A stretch of 50,827 nt of DNA from Clostridia bacterium (GTDB lineage: Bacteria > Bacillota > Clostridia > Oscillospirales > CAG-272). Below the pieces are notes generated by a model that did not search any database, had not been told where the DNA came from, and saw only the letters and a list, made by a program, of their open reading frames with translations. Shown here in pieces: positions 1 through 50,827 of this stretch. The stretch is from positions 1 to 50,827 of the forward strand of contig JAFWYJ010000033.1 of assembly GCA_017517745.1 (NCBI GenBank), read 5' to 3'. The translations under genes were made by a program, and so were the position numbers. How positions within the stretch are numbered: position 1 is the stretch's first letter; each line of letters begins with the position of its first letter.

Positions 1-2
1 AA

Positions 3-758
3 CGCATGGATGCAGAGCTTGCCTTTGCAAAAGCGATTCAGCATTCCGCATTGCCGAGCGTTTTCCCCCCTTATCCCAATAGAAAAGAATTTGAAATCTA
101 CGCCACGATGCACACGGCAAAAGAGGTCGGCGGCGACTTCTACGATTTCTATTTCATTGACGATGACAACCTTGCATTCTTGATGGCAGACGTATCCGGC
201 AAGGGTATCCCTGCGGCAATGTTTATGATGCAATCCAAGACCATCATAAAGAGCTGTGCCGAGTCGGGCATGAGCGTTGAGCAGGTGTTCACCGTTGCAA
301 ATGAAAAGCTCTGCGAAGGTAACGATGCAGGTATGTTCGTTACCGCTTGGATGGGTATTCTGAACGTAAAGACCGGCAAGGTACTCTTTGCCAACGCAGG
401 TCACAATCCTCCCCTTGTAAAGCACGCAGACGGTACATACGAATACCTCAAAACCCGTGCAGGCTTTGTGCTTGCAGGTATGGAGGGTGTTCGCTACAGG
501 GGGAATGAGTTGGAGCTTGCACCCGGTGATGCGATTTATCTCTACACCGACGGTGTTACCGAAGCGACCGATCTGAACACAGAGCTTTACGGAGAAGATC
601 GCCTGCATACCGTTCTTGAAAAATATAAGAATGCAGCACCGCAGGTAATTTGTGATGAGGTCAAGCGTGATGTAGATGCCTTTGTTGGAGAAGCACCGCA
701 GTTTGATGATATTACAATGCTTGCTCTGAAATACAACGGACAGGAGGATGCACAGTGA
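3..758 (+). CDS. SpoIIE/RsbU-type PP2C serine phosphatase, 5' partial
   Basis: The C-terminal part of a PPM/SpoIIE-family protein phosphatase; the frame is open to the left edge, so the N-terminal sensor or linker is outside the window and the first ATG (position 6) is probably internal. The metal-binding motifs are visible: GGDFYD about 40 residues in, DVSGKGIPAAMFM around residue 62, GHNPP near 132, YTDGVTEA near 180 and FDDITML near 236. Family members dephosphorylate an anti-sigma-factor antagonist (STAS protein). The stop overlaps the GTG start of an RsbW-like kinase by 3 nt, so the two are translationally coupled and probably form a partner-switching module. The signal sensed and the sigma factor controlled cannot be told from here. 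Confidence 0.9.
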   Translation, partial: RMDAELAFAKAIQHSALPSVFPPYPNRKEFEIYATMHTAKEVGGDFYDFYFIDDDNLAFLMADVSGKGIPAAMFMMQSKTIIKSCAESGMSVEQVFTVANEKLCEGNDAGMFVTAWMGILNVKTGKVLFANAGHNPPLVKHADGTYEYLKTRAGFVLAGMEGVRYRGNELELAPGDAIYLYTDGVTEATDLNTELYGEDRLHTVLEKYKNAAPQVICDEVKRDVDAFVGEAPQFDDITMLALKYNGQEDAQ

Positions 759-1165
759 AAGAATTGACGGTAGAAGCGAAGACCACAAACATTGAAGCAG
801 TAACGAACTTTGTGAACGAGCAGCTTGAAGCTCTTGATTGCCCGATGAAAGCGCAGATGCAGATCGACATTGCCATCGACGAGCTTTTCGGCAATATCGC
901 ACACTACGCATACAATCCCGATGTAGGAGAAGCGACCGTTCGCGTGGAGGTTACCGAAGATCCTCTTGCCGTGGTAATCACCTTTATTGATAACGGTGTA
1001 CCTTATGATCCCCTTGCAAAAGCCGATCCCGACACAACGCTTTCCGCAGAAGAAAGAGAGATCGGTGGCTTAGGTATTTATATGGTGAAGAAGTCAATGG
1101 ACGATATCACTTACGAATACAAGGACGGACAGAATATCCTCGCAATCAAGAAAAACTTGCAATAA
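755..1165 (+). CDS. RsbW-like anti-sigma regulatory factor (serine kinase, HATPase_c)
   Basis: A 136-residue GHKL ATPase of the RsbW/SpoIIAB type, which would phosphorylate an antagonist protein and/or bind a sigma factor. The N-box is at residues 42-53 (DELFGNIAHYAY), the G1-type motif DNGVPYDP near residue 79, and a GGLGIYMVK G2-like loop near residue 105. It starts at GTG inside the end of the upstream phosphatase gene, so the pair is co-translated. No STAS antagonist or sigma-factor gene lies next to it in this window; one may be upstream of the edge. Confidence 0.88.
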   Translation: MKELTVEAKTTNIEAVTNFVNEQLEALDCPMKAQMQIDIAIDELFGNIAHYAYNPDVGEATVRVEVTEDPLAVVITFIDNGVPYDPLAKADPDTTLSAEEREIGGLGIYMVKKSMDDITYEYKDGQNILAIKKNLQ

Positions 1166-1247
1166 AAAATCTTGAATCTAACCTTTTGCACTTTGCGGTG
1201 TATAAACAAATGCAGAATGCAAAGTGCAAAATGCAAAATTAATAATT
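1166..1247. repeat. Imperfect heptamer repeat at a gene-truncation junction
   Basis: Several copies of a unit close to AATGCAA / AGTGCAA lie at about 1205-1240 (for example ATGCAGAATGCAAAGTGCAA), directly before the SPASM-domain fragment. There is no promoter or Shine-Dalgarno site for the fragment here. It looks like low-complexity filler at the border of a deletion or insertion. Confidence 0.55.
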
Positions 1248-1556
1248 TATTACGAGGCAAGGAATGATATTCTCGGCAATGTCAAGGAGTATGGACTTCA
1301 ACCGCTACTTCAGATGGGCAAGTATCTCGCGGAGGTCTGTGCCACGGTTGGTGAGCTTGCCGAGGTCAATGAAGAATGCAGAAATTGCCCCTATTTCAAG
1401 TATTGCGCCTCCGGATGCCGTGCGGTTGCTCTGACTCTGACGGGCGACAAAATGGGCGTGGATCTTTCCAAATGCCTGTTCTTCAAAAAAGGTTATTACG
1501 AAAAGGTTGTACGCACGATGGGCGACTTTAGAAACAATACGCCGATCAATGTGTAA
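1248..1556 (+). pseudogene. C-terminal SPASM-domain fragment of a radical SAM protein
   Basis: About 100 residues that match only the auxiliary-cluster (SPASM) end of anaerobic-sulfatase-maturase-type radical SAM enzymes: ECRNCPYFKYCASGCRA followed by a further Cys (DLSKC) about 20 residues later. The catalytic CxxxCxxC radical SAM half is missing. An in-frame ATG exists at 1224, but it lies in the low-complexity repeat and has no ribosome-binding site, so I treat this as the remnant of a larger gene whose 5' part was lost. It ends 8 nt before the Shine-Dalgarno site region of the next gene. Confidence 0.72.
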
Positions 1557-1566
1557 AAGGAGTATT

Positions 1567-3231
1567 ATGAAAAGAAAATTTTTAAGTATCGTTTTGTGTC
1601 TTTCGATGCTTCTGTCGCTTCTGACACTTGCATCCTGCTCGGATAAAAACAATCCTACCGATGGCTCGGGAACAAATCCCCCTGCGGATAAAGCCGCGTC
1701 TATTGCGATCCTCTATGAAAACGACGTGCATTGTGCCGTGGAGGGGTATTCCAAGCTTGCGGCGATGAAAGCCGAGCTGAAAGGGGTCTATGACCACGTG
1801 GGCGTTGTTTCCTCGGGTGACTTTGTGCAGGGTGGCACTTTGGGTGCTGTTTCCAAGGGTGAGTACATCATAAACCTTATGAACAAGGTGGGCTATGATG
1901 CCATCGCGCTCGGCAACCACGAATTTGACTATCAGCTTGCGCGTCTTGTGGAGCTGAACAACCTCTCAAACACCAAGTTTCTCTCCTGTAACTTTGCAAA
2001 AATTGGCGAGGATAAGGCGTACTTTGATTCCTATACCATCGTATCCTACGGTGACGTGGAGATTGCCTACATCGGCATCACCACACCCTCTACCATCAGC
2101 TCGTCAAATCCCGCACAGTTCAAAAACGAGGACGGCGAGATTATATACACATTCAACGAAGCAGATATGTATAGCCTCGTTCAAGCAAACATTGATGCTG
2201 CCGAGAAAGCAGGCGCGGATTACGTGATCGCGCTCTCGCACGTTGGCTATGACGAGTCAGATGAGTTGTTTGATATCACCGATATCATCGAAAATACCGA
2301 CGGATTTGATGTAGTTCTCGATGCACACGCGCATCTTGTCATCGAAAACAAAACCATCAAAGACAAGAGTGGCGACGACGTTCTGCTTTCCTCTACGGGA
2401 ACGAAATTTGAGTACATCGGCAAGCTCACCATCACCGAGGACGGACCCCATACCGAGCTTGTAGAAACCGCTACATACGAAAAGAACGATGCGACCGTGG
2501 ATGCGTACCTTGCCGAAATCAATGAGAGCTACGCAGAGCTTGGCAACCGTGTGATCGGTCAAAGCACTGTCACGCTGAACGACTACGACGGCGATACTCG
2601 ACTTGTCAGAAATAGTGAAACCGCCCTCGGCAATCTTTGCTCGGATGCACTTCGTGTGATGACGGGAGCTGACGTGTCATTTGTCAACGGCGGCGGCTTG
2701 CGTGCACCAATCGAAGCAGGTGATGTCACCTTCAACGATATTTTCTCGGTGTTCCCGTATAACAATCAAGTCGTAACGGTTGAGATCACAGGGCAAATGC
2801 TTCTCGATATGTTAGAGATGGGCGTGATGAATTACCCCGAAGAAAACGGCTCATTCCCAAGTATGTCGGGCGTGACCTTCTCGCTGAATACGGCGATCCC
2901 CACATCCGTCAAGACCGATGAAAACGGCTTCTTCACGGGCGTGGACGGTGACTACCGTGTGTACGGTGTCAAAGTGCTTGACAAGGAAAGCGGCGAATAC
3001 CGTGATCTTGATCTTAACAAGAAATACGTTCTCGCAGGCTTCAACTATCATTTGCTCTCGCAAGGCGACGGAATGGCAATGTTCAAGGATGCCAAACTCA
3101 CCCAAGCCGAGGGAACGCTTGACATCGAGCTTCTTGAAAACTACATTGTGGATCACCTCGGCGGCACCATTGGTGAGGAATATGCACAGCCGCAAGGAAG
3201 AATTACCTTTACCGAGGGATATGCTCAATAA
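1567..3231 (+). CDS. 5'-nucleotidase/UshA-family lipoprotein
   Basis: A 554-residue secreted metallophosphatase. A signal peptide with lipobox LASC (residues 21-24) predicts a lipid-anchored extracellular protein, followed by a short Gly/Pro/Asp linker. The N-terminal calcineurin-like domain shows YENDVHC (residues 50-56), GDFVQGG, LGNHEFDY, SHVGYDES and DAHAHL, the usual dinuclear-metal ligands (the first is ENDVH rather than the common TNDxHG). The C-terminal 5'-nucleotidase domain contains NGGGLRAPI and FPYNN-type substrate motifs. The ATG at 1567 follows AAAGGAG; a longer frame from 1507 lacks this support. Family members hydrolyse extracellular nucleotides or UDP-sugars; exact substrate unknown. 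Confidence 0.93.
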   Translation: MKRKFLSIVLCLSMLLSLLTLASCSDKNNPTDGSGTNPPADKAASIAILYENDVHCAVEGYSKLAAMKAELKGVYDHVGVVSSGDFVQGGTLGAVSKGEYIINLMNKVGYDAIALGNHEFDYQLARLVELNNLSNTKFLSCNFAKIGEDKAYFDSYTIVSYGDVEIAYIGITTPSTISSSNPAQFKNEDGEIIYTFNEADMYSLVQANIDAAEKAGADYVIALSHVGYDESDELFDITDIIENTDGFDVVLDAHAHLVIENKTIKDKSGDDVLLSSTGTKFEYIGKLTITEDGPHTELVETATYEKNDATVDAYLAEINESYAELGNRVIGQSTVTLNDYDGDTRLVRNSETALGNLCSDALRVMTGADVSFVNGGGLRAPIEAGDVTFNDIFSVFPYNNQVVTVEITGQMLLDMLEMGVMNYPEENGSFPSMSGVTFSLNTAIPTSVKTDENGFFTGVDGDYRVYGVKVLDKESGEYRDLDLNKKYVLAGFNYHLLSQGDGMAMFKDAKLTQAEGTLDIELLENYIVDHLGGTIGEEYAQPQGRITFTEGYAQ

Positions 3232-3262
3232 ACAAACGAAACTATAAGTAAGCAGGCGAAAT

Positions 3263-3493
3263 ATGAGGCAGGTACTAATCATCAATCAAAAAATTGAGGA
3301 AGCAGAGGAAATAGCGCATAATCTTGGAGAAACAAAAGCAGAAATCACTTGCATTGCATACTGTTATATGATTGGAAAGATGGATTTCGGTCGAAACAGT
3401 CCAATTATCAAAATGTCGAATTATTTCGGAGAAGACTTCCCATTTACTTTAAGTGAATATAGATGCTCGCGCTTGTTTAATTTATTTTTGTAA
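3263..3493 (+). CDS. Small hypothetical protein, possibly a remnant
   Basis: A 76-residue frame with no family I recognise. It starts at ATG 3263 after a weak purine-rich stretch. It is a little Cys/Tyr-rich in the middle (CIAYCYMIG) and otherwise featureless, with no signal peptide or membrane segment. It sits at the left edge of the AT-rich accessory stretch and may be the broken end of a larger gene. Low confidence that it is expressed. Confidence 0.25.
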   Translation: MRQVLIINQKIEEAEEIAHNLGETKAEITCIAYCYMIGKMDFGRNSPIIKMSNYFGEDFPFTLSEYRCSRLFNLFL

Positions 3494-3761
3494 TAGATAT
3501 ACTATTAAACAATTTGATTTTATATTAATGGTCAAAGCATATTAAGTTTCGTAGTAAAAAATTGCAAACAACTTTTGAATTTATCCACAAGCCTATGTAC
3601 AAAAGCCGCAAAACACGATATAATGCATTCAGCAAACTCTAAAACGATGTGTTCAGCGAACAGGATTTTGCAAAGCTTATATGACAAAAAGGTCTTACAT
3701 TGCAAGACTTTTTGGAAAATGTCGAAAAAGAGTCTGCTCTTCCCTATGCACCGGCTGCACA

Positions 3762-3851
3762 GAAATGATGGGACTCATCGGCGCAGGTAACAACCCCATG
3801 GTTGGTATGACCGTTGCCGTTGCTATTGCGATCGAAGAGGCAAGCAAATAA
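3762..3851 (+). pseudogene. 3'-end remnant of a GGGtGRT-like gene, copy 1
   Basis: Thirty codons reading EMMGLIGAGNNPMVGMTVAV and then AIAIEEASK-stop. This matches the conserved C-terminus of the GGGtGRT protein family as I remember it. The frame can be followed upstream to an ATG at 3681, but the family match stops at 3762. In another frame, upstream sequence reads FSEQDFAKLI-stop-QKGLTLQDFLENVEK, so the upstream part is either degenerate or unrelated. The tail is followed by an intrinsic terminator (3922-3968). Two further copies of this tail occur at 7052 and 8528. Confidence 0.6.
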
Positions 3852-3921
3852 GTCAGACGCCACAAGACTTTTTCAAATTCTTGTAGCATCTGAAACTTGT
3901 AAAAACAAGTAAATAAAGATT

Positions 3922-3968
3922 AGACACATCATTTTGGGAAAACCCAGCATGATGTGTCTAATTTTTTA
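3922..3968 (+). terminator. Intrinsic terminator after tail copy 1
   Basis: A perfect 11-bp stem (AGACACATCAT / ATGATGTGTCT) with an inner GGG-AAAA-CCC helix, followed by AATTTTTT. The stem shares ACACATCA with the terminator that follows tail copy 3. Confidence 0.8.
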
Positions 3969-3989
3969 TGCTGATTTTGCGAGGTGGAA

Positions 3990-4274
3990 ATGATGAAAAA
4001 GATGACGATGGATGTAGCTGATTCGATGACTTTTGAGAAGGCTTTTGAGAAATATCTTGACAATTGCAGAGTGCGAAATCTGCGTGAAGGCAGTATATAT
4101 TCACGATATCTTAACCTATCATCCCCAAAGAATATTACTTGTTTCGCTTACGCTTCGCAAGTACCGCCCCCACTCTTGGGGGCTATATCCCCAAAATTCA
4201 CATCTCCCGTTGGTCGATATGAATCTTGGAAAAGATTTTGTATATTATATTTGAAAGCATTTGAAGCAAAATAA
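3990..4274 (+). pseudogene. Truncated tyrosine recombinase (integrase) N-terminal fragment
   Basis: The first 37 or so residues (TFEKAFEKYLDNCRVRNLREG) resemble the SAM-like core-binding domain of phage/transposon tyrosine integrases. After that the reading frame runs into unrelated low-complexity sequence and stops; the catalytic R..HxxR..Y domain is absent. A GTG at 3984 or ATG at 3990, preceded by GAGGTGG, could serve as start. An integrase stub immediately after a duplicated gene 3' end suggests past site-specific integration here. Confidence 0.5.
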
Positions 4275-4307
4275 AAGTTTTAGCAAAAGTATTTTGTTGG
4301 GTGGGTA

Positions 4308-6902
4308 TCATTCTTTAGCCTTAATAATGCTCATTGGTTTGATCATTTTGATCTTCACCATAGGCACAATCAATGAAAGCAGTGCCAACAAAAACACCGC
4401 CAAGCAATTCACAAGCACCACATTGGGCTGATAACTTAAAAGATCAAAATCAATTATAATATGCGATCCAACAATTTTCTCTATTGATCCAATCAATACG
4501 ACATTGGCCCAATCAATAAAAAAGTAATATCCAATCGTTGCCAATAAACTTGTGAACACGGCAATCATTATAGTTTGAAGTCCAAAAATCCAACCAACCA
4601 TCATGTTTTTCATCCCCAAGGCCTTCAAAATACCGATCTCATACAACTTGCTTTTAATCGTTTGTGTTAAAAAACGCATCAAAATCAAAACGATCCCAAT
4701 ACAAAGAAAAATGGATACCCAGCGAAAAATCGGGATAAAAGCGTCCACCACTTTCGTCATCGTGTAAATGCCCTCCAGGTTTTGTGATTGACCAACAAAT
4801 CCCATTTCACTTGCCAGATCGAAAATTCCAAACACTCCACTCAAATCATCGAAATACAATCCTTGAACCGTAACCGCGTGCTCGGCATATTTCGAATACA
4901 AATCTTCGGAAAGAACCATTGCTCCTGCAATATCCGCAGATATAGCCTTTATGTGAACCGTGGATGAAAACAGACAGTGTTCTTTTAAAAGATCATACAT
5001 TCTGTAAACCGCAATTTCCATATCATGAGGAACGAAGGTGTCACAATCAGTTCGAGTATAATCAGTTTCAAAATAAGCGTTGTAAGCCTCCAAACTCAAC
5101 ACAACCTCTGCCGGTCCAAGCCCAAATTGATTGTGAAGATCCTTAATACCATAGTGTCCGTTCGTCGCAGAATATTTTCGATCTCCATTGACATACGTAC
5201 GGAAGGTCCAAACAATATCTACGTCATCGCTATTCTCATAATCATAAACGTAATTGGGATTGAATGTATAGGAATATCCTAATTTATCGTACACATCAAA
5301 AACGAAATCTTCAAATTGTGACTTTCGCATCAGTTTGGCAAAATCCGTCCCGGAATAGAACAAGGCACGATCAAAAAGCTCTCCATATTCTTCTTTATAG
5401 CCCGTGTAGATAATTCCGTTAATATATGTCCGAACCGTTTTATAAGGCACACCAAACATATGTGCCCCCAACAAATCCTCATATGTAATATTCGAATCAT
5501 AACACGTGGCAATGATAGAATCCGCAACATAATCAGTAATCAAAACTCCGATCGGATTTTCTTCATCTGCCTTGGCAAGATAGGTTATCTCTTCTCCGAA
5601 TTTTCTTTGCAAATATCCTTCATCCACGATCATGGTGCCAAGCGTTTCCGTGATATAAATCGATTGTTGGAAATATGGGTAAACTCTTCCAAGTGCATTA
5701 TGTCCCGATGTAACAGCCACCGTTGGGTTGTAGATGGGATAGATCGTTCCATTAAATCCAGTTTGTTCAAAAGCTGCAATATCGTCCCCCGTCACAACGC
5801 CCCGAAAATCCGAATCAAACGAAACCTCTTTGAGGGGATACTTTGAAAGCACAAGAGAAGAGTGGTTCTTTTGATTGATTTCATCTTGAATCACATTGTT
5901 TGCATCAAAGCTAACGACTGTTTGTGAAAAGAGCATAATCAACATAATGGCTGCAACCATAAAAATAGATGCCACAATGCCAACCATCTTCCGCTTCAAA
6001 AAAATCCAGGACAGGCGCATCAGCCGACCAAAAGACAAACCACTATTTTCAAATTCGCGTTCTTTTTCTATGATTCCAATATCAATTTTGGTATCAATAT
6101 ATCGACCGTTCTTTTTTATAATTTTCTTTGTTCGGTGAGAATTTAGAAAATCAATATCACCATCATTCAACGCCATTCCTTCAGGATAGATCAAATGATC
6201 ATCCACAAATTCCAATGTCTCGGGAAATGACGGGTTTTTAGAGCGATCCGAAACGATCTCTCCCTCTGAAAGTTCAATGATGCGATCCGCAAAATAAGCA
6301 GCATTTTCCAAATCATGAGATACAACCAACACCAAACATTCTTTGGAAAGGGCCTTGAACAAATCAAAGATGGAACGCCCAAGTTCAGAATCCAGATTCC
6401 CGGTAGGCTCATCGGCTAAAATGAGCTTCGGATTCTTTACAAGAGCACGTGCAATGGATACGCGTTGCCGCTCACCGCCGGAAAGCTCACGAGGATATCG
6501 ATCTTCAAAGCCCGTAAGTCCAACCTTCTCAAGAGCTCGTTCAATTTTATCCGAATATTTTGTTTTGCATAAATCCAGAGATAATGCAATGTTTTCGGAA
6601 ACCGTCATCTCATCAATTAAATAGCAATCCTGAAAAACAAAGCCGATGTGCGCACTTCTATAATCGCAAAAATCGCGCTCCTTTATTTGGGACAAACGCT
6701 TTCCATCCACATTGATTTCACCGCTTGTAAGACAATCGAGTCCACCGATTAGATTCAAAAATGTAGATTTTCCACTCCCGCTTTTTCCACAAATAAAAAC
6801 CAAACCTCTATCCGGCAAATCCAGGTTAATATTCTTTAAAGCGTGACATTTTTTGCTCTTGGTAGAACCATAAATTTTGTTTAAGTTTTGAATTTTAATC
6901 AC
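4308..6902 (-). CDS. ABC transporter, fused ATPase and FtsX/MacB-type permease
   Basis: An 864-residue single-chain ABC protein. Residues 1 to about 220 form a LolD/MacB-type ATPase: Walker [10 protein letters not shown] near residue 40, signature LSGGERQR, Walker [15 protein letters not shown] and the H-loop VVSHD. A membrane segment near residue 305 is followed by a large extracytoplasmic domain and three C-terminal membrane helices ending in an FtsX permease domain. Such mechanotransmission exporters handle peptides, lipoproteins or antibiotics. I place the start at GTG 6902, behind CGGAG; the ATG at 6965 lies inside the -10 box. It sits between two copies of the duplicated gene tail in AT-rich DNA unlike the flanks, suggesting transfer. 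No two-component system is adjacent. Confidence 0.9.
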
Positions 6903-6963
6903 TTTCTCATCTCCGACAAAAAAACGATCCGGACAAAAGTCCGCAATAACTTTATTGAACACC

Positions 6964-6992
6964 ATTATATCACAAAAACTAACAACTGTAAA
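6964..6992 (-). promoter_or_regulatory. Sigma-A promoter of the ABC transporter
   Basis: On the minus strand TTTACA, 17 bp, TATAAT. It rules out the upstream ATG at 6965, which overlaps the -10 box. A short CGGAC-TTTT-GTCCG hairpin and a T-run lie in the leader before the GTG start. Confidence 0.8.
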
Positions 6993-7051
6993 CCCTAAAG
7001 TCGGTGAAAATTCAATAAAAGTTCAACCAAATTAAAATTTCACAACACAGC

Positions 7052-7111
7052 CCCCCATGGTTGGGTATGACCGTTGCGGTTGCAGTTGCGATTGAAGAGG
7101 CAAGCAAGTAA
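7052..7111 (+). pseudogene. 3'-end remnant of the same GGGtGRT-like gene, copy 2
   Basis: MTVAVAVAIEEASK-stop is encoded at 7067-7111, preceded by CCCATGGTTGGG with one extra G relative to copy 1, which shifts the frame. The segment 6993-7372 has no gene: besides this tail it holds a G/C-rich hairpin repeat (7141-7200) and the terminator of the SHOCT gene. Confidence 0.6.
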
Positions 7112-7140
7112 TTGAAAATTCTTTGACAAGGTAAAAGACC

Positions 7141-7200
7141 TTGGAGAGGGGGGGTTCTTGCAAGAAGCCCCCCTCTCCAACCCTCTCCCCGCAAGAACCT
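7141..7200. repeat. Dispersed hairpin repeat, copy 1
   Basis: A 13-bp perfect stem (TTGGAGAGGGGGG / CCCCCCTCTCCAA) around a TTCTTGCAAGAA loop, followed by a C-rich tail ending in CAAGAACCTTT. Related copies with the same layout (G-run stem, CTTCTT/AAGAAG centre, C-run then CAAGAAC-TTT) are at 26389-26432 and, inverted, at 27367-27441. Confidence 0.7.
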
Positions 7201-7289
7201 TTCCAAACAGACACGCCCCAAGAACAACGGCTCAACACCGTCGTCCTCGGGGGCGTGCGCGCTTCGCGCGGTGATACAGGAGAGGATCA

Positions 7290-7330
7290 AAGGCAAAAAA
7301 TGAATACCGCCGCACCGATCGGTGCGGCGG
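7290..7330 (-). terminator. Terminator of the SHOCT membrane protein gene
   Basis: A 24-bp perfect palindrome (CCGCCGCACCGA and its complement, 7307-7330), followed on the minus strand by TATTCATTTTTT. It lies 42 nt past the stop codon of the minus-strand gene. Confidence 0.75.
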
Positions 7331-7372
7331 TGTTCCGTCATCCGATATTTCGGTCTACGGACGATTATGTAA

Positions 7373-8038
7373 TCAAAGACCAAGCAACTGCTTTTTCTTC
7401 GCATCAAACTCTTCTTGGGTAATAATCCCCTGATCTAAAAGGTTCTTCAGTTTAACAAGATCATCCATGCCATGGTTAGTTGTTTGGGAATCGCTTTCAA
7501 TTTTTGCTGTATTGTCTTGACGTTCATTAATCATTCTCGAAAGAACATTTCCAATTTCCTCATAATTGCCGATAAGAGCAAATTTTGTTAAGCCAGATGA
7601 AGTTGCAACTGCAATTGTTGACATAAAAGATCCTGTGGAATAGGCAGAAATCATATTTATGGGAAGAACCACCTCTTTACCAAAAAAAGTTTTTCCTCTA
7701 ACATTTTTATCAGTGACAGAAATTTCACATTTATAAAGCGTAAAAAAAACAATTAAAAAAATACATCCCAACACCAAACAAAGAAAAAATATGACAACAG
7801 ATGCCAGCGCTGATCCATCATCAACATATGCATCATCAAACGCTCTCTCAAAGCCATTTACCATTTCGGTGTTTTCTAATTTAACACCGTACATATAAAA
7901 GGAATTTGTTTCTTCTGTTTCAACAAGTAGTGAACTCATTAAAATTATAGATATGAGAAAGAACGCTCCCGCCCATATAAGAAGAATTCTTGCTACCTTT
8001 CTGTCCTGCTCACTTTTAATTAAAATTTTTTCGTCCAT
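7373..8038 (-). CDS. Two-helix membrane protein with C-terminal SHOCT domain
   Basis: A 221-residue protein. There is a hydrophobic helix near residues 16-36, an extracellular loop, a second helix near residues 75-100, then a PH-like cytoplasmic stretch and a C-terminal SHOCT domain (DLVKLKNLLDQGIITQEEFD...). SHOCT domains occur as oligomerisation or targeting tails in many membrane and phage-related proteins; function here unknown. The start is ATG 8038 behind GGAGG; an in-frame TTG at 8143 lies within the promoter. The 5' leader carries the shortened copy of the structured RNA element described at 26.6 and 30.3 kb. It is divergent from the XRE regulator. Confidence 0.75.
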   Translation of the reverse strand: MDEKILIKSEQDRKVARILLIWAGAFFLISIILMSSLLVETEETNSFYMYGVKLENTEMVNGFERAFDDAYVDDGSALASVVIFFLCLVLGCIFLIVFFTLYKCEISVTDKNVRGKTFFGKEVVLPINMISAYSTGSFMSTIAVATSSGLTKFALIGNYEEIGNVLSRMINERQDNTAKIESDSQTTNHGMDDLVKLKNLLDQGIITQEEFDAKKKQLLGL

Positions 8039-8050
8039 AACAACCTCCAA

Positions 8051-8100
8051 AAATAAAAACTGTGCCAACCGAAGTCCGCGCACCGAAAAACGCAAACCTC
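8051..8100 (-). ncRNA. Shortened copy of the conserved RNA leader (attenuator module)
   Basis: On the minus strand the leader reads AATCGAGGTTTGCGTTTTTC then GGTGCGCGGAC..., matching the 3' module of the two full-length copies (about 26762-26815 and 30222-30280). The hairpin GTGC...TTCG...GCAC at 8062-8083 is followed by TTTTTATTTTT (8051-8061) directly before the Shine-Dalgarno site. The large upstream junction domain of the other copies is missing, so transcription starts almost at the conserved segment. Confidence 0.6.
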
Positions 8101-8114
8101 GATTGTTTATCTTT

Positions 8115-8143
8115 ATTATATCACCTTTTTTTGATTTTGTCAA
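8115..8143 (-). promoter_or_regulatory. Consensus sigma-A promoter of the SHOCT gene
   Basis: Minus strand TTGACA, 17 bp, TATAAT: an exact consensus. The -35 box overlaps the left arm of an inverted repeat (8131-8165). Confidence 0.85.
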
Positions 8144-8165
8144 CCATTTTAATACACAAAATCAA
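8131..8165. promoter_or_regulatory. Candidate operator: 10-bp inverted repeat
   Basis: TTGATTTTGT (8131-8140) and ACAAAATCAA (8156-8165) are perfect inverted repeats 15 bp apart in the divergent intergenic region, covering the -35 box of the SHOCT gene. The adjacent XRE regulator is the obvious candidate to bind it (inference). Confidence 0.5.
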
Positions 8166-8216
8166 CCAATTTGATATGTCATTGTGGTAAACTAAATTCA
8201 AGCAGGAGGTGTGATT

Positions 8217-8513
8217 ATGGTTGATTTTGGGGACAGATTAAAAAAATTAAGACAGCAAGAAGGATTGTCTCAACAGCAATTGGCGGATAGGCTTAGAGTA
8301 ACCAAATCTGTGATTAGTTATTATGAGCTTCGTGAGCGCCATCCTTCTCCGGAGATGCTGATCAAATTATCATCTATATTTCATACTTCCACGGATTTCC
8401 TTTTAGGGCTTGAAAAAAACGGCGAATACGTAGATCTTTCAGGGCTTGACGAGGAAGATGTGATTACGATAAAACGTTTGATAACCTCTTTACGCAAGAA
8501 AAAATCCAAATAA
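8217..8513 (+). CDS. XRE-family HTH transcriptional regulator
   Basis: A 98-residue protein with an N-terminal Cro/C1-type helix-turn-helix (residues 4-60: LKKLRQQEGLSQQQLADRL, then TKSVISYYE as recognition helix) and a short acidic/basic C-terminus. ATG 8217 is preceded by AGGAGGT at good spacing. It is divergent from the SHOCT membrane protein and shares a 178-bp intergenic region with an inverted repeat that could be its operator. It ends just before tail copy 3 of the duplicated gene end. Confidence 0.88.
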   Translation: MVDFGDRLKKLRQQEGLSQQQLADRLRVTKSVISYYELRERHPSPEMLIKLSSIFHTSTDFLLGLEKNGEYVDLSGLDEEDVITIKRLITSLRKKKSK

Positions 8514-8527
8514 CCGTTCAACTGTGC

Positions 8528-8560
8528 GTAGCGGTTGCTATCGAAGAGGCAAGCAAATAA
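8528..8560 (+). pseudogene. 3'-end remnant of the GGGtGRT-like gene, copy 3
   Basis: Eleven codons VAVAIEEASK-stop, starting 15 nt after the XRE stop codon. It is identical in protein to the last residues of copy 2 and near-identical to copy 1. It is followed by the terminator-like hairpin at 8667-8719, as copy 1 is followed by its own. Confidence 0.55.
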
Positions 8561-8666
8561 TCCTTGCGGCGTAAGGCTTTTTGAGCGTTCCGTAAGGGCG
8601 ACCGCCGCGCTCTGTGCGGTGTTTGGTCGTCCGCGGACGTGCAATGCACGCCCCTACAAACAAAAT

Positions 8667-8719
8667 AAAAAAATCGGACACATCATCGGGGATCTCCCTT
8701 TTGACGTGTCCGATCTTTT
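8667..8719. terminator. Bidirectional terminator between tail copy 3 and the MATE gene
   Basis: ATCGGACAC-A-TCA pairs with TGA-C-GTGTCCGAT (8673-8714). A-run on the left and CTTTTT on the right allow termination of both strands; the MATE gene ends at its right edge. Confidence 0.75.
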
Positions 8720-10074
8720 TATACAAAGCTTGGTTTTGGCGAAGAAAAGGATTTCATCGCGCTTCGGTAAACAAAAAGATAAATGATGATCGCCACGAGC
8801 GCGCTGACCGCGTAGCAAGCGAACAGCGTCGAAAGCGTGGGGTGCAGCGGCCACACGAGCCATCGCCACAGGCAACGGATCCCAAAGCCGCAGATCCCGC
8901 CGACCACCATGGTACTTTTTTGCCGCCGCAGGGCGCGCAGCGAGAAGGAAAAAACCTCCATGATGCTGGTCACGAAATAAGTCAGGCACAGCAGCGTCAT
9001 ACGGTCCTTTGCGATGGCGATCACGTTGGGATCGTCCGAAAGGATCCCCAACATGGGCTCACAGAACACAACAAAGCCCACTCCCAGGCAAAGGCTCACC
9101 GCGGTCACGTAGATCACGCCGATCCAAAAGATCTTTCGAATGCGGTCAATTTGCCCTGCACCGAAATTTTGGCTCACCATCACAGATGTCGCGCTCGCGA
9201 TCGCGGCACCGACGGTATAAATGATCGCATCAAATTGGCTCGAGATCGCGTTTGCCGTCATGGCTTCGGTGCTCATGGAATTGACCGCCGACGAAAGAAT
9301 GACGTTTGCCGCATAGAAAAACAAACTGCAAAGACAGGTGGGAATACCGACGCGAACGATCTCCGCAAGCTCCGCCTTTCCGATCCGCAAATATTTCACC
9401 CGCACGCGGCAGATCCCACGGGAGCGGAAGAGACGGATCAGAACCAGCGTCAGCGTAACGGCGGAAGAAAGCACCGTTGCGACCGCAACGCCCTCGACCG
9501 TCATGCGGCATACCGTCACGAAGAAAAGATTTGCAACGACGTTTAACACCCCCGAGATCATCTGATAGATCATCGGGCGCACGCTGTCCCCGGAAGCACT
9601 CAAAACGGCGGTCGCGAAGCTGTTCAGCATCAGAATCGGCATGCCGAGAAAATAGATCCGCAGATAAAGCGTCGCCATATCCAGCACGTCCGGCTGGCAA
9701 TTCATCAGCACCAAAAATTGCCTTGCAAAAATCAGAGCGACTGCCATCAGCAAAACGCCCGAAAACAAGCCGACTGCCAACGAGGTGCCGACAGCCCGCT
9801 TTGTTCCCTCTTCATCCCGTGCTCCGATTCTTTTGGAAATCAGCACGTTCGCGCCGGTGGCAAAGCCCATAAAAAGCGACACCAACAGCGAGATCAGCGA
9901 TCCGCACGCGCCGACCGCCGCAACTGCCGGCCCATCCGCAAAAAACGCGAGCACCGCCACGTCGGCGGCGTGAAAGAGAATCGTGACGGTGTTGGTAACG
10001 ATCATGGGAATCGAAAAGATCAAAAGCGATTTGAAAATCGATCCTTGTGTCAATGCATTTTGCTTCACGTTCAT
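8719..10074 (-). CDS. MATE family multidrug/toxin efflux transporter
   Basis: About 451 residues with twelve predicted membrane helices in the two-bundle MATE arrangement: IPMIVTNTVTILFHAADVAV at the N-terminus and AVGACGSLISLLVSLFMGFA in helix 2, with a similar half-repeat after about residue 225. Family members exchange Na+ or H+ for cationic drugs or metabolites. The start is ATG 10074 or the GTG two codons later (10068), which has better spacing to GAGG; longer in-frame starts lie within the promoter. It has its own promoter, and no regulator is adjacent apart from the distant XRE gene. The substrate cannot be inferred. Confidence 0.93.
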   Translation of the reverse strand: MNVKQNALTQGSIFKSLLIFSIPMIVTNTVTILFHAADVAVLAFFADGPAVAAVGACGSLISLLVSLFMGFATGANVLISKRIGARDEEGTKRAVGTSLAVGLFSGVLLMAVALIFARQFLVLMNCQPDVLDMATLYLRIYFLGMPILMLNSFATAVLSASGDSVRPMIYQMISGVLNVVANLFFVTVCRMTVEGVAVATVLSSAVTLTLVLIRLFRSRGICRVRVKYLRIGKAELAEIVRVGIPTCLCSLFFYAANVILSSAVNSMSTEAMTANAISSQFDAIIYTVGAAIASATSVMVSQNFGAGQIDRIRKIFWIGVIYVTAVSLCLGVGFVVFCEPMLGILSDDPNVIAIAKDRMTLLCLTYFVTSIMEVFSFSLRALRRQKSTMVVGGICGFGIRCLWRWLVWPLHPTLSTLFACYAVSALVAIIIYLFVYRSAMKSFSSPKPSFV

Positions 10075-10087
10075 CACCTCGCGCAAC

Positions 10088-10116
10088 ATTATATCACAAG
10101 CACTCCAAAAAATCAA
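10088..10116 (-). promoter_or_regulatory. Sigma-A promoter of the MATE gene
   Basis: Minus strand TTGATT, 17 bp, TATAAT, about 14 nt upstream of the start codon region. Confidence 0.75.
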
Positions 10117-10149
10117 GCACATCACAACATTTTTGACCGAGAAAAACGA

Positions 10150-10192
10150 CTGCAACAAAAGAAAAAGTAGGAGAGCCCAGCGGCTCTCCTAC
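10150..10192 (-). terminator. Terminator of the large two-gene surface-protein operon
   Basis: Perfect 11-bp stem GTAGGAGAGCC / GGCTCTCCTAC (10167-10192), followed on the minus strand by TTTTTCTTTTG. Confidence 0.85.
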
Positions 10193-10215
10193 AAAAGTTT
10201 TTGATTGTTTGGAGG

Positions 10216-13200
10216 TTACTCCTCATCCTTGGTGGTGGGCGGCGCATAGAAGAGTTCCTCGGCATCCTCCTCGGAAAGCGCCTCGCTCTCGTCTGCATCC
10301 TCGTAGACCTCGTTCTCGAGGGCTTCGTCCTCGAAGATTTCATCCTCGAAAATTTCTTCGCCGTCCTCAGGGGTTTCGACCTCAAGCAATGCCGCGTCGA
10401 CATCTTCAAGCGCAACGTATCCGTCCTCGTCGACAAAGACTTCTTCGCCTTCCTCATATTCGGTCTCGGCGTAGGTCTCGGTATCATAGGACTCGGTTTC
10501 AAACGCCTGCTCGGCATCGATTTCTTCATCCTCGGTCAGCTCGTCATCATATTGCCAGCGGGCATTTTCCTCACTCCACTCGGATTCTTCCTCGTTGAGA
10601 TTTTCGGTCTCCTCGTCGCCATATTCCCACGTGGCAGCATTCTCGTCGACCTCGGAATCGGAATCCTCTTCGAGAGCAACGTCCTCATTCTTGGCAAAAA
10701 TGTCGAATGCATCCTCAGCGGGCAACGAGTAGCGCGGATTTGCCGCAGGCTCGATGAAATCGTCCTCATAAGAGGCCTCGTTCACCGCGGCAAAGACTTT
10801 CGCCGCCTCGTCTCCGTAGGCTTCTTCCTCAGACGCCCGATCAGCCTCGTAATCGTCCTCATAAGCCTCCTCGGCATAGGCTTCCTCGTCAGCATCCTCA
10901 ACCTGCGCCACAACGGGAATCTCCACGTCCTCGGCAGGCGTCGTCTGCTCCTCGATGGTCGCTCTTCTCTTTTGGCGGTAAACCACCTCGGAGGAAAGGA
11001 GCAGATAGATCAGAATGATCTGGAAGATCACGACCAATGCACCCAGAATTGCCAAAATCGTCACACCGTTGCTCGGCAGGAAGCGGATGGTGAGCATCAC
11101 GGTGGGAAGGATCGCGCTATAGCGGCGCACGTTCTTGGCATATTTCGCGCGGCGCACCAAAAGCAGGATCACACCGACCAGCTGACAAGCAAGAATCAGT
11201 CCAAACGCGATGATGAAGCCGGTCAGGTTCATCGTGGGATCGCCCAAAAGGACGAAATCTCCGGTGTGTGTCGCATAGAAGATCAAGCAATTTCCATCCT
11301 TCACGGTGTCGAGAACTTCGATCTCACCCGTCTTTTCGTTGTAGAAGGCAACCTGCAATCCCGAGATGTTCCTCAGATTCTCGGGCAACAGCAACCGAAT
11401 CTCAAACGAACCGTTCGGGGTGAGCGTCACGTTTGCGGCATCGGTCAAACGCATCTGATATGCCGCCATCACGTCAAGAGACTTCAACGCCTCGGCAACC
11501 TGCGCCTGTGTCATCGCGGTTCCGCCGTAAACAAACTTTCCGGTTTGAATTGCCGTATTCACCGCGTTCATCACGTCATCGATGTTCATCAGGCGATCCT
11601 GCGATAGTACGGTTCCCTGATCGAGTCCGTCCTTTGCGATCAACTCCATGTCGCCGCAGATCAGATTCGTTACGGGAACTGCCTTCATTTGCAGCATTCC
11701 GCTCTCGTAGGCAACCAGCACAGCGTCAATCGCAGTCGCGCTCTTGATGGTTTGCACGGCAACCTCGCAAATATTGTTGATCAAATTCACGTTATTGTTG
11801 CTGAATTCTCCGCTTGCGATCAATTTTGCCTGCAAAGCCTTCAGCTCGGCGATCTTGGCATCCTGCACTCTTGCAAATTCAATTCCCGCAAGCACGCGTG
11901 CATAGATCGCTTCAAGCTCGCTGTAGAAGGTGGGAGAAGGACTGACCAGCGAATCCGCATCCTTGATGGCTTGTTCGATCAGGATTCTGACCATCTCTCC
12001 GTCATCATCCCGGATCAACTGCAAAAGCGCGTTTTTCTTGGCATCAAGCGTGCTGTCGGAGTAGGTTTCCTTTTCAAATCGGTTCGAAACGCCGTGTGCA
12101 TGCTCATTTTCTGCCGCTTTCACACGAACGTAAACGTGGTAAAACGTACCCGGCTTCAGGTTGACAAACATGACGCCGATCACATTTCCCTCTTTATCTT
12201 TGGCAAGAACGAAATGACGTTCGTCAAGATTCTGCACGTTCCACCAGGTCAGATCCGTACCGTCGCCGTTCTCGGAGCAAGCAAACTCGAAACGGTCCAG
12301 CTGATTGAGGTCGGTCATTGTGATCACCATTTTGGTGTCATCCTGCTGATAAACGCTGCCAATCTCCGCGCTGGGCTTGTTTGCCTCAGGCATTGCAGGT
12401 CTCGGATTGACGGTCAAAGAATACCAATCGCTGTCCGCCGAGATCTCCGGCACACCGCAGGTGAGAATTTGAATCGTTTTGCCATAGAAGGTTTCGGGAA
12501 TTTTGAAGACGTCCTGCGCGTTGCCGCCGTTCACCGAGACCTTGCCGTTACGAACCACCAGAGTCAACGGCTCTTCTCCTTCACAGACGATCTGATAGCG
12601 TCCGTCGGGAATCGTGGAAAAATCGGCGGTGATGACTTCCTTGAGATAATCGACCTCAAAGGCGGGAACCGTAATCATGGGAAGCACGATACCCGTCAAA
12701 AGCGTATCCTGTGCGCCCAATTGGAATCTCCAAGTGAAGGACGTTTGATGCTCGATTGCGGTACCGCACCATTGAACCAGCTTGTGGTTGTTGAGCGCCG
12801 TCACGGTGACGGTAATCCATTCGTTATAATCATATCTGCCGTTTCCGTCCTCATCCGAGATGACAAATTCGGCATTTTCAAGGTCGACGTCAACCTCGAC
12901 CAGATAGGAGTTGACGCTCCACTCGGCAACCAGCGTCGTGTCGCCGTCGATCTTCCACTGTGTGATCTCGCTCTTCGCGCTCAACGTGCCGTCACCGTTT
13001 TCCGTGACGGTGATGAAGAAGGTTTTTCCGTCCGCGTCGGTCAGATAATATCCCACGAAGGTGTGTCCGATCCGCATGGGCAGTTTGAAATCATCGGGAA
13101 GAATCAGTGCCGCGTCAAACGTCACGCCCAAACTCGCGGTGTGATCGGTGCTGTCGGCTCCGTTGCCGTCCAATGTGACGGTGAAGGTCTTCGGTGTCCA

Positions 13201-14704
13201 TGTTGCGACCAGATTGATCGTGTCGACAAAGGTCATTGCGGGGATGACGGTGGTTCCCGCATCCGGGGTGGGTGTCAGCACTGTTCCGTCGGGCAATTCC
13301 CATCCGACAAACTCATATCCTGTTCTCTCGGGATTGGGGAGAGTCACGCCAGTTTCGTAATTATAGGCGTTCTCCAGCATCTCCGTGGGAAGATCGCTGT
13401 GATTGTAGTCCAGCACAACGTCATAGGTATTGGGCGTCCAGGTTGCCTCAATCACGATCTTCTCGTCGGTGTTGCCGTCGGCAAGGCAAAACTCATGCTT
13501 CTCCAGCGTCAGATTCTCGACTGTCGCATGGGAATCGGGATTGTTCCGCAAGGAGCCGGTCACGTCGATCTTTTCGCCGTTTTGCATAATGTAAACCTTG
13601 AAGCCGGCAAAGGTGTAGCCGACTCTCTCGGGCTTAAGCTCCTTCAACGAGTGTACTTCGTTATAGCAATGCGACGTGGGATACCGATCATCTGCCTCAA
13701 AGCCTTCGTAAGACACCTCATAGGTGATCGGGGTATAATAACGAACAACCAGGTTTGCCGCTTCGTTTCCCGAAACGTTGGGAAGCAACGTATAATAGGG
13801 GGTGGGATCTTCATAATCCGCGAAGGGATAATAGCCGACGTACATCTTGTAGCCGCCGCTGTCAAGAGCAGCGTTCCGATCGGCATCGATCTTGTTGCCA
13901 CCCAAGCCGGTAACGTCTTCGGTTCCGGTTTTCTCCTTCCATACGGTGGTGGTTTCCAAGTCGGGATTGTGGAAGTAATTGACCGGATCTTCCGTTCCGT
14001 ATTCGCGGTCATAGCGGGTTACGGTCTGATCCAAGCCTTCCCAACGCGGGTAAGCATACAACGTATTGCCCACTTTGGGGAAAATGTTGGTGGGAAACAC
14101 CACTTTGCCTGTGTCAATTCCATTGCCAAGCTGAGCCACCATGTTTCCGTTCATGTCCGTGATATCCCATCCGCAGAACTTATAGAAAGGAAGCGTGGGG
14201 TTGGGAAGAAAGATCTCTTCCTTGGATCCGTATTCGTACGTCATCTCGCCAAACGCGCTATCATAGTCCGCGCCCGGCGTAGCGGCAAGCTCCACAACCG
14301 TATAGGTTTTCGGCGTGCAGTTCACGTAACAGTGCATATCCTCGATCATTGCAAGCTTATACGTACGAACGTCACCCTCAATTGCGAAAGGCGGCAAGCC
14401 GCTATCCGTCCCCTGATCCGTCGAAAGCGAAACTTGATAGCCCCCTTCCGGCTCGACCTTCACATAAAGCTTGCCGAACGGATAGTTGATATGATATTCT
14501 CTCGTGTTGCCCTCACTTGAAATACTCGGAACATCCTTGTCGTCAAGCAACACCGTGACGTTGCAACGCTCCGCGTCATAGTCGATCTTCAGCACGTAAT
14601 AATCCGAGGGAGCAGCCTGAATGACGGTGCCAAGCATTGCAACCAAGGTCAGCCAGCACGAGCAACACCGTGATTGCAAGCTTACAATATATTTTTTTCA
14701 TCAT
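10216..14704 (-). CDS. Giant InlB-repeat membrane protein with acidic tail; frameshift in signal peptide
   Basis: A roughly 1,490-residue surface protein. It carries several Listeria-Bacteroides/InlB B-type repeats between about residues 80 and 620 (blocks ending FVGWELPDG, VATWTPKTFTV, VAEWSVNSY), then an Ig-like and helical region. Two hydrophobic segments follow near 1140-1165 and 1190-1220, and a cytoplasmic tail of about 260 residues is very rich in Glu/Asp. The proper start is ATG 14704 behind AAGGAGG (14714-14720), giving MMKKIYCKLAITVLLVL; the main frame lies +1 from this, and dropping one base at 14653/14654 restores a perfect signal peptide. The uninterrupted frame alone begins at a TTG (14679) with no ribosome-binding site. 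The start abuts the stop of the upstream acidic protein gene, so they form an operon. Confidence 0.85.
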
Positions 14705-14718
14705 AAATTCGATCCTCC

Positions 14719-17421
14719 TTACAGCACCATCACGGTATCCCCATCCGCACCACCGATGGCTTTGATGGCGTCAAGGGTAAAATGATTTGCCTCTACGGTA
14801 AATGCCTTGGAAAGCGTTCCGCTTGCATAGATCTTGAGTACGGTCGCCGACGAAATCACCAAATCGTGAGATTTGAGCGTTTCCAGATTGATGAGCGCGC
14901 CCGACGGGAACAGCGATTCCAGAGAACAAATGTCAACCACGGCAACCGAGGGATTGAGATTGACCGCAGGCTTGTCCGCCTTTGCGATCGGCGTTTCCAC
15001 GATCTCCTCTTCCTCGGGCTCGGCGTAGGTTTCTTCTTCCGGGACAGCATAGAACAGCTCGTCATCGGCAACGTCAGCCTCGCCGTAATCCTCCTCGGCA
15101 CGCTCTTCCAAAGTCTCTCCATCCTCCTCGGAAGCCTCTTCTTGGAAGGTTTCCTCATTCTCCTCCCAATCCAATGCATCCTCGGACTCTTCCAAATCGT
15201 CCTCTGCCGTTTCCTCGGTCTCCTCGGCAGCATCCTCAAAAAATCGCTCTTCCTCGAGTGCCTCCGCATCCTCCGTATTGTCCTCGGCAATCATGTCATC
15301 AAAAATCTCGGGCAGATTCCAACGCTCTTCCGCATCGGTTGGCTTTGCAACCTCTTCCGCCACAACGTCCGCATCCACGATCGGCAACTCTTGGGCATCG
15401 GTTGCCGCAACAGGCTCGGCGATCGCCTCGATCGGCTCGGTGGTCGTGATGACCTGCTCGTAGGTCGGCTCCGCATCCTTGTAGTAGCGCTCGGTATATC
15501 TCACCTCGGTCACCTTGACGGTCTCTCTCGTGACCGTGGCTTGCGACGTCGGTGCGGGAGCAGGCTCTGCGGCAACGGGCTCAGGCTCTGCGGCAGGCGT
15601 CTGCTCGATCGGTTCGGGCTCTGCAACGGGCGTTTCCTCGATCTCGGGTTCCGGCTCGGGCTCGGGCATCCGCTCGTTGTCAAACTCCCAAGAGAAGTTT
15701 GCATTGGCGGGAATAACGCTCTCATCCTCGTTGGGAACAACGGGAACGTGATCGGGATCCAGCTCAAAGGTGGTGGCGGGCTTTTCCTGGCGAATATATT
15801 CCTTGATCAGCTTGCGCTCAACCAGATTCTCGGTCGAATCGAAGGGATATTGCTCCTCGTAGTTGACGTGTTCGATGTCGATCGGCGCCAGTCCATGCTC
15901 TTCACTCACGCGCTGTACCAGCTCCATCGCCCACTTGAACTTGCGAGGCGTGCGAATCTTATATTGGAACGGCGTATCGGCATATTTCTTTTTGTTTCCG
16001 ACGTCGCGTCCGCGGTACACGGTTCCCTCCAACGATGCGGGATCAATGGCAAGATAAAGCTCCAGGATCTTGGTTTTGACGTTGATCTTGGCGATCTGCT
16101 CGCGTCCGTTGTGGAAGCTGTCTGCCGTCCAACTGACGCGGCTCTTGGTGCCCTTGTAGGAAAGAAGCGCGTTTTTCAAATCGCTGTAATATTGCTTGAT
16201 GTTGGGACGCGCCTGAATCAATTTGGCTTCAAAGCTCTTACGGTAACGCGCGACGATATAGCATCCGGTCGTCTCATCGAAGCCGATGATGCGCTCGTTT
16301 CCGGTGAAGTGCTCACCCTCGGTGTCATTTTCCTCGTCATCGACGTCATCATCATCTGCGGAACGGCCGTTTTCGCTTACGTCCTCGTCATCCTCATCCT
16401 CGTCGTCATCGTCATAAGGCGCCTCTTCGTCATTTGCGAACGTGGGAACGCTGTCCTCCTTTTCGGCTTCCTTCCGAGCCTCTTTTTCTTTGTTTTCCTG
16501 CTCGTGACGTCCGCGGATCTCATATTCCAAAAGATCCACCAGCTTTTCCAGAACAGCATCGTTGGTCGAGGATGTTGTCGGCTGGGGTGCCGGGGTTTCG
16601 GTATATACCTCCTTGACGGTTTCGGTCACGGTCTTTTCCACGACCTTATAGGGCTGGGAACCGTCGGCAAGCGCAGGCTCCTCGCAGACCGTGGTTACGG
16701 TTGTCGTTTGGGAAGCGGGGGCAACGGGAACGATCTCGACGGGTTCCCCCTCGGAGGGTTCGGATTCAACCGCATCTTCGGATTCGGCATCGGTCATCGT
16801 CTCCTCTTCCTCAATGATCTCTTCTTCGTCGATCTCCTCTGCATCGAGGTCATCATAAATCGACTCGGAGTCCTCGGCAAACATCGCAAAGGGTTCTTCT
16901 TCCTCTTGCGCGGAATCTGTCTCCTCTGCGTATGCCTCTTGTCTCTGCTCCTCGCCGTCGCCGTTCCAATAATCCTCCTCGGAAACCTCGACCGTTTCCT
17001 CTTCGGGCGTCTTCACCTCTTCGGGCGCGCTTTCGGACATTTGATCGCGCAGCGTTGCAGAGGATGCAAAATCATATCCATTCGAACGGAAGATCAGCAA
17101 CAGCACAACGAAAACCACCGCTGCCAGAGCCGCGAGTGCGGCAAGCACGGTCAGAGCGATGTAGGATGCCTGCGGAATTGCACCGAGCAGAAGCACGGCG
17201 GAAATACCGTAATCACGGTAAATGGAGGAAATATCTTCCCCCTCATCCTTTTTGTGTTGCTTCATTTTTTGCGAGCGTGCACGCAACATTTTGCTGACCA
17301 AAATGCAAATGCCGGCAATCTCGGCGCCCAAAACACAAGCAAGCACCGCGATGGCAACCAGAAATCCGTTTCCGGTGAATGCCGCGCTCAAGTTCGAAGA
17401 AATAAATAATGAAAAATGCAA
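14719..17421 (-). CDS. Large acidic membrane protein with C-terminal ribosomal-L15-like domain
   Basis: A 900-residue protein. Two membrane helices lie near residues 16-44 and 75-105, followed by a long Glu/Asp-rich region. A folded domain of about 150 residues lies near the middle (ARYRKSFEAKLIQARPNIKQ ... LYLAIDPASLEGT), a domain type I recall from other Clostridia and Mollicutes but cannot name. Then comes a Pro/Glu repeat (PEPEPEPE) and a second acidic stretch. The last 80 residues (SLESLFPSGALINLETLKSH ... VLKIYASGTLSKAFTVEANH...) resemble the C-terminal half of ribosomal protein L15, an odd fusion. TTG 17421 is preceded by GGAGG at 7 nt; TTG 17463 is an unsupported alternative. First gene of an operon with the InlB-repeat protein. 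Function unknown. Confidence 0.82.
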   Translation of the reverse strand: MHFSLFISSNLSAAFTGNGFLVAIAVLACVLGAEIAGICILVSKMLRARSQKMKQHKKDEGEDISSIYRDYGISAVLLLGAIPQASYIALTVLAALAALAAVVFVVLLLIFRSNGYDFASSATLRDQMSESAPEEVKTPEEETVEVSEEDYWNGDGEEQRQEAYAEETDSAQEEEEPFAMFAEDSESIYDDLDAEEIDEEEIIEEEETMTDAESEDAVESEPSEGEPVEIVPVAPASQTTTVTTVCEEPALADGSQPYKVVEKTVTETVKEVYTETPAPQPTTSSTNDAVLEKLVDLLEYEIRGRHEQENKEKEARKEAEKEDSVPTFANDEEAPYDDDDEDEDDEDVSENGRSADDDDVDDEENDTEGEHFTGNERIIGFDETTGCYIVARYRKSFEAKLIQARPNIKQYYSDLKNALLSYKGTKSRVSWTADSFHNGREQIAKINVKTKILELYLAIDPASLEGTVYRGRDVGNKKKYADTPFQYKIRTPRKFKWAMELVQRVSEEHGLAPIDIEHVNYEEQYPFDSTENLVERKLIKEYIRQEKPATTFELDPDHVPVVPNEDESVIPANANFSWEFDNERMPEPEPEPEIEETPVAEPEPIEQTPAAEPEPVAAEPAPAPTSQATVTRETVKVTEVRYTERYYKDAEPTYEQVITTTEPIEAIAEPVAATDAQELPIVDADVVAEEVAKPTDAEERWNLPEIFDDMIAEDNTEDAEALEEERFFEDAAEETEETAEDDLEESEDALDWEENEETFQEEASEEDGETLEERAEEDYGEADVADDELFYAVPEEETYAEPEEEEIVETPIAKADKPAVNLNPSVAVVDICSLESLFPSGALINLETLKSHDLVISSATVLKIYASGTLSKAFTVEANHFTLDAIKAIGGADGDTVMVL

Positions 17422-17506
17422 GGCTTTGCCCTCCGTTCCACCGATTTTTCCATCTGCAATCAAGCCAAATGCAGACTTTTTTCTGAAAATTCGGTTATAT
17501 AGTAAT

Positions 17507-17535
17507 ATTGTACCACATTTTTTTCATATAATCAA
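17507..17535 (-). promoter_or_regulatory. Sigma-A promoter of the acidic-protein operon
   Basis: Minus strand TTGATT, 17 bp, TACAAT. The 17422-17768 gap otherwise holds only the glpK terminator and AT-rich DNA. Confidence 0.75.
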
Positions 17536-17691
17536 TAAGTATTTCATATTTTTTTTGATTTTATTCCGACTTTTTTATGGAAAATACCGCAAAAAACAAA
17601 GAAAATCGGTCATGCTCGGCAGAAAGCGAGCGCACCGAAAAGACACGCCTGCGGCACTCTGTTTTCACTCTCTTTTACAAGATCGGCGGCA

Positions 17692-17741
17692 CAAAGAAAA
17701 AACCGATTTTCCCATGCCGACACGCGTGAAAAAATCGGTTT
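17692..17741 (-). terminator. Terminator of the DAG kinase-glpK operon
   Basis: Minus strand AAACCGATTTT ... AAAATCGGTTT stem (arms 17700-17710 and 17731-17741), followed by TTTTCTTTG, about 30 nt past the glpK stop. Confidence 0.75.
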
Positions 17742-17768
17742 GACGATCTGTTTTTCTACCTATTTTTC

Positions 17769-19259
17769 TTACTTCGCCCACGCCAGCGTGCGCTCGACCG
17801 CGCGGCTCCAGCCGCAAAGCAACCGCTCGCGCGTCTCCTCCGACATCTGTGCCTCAAACACGCGGTCGATGCTGTGCGCGCGATTCAACTCCTCGACCGT
17901 CCCGTAAAGTGCCACACCCAGCCCCGCCAGACTTGCGGCACCCCATGCGGTGGTTTCCACGCAGGACGGGCGGATCAGGCGCGTACCCAAAACGTCTGCC
18001 TGAAACTGCATCAAAAAGTTGTTCGCGGAGGCTCCACCGTCCACGCGAAGCGCGGAAAGCGGCATTCCGGTCTCACGCTGCATGGCAGTCAGCACGTCAG
18101 CGGTCTGATACGCCATGCTCTCAAGCGCGGCGCGCACAATATGATTGCGATTGGTGGCACGTGTGAGGCCCTGGATCCCGCCACGCGCATACGCGTCCCA
18201 ATAAGGCGCTCCGAGTCCGACAAAGGCAGGCACGAGATATACCCCCGCACTGTCGGAAACGGAGAGTGCCATTTTTTCGGTGTCTGCGGCATTTTGGATC
18301 AATCCCAAGCCGTCCCTGAGCCATTGCACCACCGCTCCGCAGACGAAAACAGAGCCCTCCAGAACGTAGCTGACCTCGCGTCCGATCTGCCATCCGACGC
18401 TGGAAAGCAAGCCTTGATTGGGCAGAATCGCCGTGTTTCCGGTATTCATCAAAAGAAATCCGCCCGTACCGTAGGTGTTTTTCGCATCTCCCGCCGCAAA
18501 ACAACACTGACCGAAGAGTGCCGCCTGCTGGTCGCCCGCGACACCCGCGATCGGGATCTCTCCGCCAAACAAACGCTTGTCGGTGTAGCCGAACAAGCCC
18601 GATGACGGAAGCACCGTCGGCAACATACGTGCCGGAATATCAAACAAGCGCAAAAGCTCCTCGTCCCACTCCATCGTGTGAATGTTGAACAGCATGGTGC
18701 GCGAAGCGTTTGACGGATCGGTGGCATGAACCCGACCGCCCGTGAGGCGATAGATCAGCCACGAATCAATCGTTCCAAACAACAGCTCGCCTCTTTCCGC
18801 GCGTGCTCTTGCCCCCTCAACGTGATCGAGAATCCACTTGAGCTTGGTCGCGGAAAAATAGGGATCCGGCAAAAGCCCCGTGCGCTCACGGATCTCCTTC
18901 TCTACCCCCTCCCGCTTGAGACGCTCACACGCCTCGGCGGTTCGTCTGCACTGCCAGACAATGGCGTTGCAGATCGGATTTCCACTCTCCTTGTCCCAAA
19001 CCACCACCGTCTCACGCTGATTGGTGATGCCAATCGCGGCAATATCCGCCGCGGTCGCGCCGATGGCAAGCATTGCCTCCACGGCAACACCCATCTGAGA
19101 CGCCCAGATCTCGGTGGCATCGTGCTCCACCCAACCGTCATGCGGAAAGATCTGCGCAAATTCTCTTTGTACCTTGGAGCAAATCTGCCCCTGTCGGTCA
19201 AATATGATGCAACGGGAGCTTGTGGTACCTTGATCAAAAGCGAGCAAATATTTTGCCAT
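17769..19259 (-). CDS. glpK: Glycerol kinase
   Basis: A 496-residue FGGY-family kinase that converts glycerol and ATP to glycerol 3-phosphate in the cytoplasm. The N-terminal phosphate loop [15 protein letters not shown], the FGGY-type nucleotide motif [10 protein letters not shown] and the C-terminal signature [15 protein letters not shown] are all present, and length is normal. ATG 19259 follows GGAGG; two in-frame ATGs upstream have worse spacing. It is last in a three-gene set behind a DAG-kinase-family gene and an unknown gene, which suggests a supply line for glycerolipid synthesis rather than glycerol catabolism. No glpF, glpD or glpP is nearby. Confidence 0.96.
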
Positions 19260-19280
19260 AGTCATCCTCCCCAAGAAATC

Positions 19281-20027
19281 TTAAATCACGATACCGCGGA
19301 TCTGTCTGATCAGGGATTGTGTCACCTCACCAAGCTCTCCGCACATCCGTATCAGCGCGATCGGGTTGCAGCTCTCGCCGTCATGCGCCATATCGGCAGA
19401 CACCTCCACCCGCGAGCAAAAGGCAGAGAGTGACGTTTCGTGAAACGTCTTGACCCGCGCCTGCAAAAGCTGCGCGCGTTCGCTCACACGAAGGGCGCGC
19501 TCGCCTTCCCGCGTCAGCCGATCCCGCAGGATGCCGTGCTTGGAAAAAAATGCATCTCCGACCGTCACACGTCTGGTGGCGGCACCCACGTCAGCCAAAA
19601 CGCGCGTCGCTTCGTTCCGCGCACGCGCACATCTTGCCAGAAGACTGTCGATTGCCAGCATTTCCATAATCGCCGCGCCCAAGGCTCTTTGAAACGTCTC
19701 GATCTCACCGAGCACACGGCAGATCACACGATACGCCGGCGCGCGTTCCTCGGCGCTCAAAAAAATTCCACTCGGTTTCGGAATGCGCGCCACCTGCTGA
19801 GAAAGCGTTTGCGAAAAGCTTTCCATCATCTCCAAAAGCCTCTCGCGAGACTCCGTCAGCTTCTCCTCGCATTCGGACGTATCGGCAAGAGAGATCGTCT
19901 CCTCGCACTGCCGCAAAACCTGCGCGGGGGAGATCTTCAGCCGCTCCGCCCACTGCGCAACCGTGCGTTCCTCAATTCCGTCCTTCAAATATTCAAACGG
20001 TTGCTTTTGTTCCGTCTTTTTCGACAT
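19281..20027 (-). CDS. Unknown helical cytoplasmic protein between DAG kinase and glpK
   Basis: A 248-residue protein I do not recognise. It is almost entirely charged and helical, with probable coiled coils near residues 40-90 and 130-200, no signal peptide and no membrane segment. The N-terminus (EERTVAQWAERLKISPAQVL) could be a small winged-helix or HTH-like element. It starts 4 nt after the stop of the DAG-kinase-family gene and ends 21 nt before glpK, so it is co-transcribed and probably co-translated with both. Confidence 0.75.
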   Translation of the reverse strand: MSKKTEQKQPFEYLKDGIEERTVAQWAERLKISPAQVLRQCEETISLADTSECEEKLTESRERLLEMMESFSQTLSQQVARIPKPSGIFLSAEERAPAYRVICRVLGEIETFQRALGAAIMEMLAIDSLLARCARARNEATRVLADVGAATRRVTVGDAFFSKHGILRDRLTREGERALRVSERAQLLQARVKTFHETSLSAFCSRVEVSADMAHDGESCNPIALIRMCGELGEVTQSLIRQIRGIVI

Positions 20028-20030
20028 GTC

Positions 20031-21017
20031 TCAGACCAATGCCTCCTCGATCGCCTTTTCTTTCGCCTCGACGTCCGTCTTTTTCGCAACGTGTGCCTCG
20101 GCAATCGGCTTTGCCTGCTTGGGAACGGCAAAACGGAGCGCGCCGTGCACCACCTCTGCCGTGAATTTGTTTTGCGCGATCAGCTCACCGTCCAGCGAAT
20201 AAATGAAGCCCTCGGGCGCTTCCACCGTGACGCTCGTACCGCGTCTGTACTCGATGTGTTTCTTAAATTTGGGGCTGTCAAGATGCTCCCCCTTCGTATA
20301 TGCCCCCACCAGCTTGACAAACGTGAAGTGGGATACGGGATGTACCAAGCAGACCTCCAGAAGCCCGTCATTGTCAAGAGAGCGCGGCGCGCATCGGAAG
20401 GATCCGCCGACGTACTGACCGTTTGCAACCGTACAGAGCAGAATGGTCCCCTTGGGATTGAGCTGCTCGCCGTCAACAGACACACGGCACTTGTTTTTCA
20501 TCGCCTTCAAAAGTCCGACGATAACGCCCGTGGTGTAGGCGTTCTTTCCGCCGATCAGCTTTTTGCGACGCACGTTCATCATGGTCTTTGCCACGCAGGA
20601 ATCAAAGCCGAAATGCGTCGCGTTGATGGCATACTGATCGCCCACGCGGATCAGATCGATCAGCTCCTCCTCGGCATCCAAAAGCGAAGCAACGTCCAGA
20701 AAAGCGTCTTTTCCGCCGTAATATTTGACGAAATCATTTCCCGATCCGCAAGGATAACAGCCCACACTCGCGTGAGAAAATCCCACAGCACCGTTGACCA
20801 CCTCGTTCAGCGTTCCGTCACCGCCGCAAGCATAAAAGCGCACCGGTTCTTGATAACGGCGACAATAGTCACGAATATATGCCGTCGCGTCTCCTCTGCC
20901 CTCGGTGACGTAAAGCTCATAATCCGCGTCGGTACGTAAATCCTTCAATGCGGTCTTGATCTTCTCAAACGAATTTTCCTTTCCCGACGCGGGATTGATG
21001 ACAAACACGTGCTTCAT
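20031..21017 (-). CDS. Diacylglycerol kinase-family lipid kinase (DagK/YegS/BmrU type)
   Basis: A 328-residue lipid kinase with the DAGKc catalytic domain: INPASGKENSF near residue 7, ACGGDGTLNEVVNG near residue 63 (the GGDGT nucleotide loop), then CGSGNDF. The C-terminal beta-sandwich is normal, with a roughly 50-residue Lys/Glu/Ala tail. Such enzymes recycle diacylglycerol to phosphatidate (DgkB-like) or phosphorylate other lipids; the substrate is not decided by sequence. First gene of the operon with the unknown gene and glpK. Confidence 0.88.
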   Translation of the reverse strand: MKHVFVINPASGKENSFEKIKTALKDLRTDADYELYVTEGRGDATAYIRDYCRRYQEPVRFYACGGDGTLNEVVNGAVGFSHASVGCYPCGSGNDFVKYYGGKDAFLDVASLLDAEEELIDLIRVGDQYAINATHFGFDSCVAKTMMNVRRKKLIGGKNAYTTGVIVGLLKAMKNKCRVSVDGEQLNPKGTILLCTVANGQYVGGSFRCAPRSLDNDGLLEVCLVHPVSHFTFVKLVGAYTKGEHLDSPKFKKHIEYRRGTSVTVEAPEGFIYSLDGELIAQNKFTAEVVHGALRFAVPKQAKPIAEAHVAKKTDVEAKEKAIEEALV

Positions 21018-21069
21018 GGATCAATCACCCTTTCTTTCTCAAGGCGTAGCGATCGCCTTCTTTCATTCT

Positions 21070-21098
21070 ATTATAGCATATCCGCACGTGAAAATCAA
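21070..21098 (-). promoter_or_regulatory. Promoter of the DAG kinase-glpK operon
   Basis: Minus strand TTGATT, 17 bp, TATAAT, about 50 nt before the ATG. Confidence 0.75.
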
Positions 21099-21131
21099 GT
21101 TGTTTCTGCGGATCCGTCAACAATCTTTGGC

Positions 21132-21170
21132 CAAAAGTCAAAGGCGTTGCGCGAAAATCGCGCAACGCCT
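21132..21170 (-). terminator. Terminator of gdhA
   Basis: Perfect 13-bp stem AGGCGTTGCGCGA / TCGCGCAACGCCT (21142-21170), followed on the minus strand by TTTGACTTTTGG; A-run on the other side may stop plus-strand transcription too. Confidence 0.8.
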
Positions 21171-21195
21171 TGTAAAAAAAGTATATATCGTGCAA

Positions 21196-22548
21196 TCAAA
21201 CCACACCGTAAGCCATCATTGCCTTTGCAACCTTGAGGAAGCCCGCAATGTTTGCGCCTGCGACCAGGTCATCACCCAGACCGTACTGATTTGCAGCATC
21301 GACAGAAGCCTTAAAGATGTTTGCCATGATGGTCTTCAGCTTCGCATCGACCTCTTCTGCGGTCCAGCTGTAGCGCATGGAGTTCTGAGACATCTCAAGT
21401 CCGGAAACCGCTACGCCGCCTGCGTTGACTGCCTTGGAGGGAGCAACGATGACACCGTTTGCCTTCAGATATGCAACCGCCTCGTTGGTGGTGGGCATGT
21501 TGGAAACCTCGACGTAATATTTCACGCCGTTGGCAACGATCTTCTTCGCCTCTTCCATGCCAACCTCGTTCTGGGTTGCGCAGGGCATGATGATGTCAAC
21601 CTTCACGCCCCAAGGCTTTTCCTTCGGGAAGAACTGCACGCCAAACTTGTCTGCGTAGTCCTGTACGCGATTGCGGCAAGACGCGCGCATCTCAAGCATA
21701 TAGTCGATCTTTTCCTTGGTAGCAACGCCGTCGGGATCGTAAACGTAGCCGTCGGGACCCGAAATGGTAACGACCTTTCCGCCCAGTTCATTGATCTTCT
21801 GTACGGTACCCCAAGCCACGTTGCCGAAGCCGGAAACCGCGAAGGTCTTGCCCTTGATGTCATCCTTGAAATGCTTCAGCATCTCAACGGTATAGTAAAC
21901 GGCGCCAAAGCCGGTTGCCTCGGGACGGATGAGAGAACCGCCGTAAGGCAGTCCCTTTCCGGTCAGCACACCGGTGAACTCATTGCGCAGTCTCTTGTAC
22001 TGTCCGAACAGATAGCCGATCTCACGCGCACCGACGCCGATGTCGCCTGCGGGAACGTCGGTGTTGGCACCGATGTACTTGGAAAGCTCGGTCATGAAGC
22101 TCTGGCAGAAACGCATCACCTCTGCGTCGGACTTGCCCTGAGGATCGAAGTCGGAGCCGCCCTTACCGCCGCCCATGGGAAGCGAGGTGAGCGAGTTCTT
22201 GAAGGTCTGCTCAAAGCCGAGAAACTTGATGATGCTCTCGTTGACGGAGGGATGGAAGCGGAGACCGCCCTTGTAGGGACCGATCGCGCTGTTGAACTGC
22301 ACACGGTAGCCGCGGTTGACCTGCACCTTCCCTTGATCATCCACCCACGGAACGCGGAACTTGATGATTCTTTCGGGCTCGACGATCATGTCGATAATAC
22401 CCTTCTCGATGAACTCGGGACTCTTTTCAACGACGGGCTCGAGAGACTCCAGCACCTCGCTGACGGTCTGATGGAATTCAGGCTCACCGGGGTTGCGCTT
22501 GACAACGTCGGCAAGAACCTTTGCAAGATATTCGTTCTTGATGCTCAT
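21196..22548 (-). CDS. gdhA: Glutamate dehydrogenase (NADP-type, hexameric)
   Basis: A 450-residue hexameric glutamate dehydrogenase that interconverts 2-oxoglutarate plus ammonia and glutamate. The catalytic segment PMGGGKGGSDFDP, the 2-oxoglutarate lysine region GPYKGGLRFHPSV, and a Rossmann domain (VSGFGNVAWGT) are intact. Length and motifs fit the NADP(H)-dependent small-subunit class. ATG 22548 follows AAGGAG; upstream in-frame codons are within the leader. Monocistronic, with its own consensus promoter and strong terminator. The neighbouring nfnAB genes supply NADPH, a plausible functional link. Confidence 0.96.
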   Translation of the reverse strand: MSIKNEYLAKVLADVVKRNPGEPEFHQTVSEVLESLEPVVEKSPEFIEKGIIDMIVEPERIIKFRVPWVDDQGKVQVNRGYRVQFNSAIGPYKGGLRFHPSVNESIIKFLGFEQTFKNSLTSLPMGGGKGGSDFDPQGKSDAEVMRFCQSFMTELSKYIGANTDVPAGDIGVGAREIGYLFGQYKRLRNEFTGVLTGKGLPYGGSLIRPEATGFGAVYYTVEMLKHFKDDIKGKTFAVSGFGNVAWGTVQKINELGGKVVTISGPDGYVYDPDGVATKEKIDYMLEMRASCRNRVQDYADKFGVQFFPKEKPWGVKVDIIMPCATQNEVGMEEAKKIVANGVKYYVEVSNMPTTNEAVAYLKANGVIVAPSKAVNAGGVAVSGLEMSQNSMRYSWTAEEVDAKLKTIMANIFKASVDAANQYGLGDDLVAGANIAGFLKVAKAMMAYGVV

Positions 22549-22659
22549 AAATATACTCCTTCTGAAATCGGCGTGCATTTTGCAAGCCGTTTCTAAAAAA
22601 TTTCAAAAAAATGCGCTTTGGGGCGGTATTGATGCAAATCACGCCTATAAAACGGAATT

Positions 22660-22688
22660 ATTATAATACAAAATCTGCAATTTGTCAA
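22660..22688 (-). promoter_or_regulatory. Consensus promoter of gdhA
   Basis: Minus strand TTGACA, 17 bp, TATAAT (exact consensus), giving a leader of about 105 nt. Confidence 0.85.
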
Positions 22689-22751
22689 CAGTTTTCAATC
22701 AAAAAATGCTGTCAGACTCAAATTTTTTTGATCGCGCACGCATGCGAGAAA

Positions 22752-24143
22752 TCAACCTTCCAGGCTCTCGTCGATGGCTTTTGCGGCAGTTTTTCCCGCA
22801 CCCATCGCGAGAATGACCGTGGCGGCACCCGTCACCGCGTCTCCTCCGGCGTAAACGCCGTCCAAAGAAGTCTTTCCGGTTGCCTCCTCGACCACGATTC
22901 CCCCACGGCGGTTGACCTCCAGCCCCTCGGTCATCGATTTGATCAAGGGATTGGGCGAGGTTCCGATCGAAATGATCACGCTGTCGCATGCAAGCTCAAA
23001 CTCGGATCCCGCAATCTCCACGGGGCTGCGTCTGCCCGAAGCATCCGGTTCGCCAAGCTCCATTTTCAGGCATTTGATGCCGCGCACAAAGCCGTTCTCG
23101 TCGCCGAGGATCTCCACGGGATTGTTCAAAAGCTTGAACTCCACGCCCTCCTCCATTGCGTGCTCGACCTCCTCACGCCTTGCGGGAAGTTCCTCGAGCG
23201 AACGGCGGTAGACGATATAGACCTTCTCCGCTCCAAGACGCAATGCACTTCTTGCCGCGTCCATCGCGACGTTTCCGCCACCGACCACGACCACACGGCG
23301 GGCGTGCTGGATCGGGGTGGTACTGTCTTGGCGATATGCCTTCATGAGGTTGACACGCGTCAAAAATTCGTTTGCCGAATAGACGCCCTTCAGATTTTCA
23401 CCGGGGATTTTCATAAACCGCGGAAGTCCCGCGCCCGACGCGATGAACACCGCCTCAAAGCCCTCGTCCTTCATCAATTCCTCGACCGAAACGGTTTTTC
23501 CGACCACGGTGTTGACCGCGATCTTGACACCCAGCTCCTCAAGCGTTTGGATCTCCTTCTCCACGATCGACTTCGGCAGACGAAATTCGGGGATACCGTA
23601 AACCAAAACGCCGCCTGCGGTATGAAGCGCCTCAAACACGGTCACGTCATAGCCCTTCTTGGCAAGCTCTCCCGCGCAGGTAAGTCCTGCGGGACCCGAT
23701 CCGACCACCGCCACGCGGTGTCCGTTCGGTGTCGGTTTTGGCGCAGGAGCCGTCGCGTGCTCATTGTGATAGTCGGCAACGAAACGCTCCAAGCGTCCGA
23801 TCGCCACGGGCTCTCCCTTGACGCCGCGTACACATTTGCCCTCGCACTGATTTTCCTGCGGGCAGACGCGTCCGCAAACGGCGGGAAGCGAGCTGGATTC
23901 GGTGATGATGCGATACGCCTCCTCAAATTCGCCGACCTTGACCTTCTGAATGAAGTTCGGGATCGAGATCCCAACCGGGCATCCCTCCACACACAGCGGC
24001 TTTTTGCAATTCAGACAGCGTGCCGCTTCGTCGATCGCCATCTCTTGGGTGTAACCCAGCGCGACCTCGTCAAAATTTCTTGCCCGCACCTTTGCATCCT
24101 GCGAAGGCATGGGGTTTTTCTTGGGTGACATATTGACTGCCAT
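22752..24143 (-). CDS. nfnB: NADH-dependent reduced ferredoxin:NADP+ oxidoreductase, large subunit (GltA-like)
   Basis: A 463-residue flavoprotein of the glutamate-synthase-small-subunit fold. The N-terminal domain has two Cys clusters for [4Fe-4S] centres (CLNCKKPLCVEGCPVG and CGRVCPQENQCEGKC); then an FAD Rossmann motif (VVGSGPAGLTCAGEL) and an NADP-binding one (VVVGGGNVAMDAARSA). On its own this could be called GltA/GltD, but the NfnA-like gene directly upstream (stop and start adjacent) identifies the electron-bifurcating transhydrogenase that makes NADPH from NADH and reduced ferredoxin. No glutamate synthase large subunit is in the window. Confidence 0.9.
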   Translation of the reverse strand: MAVNMSPKKNPMPSQDAKVRARNFDEVALGYTQEMAIDEAARCLNCKKPLCVEGCPVGISIPNFIQKVKVGEFEEAYRIITESSSLPAVCGRVCPQENQCEGKCVRGVKGEPVAIGRLERFVADYHNEHATAPAPKPTPNGHRVAVVGSGPAGLTCAGELAKKGYDVTVFEALHTAGGVLVYGIPEFRLPKSIVEKEIQTLEELGVKIAVNTVVGKTVSVEELMKDEGFEAVFIASGAGLPRFMKIPGENLKGVYSANEFLTRVNLMKAYRQDSTTPIQHARRVVVVGGGNVAMDAARSALRLGAEKVYIVYRRSLEELPARREEVEHAMEEGVEFKLLNNPVEILGDENGFVRGIKCLKMELGEPDASGRRSPVEIAGSEFELACDSVIISIGTSPNPLIKSMTEGLEVNRRGGIVVEEATGKTSLDGVYAGGDAVTGAATVILAMGAGKTAAKAIDESLEG

Positions 24144-24986
24144 TTATTCAACCTCCTTCGCAAACAGATTGCAGGTCGCCTCATGTGCCGCTCTCTCAAA
24201 CGGGCGATACATGGACGAACGCGCGATCGCCTCGTCAAAATCGATCAGATGCCCGTCAAATTCGGGGCCGTCGACGCAGGCGAACTTGGTCTCTCCTCCC
24301 ACGGTCAGGCGGCAACCGCCGCACATGCCCGTGCCGTCGATCATGATGGGATTCATGGAGGCAACGGTCTTGACGCCGAATTCCTTTGTCAGCTTACATA
24401 CGAACTTCATCATGGGGAGCGGTCCGATGGTGATGACCTCGTCATATTGCTCTCCGCTCTCGATCAGGGCGCGAAGCGCGTCGGTCACGAGTCCTTTTTC
24501 TCCCCACGTGCCGTCATCGGACATCTTGACAAACCGTGAAGATACCGTTTCAAACTCCTCCTCAAGGATCACCAGGTCGCGGTTTCGGAAGCCCGCAACG
24601 ACGTGTACCTCACTGCCTTCCTCAAAAAGTGCCTTTGCAACAGGATATGCAATTGCGCATCCAACGCCACCGCCAACCACGGCGACCTTTCGCTTGCCTT
24701 TGACGTCGGTGGCACGTCCGAGAGGACCGACAAAATCCTGCAAGCAGTCTCCCTCCTCCATGTGATTCAGCTTCTCGGTGGTGGCGCCCACGACCTGAAA
24801 GATCACCGTCACGCTGCCCTCGTTCCGATCGTAATCCGCAACCGTCAGAGGAATCCGCTCGCCCTCCGCGTCGGTGCGCAGAATGATAAACTGCCCCGCT
24901 CTTGCTTTTTTCGCAACTGCGGGCGCGTCGATTCTCATCAGCGTCACCGTGGGGTTCAATCTTCTTTTTTCCAAAATGCGGTACAT
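24144..24986 (-). CDS. nfnA: NADH-dependent reduced ferredoxin:NADP+ oxidoreductase, small subunit
   Basis: A 280-residue protein of the dihydroorotate-dehydrogenase electron-transfer (PyrK-like) family: an FAD-binding beta-barrel (AGQFIILRTDAEGERIPLT), an NAD-binding domain (VVGGGVGCAIAYPVAKAL) and C-terminal Cys residues (MCGGCRLTVGGETKFACVDG) for a [2Fe-2S] cluster. ATG 24986 follows TTGGAG. It lies immediately 5' of the nfnB gene; together they form the NfnAB complex of anaerobes. Confidence 0.92.
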   Translation of the reverse strand: MYRILEKRRLNPTVTLMRIDAPAVAKKARAGQFIILRTDAEGERIPLTVADYDRNEGSVTVIFQVVGATTEKLNHMEEGDCLQDFVGPLGRATDVKGKRKVAVVGGGVGCAIAYPVAKALFEEGSEVHVVAGFRNRDLVILEEEFETVSSRFVKMSDDGTWGEKGLVTDALRALIESGEQYDEVITIGPLPMMKFVCKLTKEFGVKTVASMNPIMIDGTGMCGGCRLTVGGETKFACVDGPEFDGHLIDFDEAIARSSMYRPFERAAHEATCNLFAKEVE

Positions 24987-25098
24987 GTTTGCTCCAACCT
25001 TTCTTCCCGACAAGATTTTGACGAAAAGATCGACAAAATCCGAAAATTCACTTGCCAAATGCGGCAAAGGGGTGTATAATATCAAATATATAAAGTAT

Positions 25099-25127
25099 AT
25101 TATACAGCATTTTTCTTGATATTGCAA
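25099..25127 (-). promoter_or_regulatory. Promoter of nfnAB
   Basis: Minus strand TTGCAA, 17 bp, TATAAT, with a leader of about 110 nt. The divergent plus-strand gene at 25181 shares this intergenic space. Confidence 0.65.
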
Positions 25128-25180
25128 TAGACAAAGTCGCTTTTTTTCGAGAATTTTTTAGGAAAGGTTTGGTAAATACG

Positions 25181-26329
25181 ATGGAAACAGAATTTCAAAA
25201 CGCCGTCGGCAAGGGATTGGGCGAGGTTGTCCGAGACATCCGCGAATTTCTCACGCGTCCTTGCGCGGTCAACCCCGACCGCGGTCTTGACCTCTGCAGA
25301 CTGCTTCCCGAATTGAATATGCATTGGCAGTTTTCCTTCGCGCTCCTCTCCGAAGCGCGGGAGCAGGGCTGGGAGTCGGACGCCGCCGAAAGCTTTTACC
25401 GCCACGCCGTGACGGGAATTGCGGACGATGCGCTCATCACCGAAATCCTTGCCGCTTTCCGCGAGCCAAAGGGAGAGAAATTCCGCGCGCTTTCCCAAAA
25501 ATACGGCAATCGCTTCACGCTTTCCGACGGTTCGTATTGGTCGACCTGTCTCGCGCTGGGCATTGATGCCGACCGCGTTGACACCGTGCTTCAATATCTT
25601 CGTCTGTTCACGGTTTGTCTGATGGAATTCGCCTATATGGAGAATCGCAACCCGAAAAAAACCTACACGTGGTGCTATTACGAGTCCTTCCGCCGTATGC
25701 TGGATGCTCTTGCAACAGATTCCGACGCCGCTCCCCTCCCCCTCAAAATCCGTGCCATGGGCGGCACGGCGGGAAAGCGCGACAAGGACGGCTATCTCCT
25801 CTCTCTTGGCGTGGATGTCGAAAATCCCAATCCCGACCGTATGGCACGCGACATTGAAATTGACGTTACTCTGAAAGACCGCGACGGAAACGTCATCACC
25901 GTCATCAAAGATCAACTGCAATCGCTCGATCCCTCGGCGGTCTATCATTTCGGCGTACTCAAAAAGGTGCGCGGTGCGGCGGTTGCGAGCCTTGCCGCCT
26001 CGGCAAAAGCCTCCTCGCACCTCAAGCTTTCCACGCCCATCATGAAGCATCTGACGCTCACAAACCCGAACGTCTCGCACACCGAGGACGGCATCAAGCT
26101 GCTCGGAACGCTGACAAATGCCTACGACACACCGCTCCGCTCGGTCATTCTGCACTACCAGTACCTCTCTGCCGACAACAAGATCCTCGGCGGTGGCAGT
26201 GAGTGGATCCTCGACGAGCTTCCCGTCGGTGCCTCCCTCCCCCTCTCCGCATCCCTGCCGATCACCATCCCCGCAGCCGAAAAGGTGCTCTATTCGGTTG
26301 ACTTTGATGCGTTGGAGCTTGTGAAATGA
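25181..26329 (+). CDS. Unknown protein with C-terminal FxLYD-like beta domain
   Basis: A 382-residue protein that I do not recognise. The first 190 residues are helical, with many Trp/Tyr/Arg, and have no signal peptide. Residues 190-260 form a beta-rich stretch (DVTLKDRDGNVITVIKDQLQ). The last 95 residues (LTLTNPNVSHTEDGIKLLGT ... VILHYQYLSADNKILGGGSE) resemble an FxLYD fold, a domain usually found outside the membrane in Firmicutes, so its presence in an apparently cytoplasmic protein is odd. ATG 25181 is 13 nt after AGGAAAGG; a TTG at 25169 is too close to it. Divergent from nfnA. A G-rich hairpin repeat follows at 26389. Confidence 0.7.
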   Translation: METEFQNAVGKGLGEVVRDIREFLTRPCAVNPDRGLDLCRLLPELNMHWQFSFALLSEAREQGWESDAAESFYRHAVTGIADDALITEILAAFREPKGEKFRALSQKYGNRFTLSDGSYWSTCLALGIDADRVDTVLQYLRLFTVCLMEFAYMENRNPKKTYTWCYYESFRRMLDALATDSDAAPLPLKIRAMGGTAGKRDKDGYLLSLGVDVENPNPDRMARDIEIDVTLKDRDGNVITVIKDQLQSLDPSAVYHFGVLKKVRGAAVASLAASAKASSHLKLSTPIMKHLTLTNPNVSHTEDGIKLLGTLTNAYDTPLRSVILHYQYLSADNKILGGGSEWILDELPVGASLPLSASLPITIPAAEKVLYSVDFDALELVK

Positions 26330-26388
26330 TTTTTTGTGGAGACACGGTTTGTATGGAAGACGCGGTTTCGTGGGGGACGCGCTTTTTT

Positions 26389-26432
26389 GTGGGGGCTTCT
26401 TGAAAGAAGCCCCCACACCCCCAAGAACTTTT
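26389..26432. repeat. Dispersed hairpin repeat, copy 2
   Basis: Perfect 13-bp stem GTGGGGGCTTCTT / AAGAAGCCCCCAC with a 2-nt loop, followed by ACCCCCAAGAACTTTT. Same plan as the copy at 7141 and the inverted copy at 27367. It probably also terminates the preceding gene. Confidence 0.75.
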
Positions 26433-26569
26433 ATCGCATGGGTATCTATGTAATCGTTTATCCCTACGCTCATCCTTTCAATAGCTCCCGCGGCCGTTTT
26501 GGTACCACCACCCAAAACGGCTTTTTAGTTAGTTGTGTCTTGGCTTTTCAGATTTTTTTGCAAATTGAA

Positions 26570-26598
26570 TTGACATTCCTCATGAAACATGCTATAAT
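26570..26598 (+). promoter_or_regulatory. Exact-consensus promoter of the RNA element/SLOG gene
   Basis: TTGACA, 17 bp, TATAAT. Start of transcription is expected near 26605, at the 5' end of the outer stem of the structured RNA. Confidence 0.85.
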
Positions 26599-26603
26599 AA
26601 CAG

Positions 26604-26815
26604 ATGCGAAACAAACTTAATATTTATGGATCGGGTATTTTCTCTGATATAGGGATACTATACCTTTTTTCTGTAATACTATTTTTGAATTTGGCAAAAA
26701 TGCAAATTCCATTAAGTAGTATTACAGTTTATACTTGATCTATTTAAGTTTGTTTCGCAGCAATCGGAGTTTGCGTTTTTCGGTGCGTGGCTTCGGCTGC
26801 GCACTTTTTATTTTT
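26604..26815 (+). ncRNA. Novel structured RNA element, full copy B (leader with terminator)
   Basis: About 210 nt from promoter to terminator. Helices: P1 16 bp, 26605-26620 with 26744-26759 (perfect); P2 10 bp, 26629-26638 with 26731-26740; P3 hairpin 26648-26662 with loop GGATA; P4 11 bp, 26671-26681 with 26717-26727; P5 7 bp, 26687-26693 with 26703-26709. A conserved segment GCAATCGGAGTTTGCG follows, then the terminator hairpin 26783-26804 with UUCG loop and TTTTTATTTTT. The Shine-Dalgarno GAGGA begins right after the T-run. The same architecture with many compensatory changes is on the minus strand at 30222-30437. Either a metabolite/ligand-responsive attenuator or an independent RNA with read-through; class not recognised. 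Confidence 0.75.
26783..26815 (+). terminator. Attenuator-position terminator in RNA copy B
   Basis: GTGCGTGGC-TTCG-GCTGCGCAC (two G-U pairs) followed by TTTTTATTTTT, ending 12 nt before the ATG of the next gene. Confidence 0.85.
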
Positions 26816-26826
26816 GAGGAACTGAT

Positions 26827-27276
26827 ATGATCATCACTTTTTGCGGACATGCCGATTACAGAGCATCCAAGGAGGACGAGAAAGCCATTCTGTCGATTTT
26901 GGGAACACATGTCGGCGACGATCGTGCCGACCTCTATCTCGGCGGTTACGGGGGCTTCGACCGCTTCGCTCGCCGATGCGGAAAAACATATCAAACCGTA
27001 CACCCGCGCACCAAGCTGATTTTGGTCACGCCCTACCTGACACCGGCGTATCAAAAAAATCACCTGAACACCGAAAAGAAAGAATACGATGCCATCATCT
27101 ATCCGGAATTGGAGCATGTTCCGACAAAATTTGCAATCTTATATCGCAACCGCTGGATGGTCGAGAAAGCAGACCTTGTGATCGCCTATGTCCTGCATGA
27201 ACGCGGCGGTGCCTACCAATCTTATCTGCACGCACTCAAAAAACAAAAACCCACCATCAATCTCGCCGATGTGTGA
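26827..27276 (+). CDS. SLOG-superfamily-like (DUF1273/YpsA-like) protein
   Basis: A 149-residue cytoplasmic protein with a small Rossmann-like fold. The N-terminus IITFCGHADY, the YLGGYGGFDRFA glycine motif after the second strand, and a C-terminal ADLVIAYVLHERGGAYQSYL with a final TINL strand follow the pattern of SLOG/YpsA/DprA-like nucleotide-binding domains. SLOG proteins bind nucleotide-derived ligands or act on ribosides; the role here is unknown. ATG 26827 has GAGGA 7 nt upstream and is the sole gene controlled by the 210-nt RNA leader. A terminator follows at 27317. Confidence 0.75.
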   Translation: MIITFCGHADYRASKEDEKAILSILGTHVGDDRADLYLGGYGGFDRFARRCGKTYQTVHPRTKLILVTPYLTPAYQKNHLNTEKKEYDAIIYPELEHVPTKFAILYRNRWMVEKADLVIAYVLHERGGAYQSYLHALKKQKPTINLADV

Positions 27277-27316
27277 AAAGAAGAAGCACTTTCAAACAAT
27301 CGTCATTTCATAACAA

Positions 27317-27353
27317 AAAGCATCACCCGAACGAACAGGTGATGCTTTCTCTC
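27317..27353 (+). terminator. Terminator of the SLOG-like gene
   Basis: AAAGCATCACC / GGTGATGCTTT stem, followed by CTCTCTTTCCCC. Confidence 0.75.
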
Positions 27354-27366
27354 TTTCCCCTTTTTT

Positions 27367-27441
27367 CAAAAAGGTTCTTGAAAGGATGGGGGTGCGGGGG
27401 AAGGAAAACTTCTTCCTCAAAGAAGTTTTCCTTCCCCCGCA
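27367..27441. repeat. Dispersed hairpin repeat, copy 3 (inverted), after trpB2
   Basis: A 19-bp perfect stem (arms 27393-27411 and 27423-27441, GCGGGGGAAGGAAAACTTC and its complement). On the minus strand it is followed by ACCCCCATCC-TTTCAAGAAC-CTTTTTG, the same tail as copies 1 and 2. Probably terminates trpB2. Confidence 0.75.
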
Positions 27442-27456
27442 AATCCTATCTTCTAA

Positions 27457-28830
27457 TCAATCCACCTTCGGCAGCTTTGCGAAGTTGGCGGAGATTTCCT
27501 CGTCGGTGGGAATATAGTCGGTCATTTGACCGTTGTGGAATTTCTCGTATGCAAGCATATCGAAGTAACCGGTTCCGGTCAGGCCGAACAGAATGGTCTT
27601 TTCCTCGCCGGTCTCGCGGCACTTCATCGCCTCGTCGATCGCCACGCGGATGGCGTGAGAGCTTTCGGGTGCGGGAAGGATACCCTCGACGCGAGCGAAC
27701 TGCTCTGCCGCCTCAAAGACCTCGGTCTGCTTGACGGTTCTTGCCTCCATCAAGCCGTCGGCATAGAGCTGCGACAGCGTGGAGTTCATGCCGTGGTAGC
27801 GCAAGCCGCCCGAATGATTTGCAGAGGGAATGAAGCCGCTGCCCAGCGTGTACATCTTGGAAAGCGGGCAGACCATGCCGGTGTCGCAATAGTCGTAGGC
27901 ATACACGCCGCGCGTGAAGCTGGGGCAGGACGCGGGCTCGACTGCGATGAAGCGGTAATCCGCCTCGCCGCGGATCTTCTCACCCATAAAGGGAGCGATC
28001 AAGCCGCCGAGGTTCGATCCGCCGCCGGCGCAACCGATGATGATGTCGGGCTGAATGTCATATTGTTTCATCGCGGCTCTCGTTTCGAGACCGATGATCG
28101 ACTGATGCAGCATGACCTGATTGAGCACGCTGCCCAGCACGTAGCGATAGCCGGGGGTATTCGTCGCCTTCTCGACCGCCTCGGAGATCGCGCAGCCAAG
28201 GCTTCCCGTGGTGCCGGGATGCTCGGCAAGGATCTTCTTGCCGACCTCGGTCTCCATCGAGGGAGAGGGTGTGACCGACGCGCCGTAGGTGCGCATCACC
28301 TCGCGGCGGAAGGGCTTTTGCTCATAGGAGCATTTGACCATATATACCTTGCAGTCCAATCCGAAATACGAGCACGCCATCGAAAGCGCGGTTCCCCACT
28401 GACCTGCACCCGTCTCGGTGGTGACGCCGATGAGTCCCTGCTGCTTGGCGTAATACGCCTGCGCGATGGCGGAGTTGAGCTTGTGGCTTCCGCTGGTGTT
28501 GTTACCCTCGAATTTATAGTAGATCTTTGCGGGGGTCTGCAGTTTTTCCTCCAGGCAGTAGGCGCGCACCAGAGGCGCGGGACGGTACATCTTGTAGAAA
28601 TCGCGAATGACCTCGGGAATTTCAAAATATGCCGTGGTGTCATCCAGCTCCTGCTTGATCAGATCCTCGCAAAAAACGCCTGAGAGGTCCTTTGCCGTCA
28701 TCGGTTTGTGCGTGACGGGATCCAAGAGAGGTGCGGGTTTGTTTTTCATATCCGCGCGAAGGTTGTACCATGCGCGAGGCATCTCGGATTCTTCGAGATA
28801 GATTTTGTAAGGAATTTGCTTGTTCGACAT
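27457..28830 (-). CDS. TrpB2-type tryptophan synthase beta subunit (PLP)
   Basis: A 457-residue PLP enzyme of the TrpB2/TrpB-like class that makes L-tryptophan from L-serine and indole. The PLP lysine motif GSHKLNSAIAQ, the TETGAGQWGTALS segment and phosphate loop CAGGGSNLGG are clear. The extended N-terminal region (about 80 residues before the fold) is typical of TrpB2 and absent in TrpB1. There is no trpA, trpC or other trp gene beside it, so it probably salvages indole or works with a distant pathway. ATG 28830 follows AAAGGAGA. Controlled by a Trp T-box leader. Confidence 0.93.
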   Translation of the reverse strand: MSNKQIPYKIYLEESEMPRAWYNLRADMKNKPAPLLDPVTHKPMTAKDLSGVFCEDLIKQELDDTTAYFEIPEVIRDFYKMYRPAPLVRAYCLEEKLQTPAKIYYKFEGNNTSGSHKLNSAIAQAYYAKQQGLIGVTTETGAGQWGTALSMACSYFGLDCKVYMVKCSYEQKPFRREVMRTYGASVTPSPSMETEVGKKILAEHPGTTGSLGCAISEAVEKATNTPGYRYVLGSVLNQVMLHQSIIGLETRAAMKQYDIQPDIIIGCAGGGSNLGGLIAPFMGEKIRGEADYRFIAVEPASCPSFTRGVYAYDYCDTGMVCPLSKMYTLGSGFIPSANHSGGLRYHGMNSTLSQLYADGLMEARTVKQTEVFEAAEQFARVEGILPAPESSHAIRVAIDEAMKCRETGEEKTILFGLTGTGYFDMLAYEKFHNGQMTDYIPTDEEISANFAKLPKVD

Positions 28831-28890
28831 GATTCTGTCTCCTTTCTGATGGTCGGGGAAATTCCGACTCCCCTTGCGTTTTGTGGGACA

Positions 28891-29192
28891 AAATATAAAA
28901 AACCTGCCCCTGGCTTGTGATTTGCCGGGACAGGATTGAATTCCTGCGGTGCCACCCTGCTTGGCGCTCTCGCGCCCACTTTCACATACGCGGAAGGAAC
29001 TTCCGTTGATATGCCGACGTTTGATCACGGAGTGTCCGCTCCGTCTTACATACTCCGCGTGACGGTGCCACGCGTTTCCGCTCGCCCTCGGAAGTCCATT
29101 CAACGCTCTGTGTCCCGCCGCAATCACAGCACCTGCGGCTCTCTGGGGAGACAGGGGGAGCATCTACTCACTCTTCCTCATCGGTTTCTGTC
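28891..29192 (-). promoter_or_regulatory. T-box riboswitch, tryptophan-specific
   Basis: The minus-strand leader of trpB2. Stem I begins GATGAGGAAGAGTGAGTAGA with the usual GA-rich K-turn. The specifier is TGG (plus-strand CCA at 29096-29098) in GAA-TGG-AC, i.e. tRNA-Trp. The T-box core AGCAGGGTGGCACCGC is at about 28946-28961; its TGGC would pair with GCCA at the tRNA 3' end, fitting the G discriminator of tRNA-Trp. The terminator pairs CCTGTCCCGGC with GCCAGGGGCAGG (28903-28934) and ends in TTTTTT. Uncharged tRNA-Trp would switch on trpB2. Confidence 0.93.
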
Positions 29193-29221
29193 ATTATAGC
29201 ACATTCCAAAAGCTTTGTCAA
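29193..29221 (-). promoter_or_regulatory. Consensus promoter of the T-box/trpB2 unit
   Basis: Minus strand TTGACA, 17 bp, TATAAT. Confidence 0.85.
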
Positions 29222-29275
29222 GTGCTTTTTCGGATTTTCTTTTTTGCGGAACGCAAAGAAAAAGGGCGGATCAAA

Positions 29276-29410
29276 TGGCATGTACTCTTAAGGACAGTTT
29301 TTGAACATGCTATCTACCGACAGGAGTGCAGAGAATATTTTACATTCTCTGCACTCTTTGCTTGCCTGACGGAATGTAGATATATACTCCGCTGACAAGG
29401 CGGGAGTCGT
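29276..29410. other. Strongly folded intergenic segment, possible small RNA
   Basis: A GCATGT...ACATGC hairpin (29279-29310) is followed by a long nested hairpin: ATCTAC/GTAGAT (29312-29317 with 29376-29381), CAGG/CCTG, and a perfect 13-bp stem GAGTGCAGAGAAT/ATTCTCTGCACTC. No clear promoter on either strand and no reading frame, so the assignment as RNA is tentative. The rest of the 29222-29467 gap is the terminator below. Confidence 0.35.
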
Positions 29411-29412
29411 AA

Positions 29413-29456
29413 TAAAAAATGAATGTATGCGCTAACACATACATTCATTTTTTGTT
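29413..29456 (-). terminator. Terminator of the SHOCT-like/zinc-ribbon operon
   Basis: A perfect 16-bp stem AAAAAATGAATGTATG / CATACATTCATTTTTT, 12 nt after the zinc-ribbon gene stop; symmetric, so it can work on both strands. Confidence 0.85.
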
Positions 29457-29467
29457 GAGATTATTGA

Positions 29468-29728
29468 TTATAGCAAATCCAATAATAAAACAATAGATAC
29501 AATGGACGATATTATACCTCCGACTATTAAGAGCACCCACCATAAAGCTCCCAAAGAAACAAATACGTTTGTCGCATTTTCGTCCTTCTCACCTATTTTT
29601 TGTGCGTCTATATTATCATATTTCTTTTCGGGTGTAATAGAGTGTCCACAGTTCATGCAAATCAAACTGCTTGAATTACCCTCTAATGAGTGACCGCAGT
29701 TAGGGCAGGCTCTATTCGAGTTATCCAT
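29468..29728 (-). CDS. Small zinc-ribbon single-helix membrane protein
   Basis: An 86-residue protein with an N-terminal zinc ribbon (CPNCGHSLEG ... LICMNCGHSI, two CxxC pairs 16 residues apart) and a C-terminal hydrophobic helix (residues 58-84), so the ribbon would face the cytoplasm. The start codon overlaps the stop of the upstream gene as TAATG, implying translational coupling. Second gene of the operon led by the full RNA element copy C. Function unknown. Confidence 0.8.
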   Translation of the reverse strand: MDNSNRACPNCGHSLEGNSSSLICMNCGHSITPEKKYDNIDAQKIGEKDENATNVFVSLGALWWVLLIVGGIISSIVSIVLLLDLL

Positions 29729-30198
29729 TATATCTCAACCCCGGGCATTTTCATCCATTGACCGAGGCTCTTCCCGGAAAAGGGATTCTTAAGAGCTTGT
29801 AAAACCATGGTGAAATTAAAATTATCATCTATGACAAGTGCTATTTCTTCTCTCAACATTGTTCCATAAGCATTAGGAGCATCAACATATGTATGTATAT
29901 AGCGGAGGTTGTACGTTTTTGAACCAAGACCTGCAGATATTTTCAGTTCGCCCTCTTTGATCATAGAAGAATCCATAGGAGGAAACTTAATAGACGAGGG
30001 GCTCTTAAACGCTTTTGCCACAGTCTCTCTCATAAATGATTCATACTTAAGCTCCATAGGTTTTTTCTCGGTTTGAGTGCCACTTTCGGTAGCTCCTGCA
30101 CTCAAAACTTGAATGATTTTAGATAATTCGTCAGCAGAAATAATTCCTTTGTTCATCAATTCTGTAATAGCATTGATTTTTTCACTTAGTGTTGCCAT
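29728..30198 (-). CDS. SHOCT-like N-terminal domain protein under RNA element C
   Basis: A 156-residue protein. The first 32 residues (LSEKINAITELMNKGIISAD ... LSKII) resemble a SHOCT-type helix-loop-helix. A 20-residue linker and a beta-rich domain follow (residues 55-150: FMRETVAKAFKSPSSIKFPP, LRYIHTYVDAPNAYGTMLRE) that I cannot assign; it resembles stand-alone domains in prophage-like regions. No membrane segment of its own. ATG 30198 follows GGAGGAG; a longer frame from 30243 would overlap the leader terminator. Coupled to the zinc-ribbon membrane protein, which may anchor it (inference). Confidence 0.75.
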   Translation of the reverse strand: MATLSEKINAITELMNKGIISADELSKIIQVLSAGATESGTQTEKKPMELKYESFMRETVAKAFKSPSSIKFPPMDSSMIKEGELKISAGLGSKTYNLRYIHTYVDAPNAYGTMLREEIALVIDDNFNFTMVLQALKNPFSGKSLGQWMKMPGVEI

Positions 30199-30221
30199 TT
30201 TCTTCTCCTCCAAAAGATAGA

Positions 30222-30437
30222 TATAAAATAAAAAGAGCGTCAACCGTAGTCAACGCTCTGAAAAGCGCAAACTCCGATTGCTGCTACACAAACTAAAATA
30301 GAATTAGGGTATTACCATAATCATTTAGTGAAGCTTGCGCTTTTACCAAGTTCAAAAATGATTATGGCGAAAAAAGGGTATAATATCCCTATAAAGACAA
30401 AAATACCGCTAATTCAGATATTCAGTTTGTGTAGCAT
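30222..30437 (-). ncRNA. Novel structured RNA element, full copy C
   Basis: Minus-strand counterpart of the element at 26604. Helices in plus coordinates: P1 30424-30436 with 30282-30294; P2 30402-30415 with 30301-30313 (one C-C mismatch); P3 hairpin 30379-30393 with loop GGATA; P4 12 bp, 30356-30367 with 30315-30326; P5 near 30347-30353 with 30330-30337. Then the conserved GCAATCGGAGTTTGCG and a terminator (30234-30259) with TTTTTATTTTAT. Compared with copy B most paired positions differ but pairing is kept (P1 begins TGCTACACAAACT here, TGCGAAACAAACTT there). The gene starts 24 nt after the T-run. Confidence 0.75.
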
Positions 30438-30441
30438 CTTT

Positions 30442-30470
30442 ATTATATCACGATTTTTGCGTTTTGTAAA
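30442..30470 (-). promoter_or_regulatory. Promoter of RNA element C
   Basis: Minus strand TTTACA, 17 bp, TATAAT, with the outer RNA stem beginning about 6 nt after the -10 box, as in copy B. Confidence 0.8.
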
Positions 30471-30510
30471 TAGGTTTAGCGAAAATTTATCGAATCACCT
30501 TCTGGGAGAT

Positions 30511-30652
30511 AGAAAAAAGCCTCCCTTGTGTAAAGGGAGGTGGCACGCGGTAGCGTGACGGAGGGATTGTAAAAGCAAGTTGCAAAATCAAAACAATCCC
30601 TCAGCCGCCTTCGGCGTCAGCTCCCTTTACACAAGGGAGCCTTTTCTTTATG
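30511..30652. mobile_element. MITE-like palindromic element
   Basis: Imperfect inverted repeats of about 58 bp (30511-30570 and 30593-30650). They share the outer motif GCTCCCTTGTGTAAAGGGAG and the inner GAGGGATTGT / ACAATCCCTC, with a GC-rich hairpin inside each arm and an A-rich centre. It encodes nothing and can fold as a single long hairpin. I recall very similar sequences scattered in gut Clostridia genomes. It lies between the RNA-element promoter and the lipoprotein promoter. Confidence 0.75.
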
Positions 30653-30816
30653 TTCATCTATGGCTTGTCAATTTTCCTGACAAGCACTGCATTTGTGACC
30701 ACAAATGCAAAAAATACGGCATACCTCTTTCGGGGTACACCGTATTCTTGGAAAACTGTCCTTTAGGGTACGACCCTAACACCTTGCGTTTTTTGGCAAA
30801 GATTTGCCAGAAAGTC

Positions 30817-30845
30817 TTGACAAAAAGGAAGAAACTTGTTATAAT
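30817..30845 (+). promoter_or_regulatory. Consensus promoter of the small lipoprotein gene
   Basis: TTGACA, 17 bp, TATAAT (exact consensus); the leader of about 57 nt ends in AAAAAGGAG. Confidence 0.85.
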
Positions 30846-30908
30846 ATTCAATGTGATCCGCCATCGGATGACAAACCAAAAAAAACACTTGAAAAAGGAG
30901 ACACCATC

Positions 30909-31313
30909 ATGAAAAAAACACTTCGCATTCTCGCTCTTTCGATCGTTCTGGTTACGTTGGTTGCAGCATTTGCATCCTGCGGCGGCCCCGCTAAGGATCC
31001 CGCAGACGCGCTCGCAGCACTCAAGAAAAACGATTACATCGCAGCAGAAGACAAAGTCATTCTCCCGCTCACCTTTAACGCGATGAACGTGCAAAAGGTT
31101 GAAACCGTTGTCAGCGGCACGAAGGTCACCGAGGAAGGCACCGAGCACATCACCGTCGTCTATTTTGAGGACAAAGCCGCCGCAAACGACGCATGGGAAA
31201 AAATTGAGAAGTATGCAAAGGAAAACGCGAAGAACGAATCCGACTGGGTCGTCAAGAAGTCCGGCGCAATGATCTACTTCGGCACCGCTGCCGGTGTCAA
31301 GGCTGCGAAATAA
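30909..31313 (+). CDS. Small secreted lipoprotein, function unknown
   Basis: A 134-residue protein with a signal peptide and lipobox FASC (residues 20-23), followed by GG. The mature domain of about 110 residues is a mixed alpha/beta sandwich with many Lys/Glu/Ala (TFNAMNVQKVETVVSGTKVT, ITVVYFEDKAAANDAWEKIE), ending AAGVKAAK. I do not recognise a family. ATG 30909 follows AAAAAGGAG. A single-gene unit with an exact-consensus promoter and a strong terminator, suggesting high expression. Confidence 0.8.
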   Translation: MKKTLRILALSIVLVTLVAAFASCGGPAKDPADALAALKKNDYIAAEDKVILPLTFNAMNVQKVETVVSGTKVTEEGTEHITVVYFEDKAAANDAWEKIEKYAKENAKNESDWVVKKSGAMIYFGTAAGVKAAK

Positions 31314-31338
31314 TCGCACACCTCACGAATCAAACTTT

Positions 31339-31378
31339 GGGGCTGTCTCCGATCGGAGACAGCCCCTTGTTTGATTTT
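31339..31378 (+). terminator. Terminator of the small lipoprotein gene
   Basis: A 28-bp perfect palindrome (GGGGCTGTCTCCGA and its complement), then TTGTTTGATTTT. Confidence 0.85.
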
Positions 31379-31409
31379 CATGACGTAGCCACGTTGGATA
31401 AAAAGCCGC

Positions 31410-32276
31410 TCAAACCGGAACCAAGACCAGCACCAGAACGCCGACGAAGGCAAGCGCCACCGAAAGGATCTCCTTTTTGGAGGGCTTTTGCCCCGCGATC
31501 GCCGCGATCACCGTGGAAACGATCATCACACCGCCCGTGATGAAGGGATATTGGATGGATGCGGGAAGCACCGCCAAGGACAACAACAGAACGTAGTTCG
31601 CAACGCGACTCAAGGTTCCTCCGCCAACCGAAAACGCCACGGCCTTCCAGCTCGGGCGGCGTACCTTGCGCCACATAAAGCCGAGACAAACGGCTGCAAC
31701 CGCAACGCTGACGATCGCACTCCACAGCGAGTAGCCCGCCGCGGTAGCTTTTTCATAAGCCGATCTTTGATAGATGGTAGACAACACGCCCGACATTCCG
31801 TTGAGAACAAAGATGCCGCAGTAATACAAGATGCCCCCCTTGTTCGTTCCCTTGTTGACCGTCAGAGCAAGCGCCGCGATGACGAAAACAAGGCAAAGCC
31901 CCTTTCCGAGCGTCATAGATTCGTCAAAGAACAGAAGTCCCGCCACGAACGGAAGCATCATGCCGCCGAGCATGGAAAACAGAGAATACAAGGAAAGATT
32001 GATCTTCGCAAGTGACTTGAGCGAGCAGACCGTGAACAGGAAGGAATTGAGTGCCGTCAGCGCCGCCATCAGGAGGGTAAACCACGTGCAGTAAAAATCA
32101 AAGCCGTTGATGATGCCCAGACAAATGACACCCGTGATCGAGGACAGCAGCGTGAACATCATCGACGCGATCATGTCATTTCCGCTTTCCTTCTGATACC
32201 CCGAATTGAAGAAAAATTGAAGTCCGAACATGATTACCGCAACGGTAACCAACGAGTAAGCCAAAATAGGATCCAT
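31410..32276 (-). CDS. DMT/EamA-family transporter
   Basis: A 288-residue protein with ten predicted membrane helices in the two-repeat drug/metabolite transporter layout. The first half contains INLSLYSLFSMLGGMMLPFV and the second ASIQYPFITGGVMIVSTVIA, the usual conserved helix-4/helix-9 segments. Substrate unknown; the family moves amino acids, nucleotides or sugars. ATG 32276 has GGAG 7 nt upstream; an in-frame TTG two codons earlier is less likely. Own promoter; convergent with the lipoprotein gene. Confidence 0.85.
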   Translation of the reverse strand: MDPILAYSLVTVAVIMFGLQFFFNSGYQKESGNDMIASMMFTLLSSITGVICLGIINGFDFYCTWFTLLMAALTALNSFLFTVCSLKSLAKINLSLYSLFSMLGGMMLPFVAGLLFFDESMTLGKGLCLVFVIAALALTVNKGTNKGGILYYCGIFVLNGMSGVLSTIYQRSAYEKATAAGYSLWSAIVSVAVAAVCLGFMWRKVRRPSWKAVAFSVGGGTLSRVANYVLLLSLAVLPASIQYPFITGGVMIVSTVIAAIAGQKPSKKEILSVALAFVGVLVLVLVPV

Positions 32277-32300
32277 AGCCAATCTCCTTTCTGCGCCTAT

Positions 32301-32329
32301 ATTGTATCACAAAACCTCGAGCTTGTAAA
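32301..32329 (-). promoter_or_regulatory. Promoter of the DMT transporter
   Basis: Minus strand TTTACA, 17 bp, TACAAT. Confidence 0.7.
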
Positions 32330-32515
32330 TAGAGAAAACACCAAAAAAACAGGAAAAAAGCTCGTTTTTTCAAAATTTTTTATATCCTCGGAAAAAGAAC
32401 GTGCAAAAAAGCGAAAACACATTGCCACCTTCCGCAAATTCAGCCCCCGGCGCACCGATGACCGATCGAAAAACGCTTTTCCGCATCTCATTGTCCGCCT
32501 TTTCGGTCAAATCGG

Positions 32516-32544
32516 TTGACATTTGATGAAAAATGTGATAAAAT
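32516..32544 (+). promoter_or_regulatory. Promoter of the DUF512-der-obgE-ppa run
   Basis: TTGACA, 17 bp, TAAAAT, about 40 nt before the GTG start of the first gene. Confidence 0.8.
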
Positions 32545-32585
32545 AAGATGTTAAAGGCAATTTTAATGAGAGAGGAGATGAAACC

Positions 32586-33902
32586 GTGGTCAAAATCAAA
32601 GCAGTCATTCCCGGCGGAAGCGCCGCGCATGCGGGCGTCCGTGACGGAGATCTTCTTTTGTCGATCAACGGACACGAGATCAACGACGTGCTGGACTATC
32701 GGTTTTATCTGACCGATACCACGGTCCGTCTTGCGCTTTGCCGAGATGGTGAAAACTACGCCGTGCGCTTTACCAAGGGCGAATATGATGACGTCGGGCT
32801 GGAATTTGAGACGCCTCTGATGGACAAAAAGCATACCTGCGCAAACCGCTGTGTCTTTTGCTTCATCGATCAGATGCCAAAAGGTATGCGTGAGAGCCTC
32901 TATTTCAAGGACGACGACGACAGACTTTCCTTTCTGCACGGCAACTACGTCACCCTGACCAACCTCAAGGACGCCGACGTCGAGCGACTGATCACCATGC
33001 ACATCTCGCCCGTCAACATTTCGGTTCACACCACCAACCCCGAGCTTCGCGTGAAAATGATGAAAAACCGCCGCGCGGGAGAGGTGCTGTCCTATCTTCG
33101 CCGTCTTGCCGACGCGGGCATCGCGCTCTGTACGCAGATCGTGCTCTGCAAGGGACTCAATGACGGTGCCGAGCTGGAACGCTCGATGCACGATCTGGCG
33201 GCGTATTACCCCGCCCTGCGCTCCTGCGCCATCGTTCCCGTGGGACTCACCAAGCACCGCGAGGGGCTTTATCCGCTCGAGCTGTTCTCCCCCGAGGAAT
33301 GCGCCGAAGTGATCCGTCAGGTCACGGCGTTCGGCGACGCGTGTCTGAAAACATACGGCACACGGCTCTTCTATTGCTCCGACGAATTCTACGTCCGCGC
33401 GGGACTGCCGATGCCGACCGAGGATTACTACGAGGACTATTCTCAGATCGAAAACGGCGTCGGCATGCTGACCTCGATGCGATCCGAGTTTGAGTTTGAA
33501 TTGGATTATCTTGAGGATTATCTTCCCGATTTCCGCGCGCCGCGTGTCGTTTCAATCGCTACGGGTGCTGCGGCCTATGACCACATTACCTCGCTCTGCC
33601 GTGCCATCGAATCCCGTGTGGACGGTTTGACGATACAAGTCCACAAGATCGTCAATCACTTTTTCGGTGAATCGGTGACCGTGGCAGGACTTTTGACGGG
33701 CAAGGACGTTGCCGAGCAGCTTTCGGGCTTGACGCTTGGCGACGAGCTTCTCTTCCCTGCCGTCATGCTCCGCGCCGACGGCGACGTATTCTTGGACGAT
33801 ATGACCCCCGACGAGCTGTCCGATCGGCTTGGAAAGATCCCCGTGCGCGCAACCAAAAGCGACGGCGCGGAATTTCTCAAAGCCGTGCTGGGCGTTCATT
33901 GA
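32586..33902 (+). CDS. DUF512 family protein (PDZ plus radical-SAM-like)
   Basis: A 438-residue protein of the DUF512 family found beside der in many Firmicutes. Residues 1-70 are a PDZ-like domain (PGGSAAHAGVRDGDLLLSIN). CANRCVFCFIDQMPKGMR (near residue 85) carries a CxxxCxFC arrangement like a radical SAM cluster site, and the C-terminal DUF512 domain ends with the VHKIVNHFFGESVTVAGLLT segment. Biochemical role not established to my knowledge. GTG 32586 follows GAGGAGA. It precedes der by 15 nt. Confidence 0.88.
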   Translation: MVKIKAVIPGGSAAHAGVRDGDLLLSINGHEINDVLDYRFYLTDTTVRLALCRDGENYAVRFTKGEYDDVGLEFETPLMDKKHTCANRCVFCFIDQMPKGMRESLYFKDDDDRLSFLHGNYVTLTNLKDADVERLITMHISPVNISVHTTNPELRVKMMKNRRAGEVLSYLRRLADAGIALCTQIVLCKGLNDGAELERSMHDLAAYYPALRSCAIVPVGLTKHREGLYPLELFSPEECAEVIRQVTAFGDACLKTYGTRLFYCSDEFYVRAGLPMPTEDYYEDYSQIENGVGMLTSMRSEFEFELDYLEDYLPDFRAPRVVSIATGAAAYDHITSLCRAIESRVDGLTIQVHKIVNHFFGESVTVAGLLTGKDVAEQLSGLTLGDELLFPAVMLRADGDVFLDDMTPDELSDRLGKIPVRATKSDGAEFLKAVLGVH

Positions 33903-33917
33903 GAGAAAGGAACCGAT

Positions 33918-35249
33918 ATGTCAAAACCTATCATCGCCATCGTGGGACGCCCCAACGTTGGCAAAAGTACGTTATTCAATAAATTGATCGGCGAGCGTCG
34001 CTCGATCGTCGAGGACACCCCCGGTGTCACACGCGACCGCATCTACGGCGAGACCGAATGGCGCGGAAAGAAGCTGGTTGTCATCGACACGGGCGGTATC
34101 GAACCCAAGACCGACGACGTCATTCTCAAGCAGATGCGTCTGCAAGCCGAGATCGCCGTCGAAACCGCCGACGTCATCATCTTCATGTGCGACGTGCGCA
34201 CAGGACTGACCGCCGATGACCGCGACATCGCAGTCATGCTCAAAAAGAGCGGCAAGCCCATCGTGCCTTGCATCAACAAATGTGACCGCATCGGTCAGCC
34301 GCCGATGGAATTTTACGAGTTCTACGAGCTCGGCTTCGAGCAGGATCCCATCAGCGTCTCCAGCCTGCACGGCAGCGGATCGGGAGATCTGCTTGACGCC
34401 TGCATGGATGCTCTGGGCGATTGGCAGGATGACGGCGAGGAGGATGCGGGCATCCACGTTGCCGTGATCGGAAAGCCGAACGCCGGCAAATCCTCGGTCA
34501 TCAACAAGCTCATCGGACAAAACCGTCTCATCGTTTCGAACGTCGCGGGTACAACGCGAGACGCCGTGGACACACAGGTTGAAAATCAATACGGCAAATT
34601 CACCTTCATCGACACCGCCGGCATCCGCCGTCAGGCAAAGATCAATGACAAGATCGAGCATTACAGCGTGCTTCGCGCCCACATGGCAGTCGAACGCGCC
34701 AACGTCTGTCTGTTGATGATCGACGCCTCCACGGGAATCACCGAGCAGGACGAGAAGATCGCGGGCATCGCGCACGAGGCGGGAAAGGCGGTCATCATCG
34801 TCGTCAACAAGTGGGATCTGATCGAAAAGGACAATCACACGGTCAATGAATTCAATGACAAGATCCGCGTAGCCCTTGCCTATATGCCCTACGCCCCCAT
34901 CGTCTATATCTCTGCGCAGACCGGACAGCGCGTGGAAAGCCTGTTCGAGCGCATCAATTACGTTTACGGTCAATCCGTCATGCGCGTGACCACGGGCATG
35001 CTCAACGACGTGCTCGGCGACGCGATGATCCGCGTACAGCCGCCCTCCGACAAGGGGCGCAGACTCAAGATCTATTACATGACCCAGATCTCGACAGCGC
35101 CCCCCACCTTCGTCATCTTCTGCAACAATATTCAGCTCTTCCATTTCTCCTATCAGCGCTTCATCGAAAACTGCCTGCGCGAGACCTTTGGATTCCACGG
35201 CACGCCGATCAAGCTGATCATCCGCATGAAGGGCGAGGACGCGAACTAA
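33918..35249 (+). CDS. der: Ribosome-assembly GTPase Der (EngA)
   Basis: A 443-residue GTPase with two tandem G domains: G1 GRPNVGKSTLFNKL near residue 8 with DTPGVTRD and DTGG, and the second GKPNAGKSSVINKL near residue 184 with DTAGIRR and NKWD, followed by the C-terminal KH-like domain. It acts in 50S subunit maturation. Length is normal. It lies between DUF512 and obgE in the order common in Clostridia. Confidence 0.97.
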   Translation: MSKPIIAIVGRPNVGKSTLFNKLIGERRSIVEDTPGVTRDRIYGETEWRGKKLVVIDTGGIEPKTDDVILKQMRLQAEIAVETADVIIFMCDVRTGLTADDRDIAVMLKKSGKPIVPCINKCDRIGQPPMEFYEFYELGFEQDPISVSSLHGSGSGDLLDACMDALGDWQDDGEEDAGIHVAVIGKPNAGKSSVINKLIGQNRLIVSNVAGTTRDAVDTQVENQYGKFTFIDTAGIRRQAKINDKIEHYSVLRAHMAVERANVCLLMIDASTGITEQDEKIAGIAHEAGKAVIIVVNKWDLIEKDNHTVNEFNDKIRVALAYMPYAPIVYISAQTGQRVESLFERINYVYGQSVMRVTTGMLNDVLGDAMIRVQPPSDKGRRLKIYYMTQISTAPPTFVIFCNNIQLFHFSYQRFIENCLRETFGFHGTPIKLIIRMKGEDAN

Positions 35250-35260
35250 ACTCATTTTGA

Positions 35261-36559
<1,299 letters not shown>

Positions 36560-36587
36560 ATCATAAAAAAAGAAAGGATACCCGAAT

Positions 36588-37124
36588 ATGAACATCTGGC
36601 ACGATATGGATCCCGCGGCGATCAAGCCGACCGACTTCAACGCCGTCATCGAAATTCCCAAGGGAAGCAAATGCAAATACGAGCTTGACAAATATACGGG
36701 ACTTTTGAAGCTGGACCGTATTCTCTACACCTCCACGCACTACCCCGCCAACTACGGCTTCATTCCCCGCACCTATACCGACGACGAGGACCCGCTGGAC
36801 GTGCTGGTGCTTTGCTCCGAGCCGATCTATCCTCTGACGCTGATCCGCGTCTACCCGATCGGGGTGATGCGCATGATCGACAGCGGCAAGATGGATGACA
36901 AGATCATCGCCATTCCCTTCTCCGACCCCACCTACCTCGGCATTACGTCGATCGACGAGCTGCCGGCGCACATTTTTGACGAGATCATGCACTTTTTCAG
37001 CGTCTACAAGCAGCTGGAAAACAAGCAGACGGCTGTCAAAACCCTGGGCGGACGCGAGGAAGCCGAGCGGATCATCCGCGAGGCAATCGATTCCTACAAC
37101 GAAAAATTCGCGAAAAAGCAGTGA
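36588..37124 (+). CDS. ppa: Inorganic pyrophosphatase (class I)
   Basis: A 178-residue class I (family I) soluble pyrophosphatase that hydrolyses PPi to 2 Pi. [20 protein letters not shown] carries the active-site D-DPLD signature and [11 protein letters not shown] the N-terminal Lys/Glu ligands. ATG 36588 follows AAAGGA. Last gene of the run; a terminator follows. Confidence 0.96.
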
Positions 37125-37136
37125 CAATCGAACAGA

Positions 37137-37172
37137 AAAGGAGTGCGAGCAAAAATGCTCGCACTCCTTTTG
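37137..37172 (+). terminator. Terminator after ppa
   Basis: A 14-bp perfect stem AAAGGAGTGCGAGC / GCTCGCACTCCTTT (37137-37170). Confidence 0.8.
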
Positions 37173-37198
37173 CTATGTTTTGCGCTGAGGATTGTGTT

Positions 37199-38059
37199 TT
37201 ACTTTTCCTTGACGTCGATGAACATGGGACAGTGGTCACTTGTCTTGCAGAGCTCCTCGTCAAGAAGAATGCGGTGCAGCTTGACGTCCACCAGATCGGT
37301 GGTCACCGACGCGTGGTCGATGGCGGTCATGTTTTTGATGCGGGCAGTGTTGTTCAGGTCGTGATTCCAACACAGAATGCCGTCACTCTTTTCTGCCGCG
37401 AGCATACCGCTGGTCATGTTCAAGCCCTCAAAGAGATATTCAAAATATTTCCCCGTATGGAGCATATTGTAGTCGCCCGTGACAAAGATCGGCACGTTCG
37501 GATACATTCTCCGCAGATGGATCAGCTCGTAGTGCGCGTCCTCCACACCCGGAAGCTGACGCTCGTCCGCCTCGGGATAAAAGTGCAAATTCATGTGAAT
37601 ATACTTCTTTCCCGGTCTCTTCTTGGAGGCGTAAAGCGCCCACTGATAGCTCCACATTCCCTTCACGTTGAACAAATGGAAGCGCGTGTCGATCAGCTCG
37701 AACTTGTGCTTGTTGTAGAAGATCGGGGTGGCGTTCTGCTGATAGTCGATCCGATGATAAATATAGTCCCCCATGTTTGCCTTGGGCGTCGCGTAGACCG
37801 AATCCAAGTGCTGTTGGATCAGCGGCTCGGTCAGATTGCTGACCTCCTGAACGCCAAGGAAATCCGGCTGATATGCAAGATAAAATGCGCAAAGGATCTC
37901 CATGCGATCTTCATACGGGATCGCCTCCGGATCAAGAGATCTGCGGTCGGAGGTGTGGAGCAGATTGGAGGACATGACGCGGACAAGGGAATCGTCCGTT
38001 TTTTTGACGTCACCCATCGGACTCTTTCTGAAATGCTCGATCAATTCGTAGAAATTCAT
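37199..38059 (-). CDS. Endonuclease/exonuclease/phosphatase-family protein 1
   Basis: A 286-residue EEP-superfamily hydrolase. Motifs: RVMSSNLLH near residue 27, the metal Glu in DFLGVQEVS (residue 72), the Tyr/His region, and IFVTGDYNM with SDHCPMFID at the C-terminus supplying Asp-Asn and Asp-His. No signal peptide, so probably cytoplasmic. Family members cleave phosphodiesters in nucleic acids, lipids or sugars. It is about 40 percent identical by eye to the next gene; a tandem duplicate whose ATGA overlap with it suggests coupled translation. Confidence 0.9.
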   Translation of the reverse strand: MNFYELIEHFRKSPMGDVKKTDDSLVRVMSSNLLHTSDRRSLDPEAIPYEDRMEILCAFYLAYQPDFLGVQEVSNLTEPLIQQHLDSVYATPKANMGDYIYHRIDYQQNATPIFYNKHKFELIDTRFHLFNVKGMWSYQWALYASKKRPGKKYIHMNLHFYPEADERQLPGVEDAHYELIHLRRMYPNVPIFVTGDYNMLHTGKYFEYLFEGLNMTSGMLAAEKSDGILCWNHDLNNTARIKNMTAIDHASVTTDLVDVKLHRILLDEELCKTSDHCPMFIDVKEK

Positions 38060-38913
38060 GCTTTGTCTCCTCCCTCATTCATCACAAAGTCGGCAAACTG
38101 CGGCGCGTGGTCGCTGGCCAAGGGCAACGCGCTCAGATCCAACTTGCGGTGGAAGATCGGCGTCATCCTGTCGGTGGTCACCGAGATATGGTCGATGTGA
38201 AGCTCGCTCTTCTCTCCGTCCTCGGCGATCATCATGGCACTCTCCATGGAAAGCCCTTCAAAAAGCTGATCAAAGTGCTTGTGCGATCTTCTCATGTTGT
38301 AGTCCCCCGTCACGAAGATCGGCACGTTTTCGTACATTCTGCGAAGATGCACCAACTCGCGATGCGTCTCGTCCACTCCGGGAAACTGACGCTCGTCGGA
38401 TTGATAGTAAAAATGCAGATTCATGTGAATGAATCGATGCGAGGGATTGTCCTTGGAGCGGTAGAGCGCCCAATGATAGCCCCAGATCCCTCCCACGGCA
38501 AAGGGATGGAAGCGAGTCTCCAGCACCTCGTATTTGTGCTTGTTATAGAGCACCGGAAAATGGTTGGGCTGATGGAAATGCCCGTGATATTCATAGGTCG
38601 CCACGTCGCCCAGCTGTGCCTCGGGAATGGCATATACCGAGCCGATCCTCGCCATCAGCTCGGGCATCATCGTGTAGGACAGCTCCTGCACGCCGAGAAA
38701 ATCGGGCATGAAGCTGAGATAGACCGCCGCAAGCGTCTCCATGCGCTTTTGGAACACGTTCCCCGCGTCTCTTTCCTGCCTGGATTTTCCGTCGCCCGTG
38801 TGCAGGGCGTTGGAGGTCATCACGCGGACGGTGGGGGTGTAGCAAGGATCGGGCATGCGCATTCTTTCAAAGCCGAGCGCTTCGATCTTGTCCATTTTTT
38901 CTTGGAAATTCAT
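38056..38913 (-). CDS. Endonuclease/exonuclease/phosphatase-family protein 2 (paralog)
   Basis: A 285-residue paralog of the following gene, with the same order of motifs: RVMTSNALHTGD, DFLGVQELS, HMNLHFYYQSDERQFPGV, IFVTGDYNMRRS and SDHAPQFADF. Both paralogs keep all metal and catalytic residues, so both should be active. ATG 38913 follows GGAAAGGAG. It sits 40 nt after a GH20-like gene and overlaps the next by 4 nt (ATGA). Confidence 0.9.
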   Translation of the reverse strand: MNFQEKMDKIEALGFERMRMPDPCYTPTVRVMTSNALHTGDGKSRQERDAGNVFQKRMETLAAVYLSFMPDFLGVQELSYTMMPELMARIGSVYAIPEAQLGDVATYEYHGHFHQPNHFPVLYNKHKYEVLETRFHPFAVGGIWGYHWALYRSKDNPSHRFIHMNLHFYYQSDERQFPGVDETHRELVHLRRMYENVPIFVTGDYNMRRSHKHFDQLFEGLSMESAMMIAEDGEKSELHIDHISVTTDRMTPIFHRKLDLSALPLASDHAPQFADFVMNEGGDKA

Positions 38914-38953
38914 CTGTTACTGCTCCTTTCCGTATGTACGTTGGATCGTTTTT

Positions 38954-40990
38954 TCAAATTTTGTAGGGCTTCAGCTCGACGTTCAAAAGATAATCCATAT
39001 GCTTGAGCTTCCAGCGGATGCCTTCCTCATCACACTGGTATCCCATGGAGGGCTCGTAGCCGATCGAAGAATCGCGCTGAACCAGCGGAATTGCCGCCTT
39101 GGCGTTCTCAATTTCGCGAAGGACGATCTTTTCGATCTTGTCGGCGCATTTGACGATCTCCTCACGCGTTTGCGCCGCCAAGAGCTTGGTGCGCAGGACG
39201 TAAAATTCCTTCTGATTGAGCGCGGTGATATGACAACGCACGATAAACTCTACCATATTCACAAAGCGCTTGAGTGCGGTGCTCTTGTTTTTGATCTTTT
39301 TCAGCTTTGCCAAGGCCTGCTTCGCATACACGAGCGCCTGCTTATGCTGCTTCAATTCGTCGCGCACCCTCAGACTATAGGGAGAGGTTCCCACGCGGTC
39401 ACGGTTGACCGGAAGGGTTCTGTAAATGCCGTTTCCGTAGAGCGCGTCGGGTCTGTTGGGCTGTTTCATTTGCGTCGTCAGGCAGAACGGGAACGCGGGA
39501 CCGATGCGGTAAGGTCCGTATTGGTTCTCGCTGCTGGCGATGTAGTGACGGTGCGATTCGTCCAAAGCCTGCCACGCATCGAGCACCAGCTCGTATTCCT
39601 CCGCGGAGAGGCGCTTCGCTTCTTCCTTCAAACGCGTCTCAAAGTCGGCGCGTCCCTCGGTAAACGTACCGTTGGCGAGCGAGGAAATGAACGAGGGGTT
39701 CATACCGTAGGTATGCGACTCCATCAAGCCGCAAAGCCCGTATTTTTCATGCGCCTCGAGCAGCTTTTGGTTGCGATCGTTCCATCTTTTGGGGAACGGC
39801 TCGTAAGGAACAACGCCAAAGTCCCAGGTCTTGCCCGCCGTGTTACACTGCGTGTAGAGGCGAATTCCGCGACGCTTTGCGACCTCTGCCTCGCTCACGA
39901 AATAGTCACCGGGGCCCGCGAAGGAGATGGTGTAGTCGCGCACGTCGGTCACACTGTACTCCAAATGCAGCTTTTGGAACATCTCAAAGGTGACCAAAAG
40001 CGTGACGTCGGTGGGAAGCGTATTGACAAGCGCCAGACGGTACTCTGCGGGCGCGCTTCCCCAGTTGTAGGTCCAAAATACGATATCAGCCTCGGGAGAC
40101 TCGGCACGGATGCTGTCGCGGACAAGCTTGATCCAATCGACGTAGTCGTAGCACGGCCACCAGCCCGGCGTGGGCTTGCCCGTGGGAATTCCGTCGGCGG
40201 GCGCTTTGTTGTAGGGACGGCACTCGACGTGCTCGTCACGGCTGGCAAACTCGACCGACTCTCCGACAAAGACGATGCCCTTGAGCCCGGGCGCGTCACG
40301 GAAGATGCCGCCGTAGAGATCGGCGTAAAGCTCCTTTGCCCCCTCGTCCTCGGGGTGGCTGAAATTCTTGATCGCACAGTAGGCGTAGACGTCGATGCCG
40401 TATTTTGCCGCGCGCTTGACCAGATCGGCAAGCTCGGCGCGATCCTCCTTGTTGCGCACAAAGGAAAGCACAGCGTCATAACCGTAATGCGCGCAAACCG
40501 AGAGATAGCCGTCCGGGAAAACGTCCATGCCGTAGCCCGAGTGTACCATACGAGGCGAGAAGATCGGCTTTTCCTCACTCACGCCCTGCTTCAAGAAAGG
40601 CACGCGAGCGAGATTCATGCGATCCTCAAGCGCGTAGAGCGCCTGAGCAACACCGCGCTCGTCGGATGCCGTGATCGAGACGAATTGCTCCGAGACCTCG
40701 ATGCGGCGCGCCATATAACCGCTCACGCGATCGGCATCAAGCGCGATCCTGACGGCGGCTTCCGACGCGTCTCGGGTGATCTCTGCGTCCATACCGAACG
40801 CGGTTTTGAAATAGGAAATCAGATCTTTCGCGGCGGTCTGTGCCACCACACCGTCACAGGCACAAAAAATGCGCACGGGGCTCGTCAGAACCAGCTCGTC
40901 GGCGGCGGGGGTGCGATCCTTGTGACCCGAGATCCGCGCATGTGCGGTGGAATAACGCTTGCGAAATTCAAAATTTTGTTCGATCTTCAT
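38954..40990 (-). CDS. GH20-like beta-N-acetylhexosaminidase-related protein
   Basis: A 678-residue protein. Residues 60-150 have the GH20 zincin-like N-terminal fold (SEAAVRIALDADRVSGYMAR ... YALEDRMNLA). A TIM-barrel-like middle follows (HSGYGMDVFPDGYLSVCAHY, GIVFVGESVEFASRD), then a helical C-terminus. I cannot find the D-E catalytic pair of true GH20 enzymes, so activity is uncertain. No signal peptide, so cytoplasmic. ATG 40990 follows AAAGGAG; 44 nt after the P-type ATPase stop with no terminator seen, so it may be co-transcribed with the metal operon, which would be odd. Confidence 0.7.
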   Translation of the reverse strand: MKIEQNFEFRKRYSTAHARISGHKDRTPAADELVLTSPVRIFCACDGVVAQTAAKDLISYFKTAFGMDAEITRDASEAAVRIALDADRVSGYMARRIEVSEQFVSITASDERGVAQALYALEDRMNLARVPFLKQGVSEEKPIFSPRMVHSGYGMDVFPDGYLSVCAHYGYDAVLSFVRNKEDRAELADLVKRAAKYGIDVYAYCAIKNFSHPEDEGAKELYADLYGGIFRDAPGLKGIVFVGESVEFASRDEHVECRPYNKAPADGIPTGKPTPGWWPCYDYVDWIKLVRDSIRAESPEADIVFWTYNWGSAPAEYRLALVNTLPTDVTLLVTFEMFQKLHLEYSVTDVRDYTISFAGPGDYFVSEAEVAKRRGIRLYTQCNTAGKTWDFGVVPYEPFPKRWNDRNQKLLEAHEKYGLCGLMESHTYGMNPSFISSLANGTFTEGRADFETRLKEEAKRLSAEEYELVLDAWQALDESHRHYIASSENQYGPYRIGPAFPFCLTTQMKQPNRPDALYGNGIYRTLPVNRDRVGTSPYSLRVRDELKQHKQALVYAKQALAKLKKIKNKSTALKRFVNMVEFIVRCHITALNQKEFYVLRTKLLAAQTREEIVKCADKIEKIVLREIENAKAAIPLVQRDSSIGYEPSMGYQCDEEGIRWKLKHMDYLLNVELKPYKI

Positions 40991-41033
40991 TTTGACATCT
41001 CCTTTTTATCTATTGTCGATATTTCAATATTAT

Positions 41034-42899
41034 TTATTTGCATTTCAACGTCCGCATCGCGTTGAGAATCGCGATCACGGCAACGCCGACGTCGGCAAAG
41101 GTCGCCGCCCACATATTGGTCATGCCAAAGATCCCGAGGATCAGAAACGCCGCTTTGACTCCAAGCGCAAAGACGATATTTTGATGCACCGTCCGTCTGG
41201 TAAAGCGAGAAATGCGGATCACCGCCGTCATTTTCGGCAGACAATCATCCATCAGTACCACGTCGGCTGCCTCAATGGCGGCATCCGAACCAAGCGCTCC
41301 CATGGCGATTCCCACGTCGGCGCGCGCCAACACGGGGGCATCGTTGACACCGTCTCCCACAAAGACCAACGATCCTCGTTTTTCTTTCAAAAGCTTCTCC
41401 AGACAGGAAACCTTGTCGGCGGGCAAAAGCTCCGCGTGAAATTCATCCAGCGGCAGGCATTCTGCCACCGCCGCGGCAACCTCCCGACGGTCTCCCGTCA
41501 GCATCACGATGCGCCGCACACCGGAGTCGCGCAATCCCATGATTGCCTGCCGGACGTCCTCTTTGACGGCATCGGAGATCACGATACTACCCAAAAAGCG
41601 ACCGTCCTCGGCAACGTAAACGATGCTTCCGACCTCCTCGGGAGAGGTGAAGGAAACTTCCTCTTTTTGCATCAAGGCAGCATTTCCAACCAATATGATT
41701 TTGCCGTCAATGCCGGCGCGAATGCCAAAGCCCGCAAGCTCGGTCACCGAATCGGCATGCAACGGAGCGATCCCCTCGGCATCACAAGCATCGCGCAGCG
41801 ATTGCGCGATGGGATGGTTGGAGTTTTCCTCCGCGGCATAGCAAAGCCGCAGAAGTCTTTCTCTCTCCACACCGCTCGCGGGATGCACCGCCGTCACGCG
41901 GAAGCTTCCCTCGGTCAGGGTACCCGTCTTATCAAAAACCACCGTGTCGGTGTTGGCAAGCATCTCCAAGCGATTGCCGCCCTTGACCAGAACTCCCAGA
42001 CGGGATGCGGCACCGATGCCGCTGAAATAGGAGAGCGGAACCGAAATGACCAGTGCGCAGGGGCAGGATACCACCAGAAAAATGAGTGCCGTTTTCAACC
42101 ATCGCATCCAATCCCCCGTCACAAGCGAGGGGATCAACGCCAGCAAAAACGCTCCCACAACCACGGCGGGCGTATACCAGTGCGCAAATTTCGTCACGGC
42201 ATTTTCCGCTTTGGATTTGACCAACGAAGAGCTTTCGACAAGCTCTAAGATTTTAGACACCGTCGATTCACCAAACACGCGTGTCACACGCAGATGCAGC
42301 AGCCCGCTGACGTTCACGCAACCGCTGACCACCGCGTCTCCGACTGCGACTGCTCGCGGAAGCGACTCTCCCGTGAGAGAGACGGTGTTCAATTCGCTCT
42401 GCCCCTCGGTCACAATGCCATCCAGCGGGATCTTTTCCCCGGGACGGACCACAAGGGTCTCACCGACGGCAACATCCTCTGGGGCGACCGTCAGCTCCTC
42501 GCCCTCTCGCAAAACGCGTGCCACGTCGGGACGAATATCCATCAGTGCCGCGATCGAGCGACGGCTCTTGCCAACGGCAATGCCCTGAAAAAGCTCTCCC
42601 ACCTGATAGAACAGCATCACAAAGACCGCCTCGGCATATTCTCCCAGCACCAACGCGCCGACCGTGGCGATCGCCATCAAAAAATTCTCATCCAACAGCT
42701 GTCCGTGTGCCACGTTCAGGAGCGCGCGGCGCAATACGTCCCAGCCAACGAGAAAATAAGGGATCAGAAACAGCGGCAGGCGAACATACCACACCTCGGG
42801 CAAAACACCGCCAAGCGACAGCCCTCCAAGCAGAAGCAACAGCGCTCCCGCGCAAAAAATCCGCCAAAGGACCCTTTTCTGTTTTTTTGTCAGAAGCAT
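41034..42899 (-). CDS. Heavy-metal translocating P1B-type ATPase (Zn/Cd/Co class)
   Basis: A 621-residue metal-exporting ATPase. It has a CPC metal site in the sixth helix (VVSCPCALVISVPLS), the phosphorylation Asp in FDKTGTLTEGS and the GDGVNDAPVLARADVGIAMG hinge. The HP-type Asn-His-Pro motif appears in ENSNHPIAQSL. The N-terminal metal-binding domain is absent here but is supplied as the separate small HMA gene just upstream. ATG 42899 is preceded by a modest GAGG. Together with ArsR and HMA genes this is a zinc/cadmium efflux operon; the Cys-Pro-Cys type fits Zn2+, Cd2+ or Pb2+. Confidence 0.92.
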   Translation of the reverse strand: MLLTKKQKRVLWRIFCAGALLLLLGGLSLGGVLPEVWYVRLPLFLIPYFLVGWDVLRRALLNVAHGQLLDENFLMAIATVGALVLGEYAEAVFVMLFYQVGELFQGIAVGKSRRSIAALMDIRPDVARVLREGEELTVAPEDVAVGETLVVRPGEKIPLDGIVTEGQSELNTVSLTGESLPRAVAVGDAVVSGCVNVSGLLHLRVTRVFGESTVSKILELVESSSLVKSKAENAVTKFAHWYTPAVVVGAFLLALIPSLVTGDWMRWLKTALIFLVVSCPCALVISVPLSYFSGIGAASRLGVLVKGGNRLEMLANTDTVVFDKTGTLTEGSFRVTAVHPASGVERERLLRLCYAAEENSNHPIAQSLRDACDAEGIAPLHADSVTELAGFGIRAGIDGKIILVGNAALMQKEEVSFTSPEEVGSIVYVAEDGRFLGSIVISDAVKEDVRQAIMGLRDSGVRRIVMLTGDRREVAAAVAECLPLDEFHAELLPADKVSCLEKLLKEKRGSLVFVGDGVNDAPVLARADVGIAMGALGSDAAIEAADVVLMDDCLPKMTAVIRISRFTRRTVHQNIVFALGVKAAFLILGIFGMTNMWAATFADVGVAVIAILNAMRTLKCK

Positions 42900-42916
42900 C
42901 TTGACTCGCCTCGCTT

Positions 42917-43138
42917 TTATTTGATCACGATCGAGCAATCGGCGTCCACCTTGCGAACCGCCTCGCAAGCCGCCTTCAGCGCGGCATCCCACTTGTCGTC
43001 ATCCGCCTCCAGCACCAGCTTTTGCGCAAAAAAGCTGACCGTCGCACTTTTGACGCCGTCGATCTTCAGGATCGCCTTTTCCATTTTTGCCGCGCAGTTC
43101 GCGCAGTCCAGATTGTCCATCGAAAACGTTTTTTTCAT
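42917..43138 (-). CDS. Heavy-metal-associated (HMA) domain protein
   Basis: A 73-residue stand-alone HMA domain with MDNLDCANCAAKMEKAI, i.e. a CxxC metal site in place of the more common GMTCxxC. It would bind soft metals and hand them to the P-type ATPase encoded 17 nt downstream, which lacks its own HMA domain. ATG 43138 follows AAAGAGG; the longer frame is unsupported. Middle gene of arsR-HMA-ATPase. Confidence 0.9.
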   Translation of the reverse strand: MKKTFSMDNLDCANCAAKMEKAILKIDGVKSATVSFFAQKLVLEADDDKWDAALKAACEAVRKVDADCSIVIK

Positions 43139-43192
43139 AGCAGATACCTCTTTCTGTGATATTGTTCGCAGGAGTACGCGCATAACGTCTTT

Positions 43193-43549
43193 TTACTCGC
43201 GGATATGCTCCATTCCCTGTGCCAGAATCGAGTGAATGTGAGCGTCCGCCAGTGTATAATAGACCGTTTTTCCCTCGCGTCGGAATTTGACCAACCTCGC
43301 CTGCTTGAGGACGCGCAGCTGATGCGAGATCGCGGAGACGGTCATGCCGAGCAGATGTGCGATGTCACAGACGCAAAGCTCGGTGTCCAAGAGAAGATAT
43401 AAAATCCGAACGCGCGTGGCGTCACCAAAGATTTTGTAAAGCTCCGCAAGGTCAAAAAGCTCCTCTTCCCGCGGAAGACGCTCTGTCGCACGTGCCAAGC
43501 GCGCAGGATGCAACCGCTCTTCCCCGCATCGCGGTACCATTCCTTCCAT
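43193..43549 (-). CDS. ArsR/SmtB-family metal-sensing repressor
   Basis: A 118-residue winged-helix repressor. Recognition helix region LLGMTVSAISHQLRVL; the ELCVCD motif of the alpha-3 metal site is present, and the C-terminal helix reads DAHIHSILAQGMEHIRE, which fits the alpha-5 zinc site DxHx10HxxE exactly. Carrying both sites points to sensing of Zn and possibly Cd/Pb. Start ATG 43549 or 43540. It would repress its own operon through the palindrome at 43569-43594. Confidence 0.92.
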   Translation of the reverse strand: MEGMVPRCGEERLHPARLARATERLPREEELFDLAELYKIFGDATRVRILYLLLDTELCVCDIAHLLGMTVSAISHQLRVLKQARLVKFRREGKTVYYTLADAHIHSILAQGMEHIRE

Positions 43550-43568
43550 TCCAATCCCCCTTCCTTCC

Positions 43569-43594
43569 AACACTTGAACAGTTGTTCAAGTGTT
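43569..43594. promoter_or_regulatory. ArsR/SmtB operator (12-2-12 palindrome)
   Basis: AACACTTGAACA, GT, TGTTCAAGTGTT: perfect 12-bp arms around 2 bp, the typical SmtB/CadC operator form. It starts directly after the -10 box and covers the expected start of transcription. Confidence 0.9.
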
Positions 43595-43623
43595 ATTTTA
43601 TCATATCCACCGCCGATTGTCAA
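43595..43623 (-). promoter_or_regulatory. Promoter of the metal-efflux operon
   Basis: Minus strand TTGACA, 17 bp, TAAAAT, just upstream of the operator. Confidence 0.85.
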
Positions 43624-43698
43624 GTGCTTTTATTAAAAAACAGAAAGAAAAATCCGAAAAACTTTTTCGAAAAACTTTTTTATTTTTTCAAAAAAGAC

Positions 43699-43727
43699 TT
43701 GACAAACGGAAATAAAAGTAGTATAAT
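43699..43727 (+). promoter_or_regulatory. Consensus promoter of tRNA-Arg
   Basis: TTGACA, 17 bp, TATAAT, 28 nt before the tRNA. Confidence 0.85.
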
Positions 43728-43754
43728 AAGCGAGTACGAAAAAAACGTACCCTT

Positions 43755-43831
43755 GCGGCGTTAGCTCAGCTGGATAGAGTGTTTGGCTACGAACCAAAAG
43801 GTCAGGGGTTCGAGTCCCTTACGCCGCGCCA
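43755..43831 (+). tRNA. tRNA-Arg (anticodon ACG)
   Basis: A 77-nt tRNA with encoded CCA. Acceptor GCGGCGT pairs with ACGCCGC; the D-arm has GCTCAGCTGGATAGAGT, the anticodon loop CTACGAA gives ACG, and the T-arm is GGGGTTCGAGTCCC. Immediately followed by a terminator. Confidence 0.97.
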
Positions 43832-43833
43832 CG

Positions 43834-43867
43834 AAAAAAGCCATTTGCGATTGCAAATGGCTTTTTT
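43834..43867 (+). terminator. Terminator of tRNA-Arg
   Basis: AAAAAAGCCATTTGC / GCAAATGGCTTTTTT, a perfect 15-bp stem with a 4-nt loop. Confidence 0.9.
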
Positions 43868-44043
43868 CAATGAAATCCGCCGTTGGCAGAAGAAATCCAC
43901 CTCCGGTGGATGAAATCGCTTCGCGATGAAATCTGCCTTTCGGCAGATTAAAAACGGCGGATTTTATTTCATCTGAAGCCAAAGGCTGAAGATTTCATCC
44001 GAACAAAGTGAGGATTTCACCGTGCACAGCACGATTTCATTGA
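43867..44043. repeat. Composite palindromic hairpin array with terminal inverted repeats
   Basis: The ends are 11-bp perfect inverted repeats TCAATGAAATC (43867-43877) and GATTTCATTGA (44033-44043). The left half has four GAAATC words, each followed by a small hairpin (e.g. CCACCTCCGGTGG, ATCGCTTCGCGAT, ATCTGCCTTTCGGCAGAT); the right half mirrors this with hairpins followed by GATTTC. The last TTGA supplies part of the -35 box of the four-helix-bundle gene. It begins at the end of the tRNA-Arg terminator. I recall similar arrays beside this gene family in other Clostridia. Confidence 0.8.
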
Positions 44044-44068
44044 CATATCTTTCAATTTATGCTATAAT
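44040..44068 (+). promoter_or_regulatory. Consensus promoter of the four-helix-bundle gene
   Basis: TTGACA, 17 bp, TATAAT; the -35 box overlaps the right end of the palindromic array. Confidence 0.85.
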
Positions 44069-44087
44069 GAACGAAGAGGTGATAACA

Positions 44088-44435
44088 ATGACAGAAAACA
44101 AACTTGCATCTTTATCAACCGAATTTGCAATAAACATTTTAAAGTTAACCGACAGTATCAAAGGGCACTATTCTCTCTCCAATCAACTCGAAAGAAGCGG
44201 TACGAGCTTCGGTGCAAATATACGAGAGGCAAATTATGCACATAGCAAAGCAGATTTTGTTGCAAAGTTGCAAATAGCACTCAAAGAATGTTATGAAACA
44301 GAATATTGGATCGAAATCGCACAAAAAGCGGACTTAGTCTCCGATGAAATTTCAAAATCTTTTTTACACGATTGCGGATCCATCAGAAGAATGTTGATCG
44401 CCTCAATCAACACCGCCAAAGGCACCGGAAGATAA
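44088..44435 (+). CDS. Four-helix-bundle protein (23S rRNA intervening-sequence/Avd-like family)
   Basis: A 115-residue protein of the TIGR02436-type four-helix-bundle family: NQLERSGTSFGANIREANYA in helix 2-3 and LKECYETEYWIEIAQKA in helix 3, both conserved. Members occur in 23S rRNA intervening sequences and as Avd in diversity-generating retroelements; no reverse transcriptase or rRNA is nearby here. Avd homologs form basic pentamers that bind nucleic acid. ATG 44088 follows AGAGGTG. It stands with its flanking hairpin array directly downstream of a tRNA gene, suggesting a small inserted unit. Confidence 0.9.
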   Translation: MTENKLASLSTEFAINILKLTDSIKGHYSLSNQLERSGTSFGANIREANYAHSKADFVAKLQIALKECYETEYWIEIAQKADLVSDEISKSFLHDCGSIRRMLIASINTAKGTGR

Positions 44436-44490
44436 AAAAACAATTTTAAAATATAAAAAAGAGACTCGGCTCAGTGAAGGAAACACGGCA

Positions 44491-45618
44491 ATGATACAAA
44501 TAACCACAAAAATCCAAAAGATGGAGATTGAATCGGGAAAAAGGATTCTTGTCACAAGTGATATTCACGGATATCTGTCTTATTTCAAAAACATTTTAGA
44601 AAAAGCCTCTTTTTCAGAAAATGATGTTTTGTTCATTGTTGGAGATATGATCGAAAAAGGTCCCGATAATTTGGGAACCTTGCGTTACGTTATGGAGCTT
44701 TGTCGCCAAGGGAACGTAGTCCCTCTCATCGGGAATGTGGACGCATATCGTTTGCAATTGATTGACGGTTTGTCCGAAGAAAATGCAACCGATTTTTACA
44801 ATTATATTTTGCGTTTGCGCAAATGGATCGGTTCAAGCTTTTATGAAGAGCTTGCAGCAGAGTGTGGGTACGCCATCAATTCACCCGAAGATATTTTATT
44901 GGCAAAGCAAGACGTGATCGCTCACTTTCAAAATGAATTTCAATTTCTCGCCAATCTTCCAACCGTTGTAGAAACACAAAATTACATTTTTGTCCACGGC
45001 GGCTTGCGCGAAAAAGAGGTTCTTGCAAATGAGCGCAAAGGGCTTTTTGAACTGACGAAATTTGATGCTTTCATGGCTAAAACGCCTCATGTTTTCGACA
45101 AGTACGTGACTGTCGGGCACTGGCCTGTCGCCCTATACAATACTTCTATTCAACAATTAAACCCGATTATCAACCGCGATAAAAAAATCATTTCGATCGA
45201 CGGTGGTTGCGGCTTAAAAAAAGAAGCACAATTAAATCTTCTAATCATTCCCGACATCCGGTGTTCGGTGGATGAAATCTCCTATTTGAGCTACGACTCC
45301 ATACCGACGATCCGCGCACTTGACGATCAAAAAGGCAGCGAAAGCCCCCTGTTCATCTCTTGGATCAATCGAGAAATCAAAATACTTGAAAAAGGAGAAG
45401 AGTTTTCTTACGTTGAGCATCTGCAAAGCGGTCGAAAACTACACATCCCCAACACATATATCCAAAAAGATGCAGAATGCTCCGACTATACCGACTATAT
45501 ACTGCCGGTAAAAAAAGGAGATAAGCTATCTTTGCTTTCAAAATATTCAAAAGGTTGTATTGTAAAGAAAAATGGGGTTATTGGTTGGTATTGCGGGAAA
45601 TATGAAAGCAATGAATAA
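44491..45618 (+). CDS. PPP-type metallophosphoesterase with C-terminal SH3-like domain
   Basis: A 375-residue protein. The calcineurin/ApaH-like fold shows TSDIHGYLSYFKNIL (residue 22), GDMIEKGPDN, GNVD, FVHGGL, GHWP and DGGCG, giving the usual dinuclear metal ligands. Residues 280-375 form a separate region, the last 35 (GDKLSLLSKYSKGCIVKKNG) resembling an SH3 or KOW-like barrel. Members hydrolyse Ap4A or phosphoproteins; target unknown. ATG 44491 follows GAAGG. It lies 55 nt after the four-helix-bundle gene in the same low-GC patch and may be part of the same insertion. Confidence 0.85.
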   Translation: MIQITTKIQKMEIESGKRILVTSDIHGYLSYFKNILEKASFSENDVLFIVGDMIEKGPDNLGTLRYVMELCRQGNVVPLIGNVDAYRLQLIDGLSEENATDFYNYILRLRKWIGSSFYEELAAECGYAINSPEDILLAKQDVIAHFQNEFQFLANLPTVVETQNYIFVHGGLREKEVLANERKGLFELTKFDAFMAKTPHVFDKYVTVGHWPVALYNTSIQQLNPIINRDKKIISIDGGCGLKKEAQLNLLIIPDIRCSVDEISYLSYDSIPTIRALDDQKGSESPLFISWINREIKILEKGEEFSYVEHLQSGRKLHIPNTYIQKDAECSDYTDYILPVKKGDKLSLLSKYSKGCIVKKNGVIGWYCGKYESNE

Positions 45619-45634
45619 ATAAAATGAAAGAATT

Positions 45635-45662
45635 AAGGGATTTTCGCAAAAATCCCTTTTTC
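45635..45662 (+). terminator. Terminator of the metallophosphoesterase gene
   Basis: AAGGGATTTT / AAAATCCCTT stem followed by TTTCTTATTG. Confidence 0.7.
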
Positions 45663-45778
45663 TTATTGACAAAACAGCAATCCGCGAAATTGTTTTGGAA
45701 AGAGAAAAAACGATCAACAAAATGCTTGATTTTTACTTAAATCTTTATCAAGATTTAGAAATCGTTGAAAAAGAATAA
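45662..45778 (+). pseudogene. Short coding remnant, no start codon
   Basis: A 38-codon open frame ending at TAA 45776-45778 (DKTAIREIVLEREKTINKML ... DLEIVEKE). It is helical and charged and looks like the C-terminus of a larger protein, but no start codon or ribosome-binding site is present. Family not recognised. Confidence 0.3.
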
Positions 45779-45804
45779 GGTTTCTTTTTTATCCAAACAT
45801 AAGC

Positions 45805-45835
45805 AAAGGACACCCTCGGGTGTCCTTTGTGTTTT
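45805..45835. terminator. Terminator-like hairpin between remnant and trxB
   Basis: AAAGGACACC / GGTGTCCTTT with loop CTCG; T-rich on the plus-strand side. It may stop plus-strand transcription before the convergent trxB operon. Confidence 0.6.
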
Positions 45836-45878
45836 CTTTGCTTGAACCACCGTTTCGCGATGATAACGGTGATGTTTC

Positions 45879-46790
45879 TTACAATTCATCAATATATCTG
45901 CACGCGGCAAGGGCTGCAACGGCTCCGTCTGCGGTGGCGGTCGAAACCTGGCGGATCGCCTTGGAGCGGCAGTCGCCGGCGACGAAAACGCCGGGTGTGT
46001 CGGTCAGGCATCTCTCGTCGGTGTCAAAATATCCCGCGCCGTTGAGCTTGGCAAGGTCGGCAAACGCCTCGTTTTCGGGTACCAGACCAATGGCAACGAA
46101 CATACCGTCAAGCGCCAGCTCGGTTTTGGTACCGTCCGCCACACGCTCCACGGTGATTCCCGAAAACTCGGGGGTGTCTGCGATCGCGGAAACGACCGTT
46201 CCCGTGATGATCTCGACGTTGCCTCTCTTCTGCAGGATCTCCTGCAAGCGCTTCTCGCCCGTCAGAAAATCGAGGTTTTGAATGACGTAGACCTTTTTGC
46301 AGCTCTCGGAAAGCAAAATTGCCTCCTGCAGTGCCGAGTTTCCGCCGCCGATGAGTGCCACGGTCTTGTTCTTGTAGAACGCGCCGTCGCAAACCGCGCA
46401 AAACGAAATGCCGTCTCCGATAAAGCGTTCCTCGTTGGGGAGTCCGAGATGACGGTGGCGCGCGCCGTTGGCGATGATGACGGTGCTTCCCTGGTAGGTA
46501 TTGCCCTCCTCGGTCTCGACAAAACGTCGGTTGCCCTCGCAACGAATCGAGGTCACGGTCTCGATCTCGACGTCAGCTCCCTGTGCCAACACCTGGCTGA
46601 CCAGCTTGTCGGCAAGCTCGCTGCCGCTGATGCTCTCAAAGCCGGGATAGTTTTCGACCTTCGGGGAAAACACGATCTGTCCGCCAAACGCGTTCTTCTC
46701 CAGAATCAGCACGCTCTTGTTCGCGCGTCTTGCATAAATCGCCGCGCAAAGTCCCGCGGGACCGCCGCCGATGATGATAATGTCGTACAT
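45879..46790 (-). CDS. trxB: Thioredoxin-disulfide reductase
   Basis: A 303-residue low-molecular-weight FAD/NAD(P)H reductase. The FAD motif IIGGGPAGLCAAIYARR is at the N-terminus; the redox pair CAVCDGAFYK (near residue 133) and NAD(P) motif ALIGGGNSALQEA follow, and VFVAGDCRSKAIRQVSTATA is the second FAD site. ATG 46790 follows AAAGGAG. Third gene of the nrdG-nrdD-trxB unit, where it may reduce the thioredoxin-like domain fused to NrdD. Confidence 0.94.
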   Translation of the reverse strand: MYDIIIIGGGPAGLCAAIYARRANKSVLILEKNAFGGQIVFSPKVENYPGFESISGSELADKLVSQVLAQGADVEIETVTSIRCEGNRRFVETEEGNTYQGSTVIIANGARHRHLGLPNEERFIGDGISFCAVCDGAFYKNKTVALIGGGNSALQEAILLSESCKKVYVIQNLDFLTGEKRLQEILQKRGNVEIITGTVVSAIADTPEFSGITVERVADGTKTELALDGMFVAIGLVPENEAFADLAKLNGAGYFDTDERCLTDTPGVFVAGDCRSKAIRQVSTATADGAVAALAACRYIDEL

Positions 46791-46845
46791 AGATTACTCC
46801 TTTTACGCTTCAAAATGATGGTCGCCTCAACTCTTTTGGGGACGC

Positions 46846-46883
46846 GCGGGGGAGTCACCTTTTTTCAAAGACGTCTCCCCCGC
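46846..46883 (-). terminator. Hairpin after nrdD
   Basis: GCGGGGGAG (46846-46854) pairs with CTCCCCCGC (46875-46883). No long T-run follows on the minus strand, so it may only reduce read-through or stabilise the nrdD mRNA. Confidence 0.45.
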
Positions 46884-46902
46884 CGTGCGGTTGCTTGGTG
46901 TA

Positions 46903-49284
46903 TTACTGAACTGCAACCGCAGCCTGAATGAACTTTTTGATGTTGGGAACGGACACGAACTTCTCAGCCTCGCCGTTCACCACGCTGACCAGCGTGGGAG
47001 CCTGCTTGATCTTGAGAGACTCAGCCAGCGCGACGTTCTCCTCTGCCAGGATCTTGGTGTAGGCGATGCCGGCTTTTCCGAGCAGAGCCTCCGCGATCTT
47101 GCAGTTGGGGCAGGTTGCCGACGCGAACAGATAGACACCGTCGGAAAGAGCGGCTGCGTTCTGTTCCTCACAAACGCACGCGTCCTCGCTCATGGGGCCG
47201 TTGTGCGTGAGCACCGAGGTCTCGATGTTGTAGACCTTGCGCTCCTTGTATTCCTGAGACTTGCCCGCGTTCCAGTTCTTGACGGGACGGTAGTAGCCGG
47301 TGATACGGCTGTAAACCTCTGCTTCCTTTCCGCACTTGGGGCAGGTGAAATGCTCACCCGCAAGATAGCCGTGGTCGCGGCAAACCGAGTAAGTGGGAGA
47401 GATCGAGTAGTACGGCAGGCGGTAGTTCTCCGCGATCTTGCGAACGATGGTGGCTGCTGCCTTCCAATCGGGAAGCTTCTCTCCGAGATAGGAGTGGAAG
47501 ACGGTTCCCGATGTGTAGAGCGTCTGCAGACCGTCCTGTACGTCGAGTGCCGAGAAGATATCCTCGGTGTAGCCGACGGGCAGGTGAGAGGAGTTGGTGT
47601 AGTAAGGCGTGTCACCCTCGGACGCGCAGATGATGTCGGGATAACGCTTGCGGTCATGCTTGGCAAGACGGTAAGAGGTCGACTCTGCGGGCGTTGCCTC
47701 GAGGTTATACAGGTCTCCGTACATCTCCTGATAGTCGGAGAGGCGCTCGCGCATGTGGTTGAGCACTTCCTTGGTGAACTCCTGGGTTTCCTTGTGCGTC
47801 ATGTCCTTCTTGAGCCAATCGGCGTTGAGTCCGGCTTCGTTCATGCCGACAAGACCGATCGTCGAGAAGTGGTTTGCGAAGGTGCCGAGGTATCTCTTCG
47901 TGTAGGGATACAGACCCTCGTCAAGGAGCTTGGTGATGATGGTACGCTTGATCTTGAGCGAGCGCGCCGAGATGTCCATCATGTGGTCGAGGCGCTTGAA
48001 GAAGTCTTCCTTGTTCTCTGCAAGATACGCGATACGGGGCATATTGATGGTAACGACACCGATCGAACCGGTGCTCTCGCCGCTTCCGAAGAAGCCGCCG
48101 GACTTCTTGCGCAACTCACGCAGGTCCAGACGCAGACGGCAGCACATACTGCGCACGTCGGAGGGCTCCATGTCACTGTTGACGTAGTTGGAGAAATAGG
48201 GCGTACCGTACTTCGAGGTCATCTCGAAGAGCAGCTTGTTGTTCTCAGTCTCGGACCAGTCGAAGTCACGGGTGATCGAATAGGTGGGAATGGGATATTG
48301 GAAGCCTCTTCCGTGGGCGTCACCGTCGATCATCGTCTCGATGAAGGCGCGGTTGATCATGTCCATTTCCTTCTTGCAGTCACCGTACTTGAAGTCCATC
48401 CTCTTACCGCCGACGATCGCGTACTCATCCTCGAGGTCGTGAGGAACCGTCCAGTCGAGCGTGATGTTCGAGAAGGGTGCCTGCGTACCCCAACGGCTGG
48501 GGGTGTTGACGCCGTAAACGAAGGACTCGATGCACTTCTTGACCGCGTCGTAGGAAAGATTGTCGGTCTTGACAAAAGGTGCGAGGTAGGTATCAAAGGA
48601 GGAGAACGCCTGCGCGCCTGCCCACTCGTTCTGCATGATGCCGAGGAAGTTGACCATCTGGTTGCAAAGAGTTGCCAGATGCTTTGCGGGTGCGGAGGTG
48701 ATCTTTCCGCCAACGCCGCCGAGTCCCTCCTCGATCAGCTGCTTGAGCGACCAACCCGCGCAGTAACCGGTCAGCATCGACAGATCGTGCAGATGGATGT
48801 CCGCGTTCTTGTGCGCGGTTGCGATCTCGTCATCGTAGATCTCGGAGAGCCAATAGTTCGCGGTAATCGCGCCCGAGTTGGAAAGGATCAGACCACCAAC
48901 CGAATAGGTCACGGTCGAGTTCTCCTTGACACGCCAGTCGAGATTCTTGACGTATTGGTCAACGGTATCCTTGTAGTCCAGAATGGTGGACTTCATGTTA
49001 CGCAGCTTCTCGCGCTGACGGCGGTACAGAATGTACGCCTTCGCGACGTCGGCGTAGCCCGCCTGAACCAGAACGGTCTCGACGCTGTCCTGAATGTCCT
49101 CGACGGCAATCAGTCCGTCCTTGACCTTCGGCTCAAAATCCGAGGTGACCTTGAGGGCGAGGAAATCAATGATGTTCATATTGAATTGGCGGTCGCATGC
49201 TTCGAACGCCTTTTGAATGGCCTGAGAAATCTTGGAAATGTCAAATTCCGCGACCTTGCCGTCTCGTTTGTTTACGCGATACAT
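46903..49284 (-). CDS. nrdD: Anaerobic ribonucleoside-triphosphate reductase with C-terminal thioredoxin-like domain
   Basis: A 793-residue glycyl-radical class III reductase that makes dNTPs from NTPs without oxygen. The N-terminal ATP-cone (YRVNKRDGKVAEFDISKISQ), the catalytic Cys (MCCRLRLDLRE), the zinc Cys pair CPKCGKEAEVY and the glycyl-radical site RITGYYRPVKNWN are present. Unusually, the chain continues past the radical site with about 80 residues forming a thioredoxin/glutaredoxin-like domain (LFASATCPNCKIAEALLGKA, then QAPTLVSV). The usual reductant is formate; the fused CPNC domain suggests a thiol-based route, supported by trxB downstream. ATG 49284 follows AAGGAG. Confidence 0.96.
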   Translation of the reverse strand: MYRVNKRDGKVAEFDISKISQAIQKAFEACDRQFNMNIIDFLALKVTSDFEPKVKDGLIAVEDIQDSVETVLVQAGYADVAKAYILYRRQREKLRNMKSTILDYKDTVDQYVKNLDWRVKENSTVTYSVGGLILSNSGAITANYWLSEIYDDEIATAHKNADIHLHDLSMLTGYCAGWSLKQLIEEGLGGVGGKITSAPAKHLATLCNQMVNFLGIMQNEWAGAQAFSSFDTYLAPFVKTDNLSYDAVKKCIESFVYGVNTPSRWGTQAPFSNITLDWTVPHDLEDEYAIVGGKRMDFKYGDCKKEMDMINRAFIETMIDGDAHGRGFQYPIPTYSITRDFDWSETENNKLLFEMTSKYGTPYFSNYVNSDMEPSDVRSMCCRLRLDLRELRKKSGGFFGSGESTGSIGVVTINMPRIAYLAENKEDFFKRLDHMMDISARSLKIKRTIITKLLDEGLYPYTKRYLGTFANHFSTIGLVGMNEAGLNADWLKKDMTHKETQEFTKEVLNHMRERLSDYQEMYGDLYNLEATPAESTSYRLAKHDRKRYPDIICASEGDTPYYTNSSHLPVGYTEDIFSALDVQDGLQTLYTSGTVFHSYLGEKLPDWKAAATIVRKIAENYRLPYYSISPTYSVCRDHGYLAGEHFTCPKCGKEAEVYSRITGYYRPVKNWNAGKSQEYKERKVYNIETSVLTHNGPMSEDACVCEEQNAAALSDGVYLFASATCPNCKIAEALLGKAGIAYTKILAEENVALAESLKIKQAPTLVSVVNGEAEKFVSVPNIKKFIQAAVAVQ

Positions 49285-49344
49285 AAATTTTCTCCTTTTC
49301 TTTTTTTCGTCATAATCATAATCAAATTTCGTCTTTGGACCTTT

Positions 49345-50034
49345 TCAGTCCGATCCGCGCACCGCAGCGCGGGGGAGATATTGTTTTGCCGCGGCAAGGA
49401 TTTCCTCGGTCTCGGCATGGGAAAACGCCTGACAACCACTTGCGAGCAGGTTGCCGGAATCTTGAAAGCCTTGGATAAAATAGAGCTCATCCCGTCCAAG
49501 CCACCGACCGATCGCGGAAAAGTCATCCACCGTGTGGATCCCCTTCACCGCCGTGGTGCGGAACTCGTGTGCAATGCCGCTCTCCTGAATCAAGCGAATA
49601 CTCTTCTCAAACACTGCAACGTCCACGTCACAGCCCACTGCCTTTGCATAGCCGTCGGGTGAGCTTTTGACGTCCATCGCCACGTAGTCGAGAAGTCCCG
49701 AACGAAGAACCTCGGAAAGCCGCTGTGGCAGCATGCCGTTGGTATCCAGTTTGACAAGGTATCCCATATCCTTCAGCTTTTGCAAAAAGGCAACGAGATC
49801 GGGCTGCAGAAGGGGTTCCCCGCCCGTCACGCAAACACCGTCGATCAGACCTCTGCGTTTTGCAAGATATTCCAACACCTCCGTCTCCATGCTCGCGCCC
49901 TTCAACGGGTGACGAACCAGGTCGGCGTTGTGGCAGAAGGGACAGCGCAGATTGCACCCGCCGGTGAAAACCGTGCAAGCGACCCTTCCCGGAAAATCCA
50001 AAAGCGTCATTTTTTGGTAGCCTTGTACGTTCAT
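49345..50034 (-). CDS. nrdG: Anaerobic NTP-reductase activating protein (radical SAM)
   Basis: A 229-residue radical SAM enzyme that creates the glycyl radical on NrdD using SAM. The cluster motif CNLRCPFCHN (Cys at 26, 30, 33 pattern CxxxCxxC), the GGEP segment VTGGEPLLQP and a short C-terminal region are present. First gene of the operon behind NrdR boxes; 60 nt before nrdD. ATG 50034. Confidence 0.93.
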   Translation of the reverse strand: MNVQGYQKMTLLDFPGRVACTVFTGGCNLRCPFCHNADLVRHPLKGASMETEVLEYLAKRRGLIDGVCVTGGEPLLQPDLVAFLQKLKDMGYLVKLDTNGMLPQRLSEVLRSGLLDYVAMDVKSSPDGYAKAVGCDVDVAVFEKSIRLIQESGIAHEFRTTAVKGIHTVDDFSAIGRWLGRDELYFIQGFQDSGNLLASGCQAFSHAETEEILAAAKQYLPRAAVRGSD

Positions 50035-50065
50035 TGATTCAGACCTCTACTTTCGATGCTCATAC

Positions 50066-50094
50066 AGTATATCATACTTTTCGACGCTTGTCAA
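50066..50094 (-). promoter_or_regulatory. Promoter of nrdG-nrdD-trxB
   Basis: Minus strand TTGACA, 17 bp, TATACT, about 25 nt before the nrdG start region. Confidence 0.8.
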
Positions 50095-50102
50095 TACCCA
50101 AA

Positions 50103-50151
50103 ACACAATATCTTGTGATTTTTTTCAAAAAAATTATCAATATCTTGTGTT
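50103..50151. promoter_or_regulatory. Two NrdR boxes
   Basis: ACACAATATCTTGTGA (50103-50118) and ATCAATATCTTGTGTT (50136-50151) both match the NrdR box pattern acaCwAtATaTwGtgt. The 33-bp spacing, about three helical turns, is typical. They lie just upstream of the -35 box, so NrdR would repress the class III reductase operon when dNTP/ATP is high. Confidence 0.85.
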
Positions 50152-50292
50152 TTGACCTTTTTTGGTCAAAAATCGACATTCTTGTTGAAAAGGACGAAAA
50201 GGCGATTTTCTTCCTTTTATTGATATGGGATCGACGTCGCCAAAAAGTGTCTGCCGCGGCGCAAAAAAAGCCAAGACTTTTTCCAAAAGCCC

Positions 50293-50321
50293 TTGACTTT
50301 TTCATGGAAATGTGGTAAAAT
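50293..50321 (+). promoter_or_regulatory. Promoter reading into the tRNA-Ser region
   Basis: TTGACT, 17 bp, TAAAAT. No coding frame of note follows before the tRNA-like sequences; the leader region 50322-50630 is GC-rich and hairpin-rich. Confidence 0.6.
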
Positions 50322-50630
50322 AGATGGCAAGATTTCAAGCGAAATCAAATCGTACAGTTGCATCTCTTCGGGTTATTTCGCCCACGGCGAAAATACCCAC
50401 ACCCTGCGCCTGAAAAGCGAGCTTTTCGAGCTTCGGGTGGGGTATCGAAGTGGGGACGTTGCCGAGCGCTGCCAGTGGCAGAAGAAGCGAGGCATAAGGA
50501 GTGGCAGCGGTCGAAATTTTGTGAGCGAGAGCGAGCAAAAAATTTCGGGCACCGCAACAGGACATAACGAGGCGGAGCCGAGAAACTTTAATATTGAATG
50601 TTGAGCTTTTTTGAGCTTGAACATATATAC

Positions 50631-50684
50631 GGAGAGGTATCGAAGTGGTCATAACGAGGCGGTCTTGAAAACCCGCGCGTAACG
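50631..50684 (+). pseudogene. Truncated tRNA-Ser (anticodon TGA) 5' half
   Basis: GGAGAGGTATCGAAGTGGTC then ATAACGAGGCGGTCTTGAAA match the acceptor 5' strand, D-arm and anticodon loop of tRNA-Ser(TGA). The anticodon stem is imperfect (one extra C at ACCCGC) and the variable arm, T-arm and 3' acceptor strand are missing; unrelated AT-rich sequence follows. Confidence 0.7.
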
Positions 50685-50812
50685 GTTCCTTTTGTTCCCT
50701 CAAAATCCTTGTCATATCAAGGGTTTTCGGCATTTTCTTAATTACAAAAATTTCATAGTTCTCTCGCGAAATTCTCTCCAAATTCCGGAGCATTTCGCTA
50801 AAGATACCCTAC

Positions 50813-50827
50813 GGAGGGTTATCGAAG
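50813..50827 (+). tRNA. tRNA-Ser, 5' end only (cut by window edge)
   Basis: GGAGGGTTATCGAAG matches the first 15 nt of a Firmicutes tRNA-Ser; the rest lies outside the window, so the anticodon is unknown. Confidence 0.6.

Follow-up and report, generated by a model that had tools for sequence, protein, structure and literature searches.

Two RNAs encoded in the 50,827-nucleotide stretch of clostridial DNA analysed here (the window), copy B on the plus strand (26604–26815) and copy C on the minus strand (30222–30437), are probably copies of a cis-acting transcription attenuator that is off by default and works through a relay of competing strands. At the centre of this relay is a conserved GGAGTTTGCG-T5 strand. 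From covariation we propose here for the first time that it has two alternative partners, which exclude each other: with an upstream loop it would form a pseudoknot, and with the terminator an antiterminator.

A first-pass annotation of the window had described both copies, and they are real: their folding lies far beyond that of shuffled sequences (z −11.0 for B and −10.0 for C; 0/200 dinucleotide shuffles fold as well). In each, a promoter reaches up to P1, a three-way junction follows, and an intrinsic terminator stands directly 5' of the Shine-Dalgarno sequence (SD); the annotation had placed promoters and terminators correctly. The promoter of B (26570–26598) consists of the −35 box TTGACA (26570–26575), a 17-nt spacer and the −10 box TATAAT (26593–26598); that of C (30442–30470, minus strand) combines TTTACA (30470–30465) and TATAAT (30447–30442) with the same spacing, and P1 begins directly after either one. 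The P1 arms are TGCGAAAC/GTTTCGCA in B and TGCTACAC/GTGTAGCA in C. In B, the fold and the covariation of P1 pair 26605–26620 with 26744–26759, and the fold further gives P2 (26627–26638 with approximately 26731–26742) and the long hairpin P4 (26671–26727). Sequence and fold also identify P3 (26648–26670), a hairpin with a GGATA loop followed by a U6 tract. The annotation had listed this GGATA hairpin as shared; the hairpin is present, but it is the least constant part of the RNA, differing in shape and sequence among copies, and most long copies keep side hairpins without keeping their sequence.

Within P4 of copy B, strand alpha (GAATTTG, 26687–26693) is predicted to form the 5' side of the apical helix P4a, and strand beta (AAAAATGCAAATTCC, 26696–26710) either its 3' side or the pseudoknot partner of strand gamma. 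The conserved segment after P1 (26760–26780), delimited by partner tests and covariation, holds both gamma (GGAGTTTGCGTTTTT, 26766–26780) and the antiterminator strand (CAATCGGAGTTTGCG, 26761–26775), which pairs with the terminator with one mismatch in B. The terminator, recognised from sequence and fold (26783–26815; hairpin 26783–26804, T tract 26805–26815), is followed by the SD GAGG and a 149-aa gene with its ATG at 26827 (26816–27276). The RNA of copy C runs from P1 to the terminator at 30230–30436 on the minus strand (beta 30344–30330, gamma 30275–30261, terminator hairpin 30258–30235); its SD is GGAGGAG, and genes of 156 aa (29728–30198) and 86 aa (29468–29728) follow on the same strand.

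The two copies of the first-pass annotation belong to a far larger family. Model R1 gave 16 matches in the own genome at E up to 1, of which 11, B and C included, are copies scoring at least 111 bits. Also matched were a divergent copy (C57:14154–14309), a short form in the window (8055–8190) and three places on the mirror strand; such low-scoring opposite-strand matches mirror the inverted arms and were excluded from copy counts. A covariance model was built and Clostridia genomes were searched with it, and the RNA was found in 41 of 60 relatives, with at most 13 model matches per genome, mirror-strand matches possibly among them. A class-level sample of 391 genomes, the own genome counted in, yielded it in 95, and a phylum-wide sample of 398 in the own genome only. 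Both of these searches scored five candidates per genome, so that their copy counts are lower bounds; the plasmids searched with the model gave no match. The named carriers are Clostridia or Bacillota. Of 116 records inspected for it, 114 bear a MAG label; the other two are Pumilibacter intestinalis CLA-AA-M10 (L191) and Lachnospiraceae bacterium MD329 (L202). Some copies lie in contigs filed as phage and some in tandem (loci L080, L102, L116 and L218), each unit with its own promoter; the promoters of tandem units count against a pure leader, which would not need one for every unit. The 148 aligned matches were reduced to 120 distinct copies whose interior measures 60 nt or more and whose post-P1 strand and terminator could be parsed; wrong-strand, truncated, degenerate and duplicate rows were dropped.

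The covariation claimed for this structured RNA was borne out on 101 distinct sequences, in which P1 covaries and its arms change by compensation between copies. Describing the structure as helices P1 to P5 was incomplete, as the key pseudoknot was missed: the apical segment of P4 can pair with the GGAGTTTGCG-T5 strand over 14–16 bp in 117 of the 120 copies, L088 being a copy without it. Within the domain enclosed by P1, gamma pairs best with the apical A-run segment in 119 of 120 copies, the energy being at least as favourable as −13.7 kcal/mol. The native mean of beta:gamma exceeds all 5000 partner permutations, which ignore shared ancestry. In the alignment of 101 distinct rows, 99% of its cells pair, and six of its 15 pairs show two-sided changes. 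For P4a, a swap test on 112 sequences, likewise ignoring shared ancestry, put the native pairing above all 5000 permutations, and two-sided changes occur at 7/7 pairs. The apical loop is conserved around TTTGRTAAAA, and in the 112 long copies an AATA that follows the 5' strand of P1 is conserved too (A in 95% at the best position). The sequences of P2 and P4 are free to vary between copies; both helices were judged by folding sequences one by one, because the first MAFFT alignments misplace P2. In a geometry test the mean length difference was 14.5 nt, which fits the pseudoknot. Side-by-side packing of P1+P2 and P4 is unsupported, since their lengths correlate negatively, a correlation confounded by junction assignment.

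The attenuator-like layout proposed in the annotation is supported by a same-strand intrinsic terminator between promoter and start codon and by a covarying antiterminator that excludes it. A T-rich end was detected by a simple rule in 86 of 118 copies. When gamma is left free, folding predicts the antiterminator in 103 of 120 copies, against 19/600 with shuffled leaders; copy B, with an A-C mismatch in this helix, is one of the 17 whose free tail folds as the terminator. The native mean of the antiterminator exceeds all 5000 permutations (again ignoring shared ancestry). On the aligned set it is the weakest helix: 91–97% of cells pair, three of the 14 pairs show two-sided changes, and at two pairs the pairing is lost in 38 and 26 of the 101 rows. 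CAA in the leader stands opposite TTG in the terminator in 54 of 70 cases and CTA opposite TAG or TGG in 43 of 47, while CAA opposite TAG or TGG never occurs; mismatched triplets are found in 15 of the 69 parsed copies with CAA and in four of the 47 with CTA.

Sequence comparison thus supports, as predictions, the terminator and the pairings alpha:beta, beta:gamma and gamma:delta as well as their mutual exclusion; this suggests the following mechanism. Transcription would begin at the foot of P1, and competition would be among alpha and beta, which make up P4a, gamma, immediately downstream of P1, and delta, comprising the terminator arms and loop. In the presumed OFF state the beta:gamma pseudoknot, typically 14–16 bp, would keep gamma from the terminator, which could then form and release an RNA of about 205 nt. 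In the presumed ON state alpha:beta would be closed and gamma would lie on the terminator as antiterminator, allowing RNA polymerase to continue into the gene. We infer that OFF is the default, as a rough sum that leaves out loop penalties predicts an advantage in stability of about 10 kcal/mol for pseudoknot plus terminator. Which state is adopted may depend on a ligand, protein or physiological condition that promotes alpha:beta or masks the GGAG/UUCC contact.

The placement of the RNA is regular. A −10 box matching at least five of six positions lies directly before P1 in 100 of 118 copies, against 9/116 at a control position. A start codon with SD follows within 60 nt in 89 of 117 copies and in 0/117 in the reverse-orientation control; three of the 120 were omitted for lack of downstream sequence, and eight of the 117 have no ORF. 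The genes downstream do not belong to one pathway. The annotation had labelled those behind B and C as SLOG-like, SHOCT-like and zinc-ribbon; such Pfam matches exist, but all are weak or sub-threshold (YpsA/SLOG for the B gene, E 0.0046; SHOCT_2 for the first C gene, E 0.13; zinc ribbon for the second, best E 4.5e-05, with a hydrophobic C terminus by eye), and no SLOG/SHOCT theme runs through the family. The SLOG-like family was rejected as an obligate partner, the RNA standing directly before the gene in only four of 30 loci (L240, L241, L242 and L264); in L243 about 315 nt separate the two. At the sampled loci, 37 of 54 downstream proteins carry a lipobox or an N-terminal hydrophobic segment, compared with 47 of 307 other ORFs. 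The scan of downstream proteins covered 92 of 109, and nine of the other 17 are copies of a small Cys-rich protein. This small Cys-rich protein family is undescribed, and all 19 of the occurrences examined, including one truncated at the edge of a contig, have the RNA in front of the gene. The best reading is that the regulated genes are enriched in exported, often cell-surface, proteins of uncultured gut Clostridia.

Alternatively, the terminated RNA itself could be the product, a small RNA acting in trans that targets other mRNAs by base pairing through its loop or its GGAG strand, with the downstream gene reached by read-through. The promoters at the RNA start, the complete terminator, the separately promoted tandem units and the anti-Shine-Dalgarno-like UUCC/CUCC in beta (by eye) speak for this. 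We consider it unlikely, as a covarying antiterminator would have no role in a pure trans RNA, and the fixed gene placement and the single gene family behind the RNA in 19/19 cases rule that out as the main role. A MITE-like miniature element with P1 as its inverted ends would account for the numerous, partly tandem copies and their presence in phage-filed contigs. It is very improbable: a promoter stands at one end and an SD at the other, and the other own-genome matches to B are just 72–86% identical over the matched part. A mobile repeat is ruled out by the compensatory arms and the fixed, one-orientation gene context.

The attenuator reading itself comes in two versions, which we hold to be equally possible, each being less likely than not. 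A metabolite riboswitch, its relay set by a small ligand, possibly a second messenger, at the three-way junction and the A-rich P1/P2 bulge there, would fit the many genes per genome and their regulon-like spread, the conserved AATA and loop bases and the complete expression platform. However, the downstream genes share no pathway, and with P2 and P4 free to differ between copies and P3 missing from the shorter architecture described below, no large conserved pocket is evident. A protein-dependent leader, whose P4 apical hairpin would gain stability from an RNA-binding protein, would agree with the conserved apical loop, with the similar GRTAAAA of the shorter architecture and with the numerous target genes.

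The annotation had called the RNA undescribed, and a comparison with Rfam agrees. No Rfam 15 family matches it at the gathering score over the whole window; a search of the surroundings of B and C at E ≤ 5 yields only mir-7360, snoZ7 and S15 at the copies (E 0.45–4.6), and 15 loci searched at E up to 0.5 gave nothing across the element. A known Rfam class is therefore ruled out, there being no match at gathering or credible sub-threshold level. A sub-threshold T-box match (RF00230) lies 2 kb away in the window, at 28923–29190. No description of this RNA was recognised in the literature searched, passages of PMC8040213 and PMC11109978 among it; an unnamed candidate may figure in published supplementary tables.

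The RNA class is new, and its functional kind, a transcription attenuator, is already known. In trp/his-type attenuators, alternating, mutually exclusive hairpins set terminator against antiterminator. The chain of exclusive helices is common to the RNA described here, whose chain, however, starts in a pseudoknotted apical loop within a long P1, with no leader peptide evident by eye. In preQ1 and ZTP riboswitches, too, a pseudoknot near the expression platform decides termination, whereas here the pseudoknot is a near-perfect duplex, typically of 14–16 bp, and itself the sequestering helix. Riboswitches for c-di-GMP occur in many copies per genome 5' of surface proteins and lipoproteins, a placement resembling that of the present RNA, which differs in architecture and in matching no Rfam family. 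The put and EAR antitermination RNAs are likewise structured RNAs between promoter and terminator; the antiterminator here is instead a direct base-pairing competitor with covariation. T-box leaders also have a terminator and an antiterminator, and the Rfam search around B and C gave no T-box match at either copy.

The short form in the window (L058; 8060–8120, minus strand) has a −10 box, an antiterminator strand (8105–8091) and a terminator-like hairpin (8083–8060), without the P1–P4/pseudoknot domain, and precedes a SHOCT-domain gene by Pfam (7376–8038, minus strand). It is included in a set of 21 sequences of a shorter architecture, in which P3 is absent and the GRTAAAA motif adjoins alpha:beta. 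In this set the native pairing exceeds all 5000 permutations for pseudoknot and antiterminator alike, shared ancestry again being ignored. The predicted strand logic is common to long and shorter architectures.

More speculatively, and with somewhat less than even confidence, we suggest that these RNAs form a regulon spanning the class in gut Clostridia and represent a previously undescribed class of riboswitch or RNA sensor. Its two architectures would keep the alpha-beta-gamma-delta relay by different pairings, and through it one global intracellular signal would switch surface proteins, lipoproteins and small Cys-rich proteins. If true, about one quarter of the sampled genomes of the class would possess an RNA-based regulatory system that Rfam 15 lacks and that is linked to an undescribed family of small Cys-rich proteins. 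The more than 100 natural covarying variants of a pseudoknot/antiterminator relay would be of use for studies of RNA folding, and the family could help to find a new cellular signal.

The two RNA copies that the first-pass annotation had placed in the window, copy B (26604-26815, plus strand) and copy C (30222-30437, minus strand), are real, and each folds about 10 standard deviations better than its dinucleotide shuffles. Its claim that each copy has its own promoter, and a terminator before the Shine-Dalgarno site, also held for both. A promoter with a 17-nt spacer ends immediately 5' of helix P1, and is followed by the P1-enclosed branched RNA, the segment GCAATCGGAGTTTGCG, an intrinsic terminator, the Shine-Dalgarno site and the gene. 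A long imperfect inverted repeat (AAGGCTCCCTTGTGTAAAGGGAGG...) is found at about 30515-30655 of the window, with similar text upstream of another copy in the same genome.

The first-pass annotation had also called for a comparison with Rfam, and no known class matched at B, C or fifteen loci. At gathering thresholds a tRNA was the sole match in the whole window; a permissive search around B and C gave, over the copies, only matches with E-values of 0.45 to 4.6, and at the fifteen loci, which cover both architectures of the RNA, no match overlapped the element. The permissive search also returned a T-box leader match (28923-29190, minus strand; 72.5 bits, under the gathering score of 93) two kilobases from the copies and upstream of a TrpB-like gene, named by eye from the sequence, whose ORF ends near 27457. 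No description of such an RNA was recognised in the literature searched, PMC8040213 and PMC11109978 among it, and an earlier candidate may stand unnamed in supplementary lists.

DNA similarity placed the RNA at 11 positions in its own genome. A covariance model, R1, built from 10 own-genome copies gave 16 matches there at E up to 1. Eleven are copies scoring 111 bits or more and three are mirror-strand matches; the other two are a short form (window 8055-8190, minus strand) and a divergent copy (contig C57:14154-14309, minus strand). With the own genome included, R1 matched in 41 of 60 relatives (11 of 26 genera) and in 95 of the 391 genomes of a class-level sample (55 of 223 genera). A phylum-wide sample, doubling as negative control, gave one match in 398 at E 1e-6, the own genome. 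A 24-base pattern was found in at least 116 stretches of the named genome collection. Among the 116 matches listed, 114 carry the label MAG, most of them as Clostridia, Oscillospiraceae, Clostridiales or Ruminococcus, and many have titles naming gut sections; the remaining two come from Pumilibacter intestinalis CLA-AA-M10 and Lachnospiraceae bacterium MD329. Copies also occur on a virus-filed contig, source not shown (L208:5368-5576), and on two phage-filed contigs from unannotated human-faecal records (L238:2076-2230 and L239:3903-4059); the plasmid sequences searched gave zero matches.

The long form is enclosed by P1, which is at least 11 bp long. The earlier claim of covarying helices is borne out here, with two-sided changes at 7 of 11 scored P1 pairs among 101 distinct sequences. 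AATA is conserved after the P1 5' strand (A reaching 95% at the best position). The side hairpin P3 lies 5' of the main P4 branch in 106 of 112 long copies, when interiors are folded with beta kept unpaired, and helices P2 and P4 recur with little sequence shared between copies. A -10 box lies immediately 5' of P1 in 100/118 copies, versus 9/116 at a control position. The downstream sequence was long enough in 117 copies: 109 had an ORF within the search range (median distance 26 nt), and 89 a same-strand start codon with a Shine-Dalgarno site within 60 nt of the terminator, against 0/117 in the reverse-orientation control.

An apical P4 segment, beta (AAAAAYGCAAATTCC), is complementary to a strand 3' of P1, gamma (GGAGTTTGCGTTTTT). 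Within the P1-enclosed domain gamma pairs best with beta in 119/120 copies, with energies of -13.7 kcal/mol or lower (the exception is locus L088), and this pseudoknot spans 14-16 bp in 117/120. Extended 5', gamma becomes CAATCGGAGTTTGCG, complementary to the arms and loop of the terminator (delta), and may thereby form an antiterminator. Leaders with CAA face TTG in the terminator in 54/70 cases (CTG 8, TTA 6, TCA 1, one unparsed) and were never seen opposite TAG or TGG; CTA leaders face TAG or TGG in 43/47 (TTG 2, TTA 1, TCG 1). On the model alignment 99% of beta:gamma cells pair, with two-sided changes at 6/15 pairs. The local pairing of beta with alpha (GAATTTG) holds in 95% of cells, with two-sided changes at all seven pairs. 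The antiterminator is the least regular helix on the aligned set: 91-97% of cells pair, two-sided changes occur at 3/14 pairs, and two of the pairs do not form in 38 and 26 of the 101 rows; copy B itself is a weak example. With gamma free, it is the predicted fold in 103/120 copies, versus 19/600 with shuffled leaders. In permutations that ignore shared ancestry, the native beta:gamma mean was better than all 5000, the gamma:delta mean was reached by 0/5000, and 0/5000 were as good as native for alpha:beta.

Shared ancestry as the sole cause of this signal is argued against by divergent copies. The second architecture (about 147-185 nt) has one long hairpin instead of the P3/P4 junction. In its test set of 20 copies plus the short form, the sequences of gamma, beta and the terminator vary strongly, yet pairing is kept inside each copy; the native mean was better than all 5000 permutations for both pseudoknot and antiterminator. 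In the divergent copy on C57 the letters of gamma, beta and terminator have changed jointly, and the gene behind it belongs to the same family as that behind several normal copies. The short form (8060-8120, minus strand) is devoid of the P1-P4/pseudoknot domain (pseudoknot pairing at -5.3 kcal/mol), has a strong antiterminator (-24.3) and precedes a SHOCT gene (7376-8038, minus strand; E 1.9e-10); it is possibly a constitutive derivative.

Among named-genome loci, a lipobox or N-terminal hydrophobic segment, scored by simple rules, was found in 37/54 downstream proteins 100 aa or longer versus 47/307 other same-locus ORFs (Fisher P ~7e-15). In a Pfam scan of 92 of the 109 downstream proteins, 11 had BspA-type leucine-rich repeats and several had zinc ribbons; dockerin, SLH, Ig-like and collagen domains each turned up once or twice. 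A small Cys-rich protein, whose consensus is ...DITGVELTPGEP.VCLGNGEQGFECCCDECDYYLLCFPEFD, occurs 19 times in 11/60 relatives, and the RNA precedes its gene in 19/19, one copy being cut by a contig end. The one member scanned had zero matches in Pfam at E 1 and in NCBIfam at E 0.1. At L125:6665-7033, L071 and L126 a small Cys-rich protein shares a single ORF with a C-terminal part (PSKRHKIRMN) also present in another small protein family behind the RNA. Locus L051 has two divergently oriented copies, 1013-1168 (minus) and 1501-1710 (plus), one normal and one fully sequence-diverged, each with a small Cys-rich protein gene behind it. The SLOG-like gene behind B is not an obligate partner, the RNA lying directly before such a gene at 4 of 30 fetched loci.

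Known systems for comparison are the trp attenuators and the preQ1/ZTP, c-di-GMP, put and EAR RNAs. The helices alpha:beta, beta:gamma and gamma:delta and the terminator are linked in a series whose neighbours are mutually exclusive, and this sequence evidence speaks for a cis-acting attenuator that works by a strand relay. A geometric packing test had a non-supportive outcome. By a rough energy sum, pseudoknot plus terminator is the more stable combination by about 10 kcal/mol, so the proposed default state is OFF; this state, the start site, the ON/OFF polarity and the presence of a signal are inferred. The attenuator may work as a riboswitch or through a protein sensor. The tandem units, each with its own promoter (L080, L102, L116 and L218), and the complete terminator would also allow the released RNA a further role.
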